From positions 3,100,001 to 3,164,000 of the forward strand of contig NZ_PEEU01000001.1 of NCBI RefSeq assembly GCF_002754195.1: 64,000 bases of DNA, in the 5' to 3' direction. The translations under genes and the position numbers were made by a program. The notes under the pieces were generated by a model. The model did no database searches. It was not told the origin of the DNA and worked only from the letters and a program-made list of their open reading frames with translations. Positions within the stretch are counted from its first letter, which is position 1. The number at the start of each line of letters is the position of its first letter. Source of the DNA: Flavobacterium sp. 9. GTDB lineage: Bacteria > Bacteroidota > Bacteroidia > Flavobacteriales > Flavobacteriaceae. Positions 1-64,000 of this stretch are shown here, one piece after another.

Positions 1-1442
1 ATCTCGAATGGAAGGCCTTTACCAGATCCGCATCGTTTGGTAAAAGTGTAGCAATGAAGATAGTAATAGGGTTCTTTATGATTTATTTTTCGCTGCTTTT
101 TATTGCCGGAGGAGTAGGAGTATTTTATATCCTTAAGGAAATGAAGCTCGAGCCTTTTGAAACGATTAATAAGTTCCTGATTTATTATTTCATGTTCGAT
201 TTGATAATTCGATTATTATTGCAAGCGATTCCGGTTCTGAATATTAGACCATTATTAGTTTTGCCGTTTAAGAAACCAACAATTGTACATTTCTCTTTAG
301 GAAAAACAGCTTTGTCATTTTTTAACTGGATACATGCACTTTTCTTCGTTCCATTTTCTATTGTGTTAGTTCTGGAAGGTTACAGTTTGACAGGAGTTAT
401 TTTATGGAATTTGGCGATTATTGCTTTAATTTATATCAATAATTTTTTGAATATTATTCTAAGTAATATCGATAAATTATTTGTTGTTTTTCTTGCTGTA
501 GTTGTTTCTTTAGCAGCAGCACAATATTATAAACTGTTTGATATTACGACTTTTACAAAACCAGTTTTTCAAGGATTTTATAATACAAGTTGGATATTTT
601 TAATTCCTATTTTGTTATTGGCAGGTTTGTATGCATTTACCTTTGAGTATTTCAAAAACAACTTATTCTTAGATGCTGGACTTTCTAAAAAAGAAGATAT
701 TGCAACAACCGAAGATCTTTCTTGGTTGAATCAATTTGGAACTTTAGGAACGTTTCTTAAAAACGATATCAAGTTGATTAAGCGAAACAAAAGATCTAAA
801 ACGACGATTGTAATGAGCGTAGTTTTTTTATTCTACGGATTAATCTTTTTCGGAAATATGCATCAGCCTCCGGTTATGCAAATTTTTGCCGGGATATTTG
901 TTTCGGGAGGATTTTTATTTGTCTTCGGGCAGTTTGTACCAAGTTGGGATAGTTCTTATTATCAATTAATGATGACACAAAATATTCCGTATCGCGGTTA
1001 TATTACTTCAAAATGGTGGTTGATTGTTATTGCCACTCTTGTTTCGACAATCCTTGCTTCATTTTACCTTTTTTACGGATGGCAAACCTATTTGATTATA
1101 GTTGTTGGAGCGATTTATAATATTGGTGTAAATTCTCATTTAGTGCTTTTGGGCGGTGCATTTACAAAAACGCCAATTGATTTAAGTAATGCCGGTGGCG
1201 CTTTTGGAGATAAAAAAGCATTCAATGTAAACTCGATGTTGCTTTCATTACCAAAGATATTTTTGCCATTAATATTGTATTGGGTAGGACTTCATTTTGG
1301 AGATAAGACCATCGGATTGGTATTGGTTGCGGGAGCAGGAGTTTTAGGTTTTATATTCAAAGACAAAGTTTTTTCTTTGATCGAAAAGAGATATAAAATC
1401 GAAAAATACAGTACCATAAGTGCTTACAAACAAAAGAATTAA
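1..1442 (+). CDS. DUF5687-like multi-pass membrane protein, 5' end outside window
   Basis: Hydrophobic protein with about ten predicted membrane segments, followed by a short basic C-terminus. The first in-window ATG is at 54, but the frame is open back to the window edge and encodes LEWKAFTRSASFGKSVA directly before that Met. This resembles the conserved N-terminus of DUF5687 proteins, so I infer that the true start lies upstream and the gene is cut by the window edge. No catalytic motif is visible. An ABC ATPase follows 150 bases downstream, so this protein is probably its membrane partner, as often seen for DUF5687 genes in Flavobacteriia. Substrate unknown. Confidence 0.75.
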   Translation, partial: LEWKAFTRSASFGKSVAMKIVIGFFMIYFSLLFIAGGVGVFYILKEMKLEPFETINKFLIYYFMFDLIIRLLLQAIPVLNIRPLLVLPFKKPTIVHFSLGKTALSFFNWIHALFFVPFSIVLVLEGYSLTGVILWNLAIIALIYINNFLNIILSNIDKLFVVFLAVVVSLAAAQYYKLFDITTFTKPVFQGFYNTSWIFLIPILLLAGLYAFTFEYFKNNLFLDAGLSKKEDIATTEDLSWLNQFGTLGTFLKNDIKLIKRNKRSKTTIVMSVVFLFYGLIFFGNMHQPPVMQIFAGIFVSGGFLFVFGQFVPSWDSSYYQLMMTQNIPYRGYITSKWWLIVIATLVSTILASFYLFYGWQTYLIIVVGAIYNIGVNSHLVLLGGAFTKTPIDLSNAGGAFGDKKAFNVNSMLLSLPKIFLPLILYWVGLHFGDKTIGLVLVAGAGVLGFIFKDKVFSLIEKRYKIEKYSTISAYKQKN

Positions 1443-1591
1443 TTAGAAAATGTGCCAATTTGATAATTAGATAATTTTATCAGATTGCAAACCAAATTAA
1501 CGATTAACCAAATCAAGAATTAATTAGTCAATTAGATAATTCGATTCAATTGACAAAATCTAAAATCAACAATCTAAAATCAACAATTAAG
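1443..1591. repeat. AT-rich intergenic repeat of TTAGATAATT / AAATCAACAATCT type
   Basis: The gap between the membrane protein and the ABC ATPase holds several copies of TTAGATAATT and a tandem TCTAAAATCAACAA-like unit. The same TTAGATAATT word forms the atpA-atpG hairpin near 10.26-10.31 kb. A TTG at 1550 could extend the downstream gene through this repeat, but the resulting residues are low-complexity and unlikely to be translated. Confidence 0.55.
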
Positions 1592-2287
1592 ATGATACAA
1601 GTAAATCAACTTTCAAAAAAATATAACGGTACAACAGTTTTAAACATTAGTAATCTTGAAATTCCAAAAGGACAAAGTTTTGGATTGGTAGGAAATAACG
1701 GAGCAGGAAAAACGACTTTTTTCAGTTTGTTATTAGATTTGATTCAGCCTTCGACAGGATTTATTAAAAACAATGATATTCAAGTAAATACAAACGAAAA
1801 ATGGAAATCTTTTACAGGATCTTTTTTAGATGAAAGTTTCCTGATTGGATATTTAACTCCAGAAGAATATTTTTATTTTATTGGAGATTTACACCATCAA
1901 AACAAAGCAGATATTGATGCTTTATTGGCAAAATATGTAGAGTTTTTTAATGGAGAAATTCTCAATAACAAAAAATACCTGAGAGATTTATCTAAGGGAA
2001 ATCAGAAGAAGGTGGGGATAATTGCCACACTTATTGGTAATCCTGAAGTAGTTATTTTAGACGAGCCGTTTGCAAACTTAGATCCAACAACTGTTAGCAG
2101 ATTAAAAAAAATTATCAAAGAATTGGCCGAAAATCCAAATGTTACAGTTCTGGTTTCCAGCCATGATTTGCAGCATACAGTAGAGGTTTGCGATCGAATT
2201 GTAGCATTAAATAAAGGAGAGATTGTAAAAGATATTCAAACTTCAAGAGAAACCTTACAAGAATTAGAATTGTTTTTTGCAGTATAA
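1592..2287 (+). CDS. ABC transporter ATP-binding protein
   Basis: About 231 residues, one nucleotide-binding domain of an ABC-2-type transporter. Visible motifs are Walker A GNNGAGKT, an ABC signature of the form LSKGNQKK, Walker B VVILDEP and an H-loop in SSHDLQ. I chose the ATG at 1592 because the protein then begins MIQVNQLSKKY, the usual start of this family; the in-frame TTG at 1550 would add 14 residues encoded by intergenic repeat. It probably energises the DUF5687-like membrane protein upstream. The signature has K in place of the usual second G (LSKGN for LSGGQ), which is common in this subfamily. Substrate not predictable. Confidence 0.85.
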   Translation: MIQVNQLSKKYNGTTVLNISNLEIPKGQSFGLVGNNGAGKTTFFSLLLDLIQPSTGFIKNNDIQVNTNEKWKSFTGSFLDESFLIGYLTPEEYFYFIGDLHHQNKADIDALLAKYVEFFNGEILNNKKYLRDLSKGNQKKVGIIATLIGNPEVVILDEPFANLDPTTVSRLKKIIKELAENPNVTVLVSSHDLQHTVEVCDRIVALNKGEIVKDIQTSRETLQELELFFAV

Positions 2288-2378
2288 GTTTCTAAAGTTT
2301 AAAAAAAGAAGTGTATTTTTACAAGTTAATATACTAAAAATCCTTTTTAGAAGTTAATTTGATTTAAACTCTTTTCTA

Positions 2379-4985
2379 TTGAAAAAGAATACTCTTAAAT
2401 ATAGTTTTGTATTCGTGATATTACTTTTTTTGATAGCTTGTTCTACCAAAAAGAATACTTTTTTATCTCGAAATTCTCATGCTTTAAGTACAAAATATAA
2501 CATTTTGTATAACGGCGGCATTGGTCTTGAGAAAGGTTTGAAATCTGTTCAGGGTAATAATCAGGATAATTTCTGGAAGATATTGCCTATTGAAAAAATG
2601 CAAATTGACGAGAATTTTTCTGAAGGTGAAAAAGCTAAAAATGCTGATTTTGAAAAGGCTGAAACAAAAGCAACAAAAGCCATTCAGAAACATTCAATGA
2701 ACATTGGCGGAAGAGAAAAAAATTATCAGATTGACGAAGCTTATTTAATGCTCGGAAAAGCCAGATACTACGATCAGCGGTTTATTCCGGCGCTAGAGGC
2801 ATTCAATTATATCTTATATAAATATCCAAATAGCAGTAATATTTATACGGCAAAAATCTGGCGCGAAAAAACCAATATGCGTTTAGGAAATGATGCTATT
2901 GTGATAAAAAATATAAATCTGTTATTAAAAAAGACAGATTTAGATAAACAAACGTTTTCAGATGCTAATGCTTTATTGTCTGAAGCTTTTCTAAATCTGG
3001 AAGAAAAAGATAGTGCTGTAACGAAACTTAAAATTGCTGAAAAATTCACAAAAATAAATGAAGATAGAGCAAGATACCGTTTTATTCTAGGGCAATTGTA
3101 TCAGGAAGCCGGAAAAAAAGATAGTGCAAATTATTTTTACGATGGCGTAATTGATATGAATCGAAAAGCAGATCGAAAATACATGATGCATGCGTATGCA
3201 AAAAAAGCAGAAATGTTTGATTATCAAAATGGGAATCAGGATCTGTTTATTGAGATGTATAATAAACTGGTTTCAGATCGTGAAAACCGACCTTATTATG
3301 ATATTCTTTTTTATGAAATGGGTGTCTTTTTCGACAAATATAAAGTGCAGGATACAGCACTGATATTTTATAATAAATCACTGGGAAGAAAATCTAAAGA
3401 CCCTTATTTAGTAGCTTCGACTTATAGAAATATAGGAAATATGTATTTTAAAAATACTGATTACACAATGGCTGCCAAGTATTATGATAGTACATTAACA
3501 AAATTAGATAAGAAAACAAGAGAATACGCATTTATCGAAAAAAACAGAAAAAATCTTGATAACGTTATTAAATACGAGGGAATTGCAAAACGTGATGATA
3601 GTATTATAAAAGTTAAAGGTTTGTCAGATCCTGACAGAAAAATTTACTTCGAAAGTTATATTGCAGAGCTTAAAAAGAAAGATGACGCAAAACGTATTTT
3701 AGAAGAGAAAGAAAAAGAGAAATTAGCCAATATTGATCGAAATACAAATACTGGTAATTCTCCAACAGCGATTAATCCAAACTCTACAGGAATGCCTACA
3801 GATCCTGGAACACCAACACTTCCGGGAGGAAACGAAACGGCAAGTACATTCTATTTTTACAATCCTACAACGGTTGCTTATGGAAAACTGCAATTCAAGA
3901 AAATGTGGGGAAATCGTACTTTAGGAGGAAACTGGAGATTAGCCGGATTAAGATCTGCGAATAATGCAGCAATGAACGACACAATAAATAGTAAAGATGC
4001 CGCAAATGCTCTAAAAGATACTATTGTAATACCGAAATATACAACTGATTTTTACGAAAAGCAGCTTCCAACAACACAAGTTGCGATGGATAGTATTAAT
4101 AAGGAACGTAATTTTTCGTATTATCAATTGGGACTTATTTATAAAGAAAAGTTTAAAGAGTACAATTTGGCTAGCGATAAACTTGAACAATTATTGAAAA
4201 ATAATCCAGAGGAAAAATTGATTTTGCCATCAATGTATAATTTGTATAAAATCTATCAAATTACAAATCCTGCACGAGCAGAAAGAGTAAAGTCTGATAT
4301 TACTTCAAATTATCCAAACTCGAGATACGCCCAAATTTTAAGCAATAGTAATACAGATAATTTAGCATCAGCTGATAAGGAATATCAAAAATGGTACAAG
4401 TTATTTCAGGAAGAACAGTTTGATACCGTTCTGGATAATATAGACAATTTGATTAATCAATATTCCGGTGATGAAATTGTTTCTAAATATGAATTGCTAA
4501 AAGCAAATACTTTAGGAAAAGTAAATGGTCTGGCAGCATATAAAAAAGCATTAGAAGGAGTTGCGGATAATTATCCTAATACTGATGAAGGAAAAAATGC
4601 ACGCGAAATTCTAGAAAAGCAAATTCCGGGTTTAGAAAAAATGGATTTTACTGCTGTTGATGGTAAAAATTGGAAAATTGTTTATGCAGTTCCGAAAGGC
4701 GATACAAAAACAGTAAAACAAATAGAAGAAGCAATCAAGAAATTTTTATCAGTTGAGAATTTTGAAAGACTTACAACTTCTTTCGATAAATACAATAAAA
4801 CAGAAAGTTTTGTAGTTATTCATGGTTTAAAATCTGAAGCTTATGCAAGAGACGTTTCAGAACTTTTAAGAGATGAAAAGCCATATAAAATTTCGCATCC
4901 TGCAATTATTATTTCAAGTGGTAATTATACAGTAATTCAAATTAAAAAAAATCTAGAAGCTTATTTAGCTCCTAAAAATCCATAA
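2379..4985 (+). CDS. sprE: SprE/PorW-like TPR lipoprotein (gliding motility / type IX secretion)
   Basis: 868-residue protein with a lipoprotein signal ending in LIAC (Cys21) and many TPR-like helical repeats. A low-complexity Pro/Thr/Gly/Asn linker lies near residues 455-480, followed by a second TPR block. The start is TTG at 2379, which gives MKKNTLKY and an intact signal peptide. Length, lipobox, TPR architecture and position just before the ATP synthase genes match F. johnsoniae SprE as I recall it. SprE (PorW in Porphyromonas) is a type IX secretion component needed for gliding and for secretion of adhesins. The bactofilin gene follows 2 bases downstream, suggesting co-transcription. 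A generic TPR lipoprotein is the alternative, but the combined context favours SprE. Confidence 0.8.
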   Translation: MKKNTLKYSFVFVILLFLIACSTKKNTFLSRNSHALSTKYNILYNGGIGLEKGLKSVQGNNQDNFWKILPIEKMQIDENFSEGEKAKNADFEKAETKATKAIQKHSMNIGGREKNYQIDEAYLMLGKARYYDQRFIPALEAFNYILYKYPNSSNIYTAKIWREKTNMRLGNDAIVIKNINLLLKKTDLDKQTFSDANALLSEAFLNLEEKDSAVTKLKIAEKFTKINEDRARYRFILGQLYQEAGKKDSANYFYDGVIDMNRKADRKYMMHAYAKKAEMFDYQNGNQDLFIEMYNKLVSDRENRPYYDILFYEMGVFFDKYKVQDTALIFYNKSLGRKSKDPYLVASTYRNIGNMYFKNTDYTMAAKYYDSTLTKLDKKTREYAFIEKNRKNLDNVIKYEGIAKRDDSIIKVKGLSDPDRKIYFESYIAELKKKDDAKRILEEKEKEKLANIDRNTNTGNSPTAINPNSTGMPTDPGTPTLPGGNETASTFYFYNPTTVAYGKLQFKKMWGNRTLGGNWRLAGLRSANNAAMNDTINSKDAANALKDTIVIPKYTTDFYEKQLPTTQVAMDSINKERNFSYYQLGLIYKEKFKEYNLASDKLEQLLKNNPEEKLILPSMYNLYKIYQITNPARAERVKSDITSNYPNSRYAQILSNSNTDNLASADKEYQKWYKLFQEEQFDTVLDNIDNLINQYSGDEIVSKYELLKANTLGKVNGLAAYKKALEGVADNYPNTDEGKNAREILEKQIPGLEKMDFTAVDGKNWKIVYAVPKGDTKTVKQIEEAIKKFLSVENFERLTTSFDKYNKTESFVVIHGLKSEAYARDVSELLRDEKPYKISHPAIIISSGNYTVIQIKKNLEAYLAPKNP

Positions 4986-4987
4986 TC

Positions 4988-5398
4988 ATGTTTGATAAAG
5001 TCAAAAAAAACGGAACTGAACTTCTGGGAAAAACAAATAGAATCGTAGAAGGAACTTCAATAATTGGTGATATCGTTTCAAAAGCTGATTTTAGATTAGA
5101 CGGAGAATTGATTGGAAATTTTACTTCACAAGGCAAACTGGTTATTGGGGTATCCGGCAGTATCAAAGGAGAAATTGTTTGTAACAATGCTGATATTGAA
5201 GGTGAATTTCAAGGAAAAATAAAAGTTTTAGAAGTCCTTAATATAAAAGCAACAGCTCGTATTCACGGAGAAGTTGCAGTTGGAAAATTATCTATAGAAC
5301 CTGGAGCTGATTTTACAGCAACTTGTACAATGTTAACAAATACCACTAAAGAAGTTACATTAAAAGATGGAAAAGGAGCCCAAGAAGAACTCAAATAA
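4988..5398 (+). CDS. Bactofilin (polymer-forming cytoskeletal protein)
   Basis: 136 residues with a central run of short beta-strand repeats (IxGDIxxxADxRLDGELxG, then GSIKGEI, ADIEGEFQGKI, ARIHGEV) typical of the bactofilin right-handed beta-helix (DUF583). Flanking tails are short and polar. Bactofilins self-assemble into cytoplasmic filaments or membrane-associated patches that scaffold envelope proteins. It follows sprE by 2 bases and overlaps the next gene by 32 bases, so it sits in a sprE-to-ATP-synthase transcription unit. A role in localising motility or secretion machinery is conceivable from context only. Confidence 0.85.
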   Translation: MFDKVKKNGTELLGKTNRIVEGTSIIGDIVSKADFRLDGELIGNFTSQGKLVIGVSGSIKGEIVCNNADIEGEFQGKIKVLEVLNIKATARIHGEVAVGKLSIEPGADFTATCTMLTNTTKEVTLKDGKGAQEELK

Positions 5399-5588
5399 TA
5401 AATGGTTAGTATTTGTTAATATTCCCATTCAAATGGGAGTTATTATTTTTATATTTTCCTATGTTGGAGTTAAGTTAGATCAGAAGTATTCAAACGGTGG
5501 TTCTTTGTGGACAATTATTTTTTCTTTATTTTCGGTTTTTTTAGCACTTTATAATGTTTTAAGACAAGTAAAAAATTTGAATAAATAA
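5367..5588 (+). CDS. AtpZ/AtpI-family small membrane protein
   Basis: 73 residues: a polar lysine-rich N-terminus, then two membrane segments (about residues 15-32 and 44-63) joined by a short loop containing GVKLDQKY. This is the AtpZ/AtpI pattern found immediately upstream of F-type ATP synthase operons, where such proteins are implicated in c-ring assembly or divalent cation supply. Its ATG at 5367 lies inside the bactofilin gene in another frame, a 32-base overlap, which suggests coupled translation. Its stop overlaps the next start by one base. Assignment rests on size, topology and location. Confidence 0.75.
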   Translation: MEKEPKKNSNNKWLVFVNIPIQMGVIIFIFSYVGVKLDQKYSNGGSLWTIIFSLFSVFLALYNVLRQVKNLNK

Positions 5589-5971
5589 TGAACAAAACGA
5601 CCGATTTCCTAAAGTATTTTATCCCTTTTTCTATTGTACTATTTATTGTACAATATTTCACCATGCAATTTTTATCTGATAAATTCACATTCCTGTATTC
5701 TGCATGGAGTATCTATTTATTTAATATTGTTGCTACTTTTTTGGTATACCTATTTTTGATTTTTGTAAATAAAAATTTTCCAAATTATACTGGATTCGCT
5801 TTTCTTGGCGCCAGTTTTTTTAGAATGATGTTGGCCATCATTTTTTTAATTCCTTTGATAAAGGGAGATGTTAAAAGTCCAATAGTAGACTTAAGTACCT
5901 TTTTTATCCCTTACTTTTTATTTTTACTTTTCGAAACATATTTCACAATTCGCTTAATAAACAAAGGTTAA
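5588..5971 (+). CDS. Small four-helix membrane protein upstream of atpB
   Basis: 127 residues, almost entirely hydrophobic, with four predicted membrane helices and an FFRMMLAI segment in the third. It starts at ATG 5588, overlapping the preceding stop by one base, so translation is coupled to the AtpZ-like gene. I recognise no catalytic motif. Position between AtpZ and atpB parallels the atpI position in other operons, so it may be a diverged AtpI-like assembly factor. That is inference from synteny and topology. Confidence 0.7.
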   Translation: MNKTTDFLKYFIPFSIVLFIVQYFTMQFLSDKFTFLYSAWSIYLFNIVATFLVYLFLIFVNKNFPNYTGFAFLGASFFRMMLAIIFLIPLIKGDVKSPIVDLSTFFIPYFLFLLFETYFTIRLINKG

Positions 5972-6056
5972 TTGCTTTATTGACAGTAAGATTGGTTGTA
6001 AAAAGCTTAAATATTAAAAATTACAGCTATAAATTTTCAATTTTCAATTTTAAATG

Positions 6057-6064
6057 TACCTTTG
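6057..6064 (+). promoter_or_regulatory. Putative Bacteroidota -7 promoter element before atpB
   Basis: TACCTTTG matches the TAnnTTTG consensus of the Bacteroidota primary sigma factor, 41 bases before the atpB ATG at 6106. No clean -33 TTTG is visible; the upstream stretch is TTTTCAATTTTCAA. It may provide extra transcription of the structural ATP synthase genes independent of sprE. Confidence 0.5.
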
Positions 6065-6105
6065 CAAAAAATTTTTGGAACCTAAAATTAGATACAGATT
6101 TAATA

Positions 6106-7278
6106 ATGATAATTTCAAATAAACCAGTCCAGTACTTATTAGTTAGCTTATTAGCACTTACTTCGTCGATTAATTTCGCCTCAACCCCTGTTGATACTGT
6201 TTCAGTAAAACATGAAACTGTTGAGTCAACAGAAGCAAGTCATGCGACAAGTGGTCATGGAGAATCTGTTGGTCACGAAATAGAAAAAGAATTCAATGCA
6301 AGCGAATTGATTAATTCTCACATTGGAGATTCTCACGATTTTCATATTGCTGATTGGGATGGTCATCCTATCTCTTTTAGCCTTCCAGTTATTTTATGGA
6401 CAAATAGTGGATTGGAAATTTTTTCATCAGCAAAATTTCACCACGATAATACAGGTGAACATGTAGTTGATATTAACGGTCAAAAATTAGTTCGTTATAA
6501 AGAAATAATTTTTTATGCTGATAAATTTGAAGAAATGACAGCTGACCAAAGAGACAATGGAGCTTTTGCTTTTGATGCAAGACCTTTGGATTTCTCTATT
6601 ACAAAAAATGTTTTTTCAATGTTGATGTCTGCAATCATTTTGTTTTTCTTATTTTTTGCTGTAGCAAGATCATATAAGAAAAACCCAAATGCACCAAAAG
6701 GATTAGCTGGATTTTTAGAGCCACTAGTTACTTTTGTTAGAGACGAAATCGCTGTTCCTAATATTGGTACAAAAAAGGCTGGAAAATATATGCCATACCT
6801 TTTAACTATATTTTTCTTTATTTGGATTAACAACCTTATTGGTTTAATTCCATTCTTCCCATTCAGTTCTAACTTAACAGGTAATATCTACTTTACATTT
6901 GTAATGGCTTTTATTACTTTCATCGTTACAACTTTAAGCGGAAACAAATCATACTGGGGACATATTTTCAATACACCGGGAGTTCCTGTGTGGTTGGCTC
7001 CAATTATGATTCCTGTAGAAATCATCGGGATGTTGACTAAACCATTTGCATTAATGATTCGTTTATTTGCAAATATTACGGCTGGTCACATTATCATTTT
7101 GAGTTTAGTTTCTTTAATCTTCATTTTCAAAAGTATTGCTGTAGGACCAGTTGCCGGAGCATTCGTATTGTTCATGAGTGTTTTAGAAATGTTAGTTGCT
7201 GCTTTGCAAGCGTATGTATTTACTTTGCTTTCAGCATTATTTATTGGTCAGGCTGTTGAAGAGCACGATCATCATTAA
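6106..7278 (+). CDS. atpB: ATP synthase F0 subunit a
   Basis: Proton-channel subunit of F1F0 ATP synthase in the cytoplasmic membrane. I chose ATG 6106 because the protein then begins with a signal-like segment (MIISNKPVQYLLVSLLAL); the frame is open back to 5980 but that part is promoter-like and AT-rich. About 390 residues, longer than the ~270 of proteobacterial subunit a. The extra N-terminal ~165 residues include a His/Glu-rich stretch (HATSGHGESVGHE). The C-terminal half has the family's membrane helices, including the conserved helix with essential Arg (ALMIRLFANITAGH). The protein ends EEHDHH. It is followed by atpE. Confidence 0.95.
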   Translation: MIISNKPVQYLLVSLLALTSSINFASTPVDTVSVKHETVESTEASHATSGHGESVGHEIEKEFNASELINSHIGDSHDFHIADWDGHPISFSLPVILWTNSGLEIFSSAKFHHDNTGEHVVDINGQKLVRYKEIIFYADKFEEMTADQRDNGAFAFDARPLDFSITKNVFSMLMSAIILFFLFFAVARSYKKNPNAPKGLAGFLEPLVTFVRDEIAVPNIGTKKAGKYMPYLLTIFFFIWINNLIGLIPFFPFSSNLTGNIYFTFVMAFITFIVTTLSGNKSYWGHIFNTPGVPVWLAPIMIPVEIIGMLTKPFALMIRLFANITAGHIIILSLVSLIFIFKSIAVGPVAGAFVLFMSVLEMLVAALQAYVFTLLSALFIGQAVEEHDHH

Positions 7279-7300
7279 TTAGAGTTTTATTAATTATTAA

Positions 7301-7519
<219 letters not shown>

Positions 7520-7530
7520 TTTACATTTAA

Positions 7531-7567
7531 AACTTCCTGTAGCGGTTGGCTTCAGGAAGTTTTTTTA
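7531..7567 (+). terminator. Hairpin plus T-tract between atpE and atpF
   Basis: AACTTCCTG (7531-7539) pairs perfectly with CAGGAAGTT (7553-7561) around a 13-base loop, followed by a run of T. It has the form of a factor-independent terminator, yet lies inside the ATP synthase operon. It is probably a partial terminator or an RNA-stabilising 3' end that raises atpE mRNA relative to downstream genes, fitting the high c-subunit stoichiometry. Confidence 0.75.
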
Positions 7568-7602
7568 AAAAACTACAAAACAATTTTTAAATATATACTG
7601 TT

Positions 7603-8094
7603 ATGCAATTAACTTCACCAGAAAGTTTAATTTTTTGGACAACAATTATCTTTATTGTTTTCTTCATTCTTTTGGCAAAATTTGCTTGGAAACCTATTTT
7701 AGGAGCTGTAAAAAGCCGTGAGGAATCTATTAACAATGCTTTAGCATCTGCAGAAGCAGCACGTTTAGAAATGCAAAATTTAACTGCAGACAATGAGCGT
7801 ATCTTGAAAGAAGCTCGTGCAGAACGTGACGCAATGTTAAAAGAAGCTCGTGAAATGAAAGAGCAAATGATAGCTGATTCTAAAAATGAAGCACAAGAGC
7901 AAGGTCAAAAACTGATTGCTCAAGCTAAATTGGCAATAGAAAATGAAAAAAATGCAGCTATGGCTGAATTGAAATCTCAAGTTTCAACTTTATCATTAAG
8001 CATTGCTGAAAAATTATTGAAGGATGAATTATCTAACAAAGAATCTCAAACTAAATTAGTTGAGAAAATGTTAGGTGACGTAAAGTTAAACTAA
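7603..8094 (+). CDS. atpF: ATP synthase F0 subunit b
   Basis: 163 residues: one N-terminal membrane helix (about residues 8-27, LIFWTTIIFIVFFILLAKFA) followed by a long charged amphipathic helix rich in Ala, Glu, Lys and Arg that forms the peripheral stalk. Length matches the usual ~160. Starts at ATG 7603 after the atpE hairpin, and its stop lies 4 bases before atpH. Dimerises and binds delta to hold F1 static against the rotor. Confidence 0.95.
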   Translation: MQLTSPESLIFWTTIIFIVFFILLAKFAWKPILGAVKSREESINNALASAEAARLEMQNLTADNERILKEARAERDAMLKEAREMKEQMIADSKNEAQEQGQKLIAQAKLAIENEKNAAMAELKSQVSTLSLSIAEKLLKDELSNKESQTKLVEKMLGDVKLN

Positions 8095-8098
8095 GATT

Positions 8099-8629
8099 AT
8101 GGCAAGTACAAGAGCAGCAATTCGTTATGCACAAGCAATTCTAGACTTAGCAAACTCTAAAGGTGTTGCCGAAGCTGTTAGTAACGATATGAAATCAATT
8201 GCTTCAACAATTGGTTCCAATTTAGAATTGAGTACCTTTATCCAAAGCCCAACTAAAGTTGAAGTTAAAGAAAGTGCTCTTTTAGAAGTTTTCGCAAATA
8301 TAAATGGTGTGACTAAAGGGTTATTTCATTTATTATTCGAAAACAAAAGATTTGAAATTCTTGAGGCGATTGCTCATGAATACAATAAATTATTTGATGA
8401 AAGTAATGGTGTTGAAGTAGCGAAAGTTACAACTGCTATTCCAATGGATGCTGCATTAGAAGCTAAAGTTTTAGCTAAAATTGCAACGTTATCAGATAAA
8501 AAAATAACAATAGAAAATATAGTAGATCCGTCAATTATTGGAGGATTTATTTTAAGAATAGGTGATCAACAATACAATGCATCTGTTGCAAACAGATTGC
8601 AGGTATTAAAAAGAGAGTTAAGTAATTAG
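8099..8629 (+). CDS. atpH: ATP synthase F1 subunit delta
   Basis: 176 residues, standard length. N-terminal helical domain begins MASTRAAIRYAQAILDLA. The C-terminal part has the delta/OSCP signature region DPSIIGGFILRIGDQQYNAS. It links the b stalk to the alpha subunits of F1. It lies 4 bases after atpF and 39 bases before atpA in the conserved order b-delta-alpha-gamma. Confidence 0.95.
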   Translation: MASTRAAIRYAQAILDLANSKGVAEAVSNDMKSIASTIGSNLELSTFIQSPTKVEVKESALLEVFANINGVTKGLFHLLFENKRFEILEAIAHEYNKLFDESNGVEVAKVTTAIPMDAALEAKVLAKIATLSDKKITIENIVDPSIIGGFILRIGDQQYNASVANRLQVLKRELSN

Positions 8630-8668
8630 TTTTATTACACATAAAAGTGTCTAAATTATAAATTTAAG

Positions 8669-10246
8669 ATGGCGGAAATCAAACCTGCTGAAATTTCAGC
8701 AATATTAAGAAAGCAAGTAGAAGGTTTTGAATCTGGTGCTACGCTAGAGGAAGTAGGAACGGTACTTCAAGTTGGAGACGGTATTGCTCGTATTTACGGG
8801 CTATCTAATGTACAATACGGTGAGTTAGTTGAATTTGAAAACGGACTTGAAGCTATTGTATTGAACCTTGAAGAAGACAATGTTGGTGTGGTACTTTTAG
8901 GACCATCAACAGGAATCAAAGAAGGATCAACAGCAAAAAGAACACAACGTATTGCTTCTCTTAAAGTAGGTGAGCAAATGGTTGGACGTGTTGTTAACAC
9001 TCTTGGTTTTCCAATTGATGGAAAAGGACCAATTGGTGGAGACTTATACGAGATGCCTTTAGAAAGAAAAGCTCCTGGAGTTATCTTCCGTCAGCCAGTT
9101 ACTGAGCCATTACAAACAGGTATTAAAGCGGTAGATGCTATGATCCCGGTTGGTCGTGGACAACGTGAGCTTGTAATTGGTGACCGTCAAACAGGTAAAT
9201 CAACTGTTTGTATCGATACAATCTTAAATCAAAAAGAATTTTACGATGCAGGAAAACCTGTATTCTGTATATATGTTGCAATTGGGCAAAAAGCTTCAAC
9301 TGTAGCAGGAATTGCTAAAATGTTAGAAGAAAAAGGTGCAATGGCTTATACAGTTATTGTTGCAGCTAATGCTTCTGATCCAGCTCCAATGCAAGTTTAT
9401 GCTCCTTTCGCAGGTGCTGCAATTGGTGAGTATTTTAGAGATTCAGGTCGTCCGGCTTTAATTGTTTATGATGATTTATCTAAACAAGCTGTTGCTTACC
9501 GTGAGGTTTCTCTTTTATTAAGAAGACCACCGGGACGTGAGGCATATCCTGGAGACGTTTTCTACTTACACTCTCGTTTATTAGAGCGTGCTTGTAAAGT
9601 AATTGCAGATAATGGAATTGCTAAAAACATGAACGATTTACCAGATTCTATTAAGTCTATCGTAAAAGGTGGTGGTTCATTAACTGCTTTACCAATTATC
9701 GAAACTCAGGCTGGTGACGTTTCTGCATATATCCCAACAAACGTAATCTCGATTACAGATGGTCAGATTTTCCTTGATGGAGATTTGTTCAACTCTGGAG
9801 TTCGTCCTGCGATCAACGTAGGTATCTCTGTATCTCGTGTTGGAGGTAATGCTCAGATTAAATCTATGAAAAAAGTTTCTGGAACTTTAAAATTAGACCA
9901 AGCTCAATTCCGTGAATTAGAAGCTTTCGCTAAATTTGGTTCTGACTTAGATTCTGTTACTTTAAACGTAATTGAAAAAGGAAAAAGAAACGTTGAAATC
10001 TTGAAACAAGGTTTGAACGATCCTTATCCAGTAGAAAATCAAGTAGCTATTATTTATGCAGGTTCTAAAAACTTATTGAAAAGTGTTCCTGTAAATAAAG
10101 TAAAAGAATTTGAAGCTGATTTCTTAGCTTACTTAAACAGCAAACATAAAGATACGCTTAACGCGTTGAAAGCTGGTAAGTTAGATGACAACATTACTGA
10201 TGTTATCGAAAAAGCAGCAAAAGAAATTTCAGCAAAATATATCTAA
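8669..10246 (+). CDS. atpA: ATP synthase F1 subunit alpha
   Basis: 525 residues, the non-catalytic nucleotide-binding subunit of F1. The N-terminal beta-barrel domain is followed by the P-loop GDRQTGKST, the DELSD-like strand [13 protein letters not shown], and the alpha-subunit region with [22 protein letters not shown] that contributes the arginine finger to the beta active site. The C-terminal helical bundle is complete. Coding usage shows highly-expressed-gene character (many CGT Arg codons and GGT Gly codons). Confidence 0.97.
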
Positions 10247-10259
10247 TTAGATAATTCGT

Positions 10260-10309
10260 AAATTAGATAATTAGAAAAGATCTCAAGAAACTTTCTAATT
10301 ATCTAATTT
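10260..10309. repeat. Perfect 18-bp inverted repeat between atpA and atpG
   Basis: AAATTAGATAATTAGAAA (10260-10277) and its exact reverse complement (10292-10309) enclose a 14-base loop. No T-tract follows directly, so it is less likely to terminate than to protect or process mRNA. The TTAGATAATT core recurs at 1.45-1.55 kb, indicating a dispersed intergenic repeat. Confidence 0.75.
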
Positions 10310-10338
10310 TCAAATTGTCACATTTTTTTAATCGACAA

Positions 10339-11199
10339 ATGGCAAATTTAAAGGAAATCCGTAATAGAATTACTTCCGTTTCATCGACGATGCAAATTAC
10401 ATCGGCAATGAAAATGGTTTCTGCAGCAAAGCTTAAGAAAGCACAAGATGCAATCACTGCGATGCGCCCTTATGCCGAGAAATTAACGGAATTGTTGCAA
10501 AATCTTTCTGCTACACTTGATGGTGAAGTTGGAGGTGATTATACAACACAACGTGAAGTAAAAAAAGTATTGCTTGTTGCTATAACTTCAAACAGAGGTT
10601 TATGTGGAGCATTTAATGCAAATATTATTAAAGAAGTTAAAAATCGTGCTGCTTTTTATGCTGGAAAACAAGTAGATGTTTTTCCTATTGGTAAAAAAGG
10701 AAATGATGTACTAAGTAAATCTTTTAAAGCACACGGTCACCATAATGCAATTTTCGATCATTTGACTTTTGATAATGTCGCTGGAATTGCTGATAATTTG
10801 ACTGAGAAATTTTTATCAGGAGAATATGACAGAATCGAATTGATCTACAATCAGTTTAAAAATGCTGCGACACAAATCGTTCAAACAGAACAATTTTTAC
10901 CGTTAGCACCAATTAAATCTGATGCACCGGTTTCTGGTGGAGATTATATTTTCGAACCTTCAAAAGAAGAAATTGTGTTGACTTTGATTCCAAAATCATT
11001 GAAAACTCAATTATACAAAGGTATTCGTGATTCATTTGCTTCAGAACATGGAGCGCGTATGACAGCAATGCACAAAGCAACTGACAACGCAACTGAATTA
11101 AGAAACCAATTAAAATTGACTTACAATAAAGCACGTCAGGCGGCTATTACAAACGAGATTCTTGAAATCGTTGGTGGAGCAGAAGCTTTGAACGGATAA
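10339..11199 (+). CDS. atpG: ATP synthase F1 subunit gamma
   Basis: 286 residues, central rotor shaft of F1. I chose ATG 10339 because it gives the canonical start MANLKEIRNRI; the frame extends to a TTG at 10315 but this would add eight unconserved residues. N-terminal coiled coil contains STMQITSAMKMVSAAKLKKAQ (split here for display) with the conserved ITSAMKMV motif. The middle domain has SNRGLCGAFN. The C-terminus carries the conserved ARQAAITNEILEIVGGAEAL segment. It ends the operon: no beta or epsilon gene follows. Confidence 0.96.
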   Translation: MANLKEIRNRITSVSSTMQITSAMKMVSAAKLKKAQDAITAMRPYAEKLTELLQNLSATLDGEVGGDYTTQREVKKVLLVAITSNRGLCGAFNANIIKEVKNRAAFYAGKQVDVFPIGKKGNDVLSKSFKAHGHHNAIFDHLTFDNVAGIADNLTEKFLSGEYDRIELIYNQFKNAATQIVQTEQFLPLAPIKSDAPVSGGDYIFEPSKEEIVLTLIPKSLKTQLYKGIRDSFASEHGARMTAMHKATDNATELRNQLKLTYNKARQAAITNEILEIVGGAEALNG

Positions 11200-11225
11200 G
11201 ATAATTTTTTTTTAAAATTTAAAAA

Positions 11226-11255
11226 GAGCTAACATTAACTTGTTAGCTTTTTTTT
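11226..11255 (+). terminator. Terminator of the ATP synthase operon
   Basis: AGCTAACA (11227-11234), loop TTAACT, TGTTAGCT (11241-11248), then an eight-base run of T. Perfect 8-bp stem 27 bases after the atpG stop. This is a convincing factor-independent terminator. Confidence 0.85.
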
Positions 11256-11595
11256 ATGCTAATTATTGAATGAAAAATAGTGATGATTTTGTTTAATTTT
11301 CTCTAATCATGAGTCTTAAGTTAATTCTTACTTTTAACTATTGTTTATACTAATATTGATTTTTTATTAAGTATTTTTGGAGGCTATTTTTAATTTGTTT
11401 TTTTAAAATGAAACAGAAAAAAGTAGGAATTTTTTTAAGCATAAATTAATGTAAATAGATCTGATAATAAATTAGTTACATTATATTTTGAAAAAAGTAT
11501 ATATTTATACTTTTAAAATTAGTAACTTTTTAACACTTTCTGCGTATAACATTTAACAACCAAAAAGTTATTAAAAAATAGATCACCTACAAACG
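11256..11595 (+). other. 340-base AT-rich gap before the SBP-OmpA/ABC/AAA operon
   Basis: No coding frame is convincing here. A TATTTTTG box at 11372-11379 fits the Bacteroidota -7 consensus but has no well-spaced TTTG upstream and would leave a leader of over 200 bases. A TATATTTTG near 11483 is one base off consensus spacing. The region must hold the promoter of the next operon, because a terminator closes the previous one, but I cannot place it firmly. Confidence 0.4.
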
Positions 11596-12273
11596 ATGAC
11601 AAAAGAAAGTTTTAATTGGAAGAGTCTTTTCATTAATGATGAAACAGATCAATCAGAGGGCAAAGCTGCAACTCAACCGTCCGCCCCAATTTTACCAACC
11701 ACAGACAATAAATTTCCCAATCAAGTTACAGAGTCATTTCCGACAAACTCATTGACTAACCCTTTCTTAAACGAAATTTTTGAAGTTTATGATAAAGGTT
11801 TTGAGTCATTGAATGAACCGGGTTTTGATTTTTTTGAACTTTATAAGTCAGTTATGGCTGTTGGAGTTACAAATCCGCAAAGTTATCAAATGGCTTTTGC
11901 AATGGGAAAATCAATTAAATCTGATTTGACTAAAGATTTTCTTTTGCAAAAAGGAAGTTTTTATATTACAGAAATTGAAAAAGTACATACTAAATATGAT
12001 ACTGTCGGTAAAAATAAAAAAGCAGAATTAGATAATACAATTACAAAAGAAAAATATAATTTATCCAAAAGTATTTCTGAATTAGAAGCCAAGATTCTTG
12101 AACTTCAAAAAGAATTGGAAGCTAAGAAAATAGAACTTCAAAAAATTGATCCTGTTAATATGGAACAGCTTTCGGAGATTCAATTGAAAATGGAAGCGAA
12201 TGATTTAGCAAAACAAAAAATATTAACCTCAATCAATACTGTAATCACAGGAATAAATCAATATTTACAATAA
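11596..12273 (+). CDS. Cytoplasmic coiled-coil protein, first gene of uncharacterised SBP-OmpA/ABC/AAA operon
   Basis: 225 residues, no signal peptide or membrane segment. The N-terminal ~55 residues are polar and disordered-looking (Pro, Ser, Thr, Asn rich). A compact helical part with FFELYKSVMAVGV follows, then a strong coiled coil at about residues 135-205 (LEAKILELQKELEAKKIELQ), ending in ITGINQYLQ. I do not recognise the family. Its TAA overlaps the next ATG by one base, so it is translationally coupled to the membrane coiled-coil protein and probably forms a complex with it. No catalytic residues are visible, so a scaffold or adaptor role is the most one can infer. Confidence 0.8.
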   Translation: MTKESFNWKSLFINDETDQSEGKAATQPSAPILPTTDNKFPNQVTESFPTNSLTNPFLNEIFEVYDKGFESLNEPGFDFFELYKSVMAVGVTNPQSYQMAFAMGKSIKSDLTKDFLLQKGSFYITEIEKVHTKYDTVGKNKKAELDNTITKEKYNLSKSISELEAKILELQKELEAKKIELQKIDPVNMEQLSEIQLKMEANDLAKQKILTSINTVITGINQYLQ

Positions 12274-13394
12274 TGGATAAATTCGAACAAGAAAGAAGCA
12301 CTCTTTTGACGTTGCCAATACTTAAACATTTTGACGAGTCTAAAGGAGAAATCGCTTTGAAATCAGGTGCGCTTAAAAAAGGAGAAAAGTCATTATTCTT
12401 AGCTTTGGCATTAGGTTTATTAGGAGTTGGAGGATATTTGGTATGGACTTATATTATCCCGCCATTATTTACAATGCTTGGTCAGGCAATTGCTTTATCT
12501 GCAACGGGAGTATTTTTAGTTTTCTTAGTTATGATGGCTCCTGTAATAATGAAAGCGCTTCGTTTTGCTACAAAAAACATTCATAAAGCATTAATTCAAA
12601 GTAATCCTTTTAATGAATTAGAAGAGCAAAAACAAAAAATGGTTAAAAACCGTGAAGTTTTTAAGAATACTAAAGCAAAGCTAAAAGGTCTTAAAAATGA
12701 AATGGAAATTGAAGCCAGTAAATCTGAAAAAGAAGCAAAAGGATTTCAGGAAGACGTTTTAAGTTTACAACGCCAGTCAGAAAAATTGAAATCTGCGATG
12801 GATGAAATGGTGAAGCAAAATGGTGTTGCTGCAAAAGATACTGATGAATATGTAGCTCTGCAAAGTGAGTTAGCCAGAAAGTTAAGTGATTCTCAAAGAG
12901 TTTCTACTCAATATGAACAAAGCAAAAGTTTTATTCAAAAATATGGTGTTCGTGCAAATGTTTTAGGAAAAATGGATCGTAAACTGACTTTGGCAGGAAC
13001 AGCTATTGATATTAAAATTGCTGATTTTGATGTTACGGTTAAGATGCTTCAAAAAGAATATGAATTTGCCAGAAATGCTAAAGAAGCAACAGAAAGTGCA
13101 AAAAGCGCGATGATGTTTACAAAAGACTGGGAATTAGAATATGCTCTTGAAGTGGTAACGTCTACTATTGCTCTGGATATTGCCAGAACTTCAGAAAACT
13201 TAATCGACATAGATGCTTTAACTTCTAAATATTCTGTTGATAATGATGAGCTTTATTCAAGATTAGATTCATTGGCAGATGAAATTAAAACAGGCGATAA
13301 TACAATTCCGGATTCAACAAAGTATACAAGTCCAAATTACAAAATGACCAAAGAAGATAAATTATCAAGTGGTGGTTTTGGAGATATTTTTTAA
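12273..13394 (+). CDS. Membrane-anchored coiled-coil protein, PspA-like in shape
   Basis: 373 residues. Two adjacent hydrophobic segments at about residues 40-66 and 70-95 form a hairpin anchor. A long, highly charged helical region at ~115-270 (repeated K/E heptads, with QRQSEKLKSAMDEM) is predicted to be coiled coil. The C-terminal tail is polar and ends GGFGDIF. Shape and composition recall PspA/ESCRT-III-like or so-called microtubule-binding annotations, but I see no diagnostic motif. Overlap with the upstream stop and 28-base spacing to the downstream substrate-binding gene place it inside one operon. It could couple the cytoplasmic coiled-coil protein to the membrane complex. Confidence 0.8.
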   Translation: MDKFEQERSTLLTLPILKHFDESKGEIALKSGALKKGEKSLFLALALGLLGVGGYLVWTYIIPPLFTMLGQAIALSATGVFLVFLVMMAPVIMKALRFATKNIHKALIQSNPFNELEEQKQKMVKNREVFKNTKAKLKGLKNEMEIEASKSEKEAKGFQEDVLSLQRQSEKLKSAMDEMVKQNGVAAKDTDEYVALQSELARKLSDSQRVSTQYEQSKSFIQKYGVRANVLGKMDRKLTLAGTAIDIKIADFDVTVKMLQKEYEFARNAKEATESAKSAMMFTKDWELEYALEVVTSTIALDIARTSENLIDIDALTSKYSVDNDELYSRLDSLADEIKTGDNTIPDSTKYTSPNYKMTKEDKLSSGGFGDIF

Positions 13395-13422
13395 TACAAT
13401 TAAATTTAATTTTTAGATAAAA

Positions 13423-15237
13423 ATGGGAAAAATTTTAAGAACAGAAAAGTTAACAACCTTTTCTGAATTACTTATCGTTATTGCTGGAATTGGTGCAATT
13501 CTAGGAGGAGTTTATTATATATCTCCAGGAATTAAAACCGCAGTTTCAAAACAATTAAATGGAATTGAACTGAATCAGACAGATGTTAATAATGTTACCA
13601 ATGCTGCAAAAATTGCGCTTCCATCTACTGAATTATCTTCAGAAGTTGCAGACAAACCTTTAGTAAGAATTGGTGCTTATGCTTGGAATGCTCAGTCTGG
13701 AATTATTGTTTCTAATGGTGGTCCAAAAACAACAAAAGGATCATTGATGGAGAAAAACGGAGTTAATCTTGAGATTATTCGTCAGGACTGGCTTTCGGAA
13801 TTGCGTAATATGCAAATGAAATTTATCGAAGAATTTGATAAAGGAGAAGCTTTTCCATCTTCAGAAAAAAGTGTTTTTGCAGTAATCATCATGGGTGATG
13901 GTGCGCCATTCTACATTAGTTCTGTTCAAAAATCACTTGACGAAAAATACGGAAAAGATAAATACCATGTTCAGGTAATGGGAGCAGTTGGTATGAGTTA
14001 TGGAGAAGATAAATTGATTGGACCACCAAGCTGGAAATCAGATCCAAAATCTATGAAAGGTTCAGTTATATCTGCAGTTCTTGGAGATGGTGACTGGGTT
14101 ACAACTGTAAACTATTGTTTTGCAAACGGATTAAAAGTAAATCCAGATCCAACAACATATGATGCAGAAGCAGTAAATATTTATCCATCAGAAAATGATG
14201 ATTATATTAAATCGGCAGAAGAATTGATCAAGTCTCAAACTACAGGATGGACTGTTACTTTGAAAGAAGTAGTTGACGGAAAATTAACTGGAAAATCTGT
14301 AAACAGAAAAATCGATGGTTGTGCTACTTGGACGCCTGGTGATAAAACTGTATTTGATAAATTGACTGGTTTTGTTGATATCGTTTCTACGAAAGAATTC
14401 AACAACCAAATGCCAACTACTATTATTGGTGTGAAAGAATGGGCTGTTAAAAATCCTGATATTGTTTCTAATATTTTGAAATCGGCATTGACGGCTTCAA
14501 ACCAAATGAAAAATTACGAAGATTGGAAAGTAAGAGCTTCTGAAGCAGTTGCTGCAACTTATAAACTTGAAACTCCGGAATATTGGTACAAAATGTTCAA
14601 AGGACAACAAGGAACAAAAGGCGGATTGACTTATAATATGGGAGGTTCAAAAGTATTTAACTATGCTGATGCAATGCAATATTATGGTTTATCTGATGGT
14701 GTAAACAGATACAAATCAGTTTATAATCAGGTTGCAGGATATTTGACAGAATTGAATCCATTTGGATTTAATGAAAATGTTGGAGCAGTTGTTCCTTACG
14801 ATCAAGCAGTTAACTTGTTCTTCTTGAAAAACATCAACGATATCGAATCTACTTCTGCAGACAAAGCAGATTATAGCAGCGAAGCAAAAGAAGTTGTAGC
14901 TTCTGGAGAATGGAAAATTAACTTTAATACCGGAAGTGCTGATATCTCAAACTCATCTAGTAAAGAAGTAGAAAAAATTTACAATCTTTTAGTACAAGCT
15001 GAGAACACAAAATTAACGGTTGTTGGACACACTGACAATGTTGGAAATGCTGATTCTAACTTAGCTTTATCAAAAAGCAGAGCGCAAGCAGTTGTAGATT
15101 ATCTAAAACAAAAAGGTATTCCTGCAAATCGTTTCCAATTAGTGGACGGAAAAGGTCAAAGTAATCCAATTGCAGATAATAATACTGCTTCTGGAAAAGC
15201 ACTAAACAGACGTGTGGTTATTACTTTATTAAAATAA
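13423..15237 (+). CDS. Membrane-anchored substrate-binding protein fused to OmpA domain
   Basis: 604 residues. A single hydrophobic segment at about 14-34 without a clear cleavage site suggests an inner-membrane anchor with the rest periplasmic. Residues ~75-440 resemble an NMT1/SsuA/TauA-type periplasmic binding domain (VRIGAYAWNAQSGIIVSNGG, later KEFNNQMPTTIIGVKEWA). Residues ~495-604 form an OmpA C-terminal domain, with the peptidoglycan-binding Asp in VVGHTDNVGN and Arg in LNRRVVI. The protein could therefore span from inner membrane to cell wall while binding a ligand. The permease and ATPase genes follow after a hairpin terminator. A binding protein locked to peptidoglycan is unusual for import and suggests sensing or force/stress coupling; this is inference. 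Confidence 0.85.
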   Translation: MGKILRTEKLTTFSELLIVIAGIGAILGGVYYISPGIKTAVSKQLNGIELNQTDVNNVTNAAKIALPSTELSSEVADKPLVRIGAYAWNAQSGIIVSNGGPKTTKGSLMEKNGVNLEIIRQDWLSELRNMQMKFIEEFDKGEAFPSSEKSVFAVIIMGDGAPFYISSVQKSLDEKYGKDKYHVQVMGAVGMSYGEDKLIGPPSWKSDPKSMKGSVISAVLGDGDWVTTVNYCFANGLKVNPDPTTYDAEAVNIYPSENDDYIKSAEELIKSQTTGWTVTLKEVVDGKLTGKSVNRKIDGCATWTPGDKTVFDKLTGFVDIVSTKEFNNQMPTTIIGVKEWAVKNPDIVSNILKSALTASNQMKNYEDWKVRASEAVAATYKLETPEYWYKMFKGQQGTKGGLTYNMGGSKVFNYADAMQYYGLSDGVNRYKSVYNQVAGYLTELNPFGFNENVGAVVPYDQAVNLFFLKNINDIESTSADKADYSSEAKEVVASGEWKINFNTGSADISNSSSKEVEKIYNLLVQAENTKLTVVGHTDNVGNADSNLALSKSRAQAVVDYLKQKGIPANRFQLVDGKGQSNPIADNNTASGKALNRRVVITLLK

Positions 15238-15244
15238 AAACAAT

Positions 15245-15275
15245 AAAAGGCTATCTTAAATAGATAGCCTTTTTT
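15245..15275 (+). terminator. Internal hairpin terminator between binding-protein and permease genes
   Basis: AAAAGGCTATCT (15245-15256), loop TAAAT, AGATAGCCTTTT with a T-run to 15275. The 12-bp perfect stem is strong. It lies 8 bases past the binding-protein stop and 10 before the permease ATG. It probably attenuates transcription so that the coiled-coil proteins and binding protein exceed the permease, ATPase and AAA+ protein. Confidence 0.85.
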
Positions 15276-15284
15276 ACAAGCAGT

Positions 15285-16055
15285 ATGATAAAAATTTTAA
15301 CGCCCTTTGAAAAAATATCAAAATTAAACAAAACGCTTATTTTGATAGGTTGGTTAGTTCTTTTGATTATTATTTGGTTTGCAGCAACATCTGGCGAAAA
15401 ACATCTTTTTCCTTCGCCGGCTCAGGTTTTAACCGGTTTTTCAGATCTGTATAAAGAAGGTTTGGTAGTGCATATTTTCAATTCATTGAAATTGTGTTTT
15501 ATCTCGATTTTTTTAGCCACAATTATTTCGTTGTTTTTTGCTTATGCATGGCCAATTCCGCTATTAAAATCAGTTTCTGAATTTATCACAAAATTTAGAT
15601 TTTTACCTTTTACCGGACTTTCATTTTATATTACAATGGTAATTCATGAAGCAAGAATGATGCAGGTTTGGATCTTAGTAATTTTCCTGACTACTTTTCT
15701 AACAACGTCATTAATTGCAGTTATCAAAGATATTCCGCAAGAAGAATTTGATCACGCAAAAATGCTAAAATGTAACCGTTGGGAAGTTCTTGTACAAGTC
15801 ATTATTTTGGGAAGAATAGATTATGTAATTGATGTAATCAGACAAAATCTTGCCATTACCTGGATGATGCTTGTTACGGTTGAATCGATTGTGGTAGCTT
15901 CTGGAGGATTAGGGTTTTTAATTAAAAACTCTGATAAATTTATGAATACCGGAAGAATCATTGCACTTCAAATTATCATTTTACTAATAGGTCTTGGCTT
16001 AGATGCAGGAATAAATTTCTTAAGAAAAGCAGTATTTAGATATTCAAAAATATAA
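15285..16055 (+). CDS. ABC transporter permease of SsuC/TauC/NrtB type
   Basis: 256 residues with about six membrane helices in the BPD_transp_1 arrangement. The EAA-like cytoplasmic loop, which docks on the ATPase, reads EFDHAKMLKCNRWEVLVQVI; the family consensus Gly is replaced by Cys-Asn (MLKCNRWE). The N-terminal helix carries LIGWLVLLIIIWFAA, then the family's typical FPSPAQVL motif. Importers of this family move nitrate, sulfonates or taurine with a periplasmic binding protein, here presumably the upstream OmpA fusion. ATPase gene follows 2 bases after the stop. Substrate unknown. Confidence 0.88.
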   Translation: MIKILTPFEKISKLNKTLILIGWLVLLIIIWFAATSGEKHLFPSPAQVLTGFSDLYKEGLVVHIFNSLKLCFISIFLATIISLFFAYAWPIPLLKSVSEFITKFRFLPFTGLSFYITMVIHEARMMQVWILVIFLTTFLTTSLIAVIKDIPQEEFDHAKMLKCNRWEVLVQVIILGRIDYVIDVIRQNLAITWMMLVTVESIVVASGGLGFLIKNSDKFMNTGRIIALQIIILLIGLGLDAGINFLRKAVFRYSKI

Positions 16056-16057
16056 TT

Positions 16058-16888
16058 ATGACACACGAATATAAAGAGACACTTTTGTATGTAGAAAATC
16101 TTAGCGTTGGTTATGATGATACAATTATTATAAAAGATATAAGTCTTATAGAGAAAGATGTTATTAGAGAAGGTGTTGATTGTACTGGTCAGGTTGTAGC
16201 TTTTGTTGGAAGATCAGGACGAGGAAAATCAACTTTCTTTAAAGCATTGACAGGATTAATTCCAACCAATTCCGGAAAAATATTAATTAGAGATTTCGAA
16301 AACAAAGAACCAAATGCAGCTAAACCTGTATGTGAAGGTGACATTGGTTTTGTAGATCAAAAATATACTTTGTTCAGACATAAAACAGTTACTCAGGCGT
16401 TGAAATTTTCATTAAGAAAAACAACACTTTCAAATACTGAAAAAGACGAAAAAATAAAGTTGTACCTAAAAGAATGGGGATTAGAAAATTGTAAAGATAA
16501 ATATCCTAATGAACTTTCCGGAGGACAAAGACAAAGAACCGCTATTATAGAGCAATTGTTTTCATCTGATCAATTTATTGTTTTAGATGAACCTTTTTCA
16601 GGATTAGATGTTGGAAATATCGAAGAAGTAAAAAAATCATTTGAATTATTAGGTAAATCATCTGAGTTTAATACTGTTATTTTTTCTACGCATGATATTG
16701 AATTGGCAATTGAATTAGCACAAACTATTTACGTTATTGGACATCCAACCATTAATGGGAAAAAAGAAAACTACGGAACTATTGTAGCAAAATACGACCT
16801 AAGAGACATGGGACTTTCATGGAAAGATTATTGCGATGATCACTTAAAATTATCAAAAGAAATTATTCATCAAATGATGATTTCTTAA
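16058..16888 (+). CDS. ABC transporter ATP-binding protein, partner of the SsuC-like permease
   Basis: 276 residues, one nucleotide-binding domain of the nitrate/sulfonate/taurine group. Walker A is GRSGRGKST, with Arg where the family usually has Cys. Q-loop VDQKY, signature LSGGQRQR, Walker B FIVLDEPFSGLD and H-loop STHD are intact, so ATP hydrolysis is expected. A small insertion with DVIREGVDCTGQ precedes the P-loop. The C-terminal ~60 residues extend past the core (YDLRDMGLSWKDYCDDHLK) and might be regulatory. It sits 2 bases after the permease, and the AAA+ gene starts 8 bases after its stop. Confidence 0.9.
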   Translation: MTHEYKETLLYVENLSVGYDDTIIIKDISLIEKDVIREGVDCTGQVVAFVGRSGRGKSTFFKALTGLIPTNSGKILIRDFENKEPNAAKPVCEGDIGFVDQKYTLFRHKTVTQALKFSLRKTTLSNTEKDEKIKLYLKEWGLENCKDKYPNELSGGQRQRTAIIEQLFSSDQFIVLDEPFSGLDVGNIEEVKKSFELLGKSSEFNTVIFSTHDIELAIELAQTIYVIGHPTINGKKENYGTIVAKYDLRDMGLSWKDYCDDHLKLSKEIIHQMMIS

Positions 16889-16896
16889 ATTTGAAT

Positions 16897-18429
16897 ATGT
16901 CAAAAAAGAACAATCCAATATCGATTATTGAAGAATCATTTTTGTCTCTAAAAAAATATTTAGAAACAAATGTATCTACAAATGAAGCCGTTTTTACGGC
17001 TTCATTTATTATAGAACTGCAAAAAGAAACCAAGCAGATTCTTGAAATATGCAATATATTAAATCAAGATACAGATTTTATTCAGAAGCTAAATGAAACC
17101 GTAAATCCAGTTTTTTCTAAAGGTTTATTGTTTAAAGCAGAACATTTTTTTCTTTCGGATATTATTGACCTTTATGAAAGAGAACCTGGAACGAAAAATG
17201 AAAAACAAGAATTTGTTCTCGCATATTATTATGATGCTTTACGTAATAAACATTTTGCAAACGAAAATTCTGTAAGCGAATTGAATCAGTTGGTTTTTAC
17301 AGAGAATTTCAAAAATCTTCTTGTAAAAATTAAAAAAGAGAATAAGATAATTACTTCGAATGTTCAGCAAAACTATTATGTACTTCCAGAAATAATTATC
17401 GAAAAGAAACATAAAGGTTTAGAAGAAATTCTAATCGAATATCAAAACTTCATTTATTTTACGTTTGGTAAAAAATTTGAAAGTACATCAACTTTCAGTA
17501 ATTATTTAGGTTTAAATCTGAATAAATCAAAAACTGATAAAAAAGAAATAGACAATCTTCCTGAAGAAGATACGCTGGAAAAAGTTCTGAAAGAATTAAA
17601 CGAACTCGTTGGTTTAGCAGAAGTAAAAAAAGATGTTTCGGAATTAATCAATCTTTTAGAAATACAAAAAAAGCGATCAAAGCAAGGATTGAAAAATGTT
17701 GAAATTACTTTGCATACCGTTTTTCTAGGCCCGCCGGGAACCGGGAAAACTTCTGTAGCAAGACTTTTAAGTAGAATTTTTAAACATTTGGGTTTTTTAT
17801 CCAAAGGTCAAATGTTTGAAACAGACAGAGAAGGTTTAGTCGCGGGTTATGTCGGGCAAACAGCAACAAAAGTCAATAATGCAGTAGAATCAAGTCTTGG
17901 CGGAGTATTGTTTATTGATGAAGCTTATGCATTAACTCAAAATGCATTTGGAAATGATTATGGAGGAGAAGCTGTAAATACGCTTTTGAAAAGAATGGAA
18001 GATCATCGGGAAGATCTGGCTGTCGTGGTTGCAGGATACACAGAACCTATGAAAATTTTTATAGAATCAAATCCAGGATTGCGTTCTCGTTTCAACAGAT
18101 ACTTTCATTTTGATCATTTTACACCTTCAGAATTATTTCAAATTTTTGAATCATTTTGTTCGAAATCAGATTTTATTATTTCTGAAGAAGCCAAAGAAAA
18201 ACTAACAGATACTTTTGAATTACTTTACGAAAGTAAAAATGAAAGTTTTGGAAATGCCAGAGTCGTTCGAAATTTATTTGAAAAATGCGTTCAGAATCAG
18301 GCAAATCGAATTGTGAAAATTAAAAAACTCACGAATAAAGTTTTAAAAACATTTACAGAAGAAGACATTCCGGAACCAAAAGAAACGGAGCAAAATGTTA
18401 ATCTTGAAATGAAAAGTAAAGAACAATAA
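16897..18429 (+). CDS. CbxX/CfxQ (SpoVK)-type AAA+ ATPase
   Basis: 510 residues. ATG 16897 is preferred over the in-frame TTG two codons earlier. The N-terminal ~200 residues are helical and unrecognised. A linker and the family's entry motif ELVGLAEVKKDV lead into the AAA+ domain, with Walker A GPPGTGKTS near residue 278, the pore-loop region REGLVAGYVGQTATK, Walker B LFIDEAY near 338, and sensor/arginine motifs GLRSRFNRYFHF. The C-terminal helical lid contains GNARVVRNLFEKC. CbxX-type proteins remodel other proteins: Rubisco for CbbX, and various secretion or sporulation complexes for others. Here it likely acts on the ABC or coiled-coil partners. Last gene of the operon. Confidence 0.88.
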   Translation: MSKKNNPISIIEESFLSLKKYLETNVSTNEAVFTASFIIELQKETKQILEICNILNQDTDFIQKLNETVNPVFSKGLLFKAEHFFLSDIIDLYEREPGTKNEKQEFVLAYYYDALRNKHFANENSVSELNQLVFTENFKNLLVKIKKENKIITSNVQQNYYVLPEIIIEKKHKGLEEILIEYQNFIYFTFGKKFESTSTFSNYLGLNLNKSKTDKKEIDNLPEEDTLEKVLKELNELVGLAEVKKDVSELINLLEIQKKRSKQGLKNVEITLHTVFLGPPGTGKTSVARLLSRIFKHLGFLSKGQMFETDREGLVAGYVGQTATKVNNAVESSLGGVLFIDEAYALTQNAFGNDYGGEAVNTLLKRMEDHREDLAVVVAGYTEPMKIFIESNPGLRSRFNRYFHFDHFTPSELFQIFESFCSKSDFIISEEAKEKLTDTFELLYESKNESFGNARVVRNLFEKCVQNQANRIVKIKKLTNKVLKTFTEEDIPEPKETEQNVNLEMKSKEQ

Positions 18430-18434
18430 AAGGA

Positions 18435-18464
18435 AAAGAGTCGACAAGAAATTGCCGACTCTTT
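18435..18464 (+). terminator. Terminator of the SBP-OmpA/ABC/AAA operon
   Basis: AAAGAGTCG (18435-18443) pairs with CGACTCTTT (18456-18464). Inside, CAA and TTG can pair further after one mismatch. It lies 6 bases after the AAA+ stop. The T-run is short (CTTTC), so it is a moderate-strength terminator. Confidence 0.75.
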
Positions 18465-18582
18465 CATATATATAGGGTTGTTATTTTTGAAGTTAACTTA
18501 TAAAATGGTGATTCCCGCCTTACTCAAAAACCGAGAATCAGTACCATTTTATAAAATTAGACACAGATATATCACTCTGCAG

Positions 18583-18761
18583 TGCTTTGTCTTTCATGGG
18601 AACAAACTAGCTTTATCAATCCCAATGCTCTGTTTTTTTGAGGGTTACATTTCAGCAGAATCACTCCCTTTGCTTTGTCTTTTGTGGGAACAAACAAGCT
18701 TTATTAGTCCCATTGCTTTGCTTTTTTTGAAGGGTTGTATTTTAGCTTTGCTCATTCCCTT
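18583..18761. repeat. Degenerate tandem duplication of an ~88-bp unit in a gene-poor gap
   Basis: Two copies, about 18583-18670 and 18671-18761, each begin TGCTTTGTCTTT, continue TGGGAACAAAC, AGCTTTAT, TCCCA and a T-rich run, then GGGTT and ATTT, and end in TCA(C/T)TCCCTTTG-like sequence. A frame of about 104 codons crosses both copies from a TTG at 18478, but its composition (Leu/Phe/Cys-rich translation of T-rich repeats) looks non-coding. The 18465-18871 gap holds this repeat and a short AT-rich tail with a possible promoter. Function unknown. Confidence 0.65.
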
Positions 18762-18876
18762 TGATACAAAGTTAGTACAGAAGTACTCTTAGAAATTTAT
18801 ATAATTTTCGCCGTTTCTTATAGATTTTTCACATCAAGATGTTTCTACTTATATAACAGCACAATAAAAAAATGAG

Positions 18877-18884
18877 TATTTTTG
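18877..18884 (+). promoter_or_regulatory. Putative -7 promoter box for the GNAT gene
   Basis: TATTTTTG matches TAnnTTTG, 20 bases before ATG 18905. A transcript from here would start near 18890, which excludes the earlier in-frame ATG at 18872 as the main start. The -33 element is not clear. Confidence 0.5.
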
Positions 18885-18904
18885 AAATCTTATTTTTTAT
18901 TACA

Positions 18905-19351
18905 ATGAAACTGCAAATACAAGAACTTACAACAGTCGAAGAAATGTTGGCTCAAATTGATACAATGAGATTTCTTTATCCAAATATGACCATCGAAAAA
19001 TATAAAGCTTACCTTTCAGAGATGGTTCCGCATAATTACATTCAGATTGGTGTTTTTGAAAACGGAGTTTGTTTGGGTATTACCGGTTGTTGGTCAGCAA
19101 CAAAACTGTGGACAGGAAAATATCTTGAAATCGATAATTTTGTCGTAAACCCAGAAGTTCGATCAAAAGGAATTGGAAAATTGCTGACAGATTATATTGA
19201 ACAAAAAGCCATAGATTCAGATTGCAGTAGTATCGTTTTGGACGCTTTTACCGGAAATTTTGCGGCACATCGTTTTTATTATAATCAAGGATACGGACCA
19301 AAAGGTTTTCATTTTGTTAAAATATTAGATGAAAACAAAATGACTCACTAA
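18905..19351 (+). CDS. GNAT-family N-acetyltransferase
   Basis: 149 residues from ATG 18905; the longer form from 18872 would add MSIFEILFFIT, part of which overlaps a promoter-like box. The central GNAT fold has the acetyl-CoA pyrophosphate-binding motif RSKGIGKLLTDYI at about residues 97-109, preceded by the strand EIDNFVVNPE and followed by IVLDAFTGNFAAHRFYYNQGY, the family's C-terminal beta-alpha. Substrate cannot be deduced. Single gene between a repeat-rich gap and a flippase gene. Confidence 0.88.
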   Translation: MKLQIQELTTVEEMLAQIDTMRFLYPNMTIEKYKAYLSEMVPHNYIQIGVFENGVCLGITGCWSATKLWTGKYLEIDNFVVNPEVRSKGIGKLLTDYIEQKAIDSDCSSIVLDAFTGNFAAHRFYYNQGYGPKGFHFVKILDENKMTH

Positions 19352-19410
19352 TTTTAGCATCAAGTTTTTTTATTGAACCTATAAAATCAATATAAAACCA
19401 AAGAATTGGT

Positions 19411-19418
19411 TATTTTTG
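19411..19418 (+). promoter_or_regulatory. Putative -7 promoter box for the flippase gene
   Basis: TATTTTTG lies 29 bases before the TTG start at 19448 and fits TAnnTTTG. No convincing TTTG occurs at the expected -33 distance. Confidence 0.45.
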
Positions 19419-19447
19419 TTTTATAAATTTTTTTACACACATATATT

Positions 19448-20908
19448 TTGGGATTATATAAAAATCTATTCAAGCAAACTGCTATTTACGGATTAGCTAC
19501 GGTTTTACCACGAATGCTAAGTTTTCTATTAGTTAGATTGTACACAGGTATTTTACCAACGGCAGAATACGGAGAGGTTTCGATCGTTTTGTCCTGGATG
19601 GTTTTCTTTAATGTGGTACTTTCTTATGGAATGGAAACCGCTTTTTTTAGATTTTACAGCAACGAAGAAGATAAGAAAAACGTAATTGCAACTTCTACAA
19701 TATCTATCTTTTGGTCGTCGATAATTTTCTTATTTGTAGCTTTAATTTTTAGAAACACACTAGCAAATCTTGCCGAAGTTGATGTACAATATGTTACCTA
19801 TACCGTTTGGATTTTAGTATTGGATGCCTTGGTTTTAATACCATTTTCTAAATTAAGAGCAAACCAAAGACCAATGGTTTATGCAGCGATTAAAATTGGG
19901 AACGTAATAATCAATCTATTATTGAATATTTTCTTCTTAATGTATTTACCTAAACTTGCGGCTTCAAATCCTAACTCAGTTTGGGATAATTTATATGTAG
20001 AGAATTTTCAAATCGCATATATTTTCATCGCAAATCTTTTAGCGAGTTTAGCCACATTTATTGTGCTTTCGCCGAATTATCTTTCATTGGGAAGAAAATT
20101 TGACCCAGTTCTTTGGAAGAAAATGATGAAATATGGTTTACCAATTTTGGTTGCCGGACTTGCATTTGCAGTTAACGAACATTTTGATAAAATTCTTTTA
20201 GGATATTTACTTCCGGAAAATTTAGCAAAATCTGAAGTTGGAGCTTATTCAGCTTGTTATAAATTAGGATTGTTTATGGTTTTGTTTGCAACCGCTTTTA
20301 GATTAGGAATAGAACCTTTCTTTTTCAGCCATGCAAAAAATGAAAATGCTCCACAGACTTATGCTGTAATTACAAAATACTTTGTTATTCTGGGATCCTT
20401 AATTTTGCTTGGAGTAATCGTTTTTGCGGACGTTTTAAAATATCTTTTGCTTGACAATAAATCATATTGGGAAGCAATGAAAGTTGTTCCATTAATTATT
20501 TTGGCAAACTTCTTTTTAGGAATTTATAATAATCTATCGGTTTGGTATAAACTAACCGATAAAACAAAAATCGGAGCATATATTTCGATTGTAGGCGCTA
20601 TTGTAACATTGGTTTTAAATTATTTTTTAATTCCAAAATACAGTTATTATGGTTCGGCAATTGCAACTATTTCTGCTTACGGAAGTATGATGTTGATTTC
20701 TTATGTTTTAGGAAACAAATATTATCCAATACCTTATGATATGAATAAGATTGGCGCTTATTTAGGAATTTCAATTGTGTTTTCGGCTATTTCTTTTTAT
20801 GGATTTAGAGAAAATTATTTTGTTGGAATTCCGTTATTTTTAGGCTTCATCTATTTTGTTTATCATAACGAAAAAGAGACAATTAAGGGAATTATGAATA
20901 GAAAGTAA
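19448..20908 (+). CDS. Polysaccharide flippase, Wzx/MVF superfamily
   Basis: 486 residues with about 12-14 membrane helices. The N-terminus LFKQTAIYGLATVLPRMLSFLLVRLYT is the usual start of oligosaccharide flippases in this superfamily, followed by YGEVSIVLSW. Starts with TTG 19448; no ATG fits better. Such proteins move undecaprenyl-linked glycans across the inner membrane. A predicted sugar-nucleotide transferase lies 2 genes downstream, consistent with a glycan theme, though the intervening dUTPase shows they are not a dedicated cluster. Confidence 0.85.
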   Translation: MGLYKNLFKQTAIYGLATVLPRMLSFLLVRLYTGILPTAEYGEVSIVLSWMVFFNVVLSYGMETAFFRFYSNEEDKKNVIATSTISIFWSSIIFLFVALIFRNTLANLAEVDVQYVTYTVWILVLDALVLIPFSKLRANQRPMVYAAIKIGNVIINLLLNIFFLMYLPKLAASNPNSVWDNLYVENFQIAYIFIANLLASLATFIVLSPNYLSLGRKFDPVLWKKMMKYGLPILVAGLAFAVNEHFDKILLGYLLPENLAKSEVGAYSACYKLGLFMVLFATAFRLGIEPFFFSHAKNENAPQTYAVITKYFVILGSLILLGVIVFADVLKYLLLDNKSYWEAMKVVPLIILANFFLGIYNNLSVWYKLTDKTKIGAYISIVGAIVTLVLNYFLIPKYSYYGSAIATISAYGSMMLISYVLGNKYYPIPYDMNKIGAYLGISIVFSAISFYGFRENYFVGIPLFLGFIYFVYHNEKETIKGIMNRK

Positions 20909-20936
20909 CATTACTTTTTAAGTTGCAAAAATAAAA

Positions 20937-21371
20937 ATGAAAATACAAATTATCAATAAATCACAACACGCTTTACCAAACTACGAAACAATTGCTTCGG
21001 CAGGAATGGATCTTCGTGCCAATTTAACTGAAGTTATTACGTTAAAACCATTAGAGAGAACAATTGTAAAAACCGGACTTTTTATTGAGTTGCCAATTGG
21101 TTATGAAGCACAAGTTCGACCAAGAAGTGGATTAGCAGCAAAAAAAGGTGTAACCGTTTTAAATTCTCCAGGAACTATTGATGCAGATTATAGAGGAGAA
21201 ATAGGTGTAATTTTGGTAAATTTATCAAACGAAGAATTTGTAATCGAAAACGGAGAAAGAATTGCACAATTAATTATTGCCAAACACGAAAGAGCAGAGT
21301 GGATAGAAGTTGAAGAACTTACTGAAACTTCAAGAGGCGAAGGCGGATTTGGAAGTACAGGAGTAAAGTAA
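20937..21371 (+). CDS. dut: dUTP diphosphatase
   Basis: 144 residues, standard trimeric dUTPase length. All five motifs are visible: [30 protein letters not shown] (with the catalytic Asp in motif 3), GERIAQLII and the C-terminal [10 protein letters not shown] that closes over the nucleotide. It hydrolyses dUTP to dUMP and pyrophosphate, keeping uracil out of DNA and feeding dTMP synthesis. It begins 28 bases after the flippase stop and may share its transcript. Confidence 0.96.
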
Positions 21372-21586
21372 TTTTGAGTGATCAGTTTTCAGTTTTGAGT
21401 GATCAGTTTTTAAACTTTGTGATCTTAAAAATGAAATGAAAAACTTTGTAATCTTTGCGAAAAACCTTCGCGAACTTTGCGGTTAAAATTTCAGCACAAC
21501 AGAAAATAAATAACCTTCAAGGTTAAAAATTTAGAACCAAACGAAGAAGATTTTAGCAGATCTTCCCATAAAAAATAAATACAAAA
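21372..21586. repeat. Intergenic repeat region after dut
   Basis: An 18-bp direct repeat, TTTTGAGTGATCAGTTTT, occurs at 21372-21389 and 21393-21410. It is followed by ACTTTGTGATC, CTTTGTAATCTTTGCG and AACTTTGCGG words. The latter belong to the CTTTGCG-type repeat that forms hairpins near 31.8, 58.5 and 61.2 kb. No gene is apparent. Confidence 0.6.
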
Positions 21587-22603
21587 ATGAAAATAATCGT
21601 TCCAATGGCAGGTCGAGGATCAAGACTTAGACCACATACATTAACAATTCCTAAACCATTAATTCCTGTTGCAGGAAAATCAATCGTTCATCGTTTAGTC
21701 GAAGATATTGCCAAAATATTGAAAGAACCTATCGAAGAAGTTGCTTTTATCTTAGGAGATCCGGCTTTTTTTGGAGATGATCTTGTAGAAAGTTTAGAGG
21801 AATTGGCAGGAAGTTTAGGCGCAAAAGCTTCGATTTATCGTCAGGATTTACCATTAGGAACGGGTCACGCGATTATGTGTGCCAAAGAATCTTTATCAGG
21901 ACCGGCAGTAATTGCTTACGCAGATACTTTAATCAGAGCAGATTTTGAATTAGATCCTGAAGCTGATGCTGTAATCTGGGTAAAACAAGTGGAACAGCCT
22001 GAAGCTTTTGGAGTTGTTAAATTAAATGCTAATAATGAAATTATAGAACTGGTTGAAAAACCAAAAGAATTTGTTAGTGATTTAGCAGTTATCGGAATCT
22101 ATTATTTTAAAGAAGTTGGAGATTTGAAAAAAGAACTTCAAGGCGTTTTGGATAATAATATTCAGAATGGTGGAGAATATCAAATCAATGACGGAATCAA
22201 AGCGATGATGGCAAATGGTAAAGTTTTTAAAACCGGAAGCGTTGACGAATGGATGGATTGCGGAAACAAAGATGTTACCGTTGAAACCAATTCAAGAATG
22301 TTAGGATTCCTGCATAATGATGGAGAACATTTAGTAGATTATGATGTAAAGCTGGATAATTCAACAATTATTCCGCCTTGTTATATTGGAGAAAATGTAG
22401 TGTTGAAAAACACAACCGTTGGTCCAAATGTATCGATTGGAAAAGGATGCCATGTTACAGATAGTGTTATCAAAAACAGTTTAGTTCAAACTTTTTCTCA
22501 AATAAAAAATGCAAATCTGGACAATGCAATGATCGGAAATCACGTTGTTTATGATGGTAAATTTACAAGTATCAGTATTGGCGATTATTCGGTTTTAGAA
22601 TAA
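21587..22603 (+). CDS. Sugar-1-phosphate nucleotidyltransferase with C-terminal beta-helix
   Basis: 338 residues. The N-terminal nucleotidyltransferase signature AGRGSRLRPHTLTIPKPLIP is complete, with the activating Lys in PKP. The metal-binding Asp lies in IAYADTLI, and VEKP is present. Residues ~255-338 contain hexapeptide-like repeats (IGENVVLKNTTVGPNVSIGKG) forming a left-handed beta-helix. This architecture is shared by mannose-1-P guanylyltransferases and glucose-1-P thymidylyl/uridylyltransferases, so the sugar and nucleotide are not certain. A lipoprotein/TPR envelope block follows. Confidence 0.85.
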   Translation: MKIIVPMAGRGSRLRPHTLTIPKPLIPVAGKSIVHRLVEDIAKILKEPIEEVAFILGDPAFFGDDLVESLEELAGSLGAKASIYRQDLPLGTGHAIMCAKESLSGPAVIAYADTLIRADFELDPEADAVIWVKQVEQPEAFGVVKLNANNEIIELVEKPKEFVSDLAVIGIYYFKEVGDLKKELQGVLDNNIQNGGEYQINDGIKAMMANGKVFKTGSVDEWMDCGNKDVTVETNSRMLGFLHNDGEHLVDYDVKLDNSTIIPPCYIGENVVLKNTTVGPNVSIGKGCHVTDSVIKNSLVQTFSQIKNANLDNAMIGNHVVYDGKFTSISIGDYSVLE

Positions 22604-22652
22604 ATTATAGTTTTAAATAGATTCGTTTTTGTTTAAATAATAAATATTAGAA

Positions 22653-24005
22653 ATGATACAAAAAGGAGTTTTAGTAATTTTATTTTTCGTTTTGCTTAGC
22701 AATCCAATTTCAGTTATGGCTCAAACCGAACCAGAAGATATTGCTATGGCAACAGATGAATATCAAGACTCTTTTTATGAATCATTAAAACAAAAAGGAA
22801 TTGAAAATTATGATAAAGCCATTATATCATTAGAGAAATGTATTAAACTGAAACCTAATGATGCTGTAGCTTATTTTGAATTGGGAAAAAATTATTTGTC
22901 TCTAAAACAATATGGAAGCGCTCAAACGGCTTTTGAAAAAGCGACTCAATTAGACCCGAAGAATAAATGGTATTGGTTAGGAATTTATGATGTAAGTTAT
23001 GAAACCAAAAACTATCCTTTGGCAATTGAAACGATTCAGAAAATAATGGTTTTTGATGAAGAATATAAAGACGATTTAATTTCGTTGTATATGATTACCA
23101 ATCAATATGACAAAGCACTTTTAGCGATCAATGAAATGAATGATAAATTCGGAAAATCAGAAGATCGTGATCGATATAAGCAACAAATTTTATCTCAGGG
23201 AAAATATCAAAATGCTGAAATCACGAATCTGATTGATCAAATAAAAAAGAACCCAAAAGAAGAATCGAATTATGTGAATCTGATTTTTCTATATTCAAAA
23301 GCAGAAGAAGCAGATAAAGCGGTAGAAGTTGCAAAGCAATTAGCAAAGGAAATTCCAAATTCGGAATGGGGACAAGTAAGTTTGTTCAAAGGATATTTGG
23401 ATGCAAATCAAGCTGACAAAGCAATTAAAGCGATGAATGTTATTTTATCAAGTTCAAAAATTGATACAAAAATTAAACATCGTACCTTAAATGAATTTTT
23501 AATTTATGTGAATAAAAATCCGCAGTACGCACCGGATTTAGAAAAAGCAATATCATATTTTGATAATGATCCAAATGTTGATGTTGCAAAAGAAATTGGA
23601 AAGTTTTATCATAGTAAAGGCCAATTTGAAAATGCAATTAAATATTATGAAAAAGATTTAAAAGCAAATTCAGATACAGATCGCGAAACCAATTTGCTTT
23701 TGCTTGAAGCTTATGTTCAGGCAAAACAATTTGAACCAATGACCAAGCGAGCGATGACTATGATTGAAGTTTATCCGAGTCAATCGCAATTTTATTATTA
23801 CGCAGGTTTAGGAAACAATAAGTTACAACAATTTAAGAACGCAAAAACCGTTCTGGAAATGGGACTTGATTATGTTGTAGACGATAAAACGCTTGAAGCA
23901 AATTTTAATATTCAGCTTGGAGAAGCTTATAATGGTTTGGGAGACGCTAAGAAAAAAGAGGAATACTTTTTGAAGGCAAATGAATTATTGAAACAAAAAA
24001 AGTAA
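22653..24005 (+). CDS. Exported TPR-repeat protein
   Basis: 450 residues with a signal peptide ending near VMAQ. At least six TPR-like units follow, e.g. DAVAYFELGKNYLSLKQYGSAQTAFEKATQL (one canonical repeat at about 60-90). It probably mediates protein-protein contacts in the periplasm. The next gene, a DUF4292 lipoprotein, begins 15 bases later, then an EnvC-like protein; the three form an envelope-related operon often seen together in Flavobacteriia. Confidence 0.85.
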   Translation: MIQKGVLVILFFVLLSNPISVMAQTEPEDIAMATDEYQDSFYESLKQKGIENYDKAIISLEKCIKLKPNDAVAYFELGKNYLSLKQYGSAQTAFEKATQLDPKNKWYWLGIYDVSYETKNYPLAIETIQKIMVFDEEYKDDLISLYMITNQYDKALLAINEMNDKFGKSEDRDRYKQQILSQGKYQNAEITNLIDQIKKNPKEESNYVNLIFLYSKAEEADKAVEVAKQLAKEIPNSEWGQVSLFKGYLDANQADKAIKAMNVILSSSKIDTKIKHRTLNEFLIYVNKNPQYAPDLEKAISYFDNDPNVDVAKEIGKFYHSKGQFENAIKYYEKDLKANSDTDRETNLLLLEAYVQAKQFEPMTKRAMTMIEVYPSQSQFYYYAGLGNNKLQQFKNAKTVLEMGLDYVVDDKTLEANFNIQLGEAYNGLGDAKKKEEYFLKANELLKQKK

Positions 24006-24020
24006 AAGGGAGGATTTTAA

Positions 24021-24806
24021 ATGAAAAAATATATTGCAATATTAATAATGTCGGTTTTTGTGATTTCTTGTAAATCAAAAATGCCAGCGGTTCAAAATAA
24101 TACAGGTAATACTGAAGTTGCACCAGTAAAAGAAGATAAAAAAGTAGTAGAAAAACATTATAACAATAAGTTAGATTTTTCGACTTTATACATAAAAGCA
24201 AGCGCAAAATATGTTGACGAAAAACAAAGTCAAAATGTTTCGGCCGAAATCAAAATTGAGAAAGACAAACAGATTTTAATAAGCGTTCGTTTTCTGGGAA
24301 TTACAATGGCAAAAGCATTGATTACGCCAACTACTGTAAGCTATTATGAGAAAATAAACAGTACTTATTACGAAGGTGATTTTACAAGTTTGAGCGAATG
24401 GTTAGGGACAGAATTGAATTATTCTAAAGTTCAGAATTTATTAGTTGGAGAAGCTTTAGACGATTTAAAAAAAGGAAAATATACACAGACAATTGTAGAA
24501 AATCTTTTTCGTTTAGACGATGAAAAAGATGCCAAATTGAAAAAATCATTTTATATTGATTCTGAAAAATATTTGTTGCAAAAAGAAGAAATTTCACAAC
24601 CTTCAGAAAACAGAATGTTGCAAATTAACTATTCTGACAGCAAAACTTTTAATCAGGGAACACTTCCAACAAGCATCGAAATTAACGCGCTTCAGCCAAA
24701 AGGAAGAACCAATATTAATTTAAACTATAACAATATTTCGTTTAATGAAGAACTTTCTTTTCCTTATAGCGTGCCTGGAGGTTATAAGAAAGTTATAATT
24801 AAGTAA
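24021..24806 (+). CDS. DUF4292-family lipoprotein
   Basis: 261 residues. A lipoprotein signal ends in VISC (Cys17), then a polar linker. The body is rich in beta-strands, with LDFSTLYIKASAKYVDE, ISVRFLGITMAKALITPTTVSYYEK and a C-terminal FPYSVPGGYKKV, a pattern I associate with DUF4292, a LolA/LolB-like fold family of Bacteroidota. It may bind lipids or lipoproteins at the envelope. It is separated by 2 bases from the EnvC-like gene. Confidence 0.75.
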   Translation: MKKYIAILIMSVFVISCKSKMPAVQNNTGNTEVAPVKEDKKVVEKHYNNKLDFSTLYIKASAKYVDEKQSQNVSAEIKIEKDKQILISVRFLGITMAKALITPTTVSYYEKINSTYYEGDFTSLSEWLGTELNYSKVQNLLVGEALDDLKKGKYTQTIVENLFRLDDEKDAKLKKSFYIDSEKYLLQKEEISQPSENRMLQINYSDSKTFNQGTLPTSIEINALQPKGRTNINLNYNNISFNEELSFPYSVPGGYKKVIIK

Positions 24807-24829
24807 ATTTGCAAAAAGAAAATAGAAAC

Positions 24830-26089
24830 ATGCCAAAATTTCTCCTAAGCCTAATTTTTATTTGTGCCACAACTTTTATGTGGGCGCAAGATTCGCAACA
24901 AGAAAAACTGGAGCAGCGTAAAGCTCAGATCCAGCAGGAAATTAGAGATAATGAAAAGATGTTGCAATCTGTAAAGAAACAAGAAAAGTCAGCGGTAAAT
25001 GTCTTTATGATTCAGGCGAATAAAATTAAACTGAAAGAAAAACTGATTAATACTACAGCAAAACAAGAAAAACTTTTGAGCAATGATATGTATATTAACC
25101 AAGTTAAGGTTAATAAACTAAAAAAGGAATTGACGGTTTTGAAAGAAGATTACTCTAAGATGATTTTAAAATCATACAAAAGTAGATCTGAACAAAGTCG
25201 AGCGATGTTTATTTTATCTTCAGAAAGTTTTTTGCAAGCTTATAAAAGGGCACAATATCTAAAACAATATACCAATTTCAGAAAAAATCAAGGATTAGAA
25301 ATTCAATCTAAAACAAATGAATTAGTTGATTATAATGCGAGATTAAATGGACAAAGACAGGTTAAGAAGAAGATTATTGCAGAAAATGAAAAGGAGAAAC
25401 AAAGCTTAGAAGTTGAAAAGAAAGAACAACAAAAGTTAGTTAATTCGATTAAGAAAGATAAAGGTAAAATCCTTGCAGACATTAGAGCGAAACAAAGCGA
25501 GTCAAAAAGAATTGACAGACAAATTGATCGTTTAATTCGTGAGGCAATTGCCGAAGCAAATAGAAAAGCAGCTTTAGAAAGAGCAAAAGAAAATAATACA
25601 AGTACGACAGTAGCGGCAAAAGCTCCGGTTTCATCATCAAAAATTGAATTAACTCCGGAAAATAAAATTTTAGCTGCCGACTTTAAAGCAAACAGAGGAA
25701 GATTGCCTTGGCCGGTTGAAAAAGGATTTATTTCTCAAGGATTTGGAGATCAGCCGCATCCTTTATATAATACAGTGACGATTCATAATAATGGAGTTGA
25801 AATTACAACAGAATCAGGATCAAGTGCAAGAGCAGTTTTTGCGGGTGAAGTAACCAGTGTAATTGTTTTATCGCCGATTAATAAAATGGTAATTATTCAG
25901 CATGGAGATTATTTTTCTGTGTATCAGAATTTAAGTTCTGTAAGTGTAGACAAAGGAGATAAAGTTACCAACAAACAAAATATTGGTAAAATTAGAACAA
26001 GTCCGGAGACAGGAAAAACAACAATGAAGTTTTGTATTTCGCAAAACTCAACATATGCAGATCCTAGAGGATGGATTCAAAATAGATAA
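24830..26089 (+). CDS. EnvC-like coiled-coil protein with degenerate LytM (M23) domain
   Basis: 419 residues from ATG 24830, which gives the signal peptide MPKFLLSLIFICATTFMWAQ; the in-frame TTG 24809 would add seven residues. Long coiled coils cover residues ~22-250. The C-terminal ~110 residues are a LytM domain, but the zinc ligands are altered: NNGVEI replaces H-G-D, QHGDYFSVYQNL has Asn in place of the second catalytic His, and MKFC replaces LHF. This is the state of EnvC/NlpD-type amidase activators rather than active endopeptidases. An N-acetylmuramoyl-L-alanine amidase gene at 30.0 kb is a plausible client. Confidence 0.88.
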   Translation: MPKFLLSLIFICATTFMWAQDSQQEKLEQRKAQIQQEIRDNEKMLQSVKKQEKSAVNVFMIQANKIKLKEKLINTTAKQEKLLSNDMYINQVKVNKLKKELTVLKEDYSKMILKSYKSRSEQSRAMFILSSESFLQAYKRAQYLKQYTNFRKNQGLEIQSKTNELVDYNARLNGQRQVKKKIIAENEKEKQSLEVEKKEQQKLVNSIKKDKGKILADIRAKQSESKRIDRQIDRLIREAIAEANRKAALERAKENNTSTTVAAKAPVSSSKIELTPENKILAADFKANRGRLPWPVEKGFISQGFGDQPHPLYNTVTIHNNGVEITTESGSSARAVFAGEVTSVIVLSPINKMVIIQHGDYFSVYQNLSSVSVDKGDKVTNKQNIGKIRTSPETGKTTMKFCISQNSTYADPRGWIQNR

Positions 26090-26090
26090 A

Positions 26091-26119
26091 AAAAGGGAGC
26101 TTATTAAGCTCCCTTTTTT
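26091..26119. terminator. Bidirectional terminator between convergent genes
   Basis: GGGAGCTT (26095-26102), three-base loop, AAGCTCCC (26106-26113), preceded by a run of A and followed by six T. The A/T flanks make it usable by the EnvC-like gene on plus and the CBS gene on minus, whose stops lie on either side. Confidence 0.88.
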
Positions 26120-26132
26120 GGGTTAAGATTTA

Positions 26133-26552
26133 TTAATCATATTGTTCTAAAAAGTATTTAACAACATCAGTAGTTGTAACGATTCCCTTTAATTCACCAT
26201 TATCTACTACTGGCAAAGCATGAAATTCTTCTTTTACAAAAATTTCGGCTAAATCTCTTATAATAGTATCCGATGAAACTGTTTTAGGTTTTGAAGTCAT
26301 AACCTGAGAAATAGTTAACATATCCAGAATAGCTTCATCAGCTCCTTCTTGTCCCTCAAATAAAGCTCCAAAAGTTAATCGATTGATGTCCGTTCGGCTT
26401 ATAATACCAACAACTTCTTTGCCTTTAACGATGGGAATGTGGCGAATTGTATTTTGTTTTAATTTTTCAACCACTTTTCTAAGATCATCATTTTCATTTG
26501 CAGTAATGACAGTTTTAGTCATAATGTGACTAATTGGTTCTCTCTTTTTCAT
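26133..26552 (-). CDS. Two-CBS-domain protein
   Basis: 139 residues consisting only of two CBS domains. The first contains ISHIMTKTVITANEND and RHIPIVKGKEVVGIISRTDI, the second ISQVMTSKPKTVSSD and HALPVVDNGELKGIVTTTDVV. Such pairs bind adenine nucleotides and act as energy or ligand sensors. No catalytic or transport domain is attached. It stands alone on the minus strand, divergent from rbfA, with a 230-base spacer, so regulation is separate from neighbours. Confidence 0.88.
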   Translation of the reverse strand: MKKREPISHIMTKTVITANENDDLRKVVEKLKQNTIRHIPIVKGKEVVGIISRTDINRLTFGALFEGQEGADEAILDMLTISQVMTSKPKTVSSDTIIRDLAEIFVKEEFHALPVVDNGELKGIVTTTDVVKYFLEQYD

Positions 26553-26749
26553 AATAAATGTGTTGTTATATTTCTATCAAATATGTAGAATAAATCTGAT
26601 AAATATCATGACTTTTATCATTGGCTTCATCAGGAAAAAACACTAAAGCAAAAACCTCATTTGATGTGATTTTATTAGAAAAAGTATTCAAAATGGAACA
26701 AAAGTTGGTTAGAATGCAAAAATGATCCTATTGTTCATTTGAAATTGTA

Positions 26750-26778
26750 TTGATTGAAATTTAAAAATAGTATTTTTG
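26750..26778 (+). promoter_or_regulatory. Promoter of rbfA
   Basis: TTG at 26750-26752 and TATTTTTG at 26771-26778 are separated by 18 bases, a good match to the Bacteroidota -33/-7 pair. The rbfA ATG at 26783 is only 5 bases past the -7 box, so the transcript would be leaderless or nearly so. Confidence 0.65.
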
Positions 26779-26782
26779 CATT

Positions 26783-27175
26783 ATGGAAACAAATAGACAG
26801 AAAAAAATAGGCGGTGTCATCCAAAAAGATTTGGTTGATATTTTGCAAGGTGAAGTGCGAAAAAATGGAATTAGTAATTTGGTAATTTCAGTATCCAAAG
26901 TTAGTGTTACTTCAGATTTATCTGTGGCAACAGTTTATTTAAGCATTTTTCCTCAAGATAAAGCAAAAGAAACTTTAGAAGGTATAAAATCAAATACAAC
27001 CTTAATTAAACACGATTTGTCTCAGCGCGTGCGTTTGCAATTGCGTCGTGTACCAAATTTGGTATTTTTTATCGATGATTCTTTAGACTATATCGAAAAA
27101 ATCGACAACGCTTTATCAAACAGAGAAAACCCAATCGAAAATCGTGATCTTTTAGAAAAAAGAAGAAAATCATAA
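26783..27175 (+). CDS. rbfA: 30S ribosome-binding factor RbfA
   Basis: 130 residues with the KH-like RbfA fold. The start RQKKIGGVIQKDLVDIL, the central VSVTSDLSVATVYLSIF and the conserved LRRVPNLVFFIDDSLDY are family hallmarks. It binds 16S rRNA during 30S maturation and helps cold adaptation. Its stop lies 1 base before the TTG of the LolC/E-like permease, so both are co-transcribed. Confidence 0.93.
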   Translation: METNRQKKIGGVIQKDLVDILQGEVRKNGISNLVISVSKVSVTSDLSVATVYLSIFPQDKAKETLEGIKSNTTLIKHDLSQRVRLQLRRVPNLVFFIDDSLDYIEKIDNALSNRENPIENRDLLEKRRKS

Positions 27176-27176
27176 A

Positions 27177-28376
27177 TTGAATTTCCCCCTTTACATAGCC
27201 AAACGTTACATTTTTAGCAGAAGTAAAAACAATGCTATAAATATTATTAATCGCATTGCCAGCATGGGAATTATTGTTGGCACAATGGCTTTGTTTGTGG
27301 TTTTATCAGTTTTTAGCGGACTAAAAGTATTTAGTCTTTCGTTCACAAATGAAATCGATCCGGATCTGAAAATTACCAGTACTTTAGGTAAATCTTTTTT
27401 AGTTACGCCAGATCAGGAAAGTCAGATCAAAAAAATCGATGGAGTGGTTTCATACACTAGAATCATCGAAGAGCGAGTTTTATTTTTATTCAAAGACAAG
27501 CAAAAAGTAACCTACTTAAAAGGTGTTGATCGCAATTATGCTGTGGTCAACGATATTAGGAAAAAACTTTTTAACGGACAATGGTTAAAACCGGATACGT
27601 ATCAAGTTGTTATTGGATATGGAATTTCGCGTGATTTTTCTCTGGGAATTCTTGATTTCGAAAATCCGCTGCAAATATTTGCTCCTAAACCGGGAAAAGG
27701 AAATATTGAAAATCCCGAAGAAGCATTCAATAAAACAGATGTTTTGCCAGTTGGGATTTATTCGATCAGCGAAGATCTGGATTCGAAATATGTCTTTGCC
27801 GATTTGGGTTTAGCGCAGGAATTATTGATGTACAAACCCAATCAAATTTCCGGAATAGAATTTAATTTGAAAGATAACGCAGATGAAGCAGCGATTGATA
27901 AAAAACTCAAAGCAATCTTTCAAAATAAAATTACGATTAAAAACAGAGCACAGCTAAATGAGTCTTTGTATAAAATGCTCAATACCGAAAATATTGCTGT
28001 TTATCTGATTTTTACTTTGGTAATTATAGTAGCACTTTTTAATCTGATTGGTGCATTAATAATGATGATTTTAGAGAAGAAAGGAAATCTAAAAACCCTT
28101 TTTAATCTCGGTACAGAAATCAATCATTTGAGAAAAATATTTTTACTTCAAGGAACTTTGCTAAGTGTTTTTGGTGGAATAATAGGACTTCTTCTGGGAA
28201 TCATTTTAGTAGTGTTGCAACAGAAATATGAGATGATTATGCTTACGCCAACTTTGGCTTATCCAGTAGTTTTTACACTCGAAAATGTTCTCATTGTTAT
28301 GGGAACCATTGTTTCACTTGGTTTTGTAGCATCATTAATTGCCAGTAGCCGAGTAAGTAAAAAGCTGTTAGATTAG
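27177..28376 (+). CDS. LolC/LolE-family lipoprotein-releasing ABC permease
   Basis: 399 residues, MacB/LolE topology: one N-terminal membrane helix (about 25-48) after the conserved FPLYIAKRYIFSRSKNNAINIINRI-type start, a large periplasmic domain, and three C-terminal helices in an FtsX-like domain (residues ~270-390). Starts with TTG at 27177. It would extract mature lipoproteins from the inner membrane with a LolD-type ATPase encoded elsewhere. Pairing with rbfA is, as far as I recall, common in Bacteroidota. Confidence 0.87.
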   Translation: MNFPLYIAKRYIFSRSKNNAINIINRIASMGIIVGTMALFVVLSVFSGLKVFSLSFTNEIDPDLKITSTLGKSFLVTPDQESQIKKIDGVVSYTRIIEERVLFLFKDKQKVTYLKGVDRNYAVVNDIRKKLFNGQWLKPDTYQVVIGYGISRDFSLGILDFENPLQIFAPKPGKGNIENPEEAFNKTDVLPVGIYSISEDLDSKYVFADLGLAQELLMYKPNQISGIEFNLKDNADEAAIDKKLKAIFQNKITIKNRAQLNESLYKMLNTENIAVYLIFTLVIIVALFNLIGALIMMILEKKGNLKTLFNLGTEINHLRKIFLLQGTLLSVFGGIIGLLLGIILVVLQQKYEMIMLTPTLAYPVVFTLENVLIVMGTIVSLGFVASLIASSRVSKKLLD

Positions 28377-28547
28377 TATTTCTAGTCAAAAAATATTACC
28401 TATATTTATCGTCTCAAAAATCTACAACATATGATTGTTTCTGCCTAATCCTATCTTATTTTTTCAAATAATTAGGATACTTACGTTTATTTTCTTGAGT
28501 TCAGATTATTACATCTGGACTAATATTATCATTTATCCTAACATATC

Positions 28548-29975
28548 ATGACAGAAACTACCATAAAGAACAGTTTATTTTCTAAAATTTTTACCACATT
28601 AAAACAAGCAATCAAAGGAGATGAATCTTTTGATTATACAGTAGGAAGCATCAAAAAAGCGGTCATTCTATTAGCCATTCCAATGGTTTTAGAAATGATG
28701 ATGGAATCGGTTTTTGCCTTAGTCGATCTGTATTTCGTTGGGCATCTTGAGCATAGTAGTTTTGCGATACAAACTGTTGGATTAACGGAATCTGTTCTTG
28801 CCATTATATATTCATTAGCGATTGGAATGAGTATGGCAGCGACTGCAGTTGTAGCCAGACGAATTGGAGAAAAAGATCCTGTTGCAGCTTCAAAAGCAGG
28901 AATGCAGGCTATTATCGTTGCTTTTGTTATAAATAGCATAATGAGCGTTTTTGGCGTTATATATGCCAAAGATATTTTACTCTTTATGGGAGCATCTGCA
29001 GATGCTGCAGAACACGGTTATAGATTTACACAAATTATGATTGGTTCAAGTTTGTGTATTATGCTTTTATTTTTAATCAACGGAATATTTCGAGGTGCAG
29101 GAAATGCTGCAATTGCCATGAAAAGTCTTTGGTTAGCTAATATTTGCAATATTATTTTATGTCCAATATTGATTAACGGTTTTGGTCCAATTCCGGCTTT
29201 CGGATTAATTGGTGCAGCTTTAGCGACTACTTTAGGAAGAAGTCTTGGTGTATTGTATCAAGTGTATCATTTGTTTTCAGGAAACGGAGTTTTAAAAATT
29301 AAGATCTCTTATTTTATTCCCGATTTTAAACAAATAAAAGCATTGGTAAAAATTGCAGCTCCAGGAATTTTACAATTTGTAATTGCTTCTTGCAGTTGGA
29401 TTTTTCTAGCGCAATTAGTTGCCACAACAGGTGGAGATCATGGTTCGGCAGGTTATCAAACGGCACTTAGAATTATGATGTTCTTTATACTTCCGGCTTG
29501 GGGATTGAGTAATGCAGCAGCGACTTTAGTTGGACAAAATTTAGGAGCGAAACAAATTGATCGTGCCGAAAAATCAGTTTACACAACGGCGAAATATAAT
29601 GTCATTTTTATGGCAACCATTATGGTAATCACATTGTGTTTTGGTCAATATATAATTTCGTTTTTCACGAATGATGATATGGTAAAAACCATAGCAGTCG
29701 AGGCTTTACAAATTATGAGCATCGGATTTATATTCTACGGAATCGGAATGGTTTTGATCAATACATTCAACGGAGCAGGAGATACCTGGACACCAACCGG
29801 AATTAATTTCTTTGGTTTTTGGTTGTTTCAAATTCCGTTAGCATATGTATTAGCAAAACATTTTAATATGGGACCAACGGGTGTTTTCATCGCAATTCCG
29901 GTTGCCGAAACAGCTATAACTCTTGCGGGTATTTTCTTTTATAAAAGAGGAAAATGGAAACGTATTCAAGTGTAG
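28548..29975 (+). CDS. MATE-family multidrug efflux transporter
   Basis: 475 residues with about 12 membrane helices in two homologous halves. The first half begins AVILLAIPMVLEMMMES and contains ALVDLYFVGHLE; the second has KIAAPGILQFVIASCSWIFLAQ. A cytoplasmic N-terminal tail of ~30 residues precedes helix 1. Such transporters export cationic drugs using Na+ or H+. It stands alone with its own 171-base upstream gap; substrate cannot be read. Confidence 0.9.
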   Translation: MTETTIKNSLFSKIFTTLKQAIKGDESFDYTVGSIKKAVILLAIPMVLEMMMESVFALVDLYFVGHLEHSSFAIQTVGLTESVLAIIYSLAIGMSMAATAVVARRIGEKDPVAASKAGMQAIIVAFVINSIMSVFGVIYAKDILLFMGASADAAEHGYRFTQIMIGSSLCIMLLFLINGIFRGAGNAAIAMKSLWLANICNIILCPILINGFGPIPAFGLIGAALATTLGRSLGVLYQVYHLFSGNGVLKIKISYFIPDFKQIKALVKIAAPGILQFVIASCSWIFLAQLVATTGGDHGSAGYQTALRIMMFFILPAWGLSNAAATLVGQNLGAKQIDRAEKSVYTTAKYNVIFMATIMVITLCFGQYIISFFTNDDMVKTIAVEALQIMSIGFIFYGIGMVLINTFNGAGDTWTPTGINFFGFWLFQIPLAYVLAKHFNMGPTGVFIAIPVAETAITLAGIFFYKRGKWKRIQV

Positions 29976-30043
29976 AGTTTGTTTTGTGTAATATTTCTTA
30001 TATTTATTCGTTTTGAAATATATAACCCAAAAACAAATTTAAT

Positions 30044-30658
30044 ATGAAAACCAAGTTTAAAGTTTTGATGCTTCTCGGAGCGACAGTTTTTTTAACAGGA
30101 TCTTTTGCATTTAAGCCATTAGAAGCGAAGAAGATTATAGTAATTGATGCTGGACATGGAGGCCATGATTTAGGAGCAAAAATGTATGATTTTGACGAAA
30201 AGACAATTGTAGAAGCAATTAGTAAAAAAATTAAAGAGTCAAATAAAAATCAGAATATAGAAATTGTCTTGCTTCGTGAAGGTGACCATTTTATGGAATT
30301 GAGCGAAAGAGTTTCGATCATCAATAATCTAAAACCGAATTTAGTTATTTCTCTGCATGTTAGTTCTACTATAAATGATTGGAAAAAGGATCAAATGGAT
30401 GCTTATGTTTCGAGTAAAAATGAAAAATTCAAACAAGAGTCAATAGAATCTGCAGAAAAATTATTAAGTAATGTTTCAAATGAAAGTTTGATAAAAGGGA
30501 AAGTTAAAGAAGCTCCTTTTTATATCATGAAAAATTCAGAATGTCCATCTGTACTACTTGAATTAGGATATTTAACAAACGAAAAAAATAGAGATTATAT
30601 CACAAGTGAAAATGGTCAAAATGAAATTGCCAGTAAAATTTTAGAAGCCATAAAGTAA
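30044..30658 (+). CDS. N-acetylmuramoyl-L-alanine amidase (Amidase_3)
   Basis: 204 residues with a signal peptide (to about residue 28). Zn ligands of the family are visible: His in IDAGHGGHDLGA, Glu in FDEKTIVEA, and His in ISLHVSST. The catalytic C-terminal Glu lies in VLLELGYLTN. It would cleave the bond between MurNAc and the stem peptide during cell division or wall turnover. It is short, a bare catalytic domain without SPOR or AMIN regions, so it probably needs an activator such as the EnvC-like protein at 24.8 kb. Confidence 0.92.
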   Translation: MKTKFKVLMLLGATVFLTGSFAFKPLEAKKIIVIDAGHGGHDLGAKMYDFDEKTIVEAISKKIKESNKNQNIEIVLLREGDHFMELSERVSIINNLKPNLVISLHVSSTINDWKKDQMDAYVSSKNEKFKQESIESAEKLLSNVSNESLIKGKVKEAPFYIMKNSECPSVLLELGYLTNEKNRDYITSENGQNEIASKILEAIK

Positions 30659-30670
30659 AAAACGATAATA

Positions 30671-30702
30671 AAAAAAGACCTTCAATTTTGAAGGTTTTTT
30701 TT
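30671..30702 (+). terminator. Terminator after the amidase gene
   Basis: ACCTTCAA and TTGAAGGT arms form a tight hairpin centred at 30687, preceded by A and followed by eight T, 20 bases after the stop. Confidence 0.85.
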
Positions 30703-30709
30703 ATATAGA

Positions 30710-30732
30710 TTTCAAAGTTTCAAACTTTGAAA
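30710..30732. repeat. Palindrome TTTCAAAGTTT-C-AAACTTTGAAA
   Basis: Perfect 11-bp arms around a single C. The core CAAAGTTTCAAACTTTGA recurs at 47.9 kb. It lies between the amidase terminator and the 3' end of dusB and may serve dusB on the minus strand as a 3' hairpin. Confidence 0.6.
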
Positions 30733-30747
30733 AAAAATTATGTTGTT

Positions 30748-31740
30748 TTAAACAAATTCATATCCTGCATAAACCTGTTCGATTTCTTTCATAATCGCAA
30801 ACAAATTTTCAGGCTCATCAGTTGTAACTAGTTTTTGTTTGTATTCTTTAAAAGAATGAATTCCTTTGAAGTAATTCGTATAATGACGACGCATTTCGAC
30901 AATTCCTAAACGTTCCCCTTTCCATTCCATAGACCACATAAGGTGATTTCTGGCAGCTTCTACACGATCAGCAACAGTTGGAGCAGGTAAGTGCTCACCT
31001 GTTTTGAAATAATGCTTGATTTCGTTAAAAATCCAAGGATAACCAATTGCGGCACGACCAATCATAATTCCGTCGATTCCGTATTCGTTTTTATATTTTA
31101 ATGCTTTTTCAGGACTGTCGATATCGCCATTTCCAAAGATCGGCATTGTAATTCTTGGGTTATTTTTTACACGTGCAATATGCGACCAATCAGCGTGACC
31201 TTTATACATTTGAGCACGAGTTCTGGCGTGAATTGTTAGAGCTTGAACGCCAATATCCTGAAGTCTTTCCGCAACTTCATCAATATTAATTGAGCTTTCA
31301 TCCCAGCCTAAACGAGTTTTTACAGTTACAGGTAAATCAGTACTTCTAATAACAGCTTTAGTCAGACGAACCATCAAATCTACATCTTTCAAAACTCCGG
31401 CTCCGGCACCTTTACAAACTACTTTTTTTACCGGACATCCAAAGTTAATATCAACTAAATCAGGTTTTACGGTAGAAACAATTTTAGACGAAAGCGCCAT
31501 TGCTTCTTCATCACCACCAAAAATCTGAATTCCAACCGGACGTTCGTAATCAAAAATATCCAACTTCATTCTACTTTTAATAGCATCACGAATTAATCCT
31601 TCCGACGAAATAAATTCAGAATACATCATGTCAGCGCCATGCGTTTTGCACAAACGGCGAAACGGTGGATCGCTCACATCTTCCATAGGAGCAAGTAATA
31701 AAGGAAATTCGGGTAATTCTATGTTGCCAATCTTGACCAT
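30748..31740 (-). CDS. dusB: tRNA-dihydrouridine synthase
   Basis: 330 residues from ATG 31740 (MVKIGNIELPEFPLLLAP); the frame continues upstream through the promoter but without homology. FMN-binding TIM barrel: start APMEDVSDPPFRRLC, catalytic Cys region FGCPVKKVVCKGAGAG, phosphate-binding GNGDIDS and MIGRAAIGYPWIF. It reduces uridines in the tRNA D-loop. Located just downstream of the pigment cluster on the same strand but with its own promoter, so it is likely housekeeping rather than part of the cluster. Confidence 0.93.
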   Translation of the reverse strand: MVKIGNIELPEFPLLLAPMEDVSDPPFRRLCKTHGADMMYSEFISSEGLIRDAIKSRMKLDIFDYERPVGIQIFGGDEEAMALSSKIVSTVKPDLVDINFGCPVKKVVCKGAGAGVLKDVDLMVRLTKAVIRSTDLPVTVKTRLGWDESSINIDEVAERLQDIGVQALTIHARTRAQMYKGHADWSHIARVKNNPRITMPIFGNGDIDSPEKALKYKNEYGIDGIMIGRAAIGYPWIFNEIKHYFKTGEHLPAPTVADRVEAARNHLMWSMEWKGERLGIVEMRRHYTNYFKGIHSFKEYKQKLVTTDEPENLFAIMKEIEQVYAGYEFV

Positions 31741-31755
31741 CTTCAATATTTTTTG

Positions 31756-31789
31756 CAAAATTACAACTTTTAGTTCAATTTGTACCAAA
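31756..31789 (-). promoter_or_regulatory. Promoter of dusB
   Basis: On the minus strand, TTTG (31786-31789) is followed after 22 bases by TAATTTTG (31756-31763), matching the -33/-7 consensus. The dusB ATG at 31740 lies 15 bases further on. This supports the short start of dusB. Confidence 0.6.
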
Positions 31790-31812
31790 TTGAGGTTCAA
31801 AGGTTCAAAGTG

Positions 31813-31878
31813 ACAAAGTTGCAAAGGTTTTACATTCAGGTGCTAAACCTTTGTTCCTCTGAACCTTTGCAACTTTGT
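31813..31878. repeat. Inverted repeat with 17-bp perfect arms (CAAAGTTGCAAAGG type)
   Basis: ACAAAGTTGCAAAGGTT at 31813-31829 pairs with its exact complement at 31862-31878 across a 32-base loop. Flanking GGTTCAAAG words extend the similarity. It belongs to the same CTTTGC-rich family as the 58.5 and 61.2 kb hairpins. It lies right after the stop of the cluster's last gene and may mark its 3' end. Confidence 0.65.
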
Positions 31879-31887
31879 GCCTTGTTT

Positions 31888-33180
31888 TTACGAAACTCTG
31901 TAATCAAAAAAACGAATAGGTTTTCGACTCATCGGATTAAAAACTAACGGATTCAAAGTTTCTTTTGAGGCGAATTCAATCTTTGGAGTTACTCTTAATT
32001 TGGCTCTGAAATGGTCTTTAATTTCCTGTAAAAATTCAGGAGTTTGATTTTTTACAGCAATCTTTATCACAATTTCATCTGTTCCCAAATCATTGGTAGA
32101 AATCTCGATGATATGATTTTCGATATTATCAAAACCACTCAAAACATCATTCATCGCAGGCGGATAAAGTGTTGTTCCTTTGTATTTTATCATTTGTTTT
32201 TTGCGGCCAATTACTGGGCCAACGCGCAAAGTATGTCGCCCGCAAGCACAAGGTTCGTTATGTAACTGAACAATATCTCCGGTTTTAAAACGCAATAATG
32301 GCATCGCTTCAATACCTAAAGTGGTAAAAGTCAATTCGCCAATTTCACCATTTTTCACAGGAATATTATTCTCATCCAGAACTTCAACAATAATCAATTC
32401 AGGATGATGATGACCACCAATTCCATGTTCACATTCTGTAAAAGCAGTACTCATTTCCGTAGAAGCATAAGTCGAAAACAACTTAATATTCCATTTCTCG
32501 GTGATTTTTTGAGACAAAGTATTCATCGAAAAATCTTGATTTCGCAAAGATTCTCCAATACAAATAGCACCTTTTATACTTGAATTATTATAATCGATTC
32601 CATGAATTTCTGCGTATTCAATTAACTTTAAAAGAAAAGAAGGAACCGTAATTAAATAAGAAGGTTTGTATTTTAAAATAGAATCCCATTGCAATTCCGG
32701 AATTCCCGCACCAACACGAATTACACCAACTTTTAATTTTCGCAATCCTAGAAAATAAGCTAATCCAGCCATGAATTTCCTATCGATTGTAGTCATTAAT
32801 TGAACAACATCGCCTTCTGCAATTCCGGCGCAAGCAAAAGAAATAGCTTCATTATAAGCCAATCTATCCAAGTCAGAATCTGTTAAACCAAAAGTTACAG
32901 GATCGCCTAAAGTCCCTGAAGTTGAGGCATAATCAATAATTTTATGCTGCGGAACACAAAAAAAATCATCGTTGTATTCTTGTAAATCTTCTTTTGTAGT
33001 TACCGGTAAATGTTGTAAATCTTCGAGAGTTTTAATTTTCGAAATATCAATATTTTGTCCTGCAAAAAGTCTTTTATAAAAAGGAGAATTTTGACTGATA
33101 TAAGTTAAAAGTTCGGCTAATTTTTGTTCCTGAAAAACTTTAATTTCTTCTAAAGAATTTTTTTCTATTGCTGGAATCAT
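31888..33180 (-). CDS. PaaK-like AMP-dependent acyl ligase of the pigment cluster
   Basis: 430 residues resembling phenylacetate-CoA ligases. The AMP-binding loop is STSGTLGDPVTF, the acceptor core has YASTEMSTAFTEC, and the C-terminal part holds LLRFKTGDIVQL and GRKKQMIKYKGTTLYP. A Cys/His group (CEHGIGGHHH and CACGRH) may bind a metal. In a flexirubin cluster the natural role is activation of the aromatic starter acid (4-hydroxycinnamate type made by the ammonia-lyase at 63-64 kb) onto an ACP or CoA, as ApeH does in aryl polyene synthesis; ApeH is of a different subtype. Overlaps the preceding gene by 4 bases. Confidence 0.85.
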   Translation of the reverse strand: MIPAIEKNSLEEIKVFQEQKLAELLTYISQNSPFYKRLFAGQNIDISKIKTLEDLQHLPVTTKEDLQEYNDDFFCVPQHKIIDYASTSGTLGDPVTFGLTDSDLDRLAYNEAISFACAGIAEGDVVQLMTTIDRKFMAGLAYFLGLRKLKVGVIRVGAGIPELQWDSILKYKPSYLITVPSFLLKLIEYAEIHGIDYNNSSIKGAICIGESLRNQDFSMNTLSQKITEKWNIKLFSTYASTEMSTAFTECEHGIGGHHHPELIIVEVLDENNIPVKNGEIGELTFTTLGIEAMPLLRFKTGDIVQLHNEPCACGRHTLRVGPVIGRKKQMIKYKGTTLYPPAMNDVLSGFDNIENHIIEISTNDLGTDEIVIKIAVKNQTPEFLQEIKDHFRAKLRVTPKIEFASKETLNPLVFNPMSRKPIRFFDYRVS

Positions 33181-34850
33181 TGTAATTTTCTTTTGAGTTT
33201 TTTTAAATATTTTTCAATTTTTGCTTTATCAGGAGCCGTGGTAATTTCCTTAGTCAATGCTTTTTCAAAATTAGTCTGAGCAAGGAGATATTCTTTTTTT
33301 TGATAAAAGTACAACCCTGCTTTGTAATACACAACCCAATAATCAGGGTTTAAGGATTGATAGTTCTGAATAAATTCAGGACTTATTGTTTCTTTCTTTT
33401 TCAGATACAAATCTATATTGTCATCTTCAATTCTAAATTTTTGATAGTTTGCATAAGCAGCAGTTTTTAGAAAAGGATCTTTGGCAATGTTGAGATTTTC
33501 CTGTTGAAATGAAATTACAGGATTTGATTTTCTTTCTTTAAAAATCGAATCCAGATTATAACAAACAAATTCACCTAATTGATACGGATTTGCCGAAACC
33601 CAAACCAGTTTTTCTTCCGGTTTAAAGATAATTCCGTGATGCGCCATTAATTGATTTAAGGCTTTTTCGTTGCCATAACCAAGTTTTACATCTTGTAAAC
33701 CTTCTTTATTTCGTAGAATTTCAGAAGCAATTTTGGGATTTATTTTTGGGTTTTTTGTAAAAAGTTCTTCTATTCTTTCAAGTCTGTATTCAGAATGGCT
33801 ATTGGCAATTTGAAGCTGATTCCGTTTTTCGTTTTTTAAATCTTCACTTTGAAAATGGTTCGAACAAATTAATTGATCGCTGTTTGGAACATCATAAACA
33901 TCCATTTTATTAGGCGAAACTTCAATCAAAACAGCTTTGTTATCGTGCGCACTTCCAACCATAATCGATTCTGATACAAAAACTTTTCTTTTTTTTGCGA
34001 TTGTAATTGCTTCATCAATATTTTGAGCATGCTGCAAAATTTCCCGAGTCAGAATTGAAATCGGTGTTTTTGCAATCATCGGAATTTTAGATTTTGACGC
34101 ATTAATCGTTACCGTCAAACCTTCCTGATTCATTCCTGAAACCGCTCCAATCATTCCTGGCCAGGTAACCATCATAAATTTATGACCTTCTTTTGGGTTT
34201 ATAAACGCCACGATTTTATTTTCCGCGAAAGCGTCATTTACATAAAAATCAAAATTTCGTCCAAGAATTAAATTTCCATTTTCAGATTTTTCCCCCCACG
34301 CTGCAAAAGACGAACAACCAACTAAAGCCAAATCCTGCAAAGCGTGACCAATATCATGTGCCGCGTGCAGATATAAACTTCGCTGATATTGCGGTGCAAT
34401 ATTATCAAAATCAAGAGAAGTATATTGAGAAATACCATAAATTTCCGATTGATATTCAGAAGTAACATTCGAATATAATTTTCGATTGTACCATTTTAGA
34501 AAATAACGAAGCATTTTTTGCTCGAATTTTGACGGAATTAAATCCTTTATTTTGGAGAAAAAAATCTGCTCTTGTTTTTTCAAAAGAGAATCTGACAAAG
34601 CACCAGTTGTTAATCCAATTTGATAAGGATCGCCTTCAACATACAATTCCCAAAGACCTTGTTTATTTTTTAAAAGCGAATTTTTTCCGGAGATAAATAA
34701 ACTGTCAGATTGTTTTGTCACGACAGGTTTTATAGTATCATAATTTGAAATATCAGGTAAATGGCGCATTGATTTTGAAGTACCGCAAGACGCGATTATC
34801 AATAAAAAACCGATCAGGATAAATAATTTTATTCGGTTTTTCATACGCAC
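33177..34850 (-). CDS. C45-like Ntn-hydrolase lipoprotein with TPR-like tail
   Basis: 557 residues. Lipoprotein signal ends IIASC (Cys22), so the protein is envelope-attached. The middle carries the acyltransferase-type Ntn-hydrolase core of the peptidase C45 / isopenicillin N acyltransferase family: presumed nucleophile Cys near residue 178 in LVGCSSFAAWG, followed by NLILGRNFDFYVN, then MVTWPGMIGAVSGMNQEGLTVTINAS. The last ~100 residues are helical and TPR-like. Enzymes of this family hydrolyse or form amide bonds after self-cleavage before Cys. In the pigment cluster it may transfer or release the acyl product; this is inference. Confidence 0.82.
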   Translation of the reverse strand: MRMKNRIKLFILIGFLLIIASCGTSKSMRHLPDISNYDTIKPVVTKQSDSLFISGKNSLLKNKQGLWELYVEGDPYQIGLTTGALSDSLLKKQEQIFFSKIKDLIPSKFEQKMLRYFLKWYNRKLYSNVTSEYQSEIYGISQYTSLDFDNIAPQYQRSLYLHAAHDIGHALQDLALVGCSSFAAWGEKSENGNLILGRNFDFYVNDAFAENKIVAFINPKEGHKFMMVTWPGMIGAVSGMNQEGLTVTINASKSKIPMIAKTPISILTREILQHAQNIDEAITIAKKRKVFVSESIMVGSAHDNKAVLIEVSPNKMDVYDVPNSDQLICSNHFQSEDLKNEKRNQLQIANSHSEYRLERIEELFTKNPKINPKIASEILRNKEGLQDVKLGYGNEKALNQLMAHHGIIFKPEEKLVWVSANPYQLGEFVCYNLDSIFKERKSNPVISFQQENLNIAKDPFLKTAAYANYQKFRIEDDNIDLYLKKKETISPEFIQNYQSLNPDYWVVYYKAGLYFYQKKEYLLAQTNFEKALTKEITTAPDKAKIEKYLKKLKRKLQ

Positions 34851-34852
34851 AT

Positions 34853-36373
34853 TTATTCAGCAGAAGCCTGATTAATTTTAGTAATCAAATATTCTTTTCC
34901 AACAATTTCTGAACACGTTACAACCGCTCCAATAGTCACGCCCAAAACCCCGTGCATATTAATACTTTGTCCTGTAAGATATAAATTATCAAGTTTGGTT
35001 TTTGACGGAATCAAGGTTTTCATCGGATTTCCGGAATCCTTAACATAGCCGTACATATTACCATTATGACCGCCAATATAATCGCGATACGAAAGCGGAG
35101 TAGAAGTATGAATCGACCGAATGCAAGCAGTTATTCCTGGAAATTTAAGTTCGATTTCAGCAAGAAACTTAGCTGTTTTTCTTGATTTAAATTGCTCGTA
35201 ACTTTCTCCACGATCATTTTCGTCAACAGTTGTATTAAAAGTATCAATCCAGGGCGCAACATCGTCATACTTCATGTAGGTAATAAAAGTCATTCCTTCT
35301 GCCCATTCTTCTTGTTTTTTCGAGGCATTCATAGAAGCCATAAAAGCTTTTGGCCAGGAATCTTCGTCATAATCGTGTGCATTCCAGACTTCACTGCTTT
35401 TTTTAAAATGATAGTAATTATGATTTATGTATTTGAAAGTTTCAGGCTTAAAAACAAGATATAAACTAAAGGCCGAAATAACACCTTCAAGACTTTGGAT
35501 TCGGCTAAAAAATGCTTTTCTGAAGTTCTCTTCTCCGGCAAGTTTTAGCGTAGTTTTTGGATCTATATTTGAAATAAAACGAGTTCCGGAAACCTGAGTT
35601 CCATCTTTCATTTCTACCGAGGTTACATTGTTGTTTTCGACATTAAAACGAGTAACTTCTTTGTATTTATAAAATTCGCCACCGTGTTTTTTAAGCTGTT
35701 TTAAAAGTTGTTTAGTAATCTGACTTCCACCATTAATGCATCGCCACGAACTTTGAATATAAGAGTTGACGGAAAGTGCATGAACGTAAAAAGGCGATTT
35801 ATCAGGAATTCCTGCGTAGAGAAAATTTGAACCAGCCAAAACCGCTTTTAACTTTTCATTTTCCGTAAACGATTCTATAGTTTCTTTAGCGTTAAGCGCC
35901 AAAATTTCATTATCATATTTCCCTTCCCAGTTTACATTATAAAGCGGAAAAGAATCACATATTGTTTTTAATTTTTCGCAATATGCTGCAATATTGGCTT
36001 TTTCATCAGGGAAATAAACACACAATTGATCGACAAAATTTTCATAACCTTGAGCGTGTGGATATTCATTTTTGTCATCTTCAAAAGAGATAATATCAAA
36101 ACCATTTTCATCTAATTTTTTTAGATTTAATTGGTCAATAATACCCAGATATTTAAAATATTGATACAAGTTCTGACTTTTTTCAAGACCTCCGATGTAG
36201 TGAATTCCGGTATCAAAAATGGTTTTATCACGTACAAAAGTTTGTAGATTTCCACCGTATTGATTGTTTTTTTCGAGCACACAAACGCTGTAACCTTCTT
36301 TGGCCAGAATAATAGACGATACCAAACCGCCCAAACCGCTGCCTACAATTACAACATCGTAATGTTCTTTCAT
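34853..36373 (-). CDS. CrtI/CrtISO-like FAD-dependent oxidoreductase
   Basis: 506 residues. N-terminal dinucleotide-binding motif VIVGSGLGGLVSSIILAKEG with EK ending the second strand (VCVLEKN), and a C-terminal FAD-contact motif LYLTGQSINMHGVLG. This is the phytoene desaturase / carotenoid isomerase superfamily. No carotenoid synthase is nearby, so it probably acts on the aryl polyene, for example in desaturation or isomerisation. Lies 2 bases from each neighbour, firmly in the operon. Confidence 0.85.
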   Translation of the reverse strand: MKEHYDVVIVGSGLGGLVSSIILAKEGYSVCVLEKNNQYGGNLQTFVRDKTIFDTGIHYIGGLEKSQNLYQYFKYLGIIDQLNLKKLDENGFDIISFEDDKNEYPHAQGYENFVDQLCVYFPDEKANIAAYCEKLKTICDSFPLYNVNWEGKYDNEILALNAKETIESFTENEKLKAVLAGSNFLYAGIPDKSPFYVHALSVNSYIQSSWRCINGGSQITKQLLKQLKKHGGEFYKYKEVTRFNVENNNVTSVEMKDGTQVSGTRFISNIDPKTTLKLAGEENFRKAFFSRIQSLEGVISAFSLYLVFKPETFKYINHNYYHFKKSSEVWNAHDYDEDSWPKAFMASMNASKKQEEWAEGMTFITYMKYDDVAPWIDTFNTTVDENDRGESYEQFKSRKTAKFLAEIELKFPGITACIRSIHTSTPLSYRDYIGGHNGNMYGYVKDSGNPMKTLIPSKTKLDNLYLTGQSINMHGVLGVTIGAVVTCSEIVGKEYLITKINQASAE

Positions 36374-36374
36374 A

Positions 36375-39300
36375 TTAGTTTTTCTTTAATACGATTATAG
36401 AATTTTCATCATAAAGACAATTAAAACCAAAGTTAATCAAAGAGGTTTTCAAATTTGGACAATTGATTAGAATAACCTTGGAAGTTCTAGAAACGATTTT
36501 TTCTATATCATTAGTATAACTTTCATCAGAAATTAAAAGAATATCAAATTGATTTTCTAAAAGAGTTTCAAGGTTTTCGGGATAGAATATTTTTCTTTTT
36601 TTGACGATATAATTAGTTTTAGAAATTTCGCGTTTTTCTTCGTCGTTATTATAAGAATATATTTTTCGTTGTGGTTCCTGCAAAGCCAATAATACATCTA
36701 GTTGTCCGTAATCATTAGACAAATGAGCTACTTTGGCTTTCGCCGAAATGTATTGGTTTAAGCGATAATATTTTTCAAGATTATTTCTTAAATCATTTTT
36801 TACCCCTTTTGTGATTTCAATTTCTTTGTAGTCATAACTATGAAGAAGCATCTTTTTGAAATATGTCGGACCTTCTATTTCCTGACGAATTTCCTGAAAT
36901 TTAGACTTAAAGAAAGCACTTATTTCCTTTGTTCTTTCGGCATAATTTTTTCCAAAAGAAAGATTCTCAGGCGTAATTCTTTCCAAAATAGAAACCGTAA
37001 TACTGCCGTCATGAATTATAAAATCACCTTTCGGAAGTGTTTCAGAAGCACCATGAATTAAAACCGGAAGAATATCTAAATTAAATTCTTCGGCAAGATA
37101 AAAAGCGCCTTTATGGAAACGCTTAATCTGATTACTTTCTGAACGAGTTCCTTCAGGGAAAATCATTAACGAATAACCTTCATTTACTTTTTGGCGTAAA
37201 TGTTCAACACCATTTTCAAGTCCTTCAGAAACCGGATAAAAACCTGCTTTTTTTACCGTTGCACCAAAAATAGGAGAATTATAAACCCAGTCGTTTACCA
37301 GAAAAATGATTTTTGGACTCAACATTCCAATCGACAGGATATCTAGAAATGAAGAATGATTGGCAATAATAATCGCTGGTTTTTCGAAGGTTTCATTAAA
37401 TTTATTAATGACTTTTTTATGGATAAAAGGATTTGTATACAATACCGATTTCATGAATTTTGAAATGCAATATCTAAATCCTTTCATTTTTGTTTTTTCG
37501 CTTAACGGAATTATCGGCATAATAATTAAGCTGAAAATAGACATTAAAATACCGCCAAGTCCATAATATGTAAAAGATAGAACACCATGCAAAAACGACC
37601 GCAATTCAAAAGGAGCATTTCCGTTTTTTGGTCTATTAGATAAAAATAATTTAAAGAGAATCGGATAGAAAATAAACGTAATAATTAGCGCTGCAAAAAC
37701 CCCAATCAACGAAACCGATGAAATAGAACGCAACGCCGGATGTCTTGCAAAAATCATCGCACCAATTCCTAAAATGGTTGTAATTACTGCAAGAATAATT
37801 GAAGTTCTGTAAATCGCAATTTCGTTTTTCCCGGTTGTATATTCTTTTTGAAGCGCACTTGTCATGAAAATACTAAAATCTACACCGTGACCAAAAATCA
37901 AAGTACAGACAATCATGCTGAAAATATTCATTTGAATACCAAAAATTCCCATAATTCCAGCCGTAACAATTCCGGTTAAAGCAATTGGAATACAACTAAC
38001 AATTACTAATTCGACTCTTCTAAAAAAGAAAAACAGAATCAAAATTACTGCAACAAATGAGTAATTAACCAGCGAATTAAAATCGGTTTTTAGAGTACTA
38101 AAAAACGTTTCATTCATTTGCTGACGATCAATTGCAATCAGATTATTTTTGGCGGAAGCCGATTTTACAAATGCATCACGTTGTTGCGGAGTAACTTTTA
38201 CTAAAGTCGAAATCGTGAAAAATCCATTTTTTTCCGTTACAAATTCTTTCAGTTGTAAAGCCTGAATTTTTAAAAAATCTTCCGTTTTAATAGGTTTGAA
38301 ATTAAAATCTAAATGATCAAAAAAGAGTGAATATGTTGTAGGTTTGAAACCGAGTTTAGAACCTTCGGCAATTAATCCCGATTTTAAAAGTTGTTTTTTA
38401 TTCGAATCCCAAAACGAATTCCATTTGTCGATTTTTTGTTTTTGTTCCTTCTGCGAAAGCATAATTCCGCCAACAGAGCTGAAATTTAATATTTTATCGT
38501 CTTGTTTTTCTTTCGATAAATCTTTAAAAAGCTGACCATTGTTTTGTAAAACTTCCTCCATACTATTTCCGTACGAAGCCACATAAATAGTTTTTGAAGT
38601 TAAACTGGTGCTTTCTTCGAGTTCTTTTTCGGCTGCTTTAATTTCTTTTGGAACAAAATTTAATTGCGATAAATCATTATTGAAACCAACATTATTATAG
38701 GTAAAACAACAAATAATCGTGATTAAAACGCAAAATCCAATTAGATATTTATTGTTATGAAACGAGAAATGAGCCAGTTTATCAATGATATTTTTCTTGT
38801 GTTCAAAATTGTTTTCTTTCGGTTTATATAAATGCGGAACAATCAAAAGAGAGAAAAATGCTGAAGCCATAACGATTACGGCAGCAAAAATTCCGAGATC
38901 ATTTAAAGCATCTGATTTTACAAAAAGCAAACATAAAAAAGCAACGGCAGTTGTTGAACTACTCATAATTACCGGCATTGTAATGTCTTTATACAAAGTT
39001 TTTACATCGCTATTATGTTTGTAATGCGTTAGAATATGAATGGAATAATCGATCGTAATTCCCAGTAAAATAGAACCAATTCCGAGAGAAATGGCTGAGA
39101 TTTGTTCTTTCACAAAATATAAAAATGCCACGGCAAACAAAGCTCCAAATACCGTTGGAAGAAAAATAATAAGCGGAATTAATATCTTTCGATAGAATAA
39201 AATCAAAATCAACATTAACGTAATCATAGCGATTGTTGTCGTTAAAACAATATCGCTTTTAATTTGATTCGCATTTGCAACAGCAATTAATGCGGAACCA

Positions 39301-40055
39301 AAATAGCTTATCGAAGTTTTGGCATTAAATTTCTGATTTAGATTATCCTGAATTGATTTCAGTTTAGCGGCAAAAATTGTGTTCTTTTCTGTTTCGCTCG
39401 AAGGAAGATTTGAGGTAATAAAAAGCAATAATTTCTTTTTATCCTTTGTCATTACAAAACCATTGTCGAGCGTAAAATCGTCACCAATATTAAGTTGTTG
39501 TAATTTTTTAAGAGCGATAAATGAAATCCCAAGCGGATCTTGCAGAATAAAATCTTTGGTGATAAATCCGGATGGCGAAATAATTGATTTGTAATTTCCC
39601 TGAACGGTCGCGGCAATACTATCTTTTTGAAGCTTATTCTGAATTGATTCGTAATCTTTATTTTCCAGAAAAAGTGGCAGATTGTTATAAACAAAATCAA
39701 TAGTTTCCTGGATATTTTCTTCGTCTACTTTTCCCTGAATTCCGGTTACATAAGGTTTGCAGGATTTGGCAACACTGTCTGAAAACGCAGTTGCCATTTC
39801 TTTTAAATCTTCGTTAGTTCCGTTTTTTTCGAGTTTAAAAATAACCGTTATTTTATCGGCAAAATTAAGTTGCTTAAGCACTTTTGCCGTAACATCACTT
39901 TTATCGTTCGTTGGAATAAGTTTGGTAATATCTTCTTCAAATTTAATTTGAGAAGCAAAAAATCCAAACACTAAAAGCATCAGAATTGCCAGTGCAACCG
40001 ATAAAGATTTTCTTCGGTTTACAAACAAATGAATGGCGTAGAAATATTGATGCAT
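36375..40055 (-). CDS. RND/MMPL exporter fused to PlsC acyltransferase and a methyltransferase-like domain
   Basis: 1226 residues in three parts. Residues ~1-805 are an RND/MMPL transporter with two repeats, each one N-terminal helix, a periplasmic domain and a helix cluster (SLGIGSILLGITIDYSIHI in the first, IFGHGVDFSIFMTSAL in the second). Residues ~860-1060 are an acylglycerolphosphate-type acyltransferase with NHSSFLD (HX4D) and FPEGTRS. Residues ~1080-1226 resemble a class I methyltransferase fold, but the glycine-rich loop is replaced by HLSNDYGQLDVLLAL, so SAM binding is doubtful. It probably acylates and exports the polyene; in related aryl polyene clusters exporter and acyltransferase are separate genes. 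Confidence 0.88.
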   Translation of the reverse strand: MHQYFYAIHLFVNRRKSLSVALAILMLLVFGFFASQIKFEEDITKLIPTNDKSDVTAKVLKQLNFADKITVIFKLEKNGTNEDLKEMATAFSDSVAKSCKPYVTGIQGKVDEENIQETIDFVYNNLPLFLENKDYESIQNKLQKDSIAATVQGNYKSIISPSGFITKDFILQDPLGISFIALKKLQQLNIGDDFTLDNGFVMTKDKKKLLLFITSNLPSSETEKNTIFAAKLKSIQDNLNQKFNAKTSISYFGSALIAVANANQIKSDIVLTTTIAMITLMLILILFYRKILIPLIIFLPTVFGALFAVAFLYFVKEQISAISLGIGSILLGITIDYSIHILTHYKHNSDVKTLYKDITMPVIMSSSTTAVAFLCLLFVKSDALNDLGIFAAVIVMASAFFSLLIVPHLYKPKENNFEHKKNIIDKLAHFSFHNNKYLIGFCVLITIICCFTYNNVGFNNDLSQLNFVPKEIKAAEKELEESTSLTSKTIYVASYGNSMEEVLQNNGQLFKDLSKEKQDDKILNFSSVGGIMLSQKEQKQKIDKWNSFWDSNKKQLLKSGLIAEGSKLGFKPTTYSLFFDHLDFNFKPIKTEDFLKIQALQLKEFVTEKNGFFTISTLVKVTPQQRDAFVKSASAKNNLIAIDRQQMNETFFSTLKTDFNSLVNYSFVAVILILFFFFRRVELVIVSCIPIALTGIVTAGIMGIFGIQMNIFSMIVCTLIFGHGVDFSIFMTSALQKEYTTGKNEIAIYRTSIILAVITTILGIGAMIFARHPALRSISSVSLIGVFAALIITFIFYPILFKLFLSNRPKNGNAPFELRSFLHGVLSFTYYGLGGILMSIFSLIIMPIIPLSEKTKMKGFRYCISKFMKSVLYTNPFIHKKVINKFNETFEKPAIIIANHSSFLDILSIGMLSPKIIFLVNDWVYNSPIFGATVKKAGFYPVSEGLENGVEHLRQKVNEGYSLMIFPEGTRSESNQIKRFHKGAFYLAEEFNLDILPVLIHGASETLPKGDFIIHDGSITVSILERITPENLSFGKNYAERTKEISAFFKSKFQEIRQEIEGPTYFKKMLLHSYDYKEIEITKGVKNDLRNNLEKYYRLNQYISAKAKVAHLSNDYGQLDVLLALQEPQRKIYSYNNDEEKREISKTNYIVKKRKIFYPENLETLLENQFDILLISDESYTNDIEKIVSRTSKVILINCPNLKTSLINFGFNCLYDENSIIVLKKN

Positions 40056-40112
40056 GTTTATGTTTTATTGTTTTTTGCCACAGATTAAAATGATTTCCAT
40101 GGATTTTTTTTC

Positions 40113-40158
40113 GCCACGAATTCACGAATTAATTCATCCTAATTCGTGAATTCGTGGC
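40113..40158. repeat. Perfect 19-bp hairpin in the gap before the RND fusion gene
   Basis: GCCACGAATTCACGAATTA (40113-40131) and its exact complement (40140-40158) enclose 8 bases. Upstream on plus, TTTTTTGCCACAGATTAAA at about 40072-40090 recurs almost unchanged near 44.76 kb, so this gap is built from dispersed repeats. It lies between the glycosyltransferase stop... start pair on minus and may stabilise or terminate the transcript. Confidence 0.7.
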
Positions 40159-40170
40159 AAAAGATTTTAA

Positions 40171-41352
40171 TTATTGTAATTTTTTCTTAGAACTAAAAGC
40201 AGTTAAAAGTAAATAACTTATAAGTCCAACTGACAGTGCTAAAACGGATGCTAAAATAAGACTTCCGACGATATATTGTGTTGCATTTTTTTGAATATCG
40301 TCAAGCGTAATCGAACTATCCAAAATCAAAGGCGCGTCGTTTGACACGAAATAACTTCCCATTTTTAAAGAACCATAAATGACAAACGGAATAAAAGGAG
40401 GGAAGCTCACATTTGAAGCCAGATAAGCAATGACTTTGTTGAGCTTGAATAATGCGGCAAAAGTAAAAAGCAGTATCGTTTGAAACCCCCAAAACGGAGA
40501 AATTCCAATGAAAATTCCTAAAGCAATTGCAGCAGATTTTTTGAAATTTGAATCGCTGCTTTCTAAAATATCTTCTAGGAAAAACTTTTTAAATCCTTTT
40601 TTTTTTGCTTTTCTAAAGTAGTCTCGAGGTTTTATATACAGTAAAGCATTAATAACCAAAACGGTATTTAAAATACTGATTCGGGTAAAATCCTTAAACG
40701 GACGAAAATGCGAAACGCGTTCCAAAGGATCATACAAAATCTGAATTGGAATGTTTTTGACTACAATACCTTTCCAGGCAGAACGAACTATGACTTCAAT
40801 TTCGAACTCAAATTTATTGGTATAAAATTGCTTCGGGATTAGGTTTAAAGGATATAAACGAAAACCAGATTGTGTGTCTTCTAATACAATTCCGGTTTCG
40901 AATTTAAACCAGAAATTCGAAAACTTATTTCCAAAACTGCTTTTCTTTGGCACATTTTCCTGTGTCATATTTCGGCTTCCAATCAATAAAGAATTTGGTT
41001 CTTTTTGAATTTCGGCAATAAAATTCGGAATATCTGAAGCAAAATGTTGTCCGTCAGAATCTATCGTGATTGCATATTCAAAATGCATTTCGATTGCTTT
41101 TCTAAAACCATTTCTCAGCGCTCGCCCTTTTCCTATATTTTTAGGATGATGAATTTGTGTGAGTTGCGAATATTGTTGTAAAATCTCAAAAGTGTCATCG
41201 GTCGATCCATCATTGACAATAATGATATTTGTAGTGAAATCTAAAATAGAATCCAGCACCTTTTTTAAAGTTTTGTGATTGTTGTATGTGGGAACAATGA
41301 CACAAAAATGAGTCGAATTAAGTAATTCTTGCTGTGATAAAATAGGTTTCAT
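40171..41352 (-). CDS. Family 2 glycosyltransferase fused to DUF2062 membrane domain
   Basis: 393 residues. The N-terminal ~230 residues are a GT-A glycosyltransferase/DPM-like domain with VPTYNN, IVNDGSTDDT, the DXD-like IDSDGQH and ENVPKKSSFGNKFSNFWF. The C-terminal ~150 residues are a DUF2062 domain with ALGIFIGISPFWGFQTILLF and membrane helices. Aryl polyene clusters typically contain a family 2 glycosyltransferase; it may transfer a sugar or phosphosugar to the lipid-linked product at the inner membrane. Confidence 0.87.
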   Translation of the reverse strand: MKPILSQQELLNSTHFCVIVPTYNNHKTLKKVLDSILDFTTNIIIVNDGSTDDTFEILQQYSQLTQIHHPKNIGKGRALRNGFRKAIEMHFEYAITIDSDGQHFASDIPNFIAEIQKEPNSLLIGSRNMTQENVPKKSSFGNKFSNFWFKFETGIVLEDTQSGFRLYPLNLIPKQFYTNKFEFEIEVIVRSAWKGIVVKNIPIQILYDPLERVSHFRPFKDFTRISILNTVLVINALLYIKPRDYFRKAKKKGFKKFFLEDILESSDSNFKKSAAIALGIFIGISPFWGFQTILLFTFAALFKLNKVIAYLASNVSFPPFIPFVIYGSLKMGSYFVSNDAPLILDSSITLDDIQKNATQYIVGSLILASVLALSVGLISYLLLTAFSSKKKLQ

Positions 41353-41370
41353 TTCGAGTTTTTCTTTAGC

Positions 41371-41856
41371 CTACTTTACGAATTGCTTTTCTTTTTCAGA
41401 GAAACTTTTCGATTGTAAAACAAAGTCTTTTAGATAATCTTTTAAAACAGCATTTTGCTCTGCATAATGTGCTGTAATATAATTTTTATCTTCTTTAATA
41501 TTCTTTTTATAGCCAGTTATTCCGGGAACATTTTCCTGAATACTCAACCTGATCATTCTGATTTCTATATTATTAGGTTCACTTTTTATAGTCGATTCAA
41601 GAAGATTTGCACCTTCTTTAAAACGATCCATTTTATCTTTTAATTTTTTCTCAAACTTTGAATCCAATAGAATTGAAGCAGCTTTGTAAGCGACTAAAAT
41701 TTTTGCATCGTCGTTTGAAACTGTTGCCAGTTTTTCTGAAAATTCCTTAGCATTACTTTCTGATTTAGTAACGCTCGAATACATTTTTCTGATAGAAGTC
41801 AAATCCGGATTACCAGCAAAATTAATCCACAAAAGTAAAGACAGCAGTAGTTTCAT
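41371..41856 (-). CDS. Exported protein of unknown function in the pigment cluster
   Basis: 161 residues with a signal peptide (MKLLLSLLLWINFAGN). The mature part is helical, with KILVAYKAASILLDSKF, FKEGANLLESTIKSEPNNIEIRMIRLSIQENVPG and KSFSEKEKQFV. The repeated helical hairpins look TPR-like. No catalytic motif. Its start lies 2 bases from the stop of the dehydratase-like gene, so it is part of the operon. Confidence 0.75.
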   Translation of the reverse strand: MKLLLSLLLWINFAGNPDLTSIRKMYSSVTKSESNAKEFSEKLATVSNDDAKILVAYKAASILLDSKFEKKLKDKMDRFKEGANLLESTIKSEPNNIEIRMIRLSIQENVPGITGYKKNIKEDKNYITAHYAEQNAVLKDYLKDFVLQSKSFSEKEKQFVK

Positions 41857-41858
41857 AA

Positions 41859-42230
41859 TTATATTTTTTTGTACACATTGCTAAGTTTCAAAGCAACGGT
41901 ATCGTTAAAATAAGTTGTGTTTTTTACTTTAACCAAATCATCTTCGGTTATAGTAATATCAAGTTCTAAACGCAATTCCGGAGTAGCTTCAGGATTAATA
42001 AGTGCCATAAATTTCACATTGGCAAGTGTTTGAATCATCAAAGTGCTTTTGGTAATTGCTTCCGTAAGTTCTTTAATAATCTGAATCATGCAAACTCCAG
42101 GCATAATTGGATTTCCCGGAAAATGACCTTTGAAAACTTCATGTTTTTCATTGATCAAAATCGTGATATTATATTTAGAATCTCCCGTTTTTTCTTCCGA
42201 TAGAACTTTATAAAAATCTTTTAAAACCAT
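41859..42230 (-). CDS. Hot-dog 3-hydroxyacyl-ACP dehydratase-like protein (ApeI-like)
   Basis: 123 residues. The FabA/FabZ signature GHFPGNPIMPG with catalytic His is intact. At the position of the usual catalytic Glu after PGV, the sequence is CMIQIIKE, i.e. Gln by simple alignment, with a Glu four residues later. It may dehydrate 3-hydroxyacyl-ACP intermediates of the polyene, or have a modified or thioesterase-like activity. Length and position fit ApeI-type dehydratases of aryl polyene clusters. Confidence 0.78.
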   Translation of the reverse strand: MVLKDFYKVLSEEKTGDSKYNITILINEKHEVFKGHFPGNPIMPGVCMIQIIKELTEAITKSTLMIQTLANVKFMALINPEATPELRLELDITITEDDLVKVKNTTYFNDTVALKLSNVYKKI

Positions 42231-42236
42231 AATCGT

Positions 42237-42857
42237 TTATTTTTTTTCTCCAAAAGAATAAGAAAGCCCTAATTGAAAATTAACATTGGTGTTGTAATCC
42301 CCAAATAAATAATCATCATTGCGGTCATTGTGATAATAACCACTATCCAATACATCTAAAAAGCCTTTTTTTAATCGGCCTTCAATGGTAAGGTTTGGAG
42401 ATACTTTATAGGCAATACCTGTAACAAATGCCAGGTCATTACATTGTTTTCTTTTGATCAGATTATCATGTAAAAGAACATCTAAAGCCGGACCAAATTG
42501 TATTTGAATACCAGGCCCAAATGTAAATTTATTAATAAGAGCAAGTGACAAATAATCGATCTGTAAATCGCGATGTTCCACTTTTTCAATTCCTGCAATA
42601 TCGTCAAAATAATTTCGGGCAACATTGTTAGATCCTTGTCTCGTATATGTTATTTCAGGCTGAAGAGCATAACGTTTCGTGATATTTATTTCTCCAAATC
42701 CGCCAACATAGAAATCAGTTTTATAATCAGCATGCATTTCTGAGATAGTAGAAAAACTAAAACCACCTCTCAAACCCGGCTTAAAACTAGCTTGTGCTTG
42801 TACTTGATGCAGCATGAAAAATGCTACTATAACGACGTATAATTTTTTTGAATTCAA
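42237..42857 (-). CDS. PorT-like outer-membrane beta-barrel protein, copy 1
   Basis: 206 residues with a signal peptide ending VQAQ. The mature protein begins with FKPGLRGGFSFSTISEM and shows alternating strands ending in the aromatic C-terminal strand VNFQLGLSYSFGEKK, a small 8-strand barrel of the outer_membrane_beta-barrel / PorT class. It is a tandem paralogue of the next gene upstream: GGFxxSTI, KTDFYVGGF, QPEITYTRQG are shared. It may help hold or translocate the pigment, which resides in the outer membrane. Confidence 0.82.
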   Translation of the reverse strand: MNSKKLYVVIVAFFMLHQVQAQASFKPGLRGGFSFSTISEMHADYKTDFYVGGFGEINITKRYALQPEITYTRQGSNNVARNYFDDIAGIEKVEHRDLQIDYLSLALINKFTFGPGIQIQFGPALDVLLHDNLIKRKQCNDLAFVTGIAYKVSPNLTIEGRLKKGFLDVLDSGYYHNDRNDDYLFGDYNTNVNFQLGLSYSFGEKK

Positions 42858-42862
42858 TATGT

Positions 42863-43465
42863 TTATTTTACTTTAAAAGTATAACTGATACCAATTTGAA
42901 AAACCTGATTTAAAATAACATCATTATAGTAATAATCATTATCATTGTTAATTCCATCATAACCATAAATATCAACTAATCCTTGTTTAATTCTGGCTTC
43001 AAACGTTAATCCGTTTGGCAATGTATAACCAACACCTCCAACAAAAGCAAGATCAAAATCTTCAGGACTGCTGTTGATATAATTATCAGAAACTTTAAAA
43101 TCTACAGACGGACCTCCTAAAATGTGAAAACCTTTACCGCCAATATTAAATTTTGCAACTGCACCAAGTGTCAGGTAGTTTAATTCATAATTTACATAAC
43201 GAAAATTATAGCCGTTTCCAAGATATTCTCTTCCCTGATCACCTTGTCTTGAATACGTTATCTCAGGCTGTAACGAAAAATATTTATTAAATTTAATGTT
43301 TACTAATCCACCAACATAAAAATCTGTTTTAGATTTATTATCATCAATATTGGTTAATGTTGAGACATTTAGACCACCTCTAATTCCGGGACTAACTCTT
43401 ACTTGTGCATTTGATGTTATAATTCCAACAAACAAAACAAAGGCAATTACGGTTATTTTTTTCAT
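42863..43465 (-). CDS. PorT-like outer-membrane beta-barrel protein, copy 2
   Basis: 200 residues with a signal peptide ending SNAQ. Strand pattern and motifs (RVSPGIRGGLNVSTL, KTDFYVGGLVNI, SLQPEITYSRQGDQG, VFQIGISYTFKVK) parallel the neighbouring gene, separated by 5 bases, so the pair arose by duplication. Outer-membrane location is expected from the terminal aromatic strand. Substrate unknown. Confidence 0.82.
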   Translation of the reverse strand: MKKITVIAFVLFVGIITSNAQVRVSPGIRGGLNVSTLTNIDDNKSKTDFYVGGLVNIKFNKYFSLQPEITYSRQGDQGREYLGNGYNFRYVNYELNYLTLGAVAKFNIGGKGFHILGGPSVDFKVSDNYINSSPEDFDLAFVGGVGYTLPNGLTFEARIKQGLVDIYGYDGINNDNDYYYNDVILNQVFQIGISYTFKVK

Positions 43466-43502
43466 TTTTAATTTGGTTTAAGTTTAGCTTTAGATTAAGT
43501 TT

Positions 43503-44138
43503 TTACTCTGATTTAAAATAGTTTAACTCAATTTTTAACTTGATATTCTGATGAATAATCTGAATTTTCTCCGCAAAAATATTGTTTTCTGAACTAAAAA
43601 GCAGGGTTATTTTTTCTTTTGTTTTAGATGCATTCACGACCTTCTCTAATTTCGATCCATTTTTAGAAACAAAAAGGTAATTATCGCGGTTTCCATCTTC
43701 TGATTTATAAATATTATCTTCTTCGTTTTCAAATTGTTCCTGAATCAAGTATTCATTTTTAAGAAGCAATCGAAAATCTTCGGTTAAAGTATTAATCAAA
43801 ATTTTTCGGTCTAATTCAGATACAATCGAGTTGACTTTAAATGTCTTTTTTGAAATTTCAAAATCTAACAATTTGTTACCAAATTCAGTTGTAAAAACAA
43901 CGCGATGTGTAGTATCATTTATTTTTTTAGCAATAAAAATTCCGGATATTTCATGACCATAAACCGTGATATTCGTTTTGTAAACATAATCAGTATTTGA
44001 GTCGGTAAAATAGGGAACCTGATAAGACGTTTTGTCTAATTTTTTAGGCGTATAATTTTTTGTGACCGAGCCACAAGAAACTAAAACTAATGCCAAAAGG
44101 CAATTAATTATTAAAAACTGAATCGTCGATTTTTGCAT
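43503..44138 (-). CDS. Lipoprotein of unknown family paired with LolA-like gene
   Basis: 211 residues. Lipobox LVSC (Cys22) after a hydrophobic signal. The mature part is rich in beta-strands (ITVYGHEISGIFIAKKINDTTHRVVFTTEFGNKLLDFEISKK as successive strands), similar in character to LolB or DUF3261-type lipoproteins, which accompany LolA-like genes in aryl polyene clusters. It overlaps the LolA-like gene by 35 bases. I infer a LolA-to-LolB-style relay for the pigment or its lipid carrier. Confidence 0.75.
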   Translation of the reverse strand: MQKSTIQFLIINCLLALVLVSCGSVTKNYTPKKLDKTSYQVPYFTDSNTDYVYKTNITVYGHEISGIFIAKKINDTTHRVVFTTEFGNKLLDFEISKKTFKVNSIVSELDRKILINTLTEDFRLLLKNEYLIQEQFENEEDNIYKSEDGNRDNYLFVSKNGSKLEKVVNASKTKEKITLLFSSENNIFAEKIQIIHQNIKLKIELNYFKSE

Positions 44139-44730
44139 TGATCACTTTATTTTTAAGTACAATTCTAGTATAATCTTCAGAGGATTCCAGTAATTTAACT
44201 TGCACAACTGTTGCTTCTTCTTTATCAAAAGTCAGTTCAATTTGTTTGATGTATTTTTTTAAAGTAGCATCTTTCGGAACAAATTTCGCAAGATTTTGCC
44301 CTTTCAATTTAAAGTACGAAATCGTAAATTCTTTATCGTCAAACATATTTCCGCTCACGCTTCCAACGATTAATTTATTGATACGACCAAAGATTTTGCT
44401 GTTGCCAATATCAACCGCACTTTTCTTTCCTTCGTCGTTAATCAGGATTTTTCCGTTTTTGAAAACGATGCTGTAATTGTATGGTTTTTTGTATTGCCAT
44501 TGAAGCAAACTTGGCTCTTTGAAAATCATTTTACCAGAAGTTTCAATGTCTTTCGATAAAAAATCTAAATGTTTGTATTGTATAAAATCAGTACTTAAAG
44601 TTTTGATTTTTTTCGAAACTACATTTACATCTTGTTTGAAAGCAGCAATTTCTGCATCAGACATTTTTTGTTCCTGAGCAAACAAATTGCCTGAGATGAA
44701 TAAAATTAAGAGTGCTATTTTAGTTTTCAT
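44104..44730 (-). CDS. LolA-like outer-membrane lipoprotein carrier protein
   Basis: 208 residues with a signal peptide ending NLFAQ. Typical LolA features follow: an N-terminal helix, LSTDFIQYKHLDFLSKDIETSGKMIF, LLQWQYKKPYNYSIVFKNGKI and a C-terminal antiparallel sheet. LolA carriers shuttle hydrophobic molecules across the periplasm. As a cluster-specific copy, it probably carries the polyene-lipid rather than lipoproteins in general. Confidence 0.85.
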   Translation of the reverse strand: MKTKIALLILFISGNLFAQEQKMSDAEIAAFKQDVNVVSKKIKTLSTDFIQYKHLDFLSKDIETSGKMIFKEPSLLQWQYKKPYNYSIVFKNGKILINDEGKKSAVDIGNSKIFGRINKLIVGSVSGNMFDDKEFTISYFKLKGQNLAKFVPKDATLKKYIKQIELTFDKEEATVVQVKLLESSEDYTRIVLKNKVINAKIDDSVFNN

Positions 44731-44828
44731 ATTTTGTTAAAAATTGTGCTTTAATTTTTTTGCCACAGATTAAATTAATTATAAAAATCCGTTTTTATCC
44801 GCGTTTTCGCTTTAGCGAATCCGTTCCA

Positions 44829-45611
44829 TCAGCGTTCAATATCATAAGCTTTTAGATCCAAAAGTTCTTCGATCGAAATCACTTCATAATTGTTTTGCTG
44901 TAAAAATTGCAAAAACTGTTCCAATACTAAAACGGAGTGCAATCCTGTATCGTGCAAAAGTACAATTCCACCAGGAGAAACACGTTTTTTAATCCGATTC
45001 AAAATCAATTCCACATTTGTTGTTCCGCCGTCAAGCGAACGAATATTCCAGCCAATAACTTTATGTCCCGTTATTTTTAAAGCTCTTCCAATTGATGGTG
45101 TTGTAACTCCATACGGCGGACGAAAGAAGTTGATTTTTTTTGAAGTAAATTTTTCCAGAAGTTTATCTGTTTTTTGAAGTTCTTCGATTATGCTTGGGGT
45201 GGTATAAAAATCAAAAAACTTAGAATGAGAATACGAATGATTTCCAACCAAATGATCTTCGTCTATAATTCTTCGAAGAATTTCAGGATGAATTTCAATA
45301 TTTTTTCCAATGCAGAAGAAAGTTGCTTTTGCATTGTATTTTTTCAAAAGGTCTAAAACGTCCAAAGTAAATTCACTCGGGCCGTCATCAAAAGTTAAAG
45401 CAATTTTTTTTTCTGTTTCCAATGGATTGTTACAGAAAGCTTTTACGATATAATTAGATGAAATTCTTGCTGTTCCATAAATATTAATGGCAAGAAAAGG
45501 TACGGCAACCACTAAAAACCATAATCCGTTAATTCCTTTATCAGCTTTTAATAAAAACAAAAAAAGTAATAAGGAGATAAAAAAAATGGTGACTTTTTTA
45601 TGCGTTATCAT
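44829..45611 (-). CDS. Polysaccharide deacetylase (NodB) family membrane protein
   Basis: 260 residues. Two N-terminal hydrophobic segments (about 8-22 and 27-50), then a NodB domain with IALTFDDGPS (catalytic and metal Asp), metal-binding NHSYSHS (H-x3-H), FFRPPYG and the C-terminal VLLHDTG. It deacetylates an N-acetylated or O-acetylated substrate outside the cytoplasm, perhaps the glycan or head group attached to the pigment. Overlaps the ketosynthase gene by 4 bases. Confidence 0.87.
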   Translation of the reverse strand: MITHKKVTIFFISLLLFLFLLKADKGINGLWFLVVAVPFLAINIYGTARISSNYIVKAFCNNPLETEKKIALTFDDGPSEFTLDVLDLLKKYNAKATFFCIGKNIEIHPEILRRIIDEDHLVGNHSYSHSKFFDFYTTPSIIEELQKTDKLLEKFTSKKINFFRPPYGVTTPSIGRALKITGHKVIGWNIRSLDGGTTNVELILNRIKKRVSPGGIVLLHDTGLHSVLVLEQFLQFLQQNNYEVISIEELLDLKAYDIER

Positions 45612-46666
45612 TTTGAAAGTAACGTAAAACTATGATTTTTTCCGTTTAATTGATTGTACAATAAAATGGTATTATAAGCTGGTTTTTCAACCGAATTTAC
45701 TTTTATAATTTCAGGAATTTCCTGAGTCTTGATTACTTTTGAAGCCATCCATAAAGCAAAAGCCGAAGCCGTATCATATTCGCCACTCAAATGTTTGTAA
45801 TACAATTGAGGCGTTTTTGCGAAAGCATTTTCAGCCAAATTTCTATAATAGGAATCAAAAGTGATATTACCATCCAAACCTAAAACGACAGCATCTACAT
45901 CTGAAATTTCTAAATTATTGGATTTTAAAAACGCGATTAGTTCCGCTTCAATTTCATTTTCTTCTAAAGTGTTTTTAATCTCAACATCTAAAACCTGTGC
46001 ATAAGTAGTGTCTTTTTTTTGATTTTCTAAAACAAAAAAACTGGCACCTTCACCAAAAACTGCTCCGGTTGAAGTTGGATTTAAAACATCATAAGGCTGA
46101 TTACCATCTTGTTTGATTCGGCCTAATAGTTTAAAAAGGGAAGTTGTGTATTCGCCATTTTCGTCAATTCCGCCAACTAAAATCGAATTGGCTTCGTTTT
46201 CTTCGATTTGCATTTTAGCATCTAAAAGTGCCGATTCAAAAGAAACAGCTCCGTTTACATACGTAAAATTATACCCTTTGCATTGTAATGACAAAGCAAT
46301 TTGAGCACCAACAGTATTATGTGTCGATTGTATAAACGAAGTTGGAGTTAAGAACTCTTCGTTATTGTCGAGAATATTTTTCAGGAATTTTTCAGAATCT
46401 TCAATGCATCCCAAACCAGTTCCGGTAATGATTGCGTCTACATTTTCGAGCTTTGCATCTTTTAAGGCTAATGCCGAAGCTACGATTCCGTTTTTTACAC
46501 CTTTTGCCATTCTTCGAATTGCGGCTGGCGTAATAAAATCTTTGTAAACCGGTGAAACTATCGAAAGTATTGTGTCATTTTGGTTGTGCACCGCTTCCTC
46601 TAAAAAAACAGTATCAAATGTTTTTTGAGCCGAAATACAACCTACTCCATTTATATATGTTTTCAT
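45608..46666 (-). CDS. Ketosynthase-like protein without active-site Cys (chain-length factor-like)
   Basis: 352 residues with a thiolase fold, shorter than FabF (~410). At the nucleophile elbow the sequence is YVNGAVSFESAL, where active ketosynthases have TACSS: Val replaces Cys. The catalytic His motifs are also absent. A partner active ketosynthase starts one base away. This matches the KS-CLF pair ApeO/ApeC of aryl polyene systems, in which the inactive subunit shapes chain length. Confidence 0.85.
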   Translation of the reverse strand: MKTYINGVGCISAQKTFDTVFLEEAVHNQNDTILSIVSPVYKDFITPAAIRRMAKGVKNGIVASALALKDAKLENVDAIITGTGLGCIEDSEKFLKNILDNNEEFLTPTSFIQSTHNTVGAQIALSLQCKGYNFTYVNGAVSFESALLDAKMQIEENEANSILVGGIDENGEYTTSLFKLLGRIKQDGNQPYDVLNPTSTGAVFGEGASFFVLENQKKDTTYAQVLDVEIKNTLEENEIEAELIAFLKSNNLEISDVDAVVLGLDGNITFDSYYRNLAENAFAKTPQLYYKHLSGEYDTASAFALWMASKVIKTQEIPEIIKVNSVEKPAYNTILLYNQLNGKNHSFTLLSK

Positions 46667-47865
46667 TAGCTTTTAGAAAATATAAGTGTGGAACAATTTC
46701 CTCCAAAACCAAAAGAGTTGGATAAAACGTGTTCGATATTTTTCATTTTTAAAGAAGTTTGTGGCTTTAGATCAAATTCTTCCATTGGAGTTTCAAAATT
46801 CAAATTCGGGTAAACCACACTATTCTGAATTGCCAAAACACTGTAAACGGCTTCTGTTGCTGCGGCTGCCGCCAAAGTATGACCCGTAAAAGGTTTTGTC
46901 GAACTAAAATCAGGAACTTTTTCATCGCCATAAATTCGGAGTAAAGCTCTTCCTTCAGACAAATCATTATTAGGAGTTGCCGTTCCGTGAACGTTGATAT
47001 AATCAATTTCGCTTGGTCTTAAACCCGAAACTTCAAAAGCTTTTTTCATCGCCAAATATGCGCCATCACCATTTTCTGAAGAAGCAGTTTGGTGAAAAGC
47101 ATCATTTGCATTTCCGTAACCCGAAACTCGAGCCAGAACTTTTTTGTTTTGTTTTTCAACAATTTCATCAGATTCTAAAACCAAATATGCAGCAGCTTCG
47201 CCAAGATTTAATCCTTTACGATTATTGTCAAAAGGTTTGTTATAATCGTCAGAAAGAATCATCAAAGTTTTAAATCCGTTGATCGTGAATTTTGCCAAAG
47301 CATCAGTTCCGCCAACGATAACGCGATCGAGTTTTCCGTTTTTGATCAAACGTGCGCCCAACATAATCGAGTTCGCAGCAGATGAACAAGCGGTACTTAT
47401 AGTAGTAACCATTCCTTTTAAACCCAATTCTTCGGCAATCTTTTCGGCAACATCGCCGCCGTCATGACAACTAATATATTTGGTAAGTTCAGGATCTTTA
47501 AAATAATCGTAATAATGCTTTTCGGTCATATCCATTCCGCCAACGCTTGTTGCCGAAATAAGTCCGGTTCTAAATTCGTTGATCGATGTAATTCCGGCAT
47601 TTTGAACAGCTTGTTTGGCAGCAAAAGCACCAATCATAGCAGTTCTAGAAAAATTATTATCATCAGAAAGTTCCAATTCATTGACCAATTCAGCATTGGT
47701 TTTTTTAATTTCTCCAACCTTAATAACATCCGCATGAACGGTCGAAATATTTTCGATGCGAGTTATAGCAATCTTATTTTCGATTAACGAAATAAAATTT
47801 TCCTCGACTGAATTTCCAATCGAAGAGATAATTCCCATTCCCGTTATTGCAACACCTTTTGCCAT
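46666..47865 (-). CDS. Beta-ketoacyl-ACP synthase II-type, active KS of the KS/CLF pair
   Basis: 399 residues, FabF-like. Active-site Cys160 in ISTACSSAANS, catalytic His in VHGTATPNND and in FTGHTLAAAAATE, and the C-terminal SNSFGFGGNCS are intact. Extends the polyene by decarboxylative condensation of malonyl-ACP. It overlaps by one base the CLF-like gene and resembles ApeO. The upstream gap (47866-47982) contains hairpins. Confidence 0.92.
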   Translation of the reverse strand: MAKGVAITGMGIISSIGNSVEENFISLIENKIAITRIENISTVHADVIKVGEIKKTNAELVNELELSDDNNFSRTAMIGAFAAKQAVQNAGITSINEFRTGLISATSVGGMDMTEKHYYDYFKDPELTKYISCHDGGDVAEKIAEELGLKGMVTTISTACSSAANSIMLGARLIKNGKLDRVIVGGTDALAKFTINGFKTLMILSDDYNKPFDNNRKGLNLGEAAAYLVLESDEIVEKQNKKVLARVSGYGNANDAFHQTASSENGDGAYLAMKKAFEVSGLRPSEIDYINVHGTATPNNDLSEGRALLRIYGDEKVPDFSSTKPFTGHTLAAAAATEAVYSVLAIQNSVVYPNLNFETPMEEFDLKPQTSLKMKNIEHVLSNSFGFGGNCSTLIFSKS

Positions 47866-47897
47866 TTTAGATTTTAGATTTTTAGATTTTAGATTAG

Positions 47898-47950
47898 AAC
47901 TTTGTCAAAGTTTCAAACTTTGATAAAGTTTTCACATCATCTGTGAAAAC
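47898..47950. repeat. Two adjacent hairpins between ACP and KS genes
   Basis: AACTTTGTCAAAGTTT-C-AAACTTTGATAAAGTT forms an imperfect palindrome (47898-47930), followed by GTTTTCACA...TGTGAAAAC (47928-47936 and 47942-47950). The core CAAAGTTTCAAACTTTGA is shared with the palindrome at 30710. TTTTAGATT words precede it at 47866-47895. It may tune ACP versus KS expression. Confidence 0.6.
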
Positions 47951-47982
47951 CTGTTCAATCAGTTTAATCTGCGGGCCAAAAA

Positions 47983-48240
47983 TTATTTTGTTCTGTTAGC
48001 GCTAATATAAGCAGCCATAGTTTCAATAGATTGAAAAATAGATTTTCCTTCTTTTGGGTCAACCAGTTTTATTCCGTAATCTTTATCAAGAATTACGATC
48101 AATTCAAGTGCATCAATTGAGTCCAAACCTAAACCGTCTCCAAACAAAGGATCGTTATCAGCAATGTCTTCGATTGCGATATCTTCAAGATTTAGAGTGG
48201 TAATGATTTTATTTTTTAATTCTTCTTTTAATGCTTCCAT
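47983..48240 (-). CDS. Acyl carrier protein 1 of the pigment cluster
   Basis: 85 residues. The phosphopantetheine-attachment Ser is in GLGLDSIDALELIVIL, i.e. DSI instead of the common DSL. The rest shows the four-helix ACP pattern with acidic composition. It probably carries the growing aryl polyene (ApeE/ApeF-like). Its ATG lies 2 bases from the stop of the KS-like remnant gene. Confidence 0.93.
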   Translation of the reverse strand: MEALKEELKNKIITTLNLEDIAIEDIADNDPLFGDGLGLDSIDALELIVILDKDYGIKLVDPKEGKSIFQSIETMAAYISANRTK

Positions 48241-48242
48241 GA

Positions 48243-48860
48243 TTATTTATTATATAATATATTGATATTTTCGTTTGTGTATTTTTCGTTTTCTTCTTTA
48301 CTAATCGTGCAAAGAAAAGCTTTGTAATTGTCATTAAAAAATTCAACCCAACCACAAAGAACTGTATCGGCTTTGTTTGAATTCAGCAAAATATTCGAAT
48401 AATTCGACATAAATTCGGCGTTGAAAGCATCAAATATAAAGAAAGAATTTTCACTTTTCAGCTGATGACGAATACTTATTTCGCCCAAACAAATATTTGG
48501 CAAAGTATAAACGAAAACTGCCGGACTCGGATAATAGTTTTCTTTGTCCGAAATTGATTCCTGATACTTAACATCAGTATCTAAACTCGAAGATTTATTG
48601 GCCAAAACCAAAGCAATATTATTCTCTTTTTCAGCCGAAGTTATTGGACTCAAAAGCAATTCAGATCCTAAAAAAGCCAATTTACTTAAAGCATCCATTT
48701 TGAAAAACTTCGGATATTGAATGTCAAAATTACGATATGCTTGTTTCGAAAAATCAGCAAAATCAGTTGGTTCAATTTTGAAAACAGAAGTTCCGTTCAA
48801 AACAATTTCGTTGTTTTGAATAGTGATATAGGATTGTATGTAGGTTTTATTTTGAGTCAT
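48243..48860 (-). CDS. Short ketosynthase-like protein, degenerate
   Basis: 205 residues. Segments SKLAFLGSELLL, NNIALVLANKSSSLDTDVKYQESI and YPSPAVFVYTLPNICLGEISIRHQ resemble the N-terminal half of ketosynthases (strand-helix order and the LPN near the dimer interface), and FFIFDAFNAEFMSNYS takes the place of the Cys elbow without a Cys. The C-terminal half of a KS is missing. I read it as a conserved, catalytically dead KS half that may act as a structural partner. Located between ACP and the inserted pair. Confidence 0.65.
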   Translation of the reverse strand: MTQNKTYIQSYITIQNNEIVLNGTSVFKIEPTDFADFSKQAYRNFDIQYPKFFKMDALSKLAFLGSELLLSPITSAEKENNIALVLANKSSSLDTDVKYQESISDKENYYPSPAVFVYTLPNICLGEISIRHQLKSENSFFIFDAFNAEFMSNYSNILLNSNKADTVLCGWVEFFNDNYKAFLCTISKEENEKYTNENINILYNK

Positions 48861-48890
48861 TTTGTTTAATTAGTATAAAATTTATACTGA

Positions 48891-49370
48891 TTACTTGTTT
48901 TCAATCGTTTGTATTTTTTTATTAATAACTCTATTTACTTGTGTAATGAAATTATCGAGATTTTCTTCTCCATTTTTTATAATGTAAAAATTCTTCATTT
49001 TCTCTTTCATCTGTAAGAAGAAATCTAAAGGGATTTTTTCTAAATTTAAATCATTAAAACAAGCAAATAAGTTTTGTGATAAATAATCTAGCTTTTCTGT
49101 ATCATTAATTTTTAAAAAAATATGGCAATAGAGATAATCTTGATCTATGTATTTATTATCGCCAAATATGATTTCATCAGCTAATGAATATATCGTTTTT
49201 TCATCCCAATTGAAAATTTCCTTAGAAAATCTTTCACTATCAGTTTCACTTAAAGCGTTGATAACATCTCTGATTTCTGGGCGAACAATATATTCCCAAT
49301 GACCACAATCTTTATTCTTAAGATTTCGTTCAATATATTTTTTTAAATATGTAATATCATCGTCCTTCAT
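48891..49370 (-). CDS. Unrecognised helical cytoplasmic protein, immunity-like
   Basis: 159 residues, no signal, no membrane segment, strongly AT-rich codons. Polar and acidic with many Lys, Asn, Asp and aromatic residues (WEYIVRPEIRDVINAL, FNWDEKTIYSLADEIIFGDNKYIDQDY). The composition resembles immunity proteins of polymorphic toxin systems, but no toxin gene is visible, so the label is tentative. It has no counterpart I know in flexirubin clusters and interrupts the KS-like/KS gene order. Confidence 0.6.
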   Translation of the reverse strand: MKDDDITYLKKYIERNLKNKDCGHWEYIVRPEIRDVINALSETDSERFSKEIFNWDEKTIYSLADEIIFGDNKYIDQDYLYCHIFLKINDTEKLDYLSQNLFACFNDLNLEKIPLDFFLQMKEKMKNFYIIKNGEENLDNFITQVNRVINKKIQTIENK

Positions 49371-49385
49371 AATTGAATATTTATT

Positions 49386-50000
49386 TTATGAAACCGAAGT
49401 ATTAACAATTTTGGTAATATGCCATTTCCCGGATTTATTTTCAATTGTAATTTGAAATCCCTGTCCACATTTTCCTCCGCCACATGAAGCACTTGCATCT
49501 AAAACTCCTGATGTTTTAGTTTTATTGAAATGAATTTTATGAATTGTAATAGTACCAACAGGCATTTTGCTCTTTTTGTCGTTTATATCCCAATATCTTT
49601 CTTCGGGAAATTTAGACGTATATTGAAAATCGAACTTTTTATTGTCTTTAAATGGAGTCAAGTCAAATTTGTCGTCATTGATTCCATTGCTTACTATAAA
49701 ATCATGAACACCAATTAAAATTCTATTTTTATCTTTTTTAATACTGTCTTGTTCAATCTGATATCTTTTTAATTCATTATGATATCCAACAGTATCTCTT
49801 TTACCGGTTTTAAAATCAACTATTCTTGGAAATGGTGGAGGATACATAATTCTTCGATCCATATATATTGAATCTACAATTTCAAGAAAGACATTATTTA
49901 AGACATCCTTTTCAAAATCAGATTCAGACACTTCTTTCTTTTTACATCCAAAAAGAGAAAGAAGAATTAGAGTTATAAATATGAATTTTGATAATTTCAT
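49386..50000 (-). CDS. Unrecognised lipoprotein inserted in the pigment cluster
   Basis: 204 residues. Lipobox LFGC (Cys19) followed by KKKEVSESD. The mature part is charged and contains MYPPPFPRIVDFKTGKRD, YTSKFPEERYWDINDKKSK and a Cys/Gly motif ASASCGGGKCGQGF. No enzyme signature. It lies 15 bases upstream of the helical protein in transcription order, and together they look like a small cargo module. Could be a decoy or contact-dependent system relic; nothing proves this. Confidence 0.6.
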   Translation of the reverse strand: MKLSKFIFITLILLSLFGCKKKEVSESDFEKDVLNNVFLEIVDSIYMDRRIMYPPPFPRIVDFKTGKRDTVGYHNELKRYQIEQDSIKKDKNRILIGVHDFIVSNGINDDKFDLTPFKDNKKFDFQYTSKFPEERYWDINDKKSKMPVGTITIHKIHFNKTKTSGVLDASASCGGGKCGQGFQITIENKSGKWHITKIVNTSVS

Positions 50001-50020
50001 TTTCAGTTAATTCGTGAAAA

Positions 50021-51172
50021 TTAGTGCAATTCGTGTTTCACTTTTTCAAATATCACCGCCGTATTACAACCTCCAAATCCAGAAGCCGTTTTCAAAAAGA
50101 ACTCAATATTTTTTTCTTCATTTTTCTCAATAACATTAATCGATTCGCTTACGCCGATTTCGTCAAAACCTTTCGATTCAAAAAGTATATTTTGATTTGC
50201 GGATTCAATTGCAATTACGGTTTCTAATAATCCCGAAGCGCCTAATGTATGTCCGTAAAACCCTTTCAAACTATTTATGGGAACGTTTTGTAAATCTAAA
50301 CGATTTAGTGCAATTGCTTCCATTTCGTCATTGAATGGAGTTGCGGTTCCATGTGCTGAAATATAATCGATTTGATCTGGATTTATCTGAGCTTCTTTCA
50401 AAGCATTCTGAATACTTCTAAACAAACCTTCACCTGTTCTTGAAGGTCCGGAAATATGATTGGCATCGTTGATAGAACTATCTCCAATAACTTTTATTTT
50501 TGCGTTTTTGGTTTCCGCCGAAACTAAAACTGCTGCTGTTGCTTCACCCAAACTTACGCCGGTTCTGTTTTTAGAATAAGGTTTACAAGGCAAATTGCTC
50601 ATCGCTTGAAAAGCATTAAAACCAGATAAAACAAATTCTGAAACTTCGTCTCCGGCAATAACAAAAATGTTGTCGTAAAGTTCAGATTGAATCATTCTTT
50701 TGGCAACAGAAATGGCTAAAATTCCGGAAACACAAGCATTCGAAACGACAATTGGTTGTGTTTTAAATCCGAAGAAATCCGAAACATTTTTTGCTAAAAC
50801 ATCTAAATGTGCATTATTAAAATTTTCTTCTGAATCATTTTTTAAAGCCGTAACATTTCCTTTTGTGGTCGAAAGTATAAAAGCAGTTTTCGAATTTAAT
50901 TCAATTCCTGAGTTTTTGATAATCGGCTCTAAAGCCAAAATCATCATTTTCTCTAAACGAGAATATTTTGTGTCAGCGCTTATTTTTGCAAAAGCACTGT
51001 TTATTTTTTCATCATTAATAATTGCAGCATAAAACGGTATCGGCATTAAGGAAGTATCTTCATGTAATTGAATACCGGATTCTCCACGAAGAATCGCTTC
51101 GATGTTGGTTTCAACATCAAAACCTAAAGGCGTAATACAATTGGTTTCGGTGATATATACTTCTCTTAACAT
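50021..51172 (-). CDS. Beta-ketoacyl-ACP synthase, ApeR-like
   Basis: 383 residues. Catalytic triad visible: Cys147 in VSNACVSG, His in SAHGTATPFND, His in FYGHTLGASG; C-terminal FLKTASGFGGCNT. It is diverged from FabF (N-terminus MLREVYITETNCITPLG) and fits the extra ketosynthase (ApeR type) of aryl polyene clusters, possibly priming or early elongation. The 5' gap shares decayed AATTAGTGnAATTCGTGTTT repeat with the sequence at 51.25 kb. Confidence 0.88.
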   Translation of the reverse strand: MLREVYITETNCITPLGFDVETNIEAILRGESGIQLHEDTSLMPIPFYAAIINDEKINSAFAKISADTKYSRLEKMMILALEPIIKNSGIELNSKTAFILSTTKGNVTALKNDSEENFNNAHLDVLAKNVSDFFGFKTQPIVVSNACVSGILAISVAKRMIQSELYDNIFVIAGDEVSEFVLSGFNAFQAMSNLPCKPYSKNRTGVSLGEATAAVLVSAETKNAKIKVIGDSSINDANHISGPSRTGEGLFRSIQNALKEAQINPDQIDYISAHGTATPFNDEMEAIALNRLDLQNVPINSLKGFYGHTLGASGLLETVIAIESANQNILFESKGFDEIGVSESINVIEKNEEKNIEFFLKTASGFGGCNTAVIFEKVKHELH

Positions 51173-51280
51173 TTTATCTTTTTTATTCCTGCAAGATTTT
51201 ATCGCACGCAGATTCTACGGATTAAACATATTTACACGGATTTTAATTTGTAAAAATTAGTGTAATTCGTGTTTGAATTT

Positions 51281-51730
51281 TTATTTAATCAATCCAACTT
51301 TTCGTTTCCATTCTTCATAAAACGGAGGATTTGTCAACATTAGATTTCCTTCTTTATCCAGAAATACCTGAACAGTTTCTCCCGTACACGCAACTTCGCC
51401 TTTTTCGTCAATAATTCTAAAACGATAAATCATTTTGGCAGCCGGAGTATCAACAACCGTTGTTTCAATTGTTACGACATCGCCGTAGCGCAAAGACAAT
51501 TTATGTTCGCATTTTGATTTTACGATTGGCGTTGTAAATCCTGTTTTGGCAATATCTAAATAGGTAAGTCCGTGTTCGCGTCCAAATGCTTCGCGTCCAT
51601 CTTCAAAATAGGTAATATAATAGCCGTGCCAAACAATCCCCAGTGGATCAGTTTCGTTAAAACGAATTCTGATTTCATGCGAAACCGTTAAGGAAGTTGC
51701 TTCGTTATACTGTTCTTTTCTTTTTGTCAT
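51281..51730 (-). CDS. 4HBT-family acyl-CoA/ACP thioesterase (YbgC-like)
   Basis: About 149 residues from ATG 51730; an upstream ATG at 51742 adds MHYS and is equally possible. Hot-dog motif RFNETDPLGIVWHGYYITYFEDGREAF contains the catalytic Asp and the following His-Gly of 4HBT thioesterases. Fits ApeK, the thioesterase of aryl polyene pathways, which may release or proofread stalled chains. The start overlaps the end of the ABC permease gene by about 26 bases. Confidence 0.87.
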   Translation of the reverse strand: MTKRKEQYNEATSLTVSHEIRIRFNETDPLGIVWHGYYITYFEDGREAFGREHGLTYLDIAKTGFTTPIVKSKCEHKLSLRYGDVVTIETTVVDTPAAKMIYRFRIIDEKGEVACTGETVQVFLDKEGNLMLTNPPFYEEWKRKVGLIK

Positions 51731-52988
51731 AGAATAATGCAATGCAAGTTGTGATTATAAAGAACAAAAATAACAAACTTATTTTTGGTATGATTTCCAG
51801 GAAAGAAACGTTGCGCAATAAAACATCATAAAACGCTTCAAGACCCCAATTCATTGGTGATGATTTTGCAATAATCTGCATAATTTTTGGCATTGCAAAA
51901 ACTGGAACCCAGACTCCGCCAATTGCTGCAAGAATGATTACGCTTGTCGCGCCAAATGGTGCAGATTGTTCTTGTGTACTTGCGATAGTTCCCAATAAAA
52001 TTCCGAAACCAATGGCTGCGAAACCAGAAAATAAAGCCACAACACTCATCAAAAACAAATGTCCTTCAATGTTTAAAGAAGGCAAACCAATATGCGGAAA
52101 TAAAAATATTGCAACGGCAACCATCATATAAAACTGAATCATACAAATGGCTGAATAAGTTATGGTTTTACCAATAATCACAATTAGATTCGAAACCGGA
52201 TTAGTCAATAATCGAACAAATGTTCCTTGAGATTTTTCTTTTACAATATTAATAGACAACGGAATCACGATAAAAAATATTGCAAAAAGTGTCCACGCCG
52301 GAACATTATGTTGCACCGAATTTGGCAACACTTCTTTGTTATTTACTTTTGGAACAATTTCTTTAAAAGTAATAAAACTCTTTTGTTCGAACTTAGTATT
52401 TTCTTCGCCCAATTGATTTTGAAAAGTCGTGTAAATTGATTTTGTTTCGATTTGCGAAATCATTTTATCAATAGAACTCATCACAGAATTTTTGAAACTA
52501 AGCTGAACTGCCGGATCAAAATATAATTTGACTTCTTTTTGCTGAATTATTTTTGAAGTTTTTGGTTTTGCGATTGTATCTGTAAAACCCATTTTGCTCA
52601 CAATGTTTTCTACATTCTGATCAACTTTGGCTTGTAAATCTGTACTTAGATTTTTTGGAATTATAATTGCCAACTGAAATTTTCCTTTGTAAACATTTTC
52701 TCGGGCAACTTCTTCAGTAAGTGGTTTATTGTCAATTTGCGTAACAACGCTAAAAAGCTGACTTTTTTCTAAATTGTCAAAAACAGTTTTAGAAACCGAA
52801 CCGTTGTCGTTGTCGACCAATAAAATCTGAATTTTATTATCGCTAACGGTTTTAAAAGTGCTGTCTTGAATTAATGTTACGGTGATTACCAAAACCAAAG
52901 GCATTATAAATAAAATGACTAATCCGCCTAAATCTCGTTTGAGCAGGAGAAATTCTTTTACGACTGACATCCAAATTTTATATATCAT
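51705..52988 (-). CDS. ABC-2-type transporter permease
   Basis: 427 residues. One N-terminal helix (about 20-42, GGLVILFIMPLVLVITVTLI), a large extracytoplasmic region of ~180 residues, and five C-terminal helices (PAWTLFAIFFIVIPLSINIVKEK onwards), the topology of YhgE/ABC-2 exporters such as CcmB-/DrrB-like proteins. Overlaps its ATPase by 11 bases. A cluster-specific exporter could move a dialkylresorcinol or pigment precursor across the inner membrane. Confidence 0.88.
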   Translation of the reverse strand: MIYKIWMSVVKEFLLLKRDLGGLVILFIMPLVLVITVTLIQDSTFKTVSDNKIQILLVDNDNGSVSKTVFDNLEKSQLFSVVTQIDNKPLTEEVARENVYKGKFQLAIIIPKNLSTDLQAKVDQNVENIVSKMGFTDTIAKPKTSKIIQQKEVKLYFDPAVQLSFKNSVMSSIDKMISQIETKSIYTTFQNQLGEENTKFEQKSFITFKEIVPKVNNKEVLPNSVQHNVPAWTLFAIFFIVIPLSINIVKEKSQGTFVRLLTNPVSNLIVIIGKTITYSAICMIQFYMMVAVAIFLFPHIGLPSLNIEGHLFLMSVVALFSGFAAIGFGILLGTIASTQEQSAPFGATSVIILAAIGGVWVPVFAMPKIMQIIAKSSPMNWGLEAFYDVLLRNVSFLEIIPKISLLFLFFIITTCIALFYDKKKRTV

Positions 52989-53730
52989 CTCTCAGATCTT
53001 TACCGGTTAATGAAATAAAAACTTCTTCAAGATTTCTAGCTTTTTCGGTCGAAGCAATTAATCCAGATGGCGTGCCTTGCGCATAAATTTTTCCTTGGTC
53101 AAGAATGGCAATTGTGGTGCAAAAATCTTCGGCTTCAGCCAAATGATGTGACGTATAAATAATCGTAGTTCCGTTTTGATTTAAATGTTTAAGATATTCT
53201 ATAATTGCATTTTTAGATTGTACATCAACACCAACGGTTGGTTCATCCAGAAATAAAACTTTAGGATTGTGCAGAATTCCGGCAATCAAATTGACTCTGC
53301 GTTTCATTCCGCCAGAGAAAGTTTCAATGCGTTTGTCGGCAAATTTTAAAAGTCCCAAAAGATCTAAAGTTTCAATTACTTTATCTTTCAAATCAGAACC
53401 TTTTAATCCGTACATGCTTCCGAAATAATGCAAATTTTCACGAGCTGTCAACGTTGGATATAAAGCATATTCCTGAGGTACAACTCCAATAATTTTTTTG
53501 ATTTTGGAAGAATCGCTGGCATAGTTCAAACCATCAATTGTAAAATGTCCTGAAGTTGGTTTTATCAATCCGCAGAGCATCGAGATTAGCGTGGTTTTTC
53601 CGGCACCATTTGGACCTAATAAACCAAAAATCTGACCTTGATTTATATCCAGCGAAACATCGTTCAAAGAATACATTTCTGCATTTATGTACTTTTTCGA
53701 AAGGGATTCTATTTTTATAACGGTTTGCAA
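52978..53730 (-). CDS. ABC transporter ATP-binding protein of the pigment cluster
   Basis: 250 residues. Walker A GPNGAGKTT, Q-loop VPQEYALYP, signature FSGGMKRRVN, Walker B VLFLDEPTVGVD and H-loop TSHHLAEAE are intact. Sequence is of the daunorubicin/ABC-2 exporter group. Pairs with the permease downstream by an 11-base overlap. The BtrH-like gene starts 7 bases upstream. Confidence 0.92.
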   Translation of the reverse strand: MQTVIKIESLSKKYINAEMYSLNDVSLDINQGQIFGLLGPNGAGKTTLISMLCGLIKPTSGHFTIDGLNYASDSSKIKKIIGVVPQEYALYPTLTARENLHYFGSMYGLKGSDLKDKVIETLDLLGLLKFADKRIETFSGGMKRRVNLIAGILHNPKVLFLDEPTVGVDVQSKNAIIEYLKHLNQNGTTIIYTSHHLAEAEDFCTTIAILDQGKIYAQGTPSGLIASTEKARNLEEVFISLTGKDLRDDI

Positions 53731-53737
53731 AATATAT

Positions 53738-54736
53738 TTAGCTAATTGCTTTTTTTAGTTTTTTGAAAAAGATTTCTTCGCGATTAGCAATGTCCAAAAG
53801 TTCATCGGCAATGGCATTGTAAGCGTCTTCTTTGGCGCTTCGGTTTTTATAAATACGAGAAGCTTCTACAGCAAAATCTCTCCACGAATCTCCAATTTGC
53901 GTCATTTCTTTCGAAAGAACTTTCAATTCGTCATTGTTTAAAATAACCGAAGCTTCTTGCAAAAATGCTGCATATATAAAACGGAATCCTCCGCCGCCGG
54001 TTCCAATTTCTTCCTGCATACGAACCATTTGTGCGAGATAATGATTTGCTTTTCGAATGCCATGTTTTAAAGGCCATTTTCTAATTTGTCTCGATACGAA
54101 TTTAATTCCGCGAACGCCAACAATTGGCATTGGCGCAAGCATATCGCGACAAGTATTTTTGATTCCTTTAATGATCGCACTTTTAAAATCAACGTCTTTT
54201 GGAATCTGAATTGGATAATACATTTGTCCTCTTGGAGCAAAAGCGCCTTTGGCAAAACGTACTTTGTCTAATTCTTCGTGTGTCAAAGTGGTAACGGTTT
54301 CCATCACCGGATCACTGATTAAATAATCAGTTTCGGTTTTTCCGTAAACGACTAAATTGTGTGCATTGAAGTGAAAGCGATATTCATCAGGAAAATAACT
54401 TAAATGATAAACGCCAACTTGTAATCCGGTTGGAATATTATTTTTTAGATTTTCGTCTAATGCTTTATTGGCATTAACTGTCGAAGAAAATTTTTGTCTT
54501 TTTATTTTTAAATTTAAACGATTGGCAACTTTATTAAAAATCTGTCCTGGCAAAGTTCTGTAACTGATTGCAGGCGCATGGTTTACTTTTATAAAAGGCA
54601 AATACACAAAGAAAAGTCCGGAACCAATACCAAAAACCATTGGTTCGCTGATATTTAATCCGTTGTTTTTTAGCAGATTTGAAGCCACTCCATTTTCACA
54701 ATGAGCAGATTGATGGTGTGTAAAACTAGTTTGCAT
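53738..54736 (-). CDS. BtrH N-terminal-domain Cys acyltransferase-like protein
   Basis: 332 residues. The start HHQSAHCENGVASNLL carries a His/Cys nucleophile motif of BtrH N-terminal-type proteins (C39-peptidase-like fold). A conserved His lies in FHFNAHNLVVYG, followed by Asp-containing LISDPVMETV, giving a plausible Cys-His-Asp triad. The C-terminal ~140 residues are helical (DUF4872-like). In butirosin synthesis BtrH transfers an acyl group from ACP to an acceptor. By analogy, it could esterify the polyene acid to the dialkylresorcinol; this is inference. Start overlaps the upstream stop. Confidence 0.82.
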   Translation of the reverse strand: MQTSFTHHQSAHCENGVASNLLKNNGLNISEPMVFGIGSGLFFVYLPFIKVNHAPAISYRTLPGQIFNKVANRLNLKIKRQKFSSTVNANKALDENLKNNIPTGLQVGVYHLSYFPDEYRFHFNAHNLVVYGKTETDYLISDPVMETVTTLTHEELDKVRFAKGAFAPRGQMYYPIQIPKDVDFKSAIIKGIKNTCRDMLAPMPIVGVRGIKFVSRQIRKWPLKHGIRKANHYLAQMVRMQEEIGTGGGGFRFIYAAFLQEASVILNNDELKVLSKEMTQIGDSWRDFAVEASRIYKNRSAKEDAYNAIADELLDIANREEIFFKKLKKAIS

Positions 54737-55140
54737 TAATCGGTTTTAATATTTTTTAATTCGGCTATTGAAATCTCAAAAGCGTCGGCATATTTCTGTA
54801 AAATTTTGTCACTTAATTTGGCAAAAACAGTTGGTTTAAAATGTCTTTTTACGCGCCATTTCCACATCTCAACATAACCAGCAAGAATGGTAAGATCCAT
54901 TTTATTGAGTTCCATATAATAACAAATCGGACTTAATTCACCAATCTGAACTTTCATTTTTGCTTCTTCTGCACGTTCTTTTATATCGTCAATTGCGTTG
55001 GAAAGTGCAATAGCTTTTGGTTCCCAACCGGTACTTAACGCGGTTGTATAATTGCCATTTTCATCGGTAGCGTAAACAAGTTCTTTGAGGTTCTTTTTGC
55101 TTAAATTTCCATCGTGCTGAGGTACATTTTCTTTTTCCAT
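54736..55140 (-). CDS. Conserved-looking hypothetical protein beside the BtrH-like gene
   Basis: 134 residues, soluble, no signal. Contains YATDENGNYTTALSTGWEPKAIALSNAIDDI and helices to the end (YMELNKMDLTILAGYVEMWKWRVKRHF). No catalytic motif. Its stop shares bases with the BtrH-like start (TAATG), so the two are translationally coupled and probably function together. Confidence 0.75.
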   Translation of the reverse strand: MEKENVPQHDGNLSKKNLKELVYATDENGNYTTALSTGWEPKAIALSNAIDDIKERAEEAKMKVQIGELSPICYYMELNKMDLTILAGYVEMWKWRVKRHFKPTVFAKLSDKILQKYADAFEISIAELKNIKTD

Positions 55141-55156
55141 GACGGTTTTTTTTTAT

Positions 55157-55408
55157 CTATATCATTAATCGTATAAAAACTAAAACGGGTAATATTTCGA
55201 TTATAATTAATAAAGTGAGATTTATGATGGCTAAATTTTTCTTTTTTTTGACAAAAAAATAAATCATTTCTAACAACAGAAATAGACAGTAAGCTTGACT
55301 TAAAAAGAAAGCTAATTCATCGGAGTTTATTATAAAAACAGCAATAAGTAGCAATATTAAAATTCCTATTCGAATTAGTAAATGATTAAGCGGTTTTTTT
55401 GTATCCAT
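55157..55408 (-). CDS. Small three-helix membrane protein
   Basis: 83 residues with three predicted membrane helices and a basic loop (FFVKKKKN). It lies 4 bases from the stop of the dehydratase-like gene and 16 bases before the next, so it is in the operon. No family recognised. Confidence 0.65.
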   Translation of the reverse strand: MDTKKPLNHLLIRIGILILLLIAVFIINSDELAFFLSQAYCLFLLLEMIYFFVKKKKNLAIINLTLLIIIEILPVLVFIRLMI

Positions 55409-55412
55409 TTAA

Positions 55413-55877
55413 TTATTCTTCAACTGAAATTGTCTTTTGAATGAACAAATTAATTTCGCATTCTAAAAGTATTTTGTCTTCCAATAAGCTTTCGCAACTC
55501 ATTGTGCACAAAGTGTAATCGTCGCCTATAAATTTCGAAACCAAATTTGCTTTGGTTGTAATTGTATCACCAGCTTTTGGCAGCAAATGTATTTTCAGGT
55601 TTTTTAATGCACTGATAAAACCAATCACATTTACGTTTTCATTTTCTGTTCCGTCTTCTTCAAAAAAATACTTTTTGCCTACAATTGCAGAACAGGTTTG
55701 TGCTGTATTTTCGATTAAACCGGCCTCGACAAAAATGTTATTATCGACAAAAATATTGTCTTCTTTTATCAGAAATGTCGTTTCTACAAAATTAGAATTT
55801 ATGTCCAAAATTAGATCTACCATAAGCATAGGCGCTCGGTGCGGAAGATAATTTTGTATGTCAACTCCAATTTTCAT
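55413..55877 (-). CDS. Hot-dog dehydratase-like protein, copy A (ApeP-like)
   Basis: 154 residues. Start IQNYLPHRAPMLMVDLIL is the FabZ/ApeP opening (PHRxPMLxVD). The helix with VEAGLIENTAQTCSAIVG matches the catalytic-Glu region of this group (E...AQ). It should dehydrate 3-hydroxyacyl-ACP in polyene synthesis. It is a tandem paralogue of the following gene (shared xDNIFVDNNxFxEAGxIEnxAQ). Confidence 0.85.
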   Translation of the reverse strand: MKIGVDIQNYLPHRAPMLMVDLILDINSNFVETTFLIKEDNIFVDNNIFVEAGLIENTAQTCSAIVGKKYFFEEDGTENENVNVIGFISALKNLKIHLLPKAGDTITTKANLVSKFIGDDYTLCTMSCESLLEDKILLECEINLFIQKTISVEE

Positions 55878-55884
55878 AAGTATA

Positions 55885-56322
55885 TTATTTTGCCAAAACG
55901 GTTTTCATTTGTCCGCGGGCAATTTCTTCATTATTCAAAGTAGTCACAATATCAACCAAAGTAATTCCGGCAAATTCCTGCAGGATTGTTACGGCTGATT
56001 GAATTGTATCGTCGACTTTAGGGAACTTTTTTATTTCAATATCTTTTATAGAACCAATATAACCTGTTGGTGCAGTTTCGTTTTTCAAAAAATACTCATA
56101 TCCCGTATGCAACGCCACAGATTGTGCCATATGCTCGATTATTCCTGCTTCTAAAAAAGAGTTATTATCAACAAAGATATTGTCGCTCTGAATTTTTAAA
56201 CCGGAAACCAATGATGTTTCAGTATAAGAATACATTTTATCTACCATAACAAAAGGAAACTTTTGAGGTAATAAATTTTCGACTGCTTCTTTATTTAAAA
56301 GAGATATTGTTTCCATTAGCAA
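55885..56322 (-). CDS. Hot-dog dehydratase-like protein, copy B
   Basis: 145 residues; ATG 56322 overlaps darB's end by 7 bases. Shares with copy A the motif DNIFVDNNSFLEAGIIEHMAQ, again with Glu and Gln in the catalytic helix; the start PQKFPFVMVD lacks the PHR triad of copy A. Either partner of a heterodimeric dehydratase or a second specificity (for example for the alkyl chains of the resorcinol). Confidence 0.82.
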   Translation of the reverse strand: MLMETISLLNKEAVENLLPQKFPFVMVDKMYSYTETSLVSGLKIQSDNIFVDNNSFLEAGIIEHMAQSVALHTGYEYFLKNETAPTGYIGSIKDIEIKKFPKVDDTIQSAVTILQEFAGITLVDIVTTLNNEEIARGQMKTVLAK

Positions 56323-57449
56323 ACGGTTAAATAGGCGTAGGCAAAAGAGAATCTTCCGCTTTCCGGAACTGATAATAAAATGCGATCTCCTTTTTTTAGT
56401 TTACCGGAATACATTAATTCTTCAAGTGCAATATAAATTGAAGCCGAACCAACATTACCAACTCTTAAAAGGTTCATAAACCATTTTTCGTCTGTAAGCA
56501 CAATTCCTTTTTCGTTTAATCCATTTTTTAATCCTTCTACAAAAAAGTTAGAAGATACGTGTGGTAAAAAATAATCTACCTGATCTGCCGTAATATTGTG
56601 CTTTGCCATTGCATCGCTCATACTTTCGACACCTTTAGGCAGGATAAATTCGTCTAATATTTTTACATCTTGTTTTACCGCAAACACAGATTCGGTTAAC
56701 CATTGCTCCGGATTGTAATCGCTCCAGGCTTGGATTTCGCCATTTTCTAATTTATCTCCACCTGCATACATACAAGTTTCTAATTCGAATGCATAAGAAT
56801 ACGCTTCCATCCATTCGATTTTTAATGAAATTTCTCCGCTTGGTTTATTTTCTAATAAAAAAGCTCCGGCTCCATCAGATAACATCCAACGTAAAAAATC
56901 TTTTTTGAAGGCAATTATAGGTTGCTCTTCAAGATTTTTTAAATTGATAATTTCGTGATTGTATTTTGGAGAAGAAAGCCATGTCGAAACTTTTTCTGAT
57001 CCTGTACAAATGGCATTCTTTGAGTTTCCTGATTTTATTGAAAGAAAACCATATTTCAGCGCATTCATTCCGGAACAGCAAATACCCATCGAAGAATTTA
57101 ATTCGACCGATCTGTTTTTTAATAGACCGTGAACCATTGCAGCATGCGACGGCGCCAAAACATCAGGTGATGAAGTTCCGCAAGAAAGGACTTCCAGATC
57201 CTGATCTGTAAAATTTTCATCAAATAGTTGTGCAACGGCATTTCGTGTTAACTCAGCGTTACTATGTGTACTTTTTCCGTTTTTATCAACGGCGTAATAT
57301 CGGGTTGTAATTTTATTATTGCGCAAAATAATACGTCTTGCTTTTGAGGCAGTGTCATTTATCAGGCCTAAATAATCTTCCATTTCGTCATTTGAAACAG
57401 CTTCATTTGGCAAATATTTTGCGGCTTTGGTAATATATACGTCAAACAT
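56316..57449 (-). CDS. darB: DarB: beta-ketoacyl synthase III-type condensing/cyclising enzyme
   Basis: 377 residues with a KAS III (FabH-like) fold, longer than FabH (~320). Nucleophile Cys125 lies in GICCSGMNALKYG, His in YFLPHVSS and Asn in RVGNVGSAS, the C-H-N triad. Position next to darA and length fit DarB, which joins a 3-oxoacyl and an unsaturated acyl thioester into a cyclohexanedione, the precursor of dialkylresorcinol. The first ~40 residues (YLPNEAVSNDEMEDYLG) are KAS III typical. Confidence 0.92.
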   Translation of the reverse strand: MFDVYITKAAKYLPNEAVSNDEMEDYLGLINDTASKARRIILRNNKITTRYYAVDKNGKSTHSNAELTRNAVAQLFDENFTDQDLEVLSCGTSSPDVLAPSHAAMVHGLLKNRSVELNSSMGICCSGMNALKYGFLSIKSGNSKNAICTGSEKVSTWLSSPKYNHEIINLKNLEEQPIIAFKKDFLRWMLSDGAGAFLLENKPSGEISLKIEWMEAYSYAFELETCMYAGGDKLENGEIQAWSDYNPEQWLTESVFAVKQDVKILDEFILPKGVESMSDAMAKHNITADQVDYFLPHVSSNFFVEGLKNGLNEKGIVLTDEKWFMNLLRVGNVGSASIYIALEELMYSGKLKKGDRILLSVPESGRFSFAYAYLTVC

Positions 57450-57465
57450 AATTAAATTTCGTATT

Positions 57466-58368
57466 CTAAACTCCTTGATAATATTGAGTTTCTTTTTTTA
57501 TGGTTTTGAACTTGAATGGATAGGTAATAAGATGCAATATATAGACTATTGGCGAGATTAGCCATATTGCAAGGAATAAATAAACATAAAATATTTTAAG
57601 AAGCGTTTTCCTGTTTTTTTGATTCTTATGAATCAAATTTGACCACTTATTAAAAATTTTATTGGCCGTTTTATCTACAGTTACTAAATACGGACTGATT
57701 TTTACAGCGCCTATTTCGGCTAATTTTGGCTGTAAATCGTCAAGTTTGTTTTGTTTAAATTCCGAAAGCATGATTTCTCCAAATTTATCAGACTCCTGAA
57801 TGTCTTTATCAGAAACTCCGGGAAGCGGAAAAAAGCCGAGATATCTTTTCTTTACGCCAGAAAACATCCAATTTACAATTGTGATTACGCTGATTAAATT
57901 TCCAACACGATCTACTAATGCAACATTTCCAACCAATTTTGCATTTGCATCACGTAATAAAACTTTAATTTTTTCCTGAGCCATAACCCACATATTACGA
58001 GAACCATTAATAGTTATAACGGGAGTATTGTTTAATATTGTCTTGGCTTCAGTACTTTTTAAAAAGGAATTGATTGGAATTGAAGGCGATAAAAACCAAA
58101 CTTGATAATGAAAAAGAACTAAATCAAATTTTGTATTTAAAATTTCTTCAGAAACCGGTTTGAGCTTTGTTGGAATCTGTAAAAAAGATTCAGGAAAAGC
58201 ATCAAAAAAAGAAGTTTTATTCCATGGAAACGGGAATGGCTTTTCTAATTGTATTTCGTGAAAAGTTACTTTTATCTCTTCTGAATTTAAGAATGGTTTT
58301 GCAATATTTTTCGCAATCGATTCTAGTTGTCCGGATTGGGAATAAAAAATAACGAGAACATTTTTCAT
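57466..58368 (-). CDS. darA: DarA: dialkylresorcinol-forming flavodoxin-like aromatase
   Basis: 300 residues from ATG 58368; the upstream ATG at 58392 would overlap the promoter box. A flavodoxin-like N-terminus (VLVIFYSQSGQLESIAKNIA) has an FMN-phosphate-type loop SQSGQ. FPFPWNKTSFFDAFPESF follows, and one or two hydrophobic segments lie at the C-terminus (VYLFLAIWLISPIVYILHLI). DarA is credited with oxidising (aromatising) the DarB cyclohexanedione to the dialkylresorcinol. It begins a transcription unit right after a promoter-like box. Confidence 0.9.
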   Translation of the reverse strand: MKNVLVIFYSQSGQLESIAKNIAKPFLNSEEIKVTFHEIQLEKPFPFPWNKTSFFDAFPESFLQIPTKLKPVSEEILNTKFDLVLFHYQVWFLSPSIPINSFLKSTEAKTILNNTPVITINGSRNMWVMAQEKIKVLLRDANAKLVGNVALVDRVGNLISVITIVNWMFSGVKKRYLGFFPLPGVSDKDIQESDKFGEIMLSEFKQNKLDDLQPKLAEIGAVKISPYLVTVDKTANKIFNKWSNLIHKNQKNRKTLLKIFYVYLFLAIWLISPIVYILHLITYPFKFKTIKKETQYYQGV

Positions 58369-58393
58369 TTTGTTTGTAGGCTTTGGTTGCAAA

Positions 58394-58401
58394 CAAAAAT
58401 A
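58394..58401 (-). promoter_or_regulatory. Putative -7 promoter box for darAB
   Basis: On minus, TATTTTTG (58394-58401) fits TAnnTTTG, 25 bases before the darA ATG at 58368. No clean -33 TTTG was found; TTCGTTTAAA lies at about the right distance. With the nested hairpin just upstream, this suggests an independent transcript for darA and later genes. Confidence 0.5.
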
Positions 58402-58439
58402 AGTAAATTTATTTAAACGAATTTTCTTGTTTAATGTTT

Positions 58440-58705
58440 AACGTTTTTGCCCGCGGGTTTAACTGATTAAACGGGTTTTCGCAGGTTTTTTTGGTTCTCG
58501 CAAAGACGAAGAGGCGCAAAGTTGTAATTGAAAAGGAGTTTTTAAGTACAGTTTGTCATTTCGACGGAGGAGAAATCTCCGCGACAATTATCCGTAAAGT
58601 ATATCAATCTTTGTCGAGTTACTTGTGGAGATTTCTCCTCCGTCGAAATGACAAAAATGAGAAAAAACTTTGCGACTTCGCGTCTTTGCGAGATTCTTTA
58701 CTTTG
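58440..58705. repeat. Nested inverted repeat in the darA upstream gap
   Basis: Outer arms TCTCGCAAAGACG (58496-58508) and CGTCTTTGCGAGA (58681-58693) are exact, continuing imperfectly as CGCAAAGTT/AACTTTGCG. The inner arms, 58552-58580 and 58627-58655, are a perfect 29-bp inverted repeat with GTCATTTCGACGGAGG at its start, around a 46-base loop. Outer words match the 61.15 kb hairpin. CCGCGGGTTTAACTGATT at 58451 is related to a reverse-strand word near 47.96 kb. No gene fits this gap; an ~81-codon frame across it is a repeat translation. Confidence 0.85.
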
Positions 58706-59584
58706 TTATCCTAGATCATTCCAAAAATCGAAATAATTGAACCATTGCAATGGATATTTCTGCACGATGCTTTCAACGCTTTTTACGTATTCTTTCAATA
58801 ATGCTTTTTCGTCGCGGTGTTTTACGGTTGCTTCTCTTGCGTATAAATGATAATGTAAGTTGGGTTCTTTCATTACATAAACAAAAACTACGGGAACTTT
58901 CAGGCGCGAAGCAATTAAAAATGGACCAGCAGGAAAGTTGGCTTCTTTACCCAGAATTTTTTCAGAAAGAGATTTCGTTCCTTCAAAATAACGATCGCCG
59001 GTAAAACAAACCAATTCATTATTAGCCAAACCTGCATTGATCTCAAAAATATGAGATAAATCGTCTCTGATAATTATAAATTTTACGGTTGGTTTTTGAG
59101 TGACACTTTCCAGATAATTTTTTATTGCAGAATGTTCTAAATCTGTAGTAACTAAATTGATTTGAAAGTTAAGATCGATATCGCCCAGAAAATGTTCGGC
59201 AATTTCAAAATTTCCAATATGGGCACTAATTAAGACACCACCTTTTTTTTCGGCAAGAAGTTTTTTCAGAATCTCGATTCCGTCAAATTCATAAGTGAAC
59301 TTATTTCGCATTCCTGCAGAAATGGAAACTTTATCAATAATGGTCTGTCCAAAAGTGTAATAACTTTTGAAAACCATTTTTCTTGATTTGAAATTGGAAT
59401 AGTTCAGTCTTTCTTTAAAATAATAAAAAATAGCCTGATTGCTTTTCTTCAGAAACAAAAAGTAGTAAGAAGCAACAAAATAAAGTAAGCCATAAGCAGC
59501 CTTGACACCCGCTTTTTGTATTAAAAAAACGAATATTCTATAGCCTAAAACTGTTCCTTTTGATTTGCCATCCCATTGACTCAT
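58706..59584 (-). CDS. LpxL/HtrB-like lipid acyltransferase
   Basis: 292 residues with an N-terminal hydrophobic anchor (about 25-45). The acyltransferase motif SAHIGNFEIAEHFL gives H-x4-E, followed by FTGDRYF and the conserved LGKEANFPAGPFLIASRL, the lipid A late-acyltransferase family. Cluster location (one base from the ACP) suggests it transfers the aryl polyene or an acyl chain from ACP to a lipid anchor or the resorcinol, not lipid A itself. A second candidate acyltransferase domain is in the RND fusion. Confidence 0.87.
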   Translation of the reverse strand: MSQWDGKSKGTVLGYRIFVFLIQKAGVKAAYGLLYFVASYYFLFLKKSNQAIFYYFKERLNYSNFKSRKMVFKSYYTFGQTIIDKVSISAGMRNKFTYEFDGIEILKKLLAEKKGGVLISAHIGNFEIAEHFLGDIDLNFQINLVTTDLEHSAIKNYLESVTQKPTVKFIIIRDDLSHIFEINAGLANNELVCFTGDRYFEGTKSLSEKILGKEANFPAGPFLIASRLKVPVVFVYVMKEPNLHYHLYAREATVKHRDEKALLKEYVKSVESIVQKYPLQWFNYFDFWNDLG

Positions 59585-59838
59585 TAAACAGCTTTAGCTT
59601 TTAGTTTGGTATCTATAAGGTCGTAAAAATTTTGAAAAGTAGCAATTCCAACAAAATCAGCTTCAACCAGTTTTACACCAAAGTTAGATTCAATAGAAAC
59701 TACTAAATCTACATAATCTAAACTATCTAACCCAAGTGTATCTTTTAGATTAGCATCTGGTTCAATATCATCATTATCTACTTCAAATTCATCAACCAAA
59801 AAACCATTAATTCTTGCTATAATCTCTTCTTTATTCAT
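59584..59838 (-). CDS. Acyl carrier protein 2 of the pigment cluster
   Basis: 84 residues with the phosphopantetheine site TLGLDSLDYVDLVV and the four-helix pattern (KEEIIARINGFLVDEFEVDNDDIEP). DSL here versus DSI in ACP 1 suggests different partners. It overlaps the KS gene by 8 bases and the acyltransferase by one, implying tight coupling. Confidence 0.94.
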   Translation of the reverse strand: MNKEEIIARINGFLVDEFEVDNDDIEPDANLKDTLGLDSLDYVDLVVSIESNFGVKLVEADFVGIATFQNFYDLIDTKLKAKAV

Positions 59839-61066
59839 CGTTCAATTTAAAATTTTTAACCACCAACGCAGAGTTGGTTCCTCCGAATCCGAAGGAATTG
59901 GACAAAAATATGTCAAATTTTTTGTTTAAAGTAGTTTTGACCAAATTTAATTTAGAAGCATCTTCATCAGGATTTTCCAAATTGATGTTCGGAGCAATGA
60001 AATCGTTCTGCATCATTAAGATAGAGTAGATTACTTCGCTGGCTCCAGCCATCCAACATTCGTGGCCTGTCATTGATTTTGTAGAACTTACGTAAGGATT
60101 TTTCTCACCAAACACTTCAAAAATAGCTTTTGCTTCGTTTCCGTCTCCAACCGGAGTTGAAGTTGCATGTGCATTTATATAATCAATGTCGGTTGCTTTT
60201 AATTGTGCATCGTCAAGCGCTCGTTGCATGGCTATAGACGGACCTTCGACATTGGGCGTCGAGATATGTCCACCATTTGAGGAGAATCCATAACCTACAA
60301 CTTCTGCAATAATATTGGCGCCTCTGGCAATTGCCGATTCATAGCTTTCAAGTATTAACGTTGCACCGCCACCACTCGGAATTAATCCGTCGCGATCAGC
60401 ATCAAATGGGCGTGAAGCTTTTTCAGGTTCGTTTTCTCTATTCGAAAAAACACCTAATCCGTCAAAACTGCTCATTGCATATTTGTTGATTTCCTGAGCT
60501 CCTCCGGTAATTACAATATCCTGAAATCCGCTTTTTATTAAAAAATAAGCTAAACCTATAGAATGTGATCCACTTGCACAAGCGGCACTTATAGTAAGAT
60601 TGATTCCGCGAAGTTTAAAAATCGTTGATAAATTCATTGTTACCGTTGAATTCATGGATTTAAAAATGGCTCCGGAACCTATTAAAGCGGTATCTTTTTT
60701 CTCGCGAACAATATCTGTGGCGTCAATAATAGCTTTTGAGACACTATCGTTTCCGTACATGATTCCCACTTCGCGATTGTCGAAAAAGGCATCGTCGATA
60801 TTGGCGTTTTTTAATGCTTCAATTGTTGCCATATAAGCATATTCGGTTTCTTCACCAATGCTCATACGTTGTCTGCGGGTCAATAAGTTTTTTAAATCCG
60901 CTTTCGGAACCATTCCCGTTAAGGCAGATTGAAAACCAAATTCTTTTCTTTCGGCGTCAAACTTAATACCGGATTTTCCGTTGTACAAAGATTCTTTTAC
61001 TTCATCTAAAGAAGTTCCGATACAAGAATAAATCCCCATTCCAGTAATTACAACTCTCTTATTCAT
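59831..61066 (-). CDS. FabF-like beta-ketoacyl-ACP synthase of the pigment cluster
   Basis: 411 residues. Catalytic Cys163 in ISAACASGSHSIG, His in INAHATSTPVGD and His in SMTGHECWMAGASE; the C-terminal SNSFGFGGTNS is present. Closest in appearance to FabB/FabF. Together with ACP 2 and FabG it may build the saturated or unsaturated acyl chains for the dialkylresorcinol, or extend the polyene. The ATG lies close to an AATACTTTG box that is one base short of the -7 consensus. Confidence 0.92.
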   Translation of the reverse strand: MNKRVVITGMGIYSCIGTSLDEVKESLYNGKSGIKFDAERKEFGFQSALTGMVPKADLKNLLTRRQRMSIGEETEYAYMATIEALKNANIDDAFFDNREVGIMYGNDSVSKAIIDATDIVREKKDTALIGSGAIFKSMNSTVTMNLSTIFKLRGINLTISAACASGSHSIGLAYFLIKSGFQDIVITGGAQEINKYAMSSFDGLGVFSNRENEPEKASRPFDADRDGLIPSGGGATLILESYESAIARGANIIAEVVGYGFSSNGGHISTPNVEGPSIAMQRALDDAQLKATDIDYINAHATSTPVGDGNEAKAIFEVFGEKNPYVSSTKSMTGHECWMAGASEVIYSILMMQNDFIAPNINLENPDEDASKLNLVKTTLNKKFDIFLSNSFGFGGTNSALVVKNFKLNDE

Positions 61067-61111
61067 CGTCTTTCAAAGTATTTTTATATCCTTAAAGTGT
61101 AATCTTTTTAA

Positions 61112-61225
61112 TCTCGCAAAGTTTTCTTTACTCTATTCTTTATTTTTTAATCTCGCAAAGACGCAAAGTTTATTCTTTATAAGTAAGCCTTTTAATAAAG
61201 CTTGGCGACTTTGCGTCTTTGCGAG
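61112..61225. repeat. Perfect 18-bp hairpin CTCGCAAAGACGCAAAGT plus a partial third copy
   Basis: CTCGCAAAGACGCAAAGT at 61152-61169 and its exact complement at 61208-61225 enclose 38 bases; a partial copy, TCTCGCAAAGTTTTC, begins near 61112. The same words form the outer arms of the 58.5 kb element. It fills most of the 211-base gap between fabG and the KS gene, with no coding frame. Confidence 0.8.
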
Positions 61226-61277
61226 CAATTTTCGACGTTTAAAAAAACTTAAAATAGTCTCACAAACTTAGGAACTA

Positions 61278-62009
61278 TTAAGAATATATTCCTCCGTTTA
61301 TATTGATAATTTCGCCTGTAATGTAGCTTGATTTTTTAGAGATCAAAAAGCTTACCAAATCTGCTACTTCTTCGGCTTCTCCAAAACGATTTACCGGAAT
61401 TAGTTTTAGTAATTCTTTTTCGTCCAATTGGCTTGTCATATCAGTTCTGATAAACCCCGGAGCAACCGCATTTACAGTAATATTTCGTTTAGCAACTTCT
61501 TGTGCCAATGCCTTTGTAGCAGCAACAATCGCGCCTTTTGCTGCCGAATAATTAGTTTGTCCCGCCGTTCCTTTTACTCCGGAAACGGAAACCATATTTA
61601 CGATTCGGCCATATTTATTGCGTAACATTTTTTGAATAAAAAACTGTGTAACATTAAAAAAACCGCTTACACTTGTATTAACAACGCCATTCCAGTCTTC
61701 GGGAGTCATCCACATAAAAAGACCATCTTTTGTAATTCCGGCATTGTTTACAATCGCTTCAACAAGTGCTTCAGGATTAGCTTCCTGCCATTTTGTTAAA
61801 GTGGTTTGTACTTCTTCATAATTCGAAACATCAAAACCTAAGATTTCTCCCGTTGCTCCTAATTTTTGTATTTCCTGAAGTGTTTCTTCGGCAGCTGTTT
61901 TATTCGAATGATAGTTAATTAGAATATGATAATTGGCTTCAACTGCCAGTTTTTTACAAATAGCACTACCAATTCCTCTTGAACCGCCTGTTACTAATAC
62001 ACATTTCAT
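61278..62009 (-). CDS. 3-oxoacyl-ACP reductase (FabG-like) of the pigment cluster
   Basis: 243 residues, classical short-chain dehydrogenase. Cofactor loop VTGGSRGIGSAI, NNAGITKDGLF, catalytic Ser in MVSVSGVKG and Tyr-Lys in YSAAKGA. Fits ApeQ-type ketoreductases that reduce 3-oxoacyl-ACP with NADPH. There is probably another FabG for housekeeping fatty acid synthesis elsewhere, since this copy sits in the pigment operon. Confidence 0.93.
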   Translation of the reverse strand: MKCVLVTGGSRGIGSAICKKLAVEANYHILINYHSNKTAAEETLQEIQKLGATGEILGFDVSNYEEVQTTLTKWQEANPEALVEAIVNNAGITKDGLFMWMTPEDWNGVVNTSVSGFFNVTQFFIQKMLRNKYGRIVNMVSVSGVKGTAGQTNYSAAKGAIVAATKALAQEVAKRNITVNAVAPGFIRTDMTSQLDEKELLKLIPVNRFGEAEEVADLVSFLISKKSSYITGEIININGGIYS

Positions 62010-62070
62010 TTATGTTGATTTTGTTTTTTATAGGTCAAAATGTTATGCCCTTTTTGATAGGAGATAACTA

Positions 62071-63279
62071 TTATTTCTTCTTTTTAGTTGCTGGTTTCGC
62101 CGCAGGTTTTGTTTCTGCTTTTGGTTTCTCAGTAACACTTTCAGTTGCTTGAATTTTTTCTGATCCTTTCGAAAATAACTCAGCATTTTCAAACCATTGA
62201 TTGCTTAATACAGTTCCGTCTGGTTTAAGGAATCCCCATTTTCCTTCATTTTTTACTCTTGCAACGCCATCGATAAAACCTTTATCTTGTTTTACAAACA
62301 TGGCAATAATTCCATTTGCTGTAATTCCGTATTGTGTTGGGATTACCAGTTTTCCTGATTCGTTGATAAAACCCCAATTTTTTTCTTTTACAGGCGCTAA
62401 TCCGTTTGTACTAAAAACTTCTGCATCACCATAAGTTGGTTCAATTACGAATTCAGCTTTTGGATTAATATATCCCCATTTAGATCCAACGCAAACCGGA
62501 GCCAAATTTTTAGAGAATGCTTTTGCTTTATCATATATAGGAGTAATTACCCAGTTTCCTTTTAAATCAATGAATCCAATTTTTCCGTTCTTTTTAGCAA
62601 AAGTCAAATCCTGAGTATCAAAGTCCCAGATTTTTTCGGCACCATCAACAGCAATAAAATTTCCTGCGCTTACAACTCCAAAGGTTTTGTCTTTTCTTGC
62701 CCAGATTGTATTTTTAAAATAATTTCCGATTTCGTCATACGCAGGTTCAACCAATTCTTTTCCCGAAGTATTAATAATTCCCCATTTTTTATTGATTCCA
62801 ACTCTTGCAAAACCATTTTCAAACGGTTTAATTATATCGTATTTTGGTTGCAAAACAACCTCCATTTTCGGGTTGATTAAACCAATTTTATCTCCTTGTT
62901 TTATAAAAGCAACACCATTATCAAAATCATACAATTTTTCAGAAGTTGGTGCTTTCTGAATTTCACCTTTAGTATTAATATACACCCAGTCTTTATCGTT
63001 TTTTACGATTGCTATTCCGTTGTTAAATTCTTTAGCATCACTAAAAGTTGCCGGAATTGCCCAGCTCCCTTTTGTGTCAATAAAACCCCATTTTCCACCG
63101 TTTTCTACAGCGGCCAAACCTTCAGAGAAACTCTTTGCAGATTTATATTGAGGCTCAATTTTAAAGTTTCCATCTTTAGAAATATATCCAATTTTAGAGT
63201 CTTTTTTAACTAAAGCCAATTCTTGACTATTAACAAATTGAATGCAACATACGAATAAAAAAATAAGTGTTTTTTTCAT
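62071..63279 (-). CDS. Exported WG-repeat protein
   Basis: 402 residues with a signal peptide ending VNSQ. The body holds about eight ~45-residue WG repeats, each with a KWGFI or KIGFI step followed by strands (GGKWGFIDTKG, NKKWGIINTSG, GSKWGYINPKA, EKNWGFINES, EGKWGFLKPDG). A Lys/Pro/Ala-rich C-terminal tail (KPAAKPATKKKK). WG-repeat proteins are secreted binding proteins of unknown role; placement between the ammonia-lyase and fabG genes suggests a part in pigment deposition, but this is guesswork. Confidence 0.85.
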   Translation of the reverse strand: MKKTLIFLFVCCIQFVNSQELALVKKDSKIGYISKDGNFKIEPQYKSAKSFSEGLAAVENGGKWGFIDTKGSWAIPATFSDAKEFNNGIAIVKNDKDWVYINTKGEIQKAPTSEKLYDFDNGVAFIKQGDKIGLINPKMEVVLQPKYDIIKPFENGFARVGINKKWGIINTSGKELVEPAYDEIGNYFKNTIWARKDKTFGVVSAGNFIAVDGAEKIWDFDTQDLTFAKKNGKIGFIDLKGNWVITPIYDKAKAFSKNLAPVCVGSKWGYINPKAEFVIEPTYGDAEVFSTNGLAPVKEKNWGFINESGKLVIPTQYGITANGIIAMFVKQDKGFIDGVARVKNEGKWGFLKPDGTVLSNQWFENAELFSKGSEKIQATESVTEKPKAETKPAAKPATKKKK

Positions 63280-63318
63280 GGTCTTAAAGGTTCAATATTA
63301 ATAATGTGAAATAAAGTC

Positions 63319-64000
63319 TTAACTATTGATCAGATAATCTTTTACTTTTTGAACAAAAAGATACATAACCTGATCTTCTTTAAATACTGGAATTATGGTT
63401 CTAATATCATCGTACCATTTTTTAGTTACAGATGAAATTTGATCTTTCTGTGCTAAATAATCAATTGCCTGAACGATTGTAATCATCTCGATTGCTAAAA
63501 CTTCAAAAGCATTTTCGATTACTTTCGAGGTAATTACCGCTGCATTTGTTCCCATACTTACAATATCCTGATTGTCATTATTGTTCGGAATACTGTGAAC
63601 GTACATTGGGTTTGATAACATTTGACTTTCGGCAGTTGTTGAGGTTGCAGTAAACTGAACGCCCTGCATTCCGAAATTAAATCCTAATGTTCCTAAGTTT
63701 ACAAATGGAGGAAGGATTTCGTTGATTTTTGAATTTAATAAATAATTCAATTGACGTTCTGCCAACATCGTTAATTTGGTAATAACAATTTTCAGTTTAT
63801 CCATTTCAAGCGAAATATAATCGCCGTGGAAGTTTCCTCCGTGATAAACGTGTTTGTTTTTTACATCTATAATAGGATTGTCGTTTGCCGAGTTAAATTC
63901 GTCTTCAAGAATAGAAGCAACATTGTTTATCGTTTCTAAAACCGGACCTAAAATTTGAGGTACACAACGTAACGAATAATATTCCTGAACTTTTTCTTTG
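63319..64000 (-). CDS. Histidine/tyrosine ammonia-lyase family enzyme, 5' part outside window
   Basis: The frame is open to the right edge, so the start and the Ala-Ser-Gly MIO region lie beyond the window. Visible from the edge inward: VQEYYSLRCVPQILG (family YS-R-PQ motif), EFNSANDNPI and HGGNFHGDYISLEMDKLKI, hallmarks of HAL/PAL/TAL enzymes, then the helical C-terminus with GTNAAVITSKVIENAFEVL. About 227 codons are in the window. In flexirubin producers this enzyme deaminates tyrosine to 4-coumarate, the aromatic starter. Tyrosine specificity is inferred from the cluster; the selectivity residues are not in view. The internal Met at 63804 is not the start. Confidence 0.92.
   Translation of the reverse strand, partial: KEKVQEYYSLRCVPQILGPVLETINNVASILEDEFNSANDNPIIDVKNKHVYHGGNFHGDYISLEMDKLKIVITKLTMLAERQLNYLLNSKINEILPPFVNLGTLGFNFGMQGVQFTATSTTAESQMLSNPMYVHSIPNNNDNQDIVSMGTNAAVITSKVIENAFEVLAIEMITIVQAIDYLAQKDQISSVTKKWYDDIRTIIPVFKEDQVMYLFVQKVKDYLINS

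Follow-up and report, generated by a model that had tools for sequence, protein, structure and literature searches.

A putative ABC importer operon combining a binding protein tethered to the cell wall with a PspA-like partner, common to Flavobacterium and huge phages

We identified a six-gene operon (g1–g6) in a window of Flavobacterium sp. 9 (the whole stretch of DNA analysed, 64,000 nucleotides) and found its first five genes in the same order in huge phages. We judge it somewhat probable that the operon encodes an ABC importer, shared with these phages, whose binding protein is tethered to the wall and which has a PspA-like partner. More tentatively, we propose a class of ABC system that its binding protein would anchor in the cell wall and that g1 and g2 would anchor in a PspA/ESCRT-III-like membrane layer. 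T4-like huge phages carry the five-gene core of this class, sometimes with a putative outer-membrane barrel, and would use it during infection either to preserve the host envelope or to alter uptake. PspA/ESCRT-III proteins are believed to protect membranes or to reshape them, and to our knowledge it is unclear in most bacteria what they act with. A five- or six-gene set in a cultivable Flavobacterium that links a PspA-like protein with both a defined transporter and the wall opens this question to testing, and the huge phages that retain the five core genes without the AAA+ gene show which parts belong together. That phages carry the core suggests that viruses gain from bringing the machine along, and it points to a role in the host envelope during infection; if the proposal is true, phages carry a trans-envelope machine to which an ESCRT-III-like protein is coupled.

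The initial annotation had described six plus-strand genes in a row, and the results confirmed them as real, syntenic open reading frames of the kind described (Table 1). The window genome comprises 6.33 Mb in a single contig, and the best matches of its proteins are to Flavobacterium. A GNAT acetyltransferase gene and a flippase-like gene lie downstream of the operon. Because the stretch examined around the module also contained both atpG and the flippase gene in 30 loci (28 after removal of known duplicates), its site is fixed in Flavobacterium. PHROGs and PADLOC, run on the window proteins, recognised no system, and weak MotB-like matches of window proteins to ZorB were due to the OmpA domain.

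Table 1. Positions of the operon genes, hairpins and upstream neighbours in the window
Feature	Position	Strand	Description
atpA	8669-10246		5' of operon; named from sequence
atpG	10315-11199		5' of operon; named from sequence
Hairpin with T tail, 3' of atpG	11227..11248	no strand	Upstream boundary
g1	11596..12273	+	225-aa soluble protein; no TM segment by hydropathy
g2	12273..13394	+	Two TM helices, then long helical hairpin; PspA/IM30-like (hydropathy, AF2, profiles)
g3	13423..15237	+	Signal anchor, TauA/CmpA-class binding domain and OmpA-like domain
Terminator-like hairpin, internal, g3/g4 gap	15245..15273	+	
g4	15285..16055	+	TauC/SsuC-type ABC permease (NCBIfam)
g5	16058..16888	+	ABC ATPase with Walker A, signature, Walker B and H-loop (Pfam 90.8 bits)
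g6	16891..18429	+	CbbX/SpoVK-type AAA+; lineage-specific accessory
Hairpin 3' of g6	18434..18465	no strand	Possible operon end

The g3 protein combines an inner-membrane signal anchor (residues 16–34), a binding domain (residues ~77–470) with the predicted fold of an importer-class binding protein, and a peptidoglycan-binding OmpA-like domain (residues ~492–604). Importers usually employ a soluble or lipid-anchored binding protein, whereas g3 has a transmembrane anchor and an OmpA domain instead, and a binding protein with a tether at each end is uncommon among importers. MotB/PomB and the T6SS anchors TagL/TssL consist of a single inner-membrane helix and a C-terminal OmpA domain; g3 likewise has both, with a solute-binding domain as its periplasmic middle. 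The g4 permease matched NCBIfam TauC with 56 bits (E = 4e-15; equivalog cut-off 342) and SaoP with 54 bits, also below the equivalog cut-off, an assignment at family level only. In g5-type ATPases all four motifs were intact in 143 of 157 loci under a strict pattern. The permease (at family level), the ATPase and the binding-domain fold of a TauC/SsuC/NMT1-class importer are all present. Compared with TauABC, SsuABC, NrtABC and CmpABCD, the operon differs in having a TM-anchored binding protein fused to an OmpA wall-binding domain and in having coiled-coil partners.

The initial annotation had suggested that the set may form a trans-envelope sensor or cargo-handling complex rather than a nutrient importer. 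Its composition, its co-inheritance and the notion of a complex spanning the envelope held up, whereas the contrast with a nutrient importer is not supported, given the importer fold of the binding domain and the conserved ATPase motifs. The same two results argue against a rather unlikely alternative, in which g3 would be a sensor, either of a solute or of the membrane-wall distance, with the ABC pair as a signalling or mechanical unit driving the PspA-like layer, like an envelope stress response. Such a sensor or tether would suit the double tether of g3 and the PspA-like partner, and by eye an NtrC-type regulator gene lies after g5 in 3 Hymenobacter-like loci (with one ORF between in L041), followed by a histidine kinase gene in 2 of the 3; however, no such regulators adjoin the window operon, and none is among the recurrent neighbours listed.

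On the favoured importer reading, g3, g4 and g5 would constitute a taurine/sulfonate/nitrate/bicarbonate-class ABC importer, presumably transporting inwards. The N-terminal helix of g3 would fix it in the inner membrane and its C-terminal OmpA domain would grip the cell wall; with g3 tied to both, ligand would therefore be captured and delivered at a fixed station between membrane and peptidoglycan. The g2 protein, whose two membrane helices precede a PspA/ESCRT-III-like coiled-coil hairpin probably facing the cytoplasm, may assemble with its soluble partner g1 around or beside the transporter and shape or guard the membrane, and g6, where present, may use ATP to remodel the g1-g2-transporter assembly. 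Huge phages retain the five-gene core, some adding a secreted barrel-like protein that may form an outer-membrane barrel.

The internal hairpin was conserved as well. The g3/g4 gap contained a stem with 7 or more contiguous pairs, showing compensatory pair types, in 29 of the 33 bacterial g1–g6 loci scored (out of 40, of which 4 are duplicates; the other 7 gaps were out of range), and a T-rich tail was counted in 30 of the bacterial g1–g6 loci. The g2/g3 gap, used as a control, contained no such hairpin (0/39). The hairpin would fit a higher level of g1–g3 than of g4–g6 product, a pattern familiar from binding-protein genes of other importers.

Moderate evidence identifies g2 as a two-TM protein bearing a PspA-like coiled coil. 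Hydropathy placed the TM helices at residues ~41–59 and ~75–93, and the hairpin comprises residues 114–189 and 191–280; the AF2 model had a mean pLDDT of 75.8, with block means of 91–97 across residues 131–230. In common with PspA/Vipp1 (IM30) and bacterial ESCRT-III, g2 has a DP motif followed by a long helical hairpin, and the distant g2 clade shares profile similarity with them; the two predicted TM helices ahead of the hairpin distinguish g2 from PspA/Vipp1.

The Pfam results varied among homologues. PspA_IM30 was the top family in all three Hymenobacter-like g2 homologues scanned (E = 4e-8 to 8e-7; 29.3–33.5 bits to PF04012, just below the cut-off of 33.9), had no match in two other homologues scanned alongside them, and appeared in only 1 of 6 further homologues, weakly (16.3 bits). 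The window g2 had no PF04012 match in the Pfam scan, and a PF04012 profile search of the whole window genome returned nothing; in a whole-genome search elsewhere, one match fell on a g2 gene with 35.8 bits, above the cut-off. Comparison by hhalign of the distant g2 clade with PspA gave 82.6% over 158 columns (reversed controls, ≤8.4%), and the named-genome g2 set alone, which includes the window g2, gave 6.4%. A canonical PspA profile, still containing one misread sequence (L233), picked up 3 of 26 distant g2 proteins but none of the other 119. Foldseek with the g2 model ranked Vipp1 (7o3w) 19th (E = 0.35), with generic coiled coils scoring equally and ranking level with both Vipp1 and ESCRT-III. 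By eye, a variable linker in the g1 protein joins a short hydrophobic motif at the N terminus to a coiled coil at the C terminus. A TelA/XpaC identity for the coiled-coil pair, considered first, found no support in the literature searched or in profiles.

The initial annotation knew of no characterised system with this composition. The operon type has nevertheless been described: the text of Ravi et al. 2024 (PMC11237479) presents operons in which PspA and a TM-bearing Snf7 homologue accompany an AAA+ ATPase, an ABC ATPase, a permease and a fusion of a binding protein to OmpA (example, OGG56892.1). Going by that text, the window operon is of the described kind, with the same parts list of TM-bearing coiled coil, AAA+, ABC ATPase, permease and SBP-OmpA. 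There it is termed a PSP/ESCRT-III-associated operon, for which a link between membrane remodelling and solute transport is proposed, in outline the reading favoured here. Compared with the operons in the text of Ravi et al. (PMC11237479), the AAA+ here is of the CbbX/SpoVK type and often outside the cluster, g1 is not recognisable as PspA, and huge phages carry the module. A term search of their main text found no discussion of phage carriage of the module; a figure legend has a viral column, so viral members may be included. The main texts of PMC7162821, PMC9723777 and PMC13037316, as far as covered by transporter, OmpA and PspA terms, yielded no relevant passage. In the literature searched we found no experiment on this operon type and, in the main texts covered, no report of phage carriage of the module. 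As far as searched, the phage-borne g1–g5, the accessory AAA+, g2 in trans and a second SBP-OmpA type are new.

A genome scan with a 14-sequence g3 alignment gave 223 encoding loci, of which the best 80 were kept as the named-genome set; some loci are cut by contig ends, and counts are not independent because of duplicates (L042=L085, L043=L104, L044=L106, L045=L092). In this set g1–g5 were present in order in 65 of 80 loci, and a g1 homologue preceded g2 in these and on one truncated contig. Among the 65, g6 followed g5 in 36, a g6-family AAA+ gene lay upstream in 19 (Aquimarina, Cellulophaga, Marivirga and others), and no g6 was nearby in 10. A further 11 of the 80, mostly Saprospiraceae MAGs, and Neolewinella, had g3-g4-g5 without adjoining g1-g2, and the remaining 4, whose contigs were short or cut, had fewer of the genes. 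Some MAGs carry the names Limnohabitans and Thermoanaerobaculia but fall within the Flavobacterium and Saprospiraceae clades, and binning errors are possible.

The 11 loci with lone g3-g4-g5 would suit a plain transporter to which g1, g2 and g6 are joined by chance or loose regulation, an explanation that we consider very unlikely. The gene order is conserved in phages and several bacterial families, and all 11 genomes encode g2 homologues elsewhere (best E = 8e-50 to 1e-97), mostly in two copies. The genes do occur together, contrary to the refuting outcome named in the initial annotation, that they would rarely be found together. A g1 homologue adjoined g2 in 6 of the 12 stretches taken, one of them a second, distant-type module of the L152 genome. 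In addition, g1-g2 adjoin a second SBP-OmpA type, which likewise argues against passengers: after the G852 pair come a second TM-NMT1-OmpA fusion (NMT1, 45 bits, cut-off 20.5; OmpA, 66 bits) and a TauC-like permease.

The distribution of the module within Flavobacterium is patchy: among the window genome and 36 same-genus relatives, full-length g3 was found only in the window genome and G008. The g3 binding-domain part occurred in 8 of 395 Bacteroidota genomes, the window genome included. In the order of G309, 36 of 396 genomes matched g3, the long matches at 62–68% or 33–42% identity and the rest short or weak. No record among 639 from a plasmid search with g3 had a match spanning 80% of the query, and the 15 plasmid matches listed all fell on the OmpA end, one extending back to residue 405.

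The AAA+ protein had initially been counted as a part of the set; it is not constant. A g6 gene was near 57 of the 80 named-genome loci (the best 80 of 223) and near none of 81 viral loci (same strand, within 12 kb, in the stretch examined), so the AAA+ looks accessory; a search across 10 whole phage records also gave no match. It is distinctly unlikely, on this evidence, that the operon encodes an obligate ESCRT-III/Vps4-like machine in which g6 disassembles g1/g2 polymers with the transporter as cargo, although hosts could supply the phages with another AAA+. Such a machine would agree with the frequent presence of g6 in bacteria and with the stress that Ravi et al. (text of PMC11237479) lay on PspA/Snf7 together with AAA+. 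However, g6 carries AAA and AAA_lid_6 domains and is nearest to SpoVK/EccA/CbbX (Pfam, NCBIfam), and no MIT or Vps4 family was among its 18 Pfam families at E up to 1. Its N-terminal ~230 residues matched no Pfam family; their reading as an inactive AAA domain was unsupported (hhalign, 0.6%).

The viral set comprised 80 of 87 IMG/VR loci and LR756500.1, the only record among 50,697 in INPHARED matched by g2 and by each of two g3 queries. LR756500.1 is an uncultured huge phage of 462,018 bases with g1–g5 in order, a single small ORF separating g3 from g4. The results showed g1–g5 in order, without g6, in 69 of 81 viral loci and fewer of these genes in 12 of 81, counts that are not independent owing to near-copy contigs (W01/G464, G452/G453 and others). 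We checked 22 module-bearing records, mostly the largest, for phage genes: a T4-type major capsid protein was above the cut-off in 10, portal in 11 and terminase in 10. T4-like capsid and portal occurred together in 10 records of 206–462 kb, two near-copy pairs included, and terminase was also present in 9 of these. The other 12, with portal in one, terminase alone in one and 9 in the distant g3 clade, may represent different phages, plasmids or fragments of bacterial DNA.

The first g3 tree (97 rows, of which 54 viral at <90% identity) nested near-clade bacteria among phages. A second tree (90 rows), for which 28 more bacterial sequences were offered, the redundancy cut was 85% instead of 90% and 9 long-branch or unsure rows were excluded, united 25 of the 26 near-clade phage rows as a single supported clade next to Flavobacteriaceae. 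The 26 rows formed one side of a branch with a support of only 46, and constraining all 29 near-clade bacteria together was not rejected (p-AU = 0.23). L209, a T4-like record of 224 kb, belongs to the distant g3 clade, and there are therefore at least two g3 lineages among phages. L216, outside the 22 records, groups with Hymenobacter-like bacteria in the first tree.

In 18 of 76 viral loci, several of them near-copies, the g3/g4 gap held a secreted ORF of ~150 residues with a barrel-like pattern; no such ORF occupied the gap in any of 87 bacterial loci. Two examples scanned matched no Pfam family and one scanned matched no PHROG, so 'outer-membrane barrel' is purely a reading of the sequence. 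L199, outside the 18, has a further barrel-like ORF whose start overlaps g3. The neighbour genes inspected gave no consistent enzyme as a ligand clue: genes for APS kinase and for bestrophin each lay close to the module in 2 of 81 viral loci. Among the genes flanking it in viruses are those for dihydrofolate reductase and a tRNA synthetase, and by eye a DNA-ligase-like ORF flanks the module in a few related viral contigs.

The genome of Niastella populi, the source of locus L152, carried a second complete g1–g5 module of the distant type (L328) besides its near-type one. A second module type was present in genome G852 (stretches L322/L331), where the coiled-coil genes g1–g2 were followed by a 532-aa TM-NMT1-OmpA fusion and, after one intervening gene, by a TauC-like permease; no g5-type ATPase was found within the L322/L331 stretch. 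Module copies from MAGs labelled Limnohabitans and Thermoanaerobaculia (L109, L135) clustered with those of Flavobacterium and Saprospiraceae, suggesting that they probably stem from binning contamination.

Across the whole 6.3 Mb genome carrying the window module (G000), only two BPD_transp_1 matches were obtained at E 0.001, one being the permease g4, which scored under the cut-off. Inspection by eye of the Hymenobacter-like loci L039, L040 and L041 revealed an NtrC-type sigma-54 response regulator downstream of the ATPase gene g5, separated from it by another ORF in L041 and accompanied by a histidine kinase after g5 in L039 and L040.

Of 76 viral loci, 18 (e.g. L156, L158, L162, L201, L206 and L220) contained an ORF predicted to encode a secreted, barrel-like protein of ~150 aa in the gap between g3 (the binding protein/OmpA fusion) and g4. 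Two small genes recurred near the module in viral loci, one for a UVR-motif protein (29/81) and the other for a ~149-aa multi-TM protein (26/81), as exemplified by L164, L178 and L199. Two further genes, one viral and one bacterial, are listed in the table.

Coordinates of further genes in module-bearing sequences
Feature	Locus	Position	Context
APS kinase with cytidylyltransferase-like domain	L199; also L206	L199 1100-2170	close to the module in 2/81 viral loci
Canonical PspA gene	L234	G142:C7:120798-121478	~16 kb from the module of a module-bearing Flavobacterium genome
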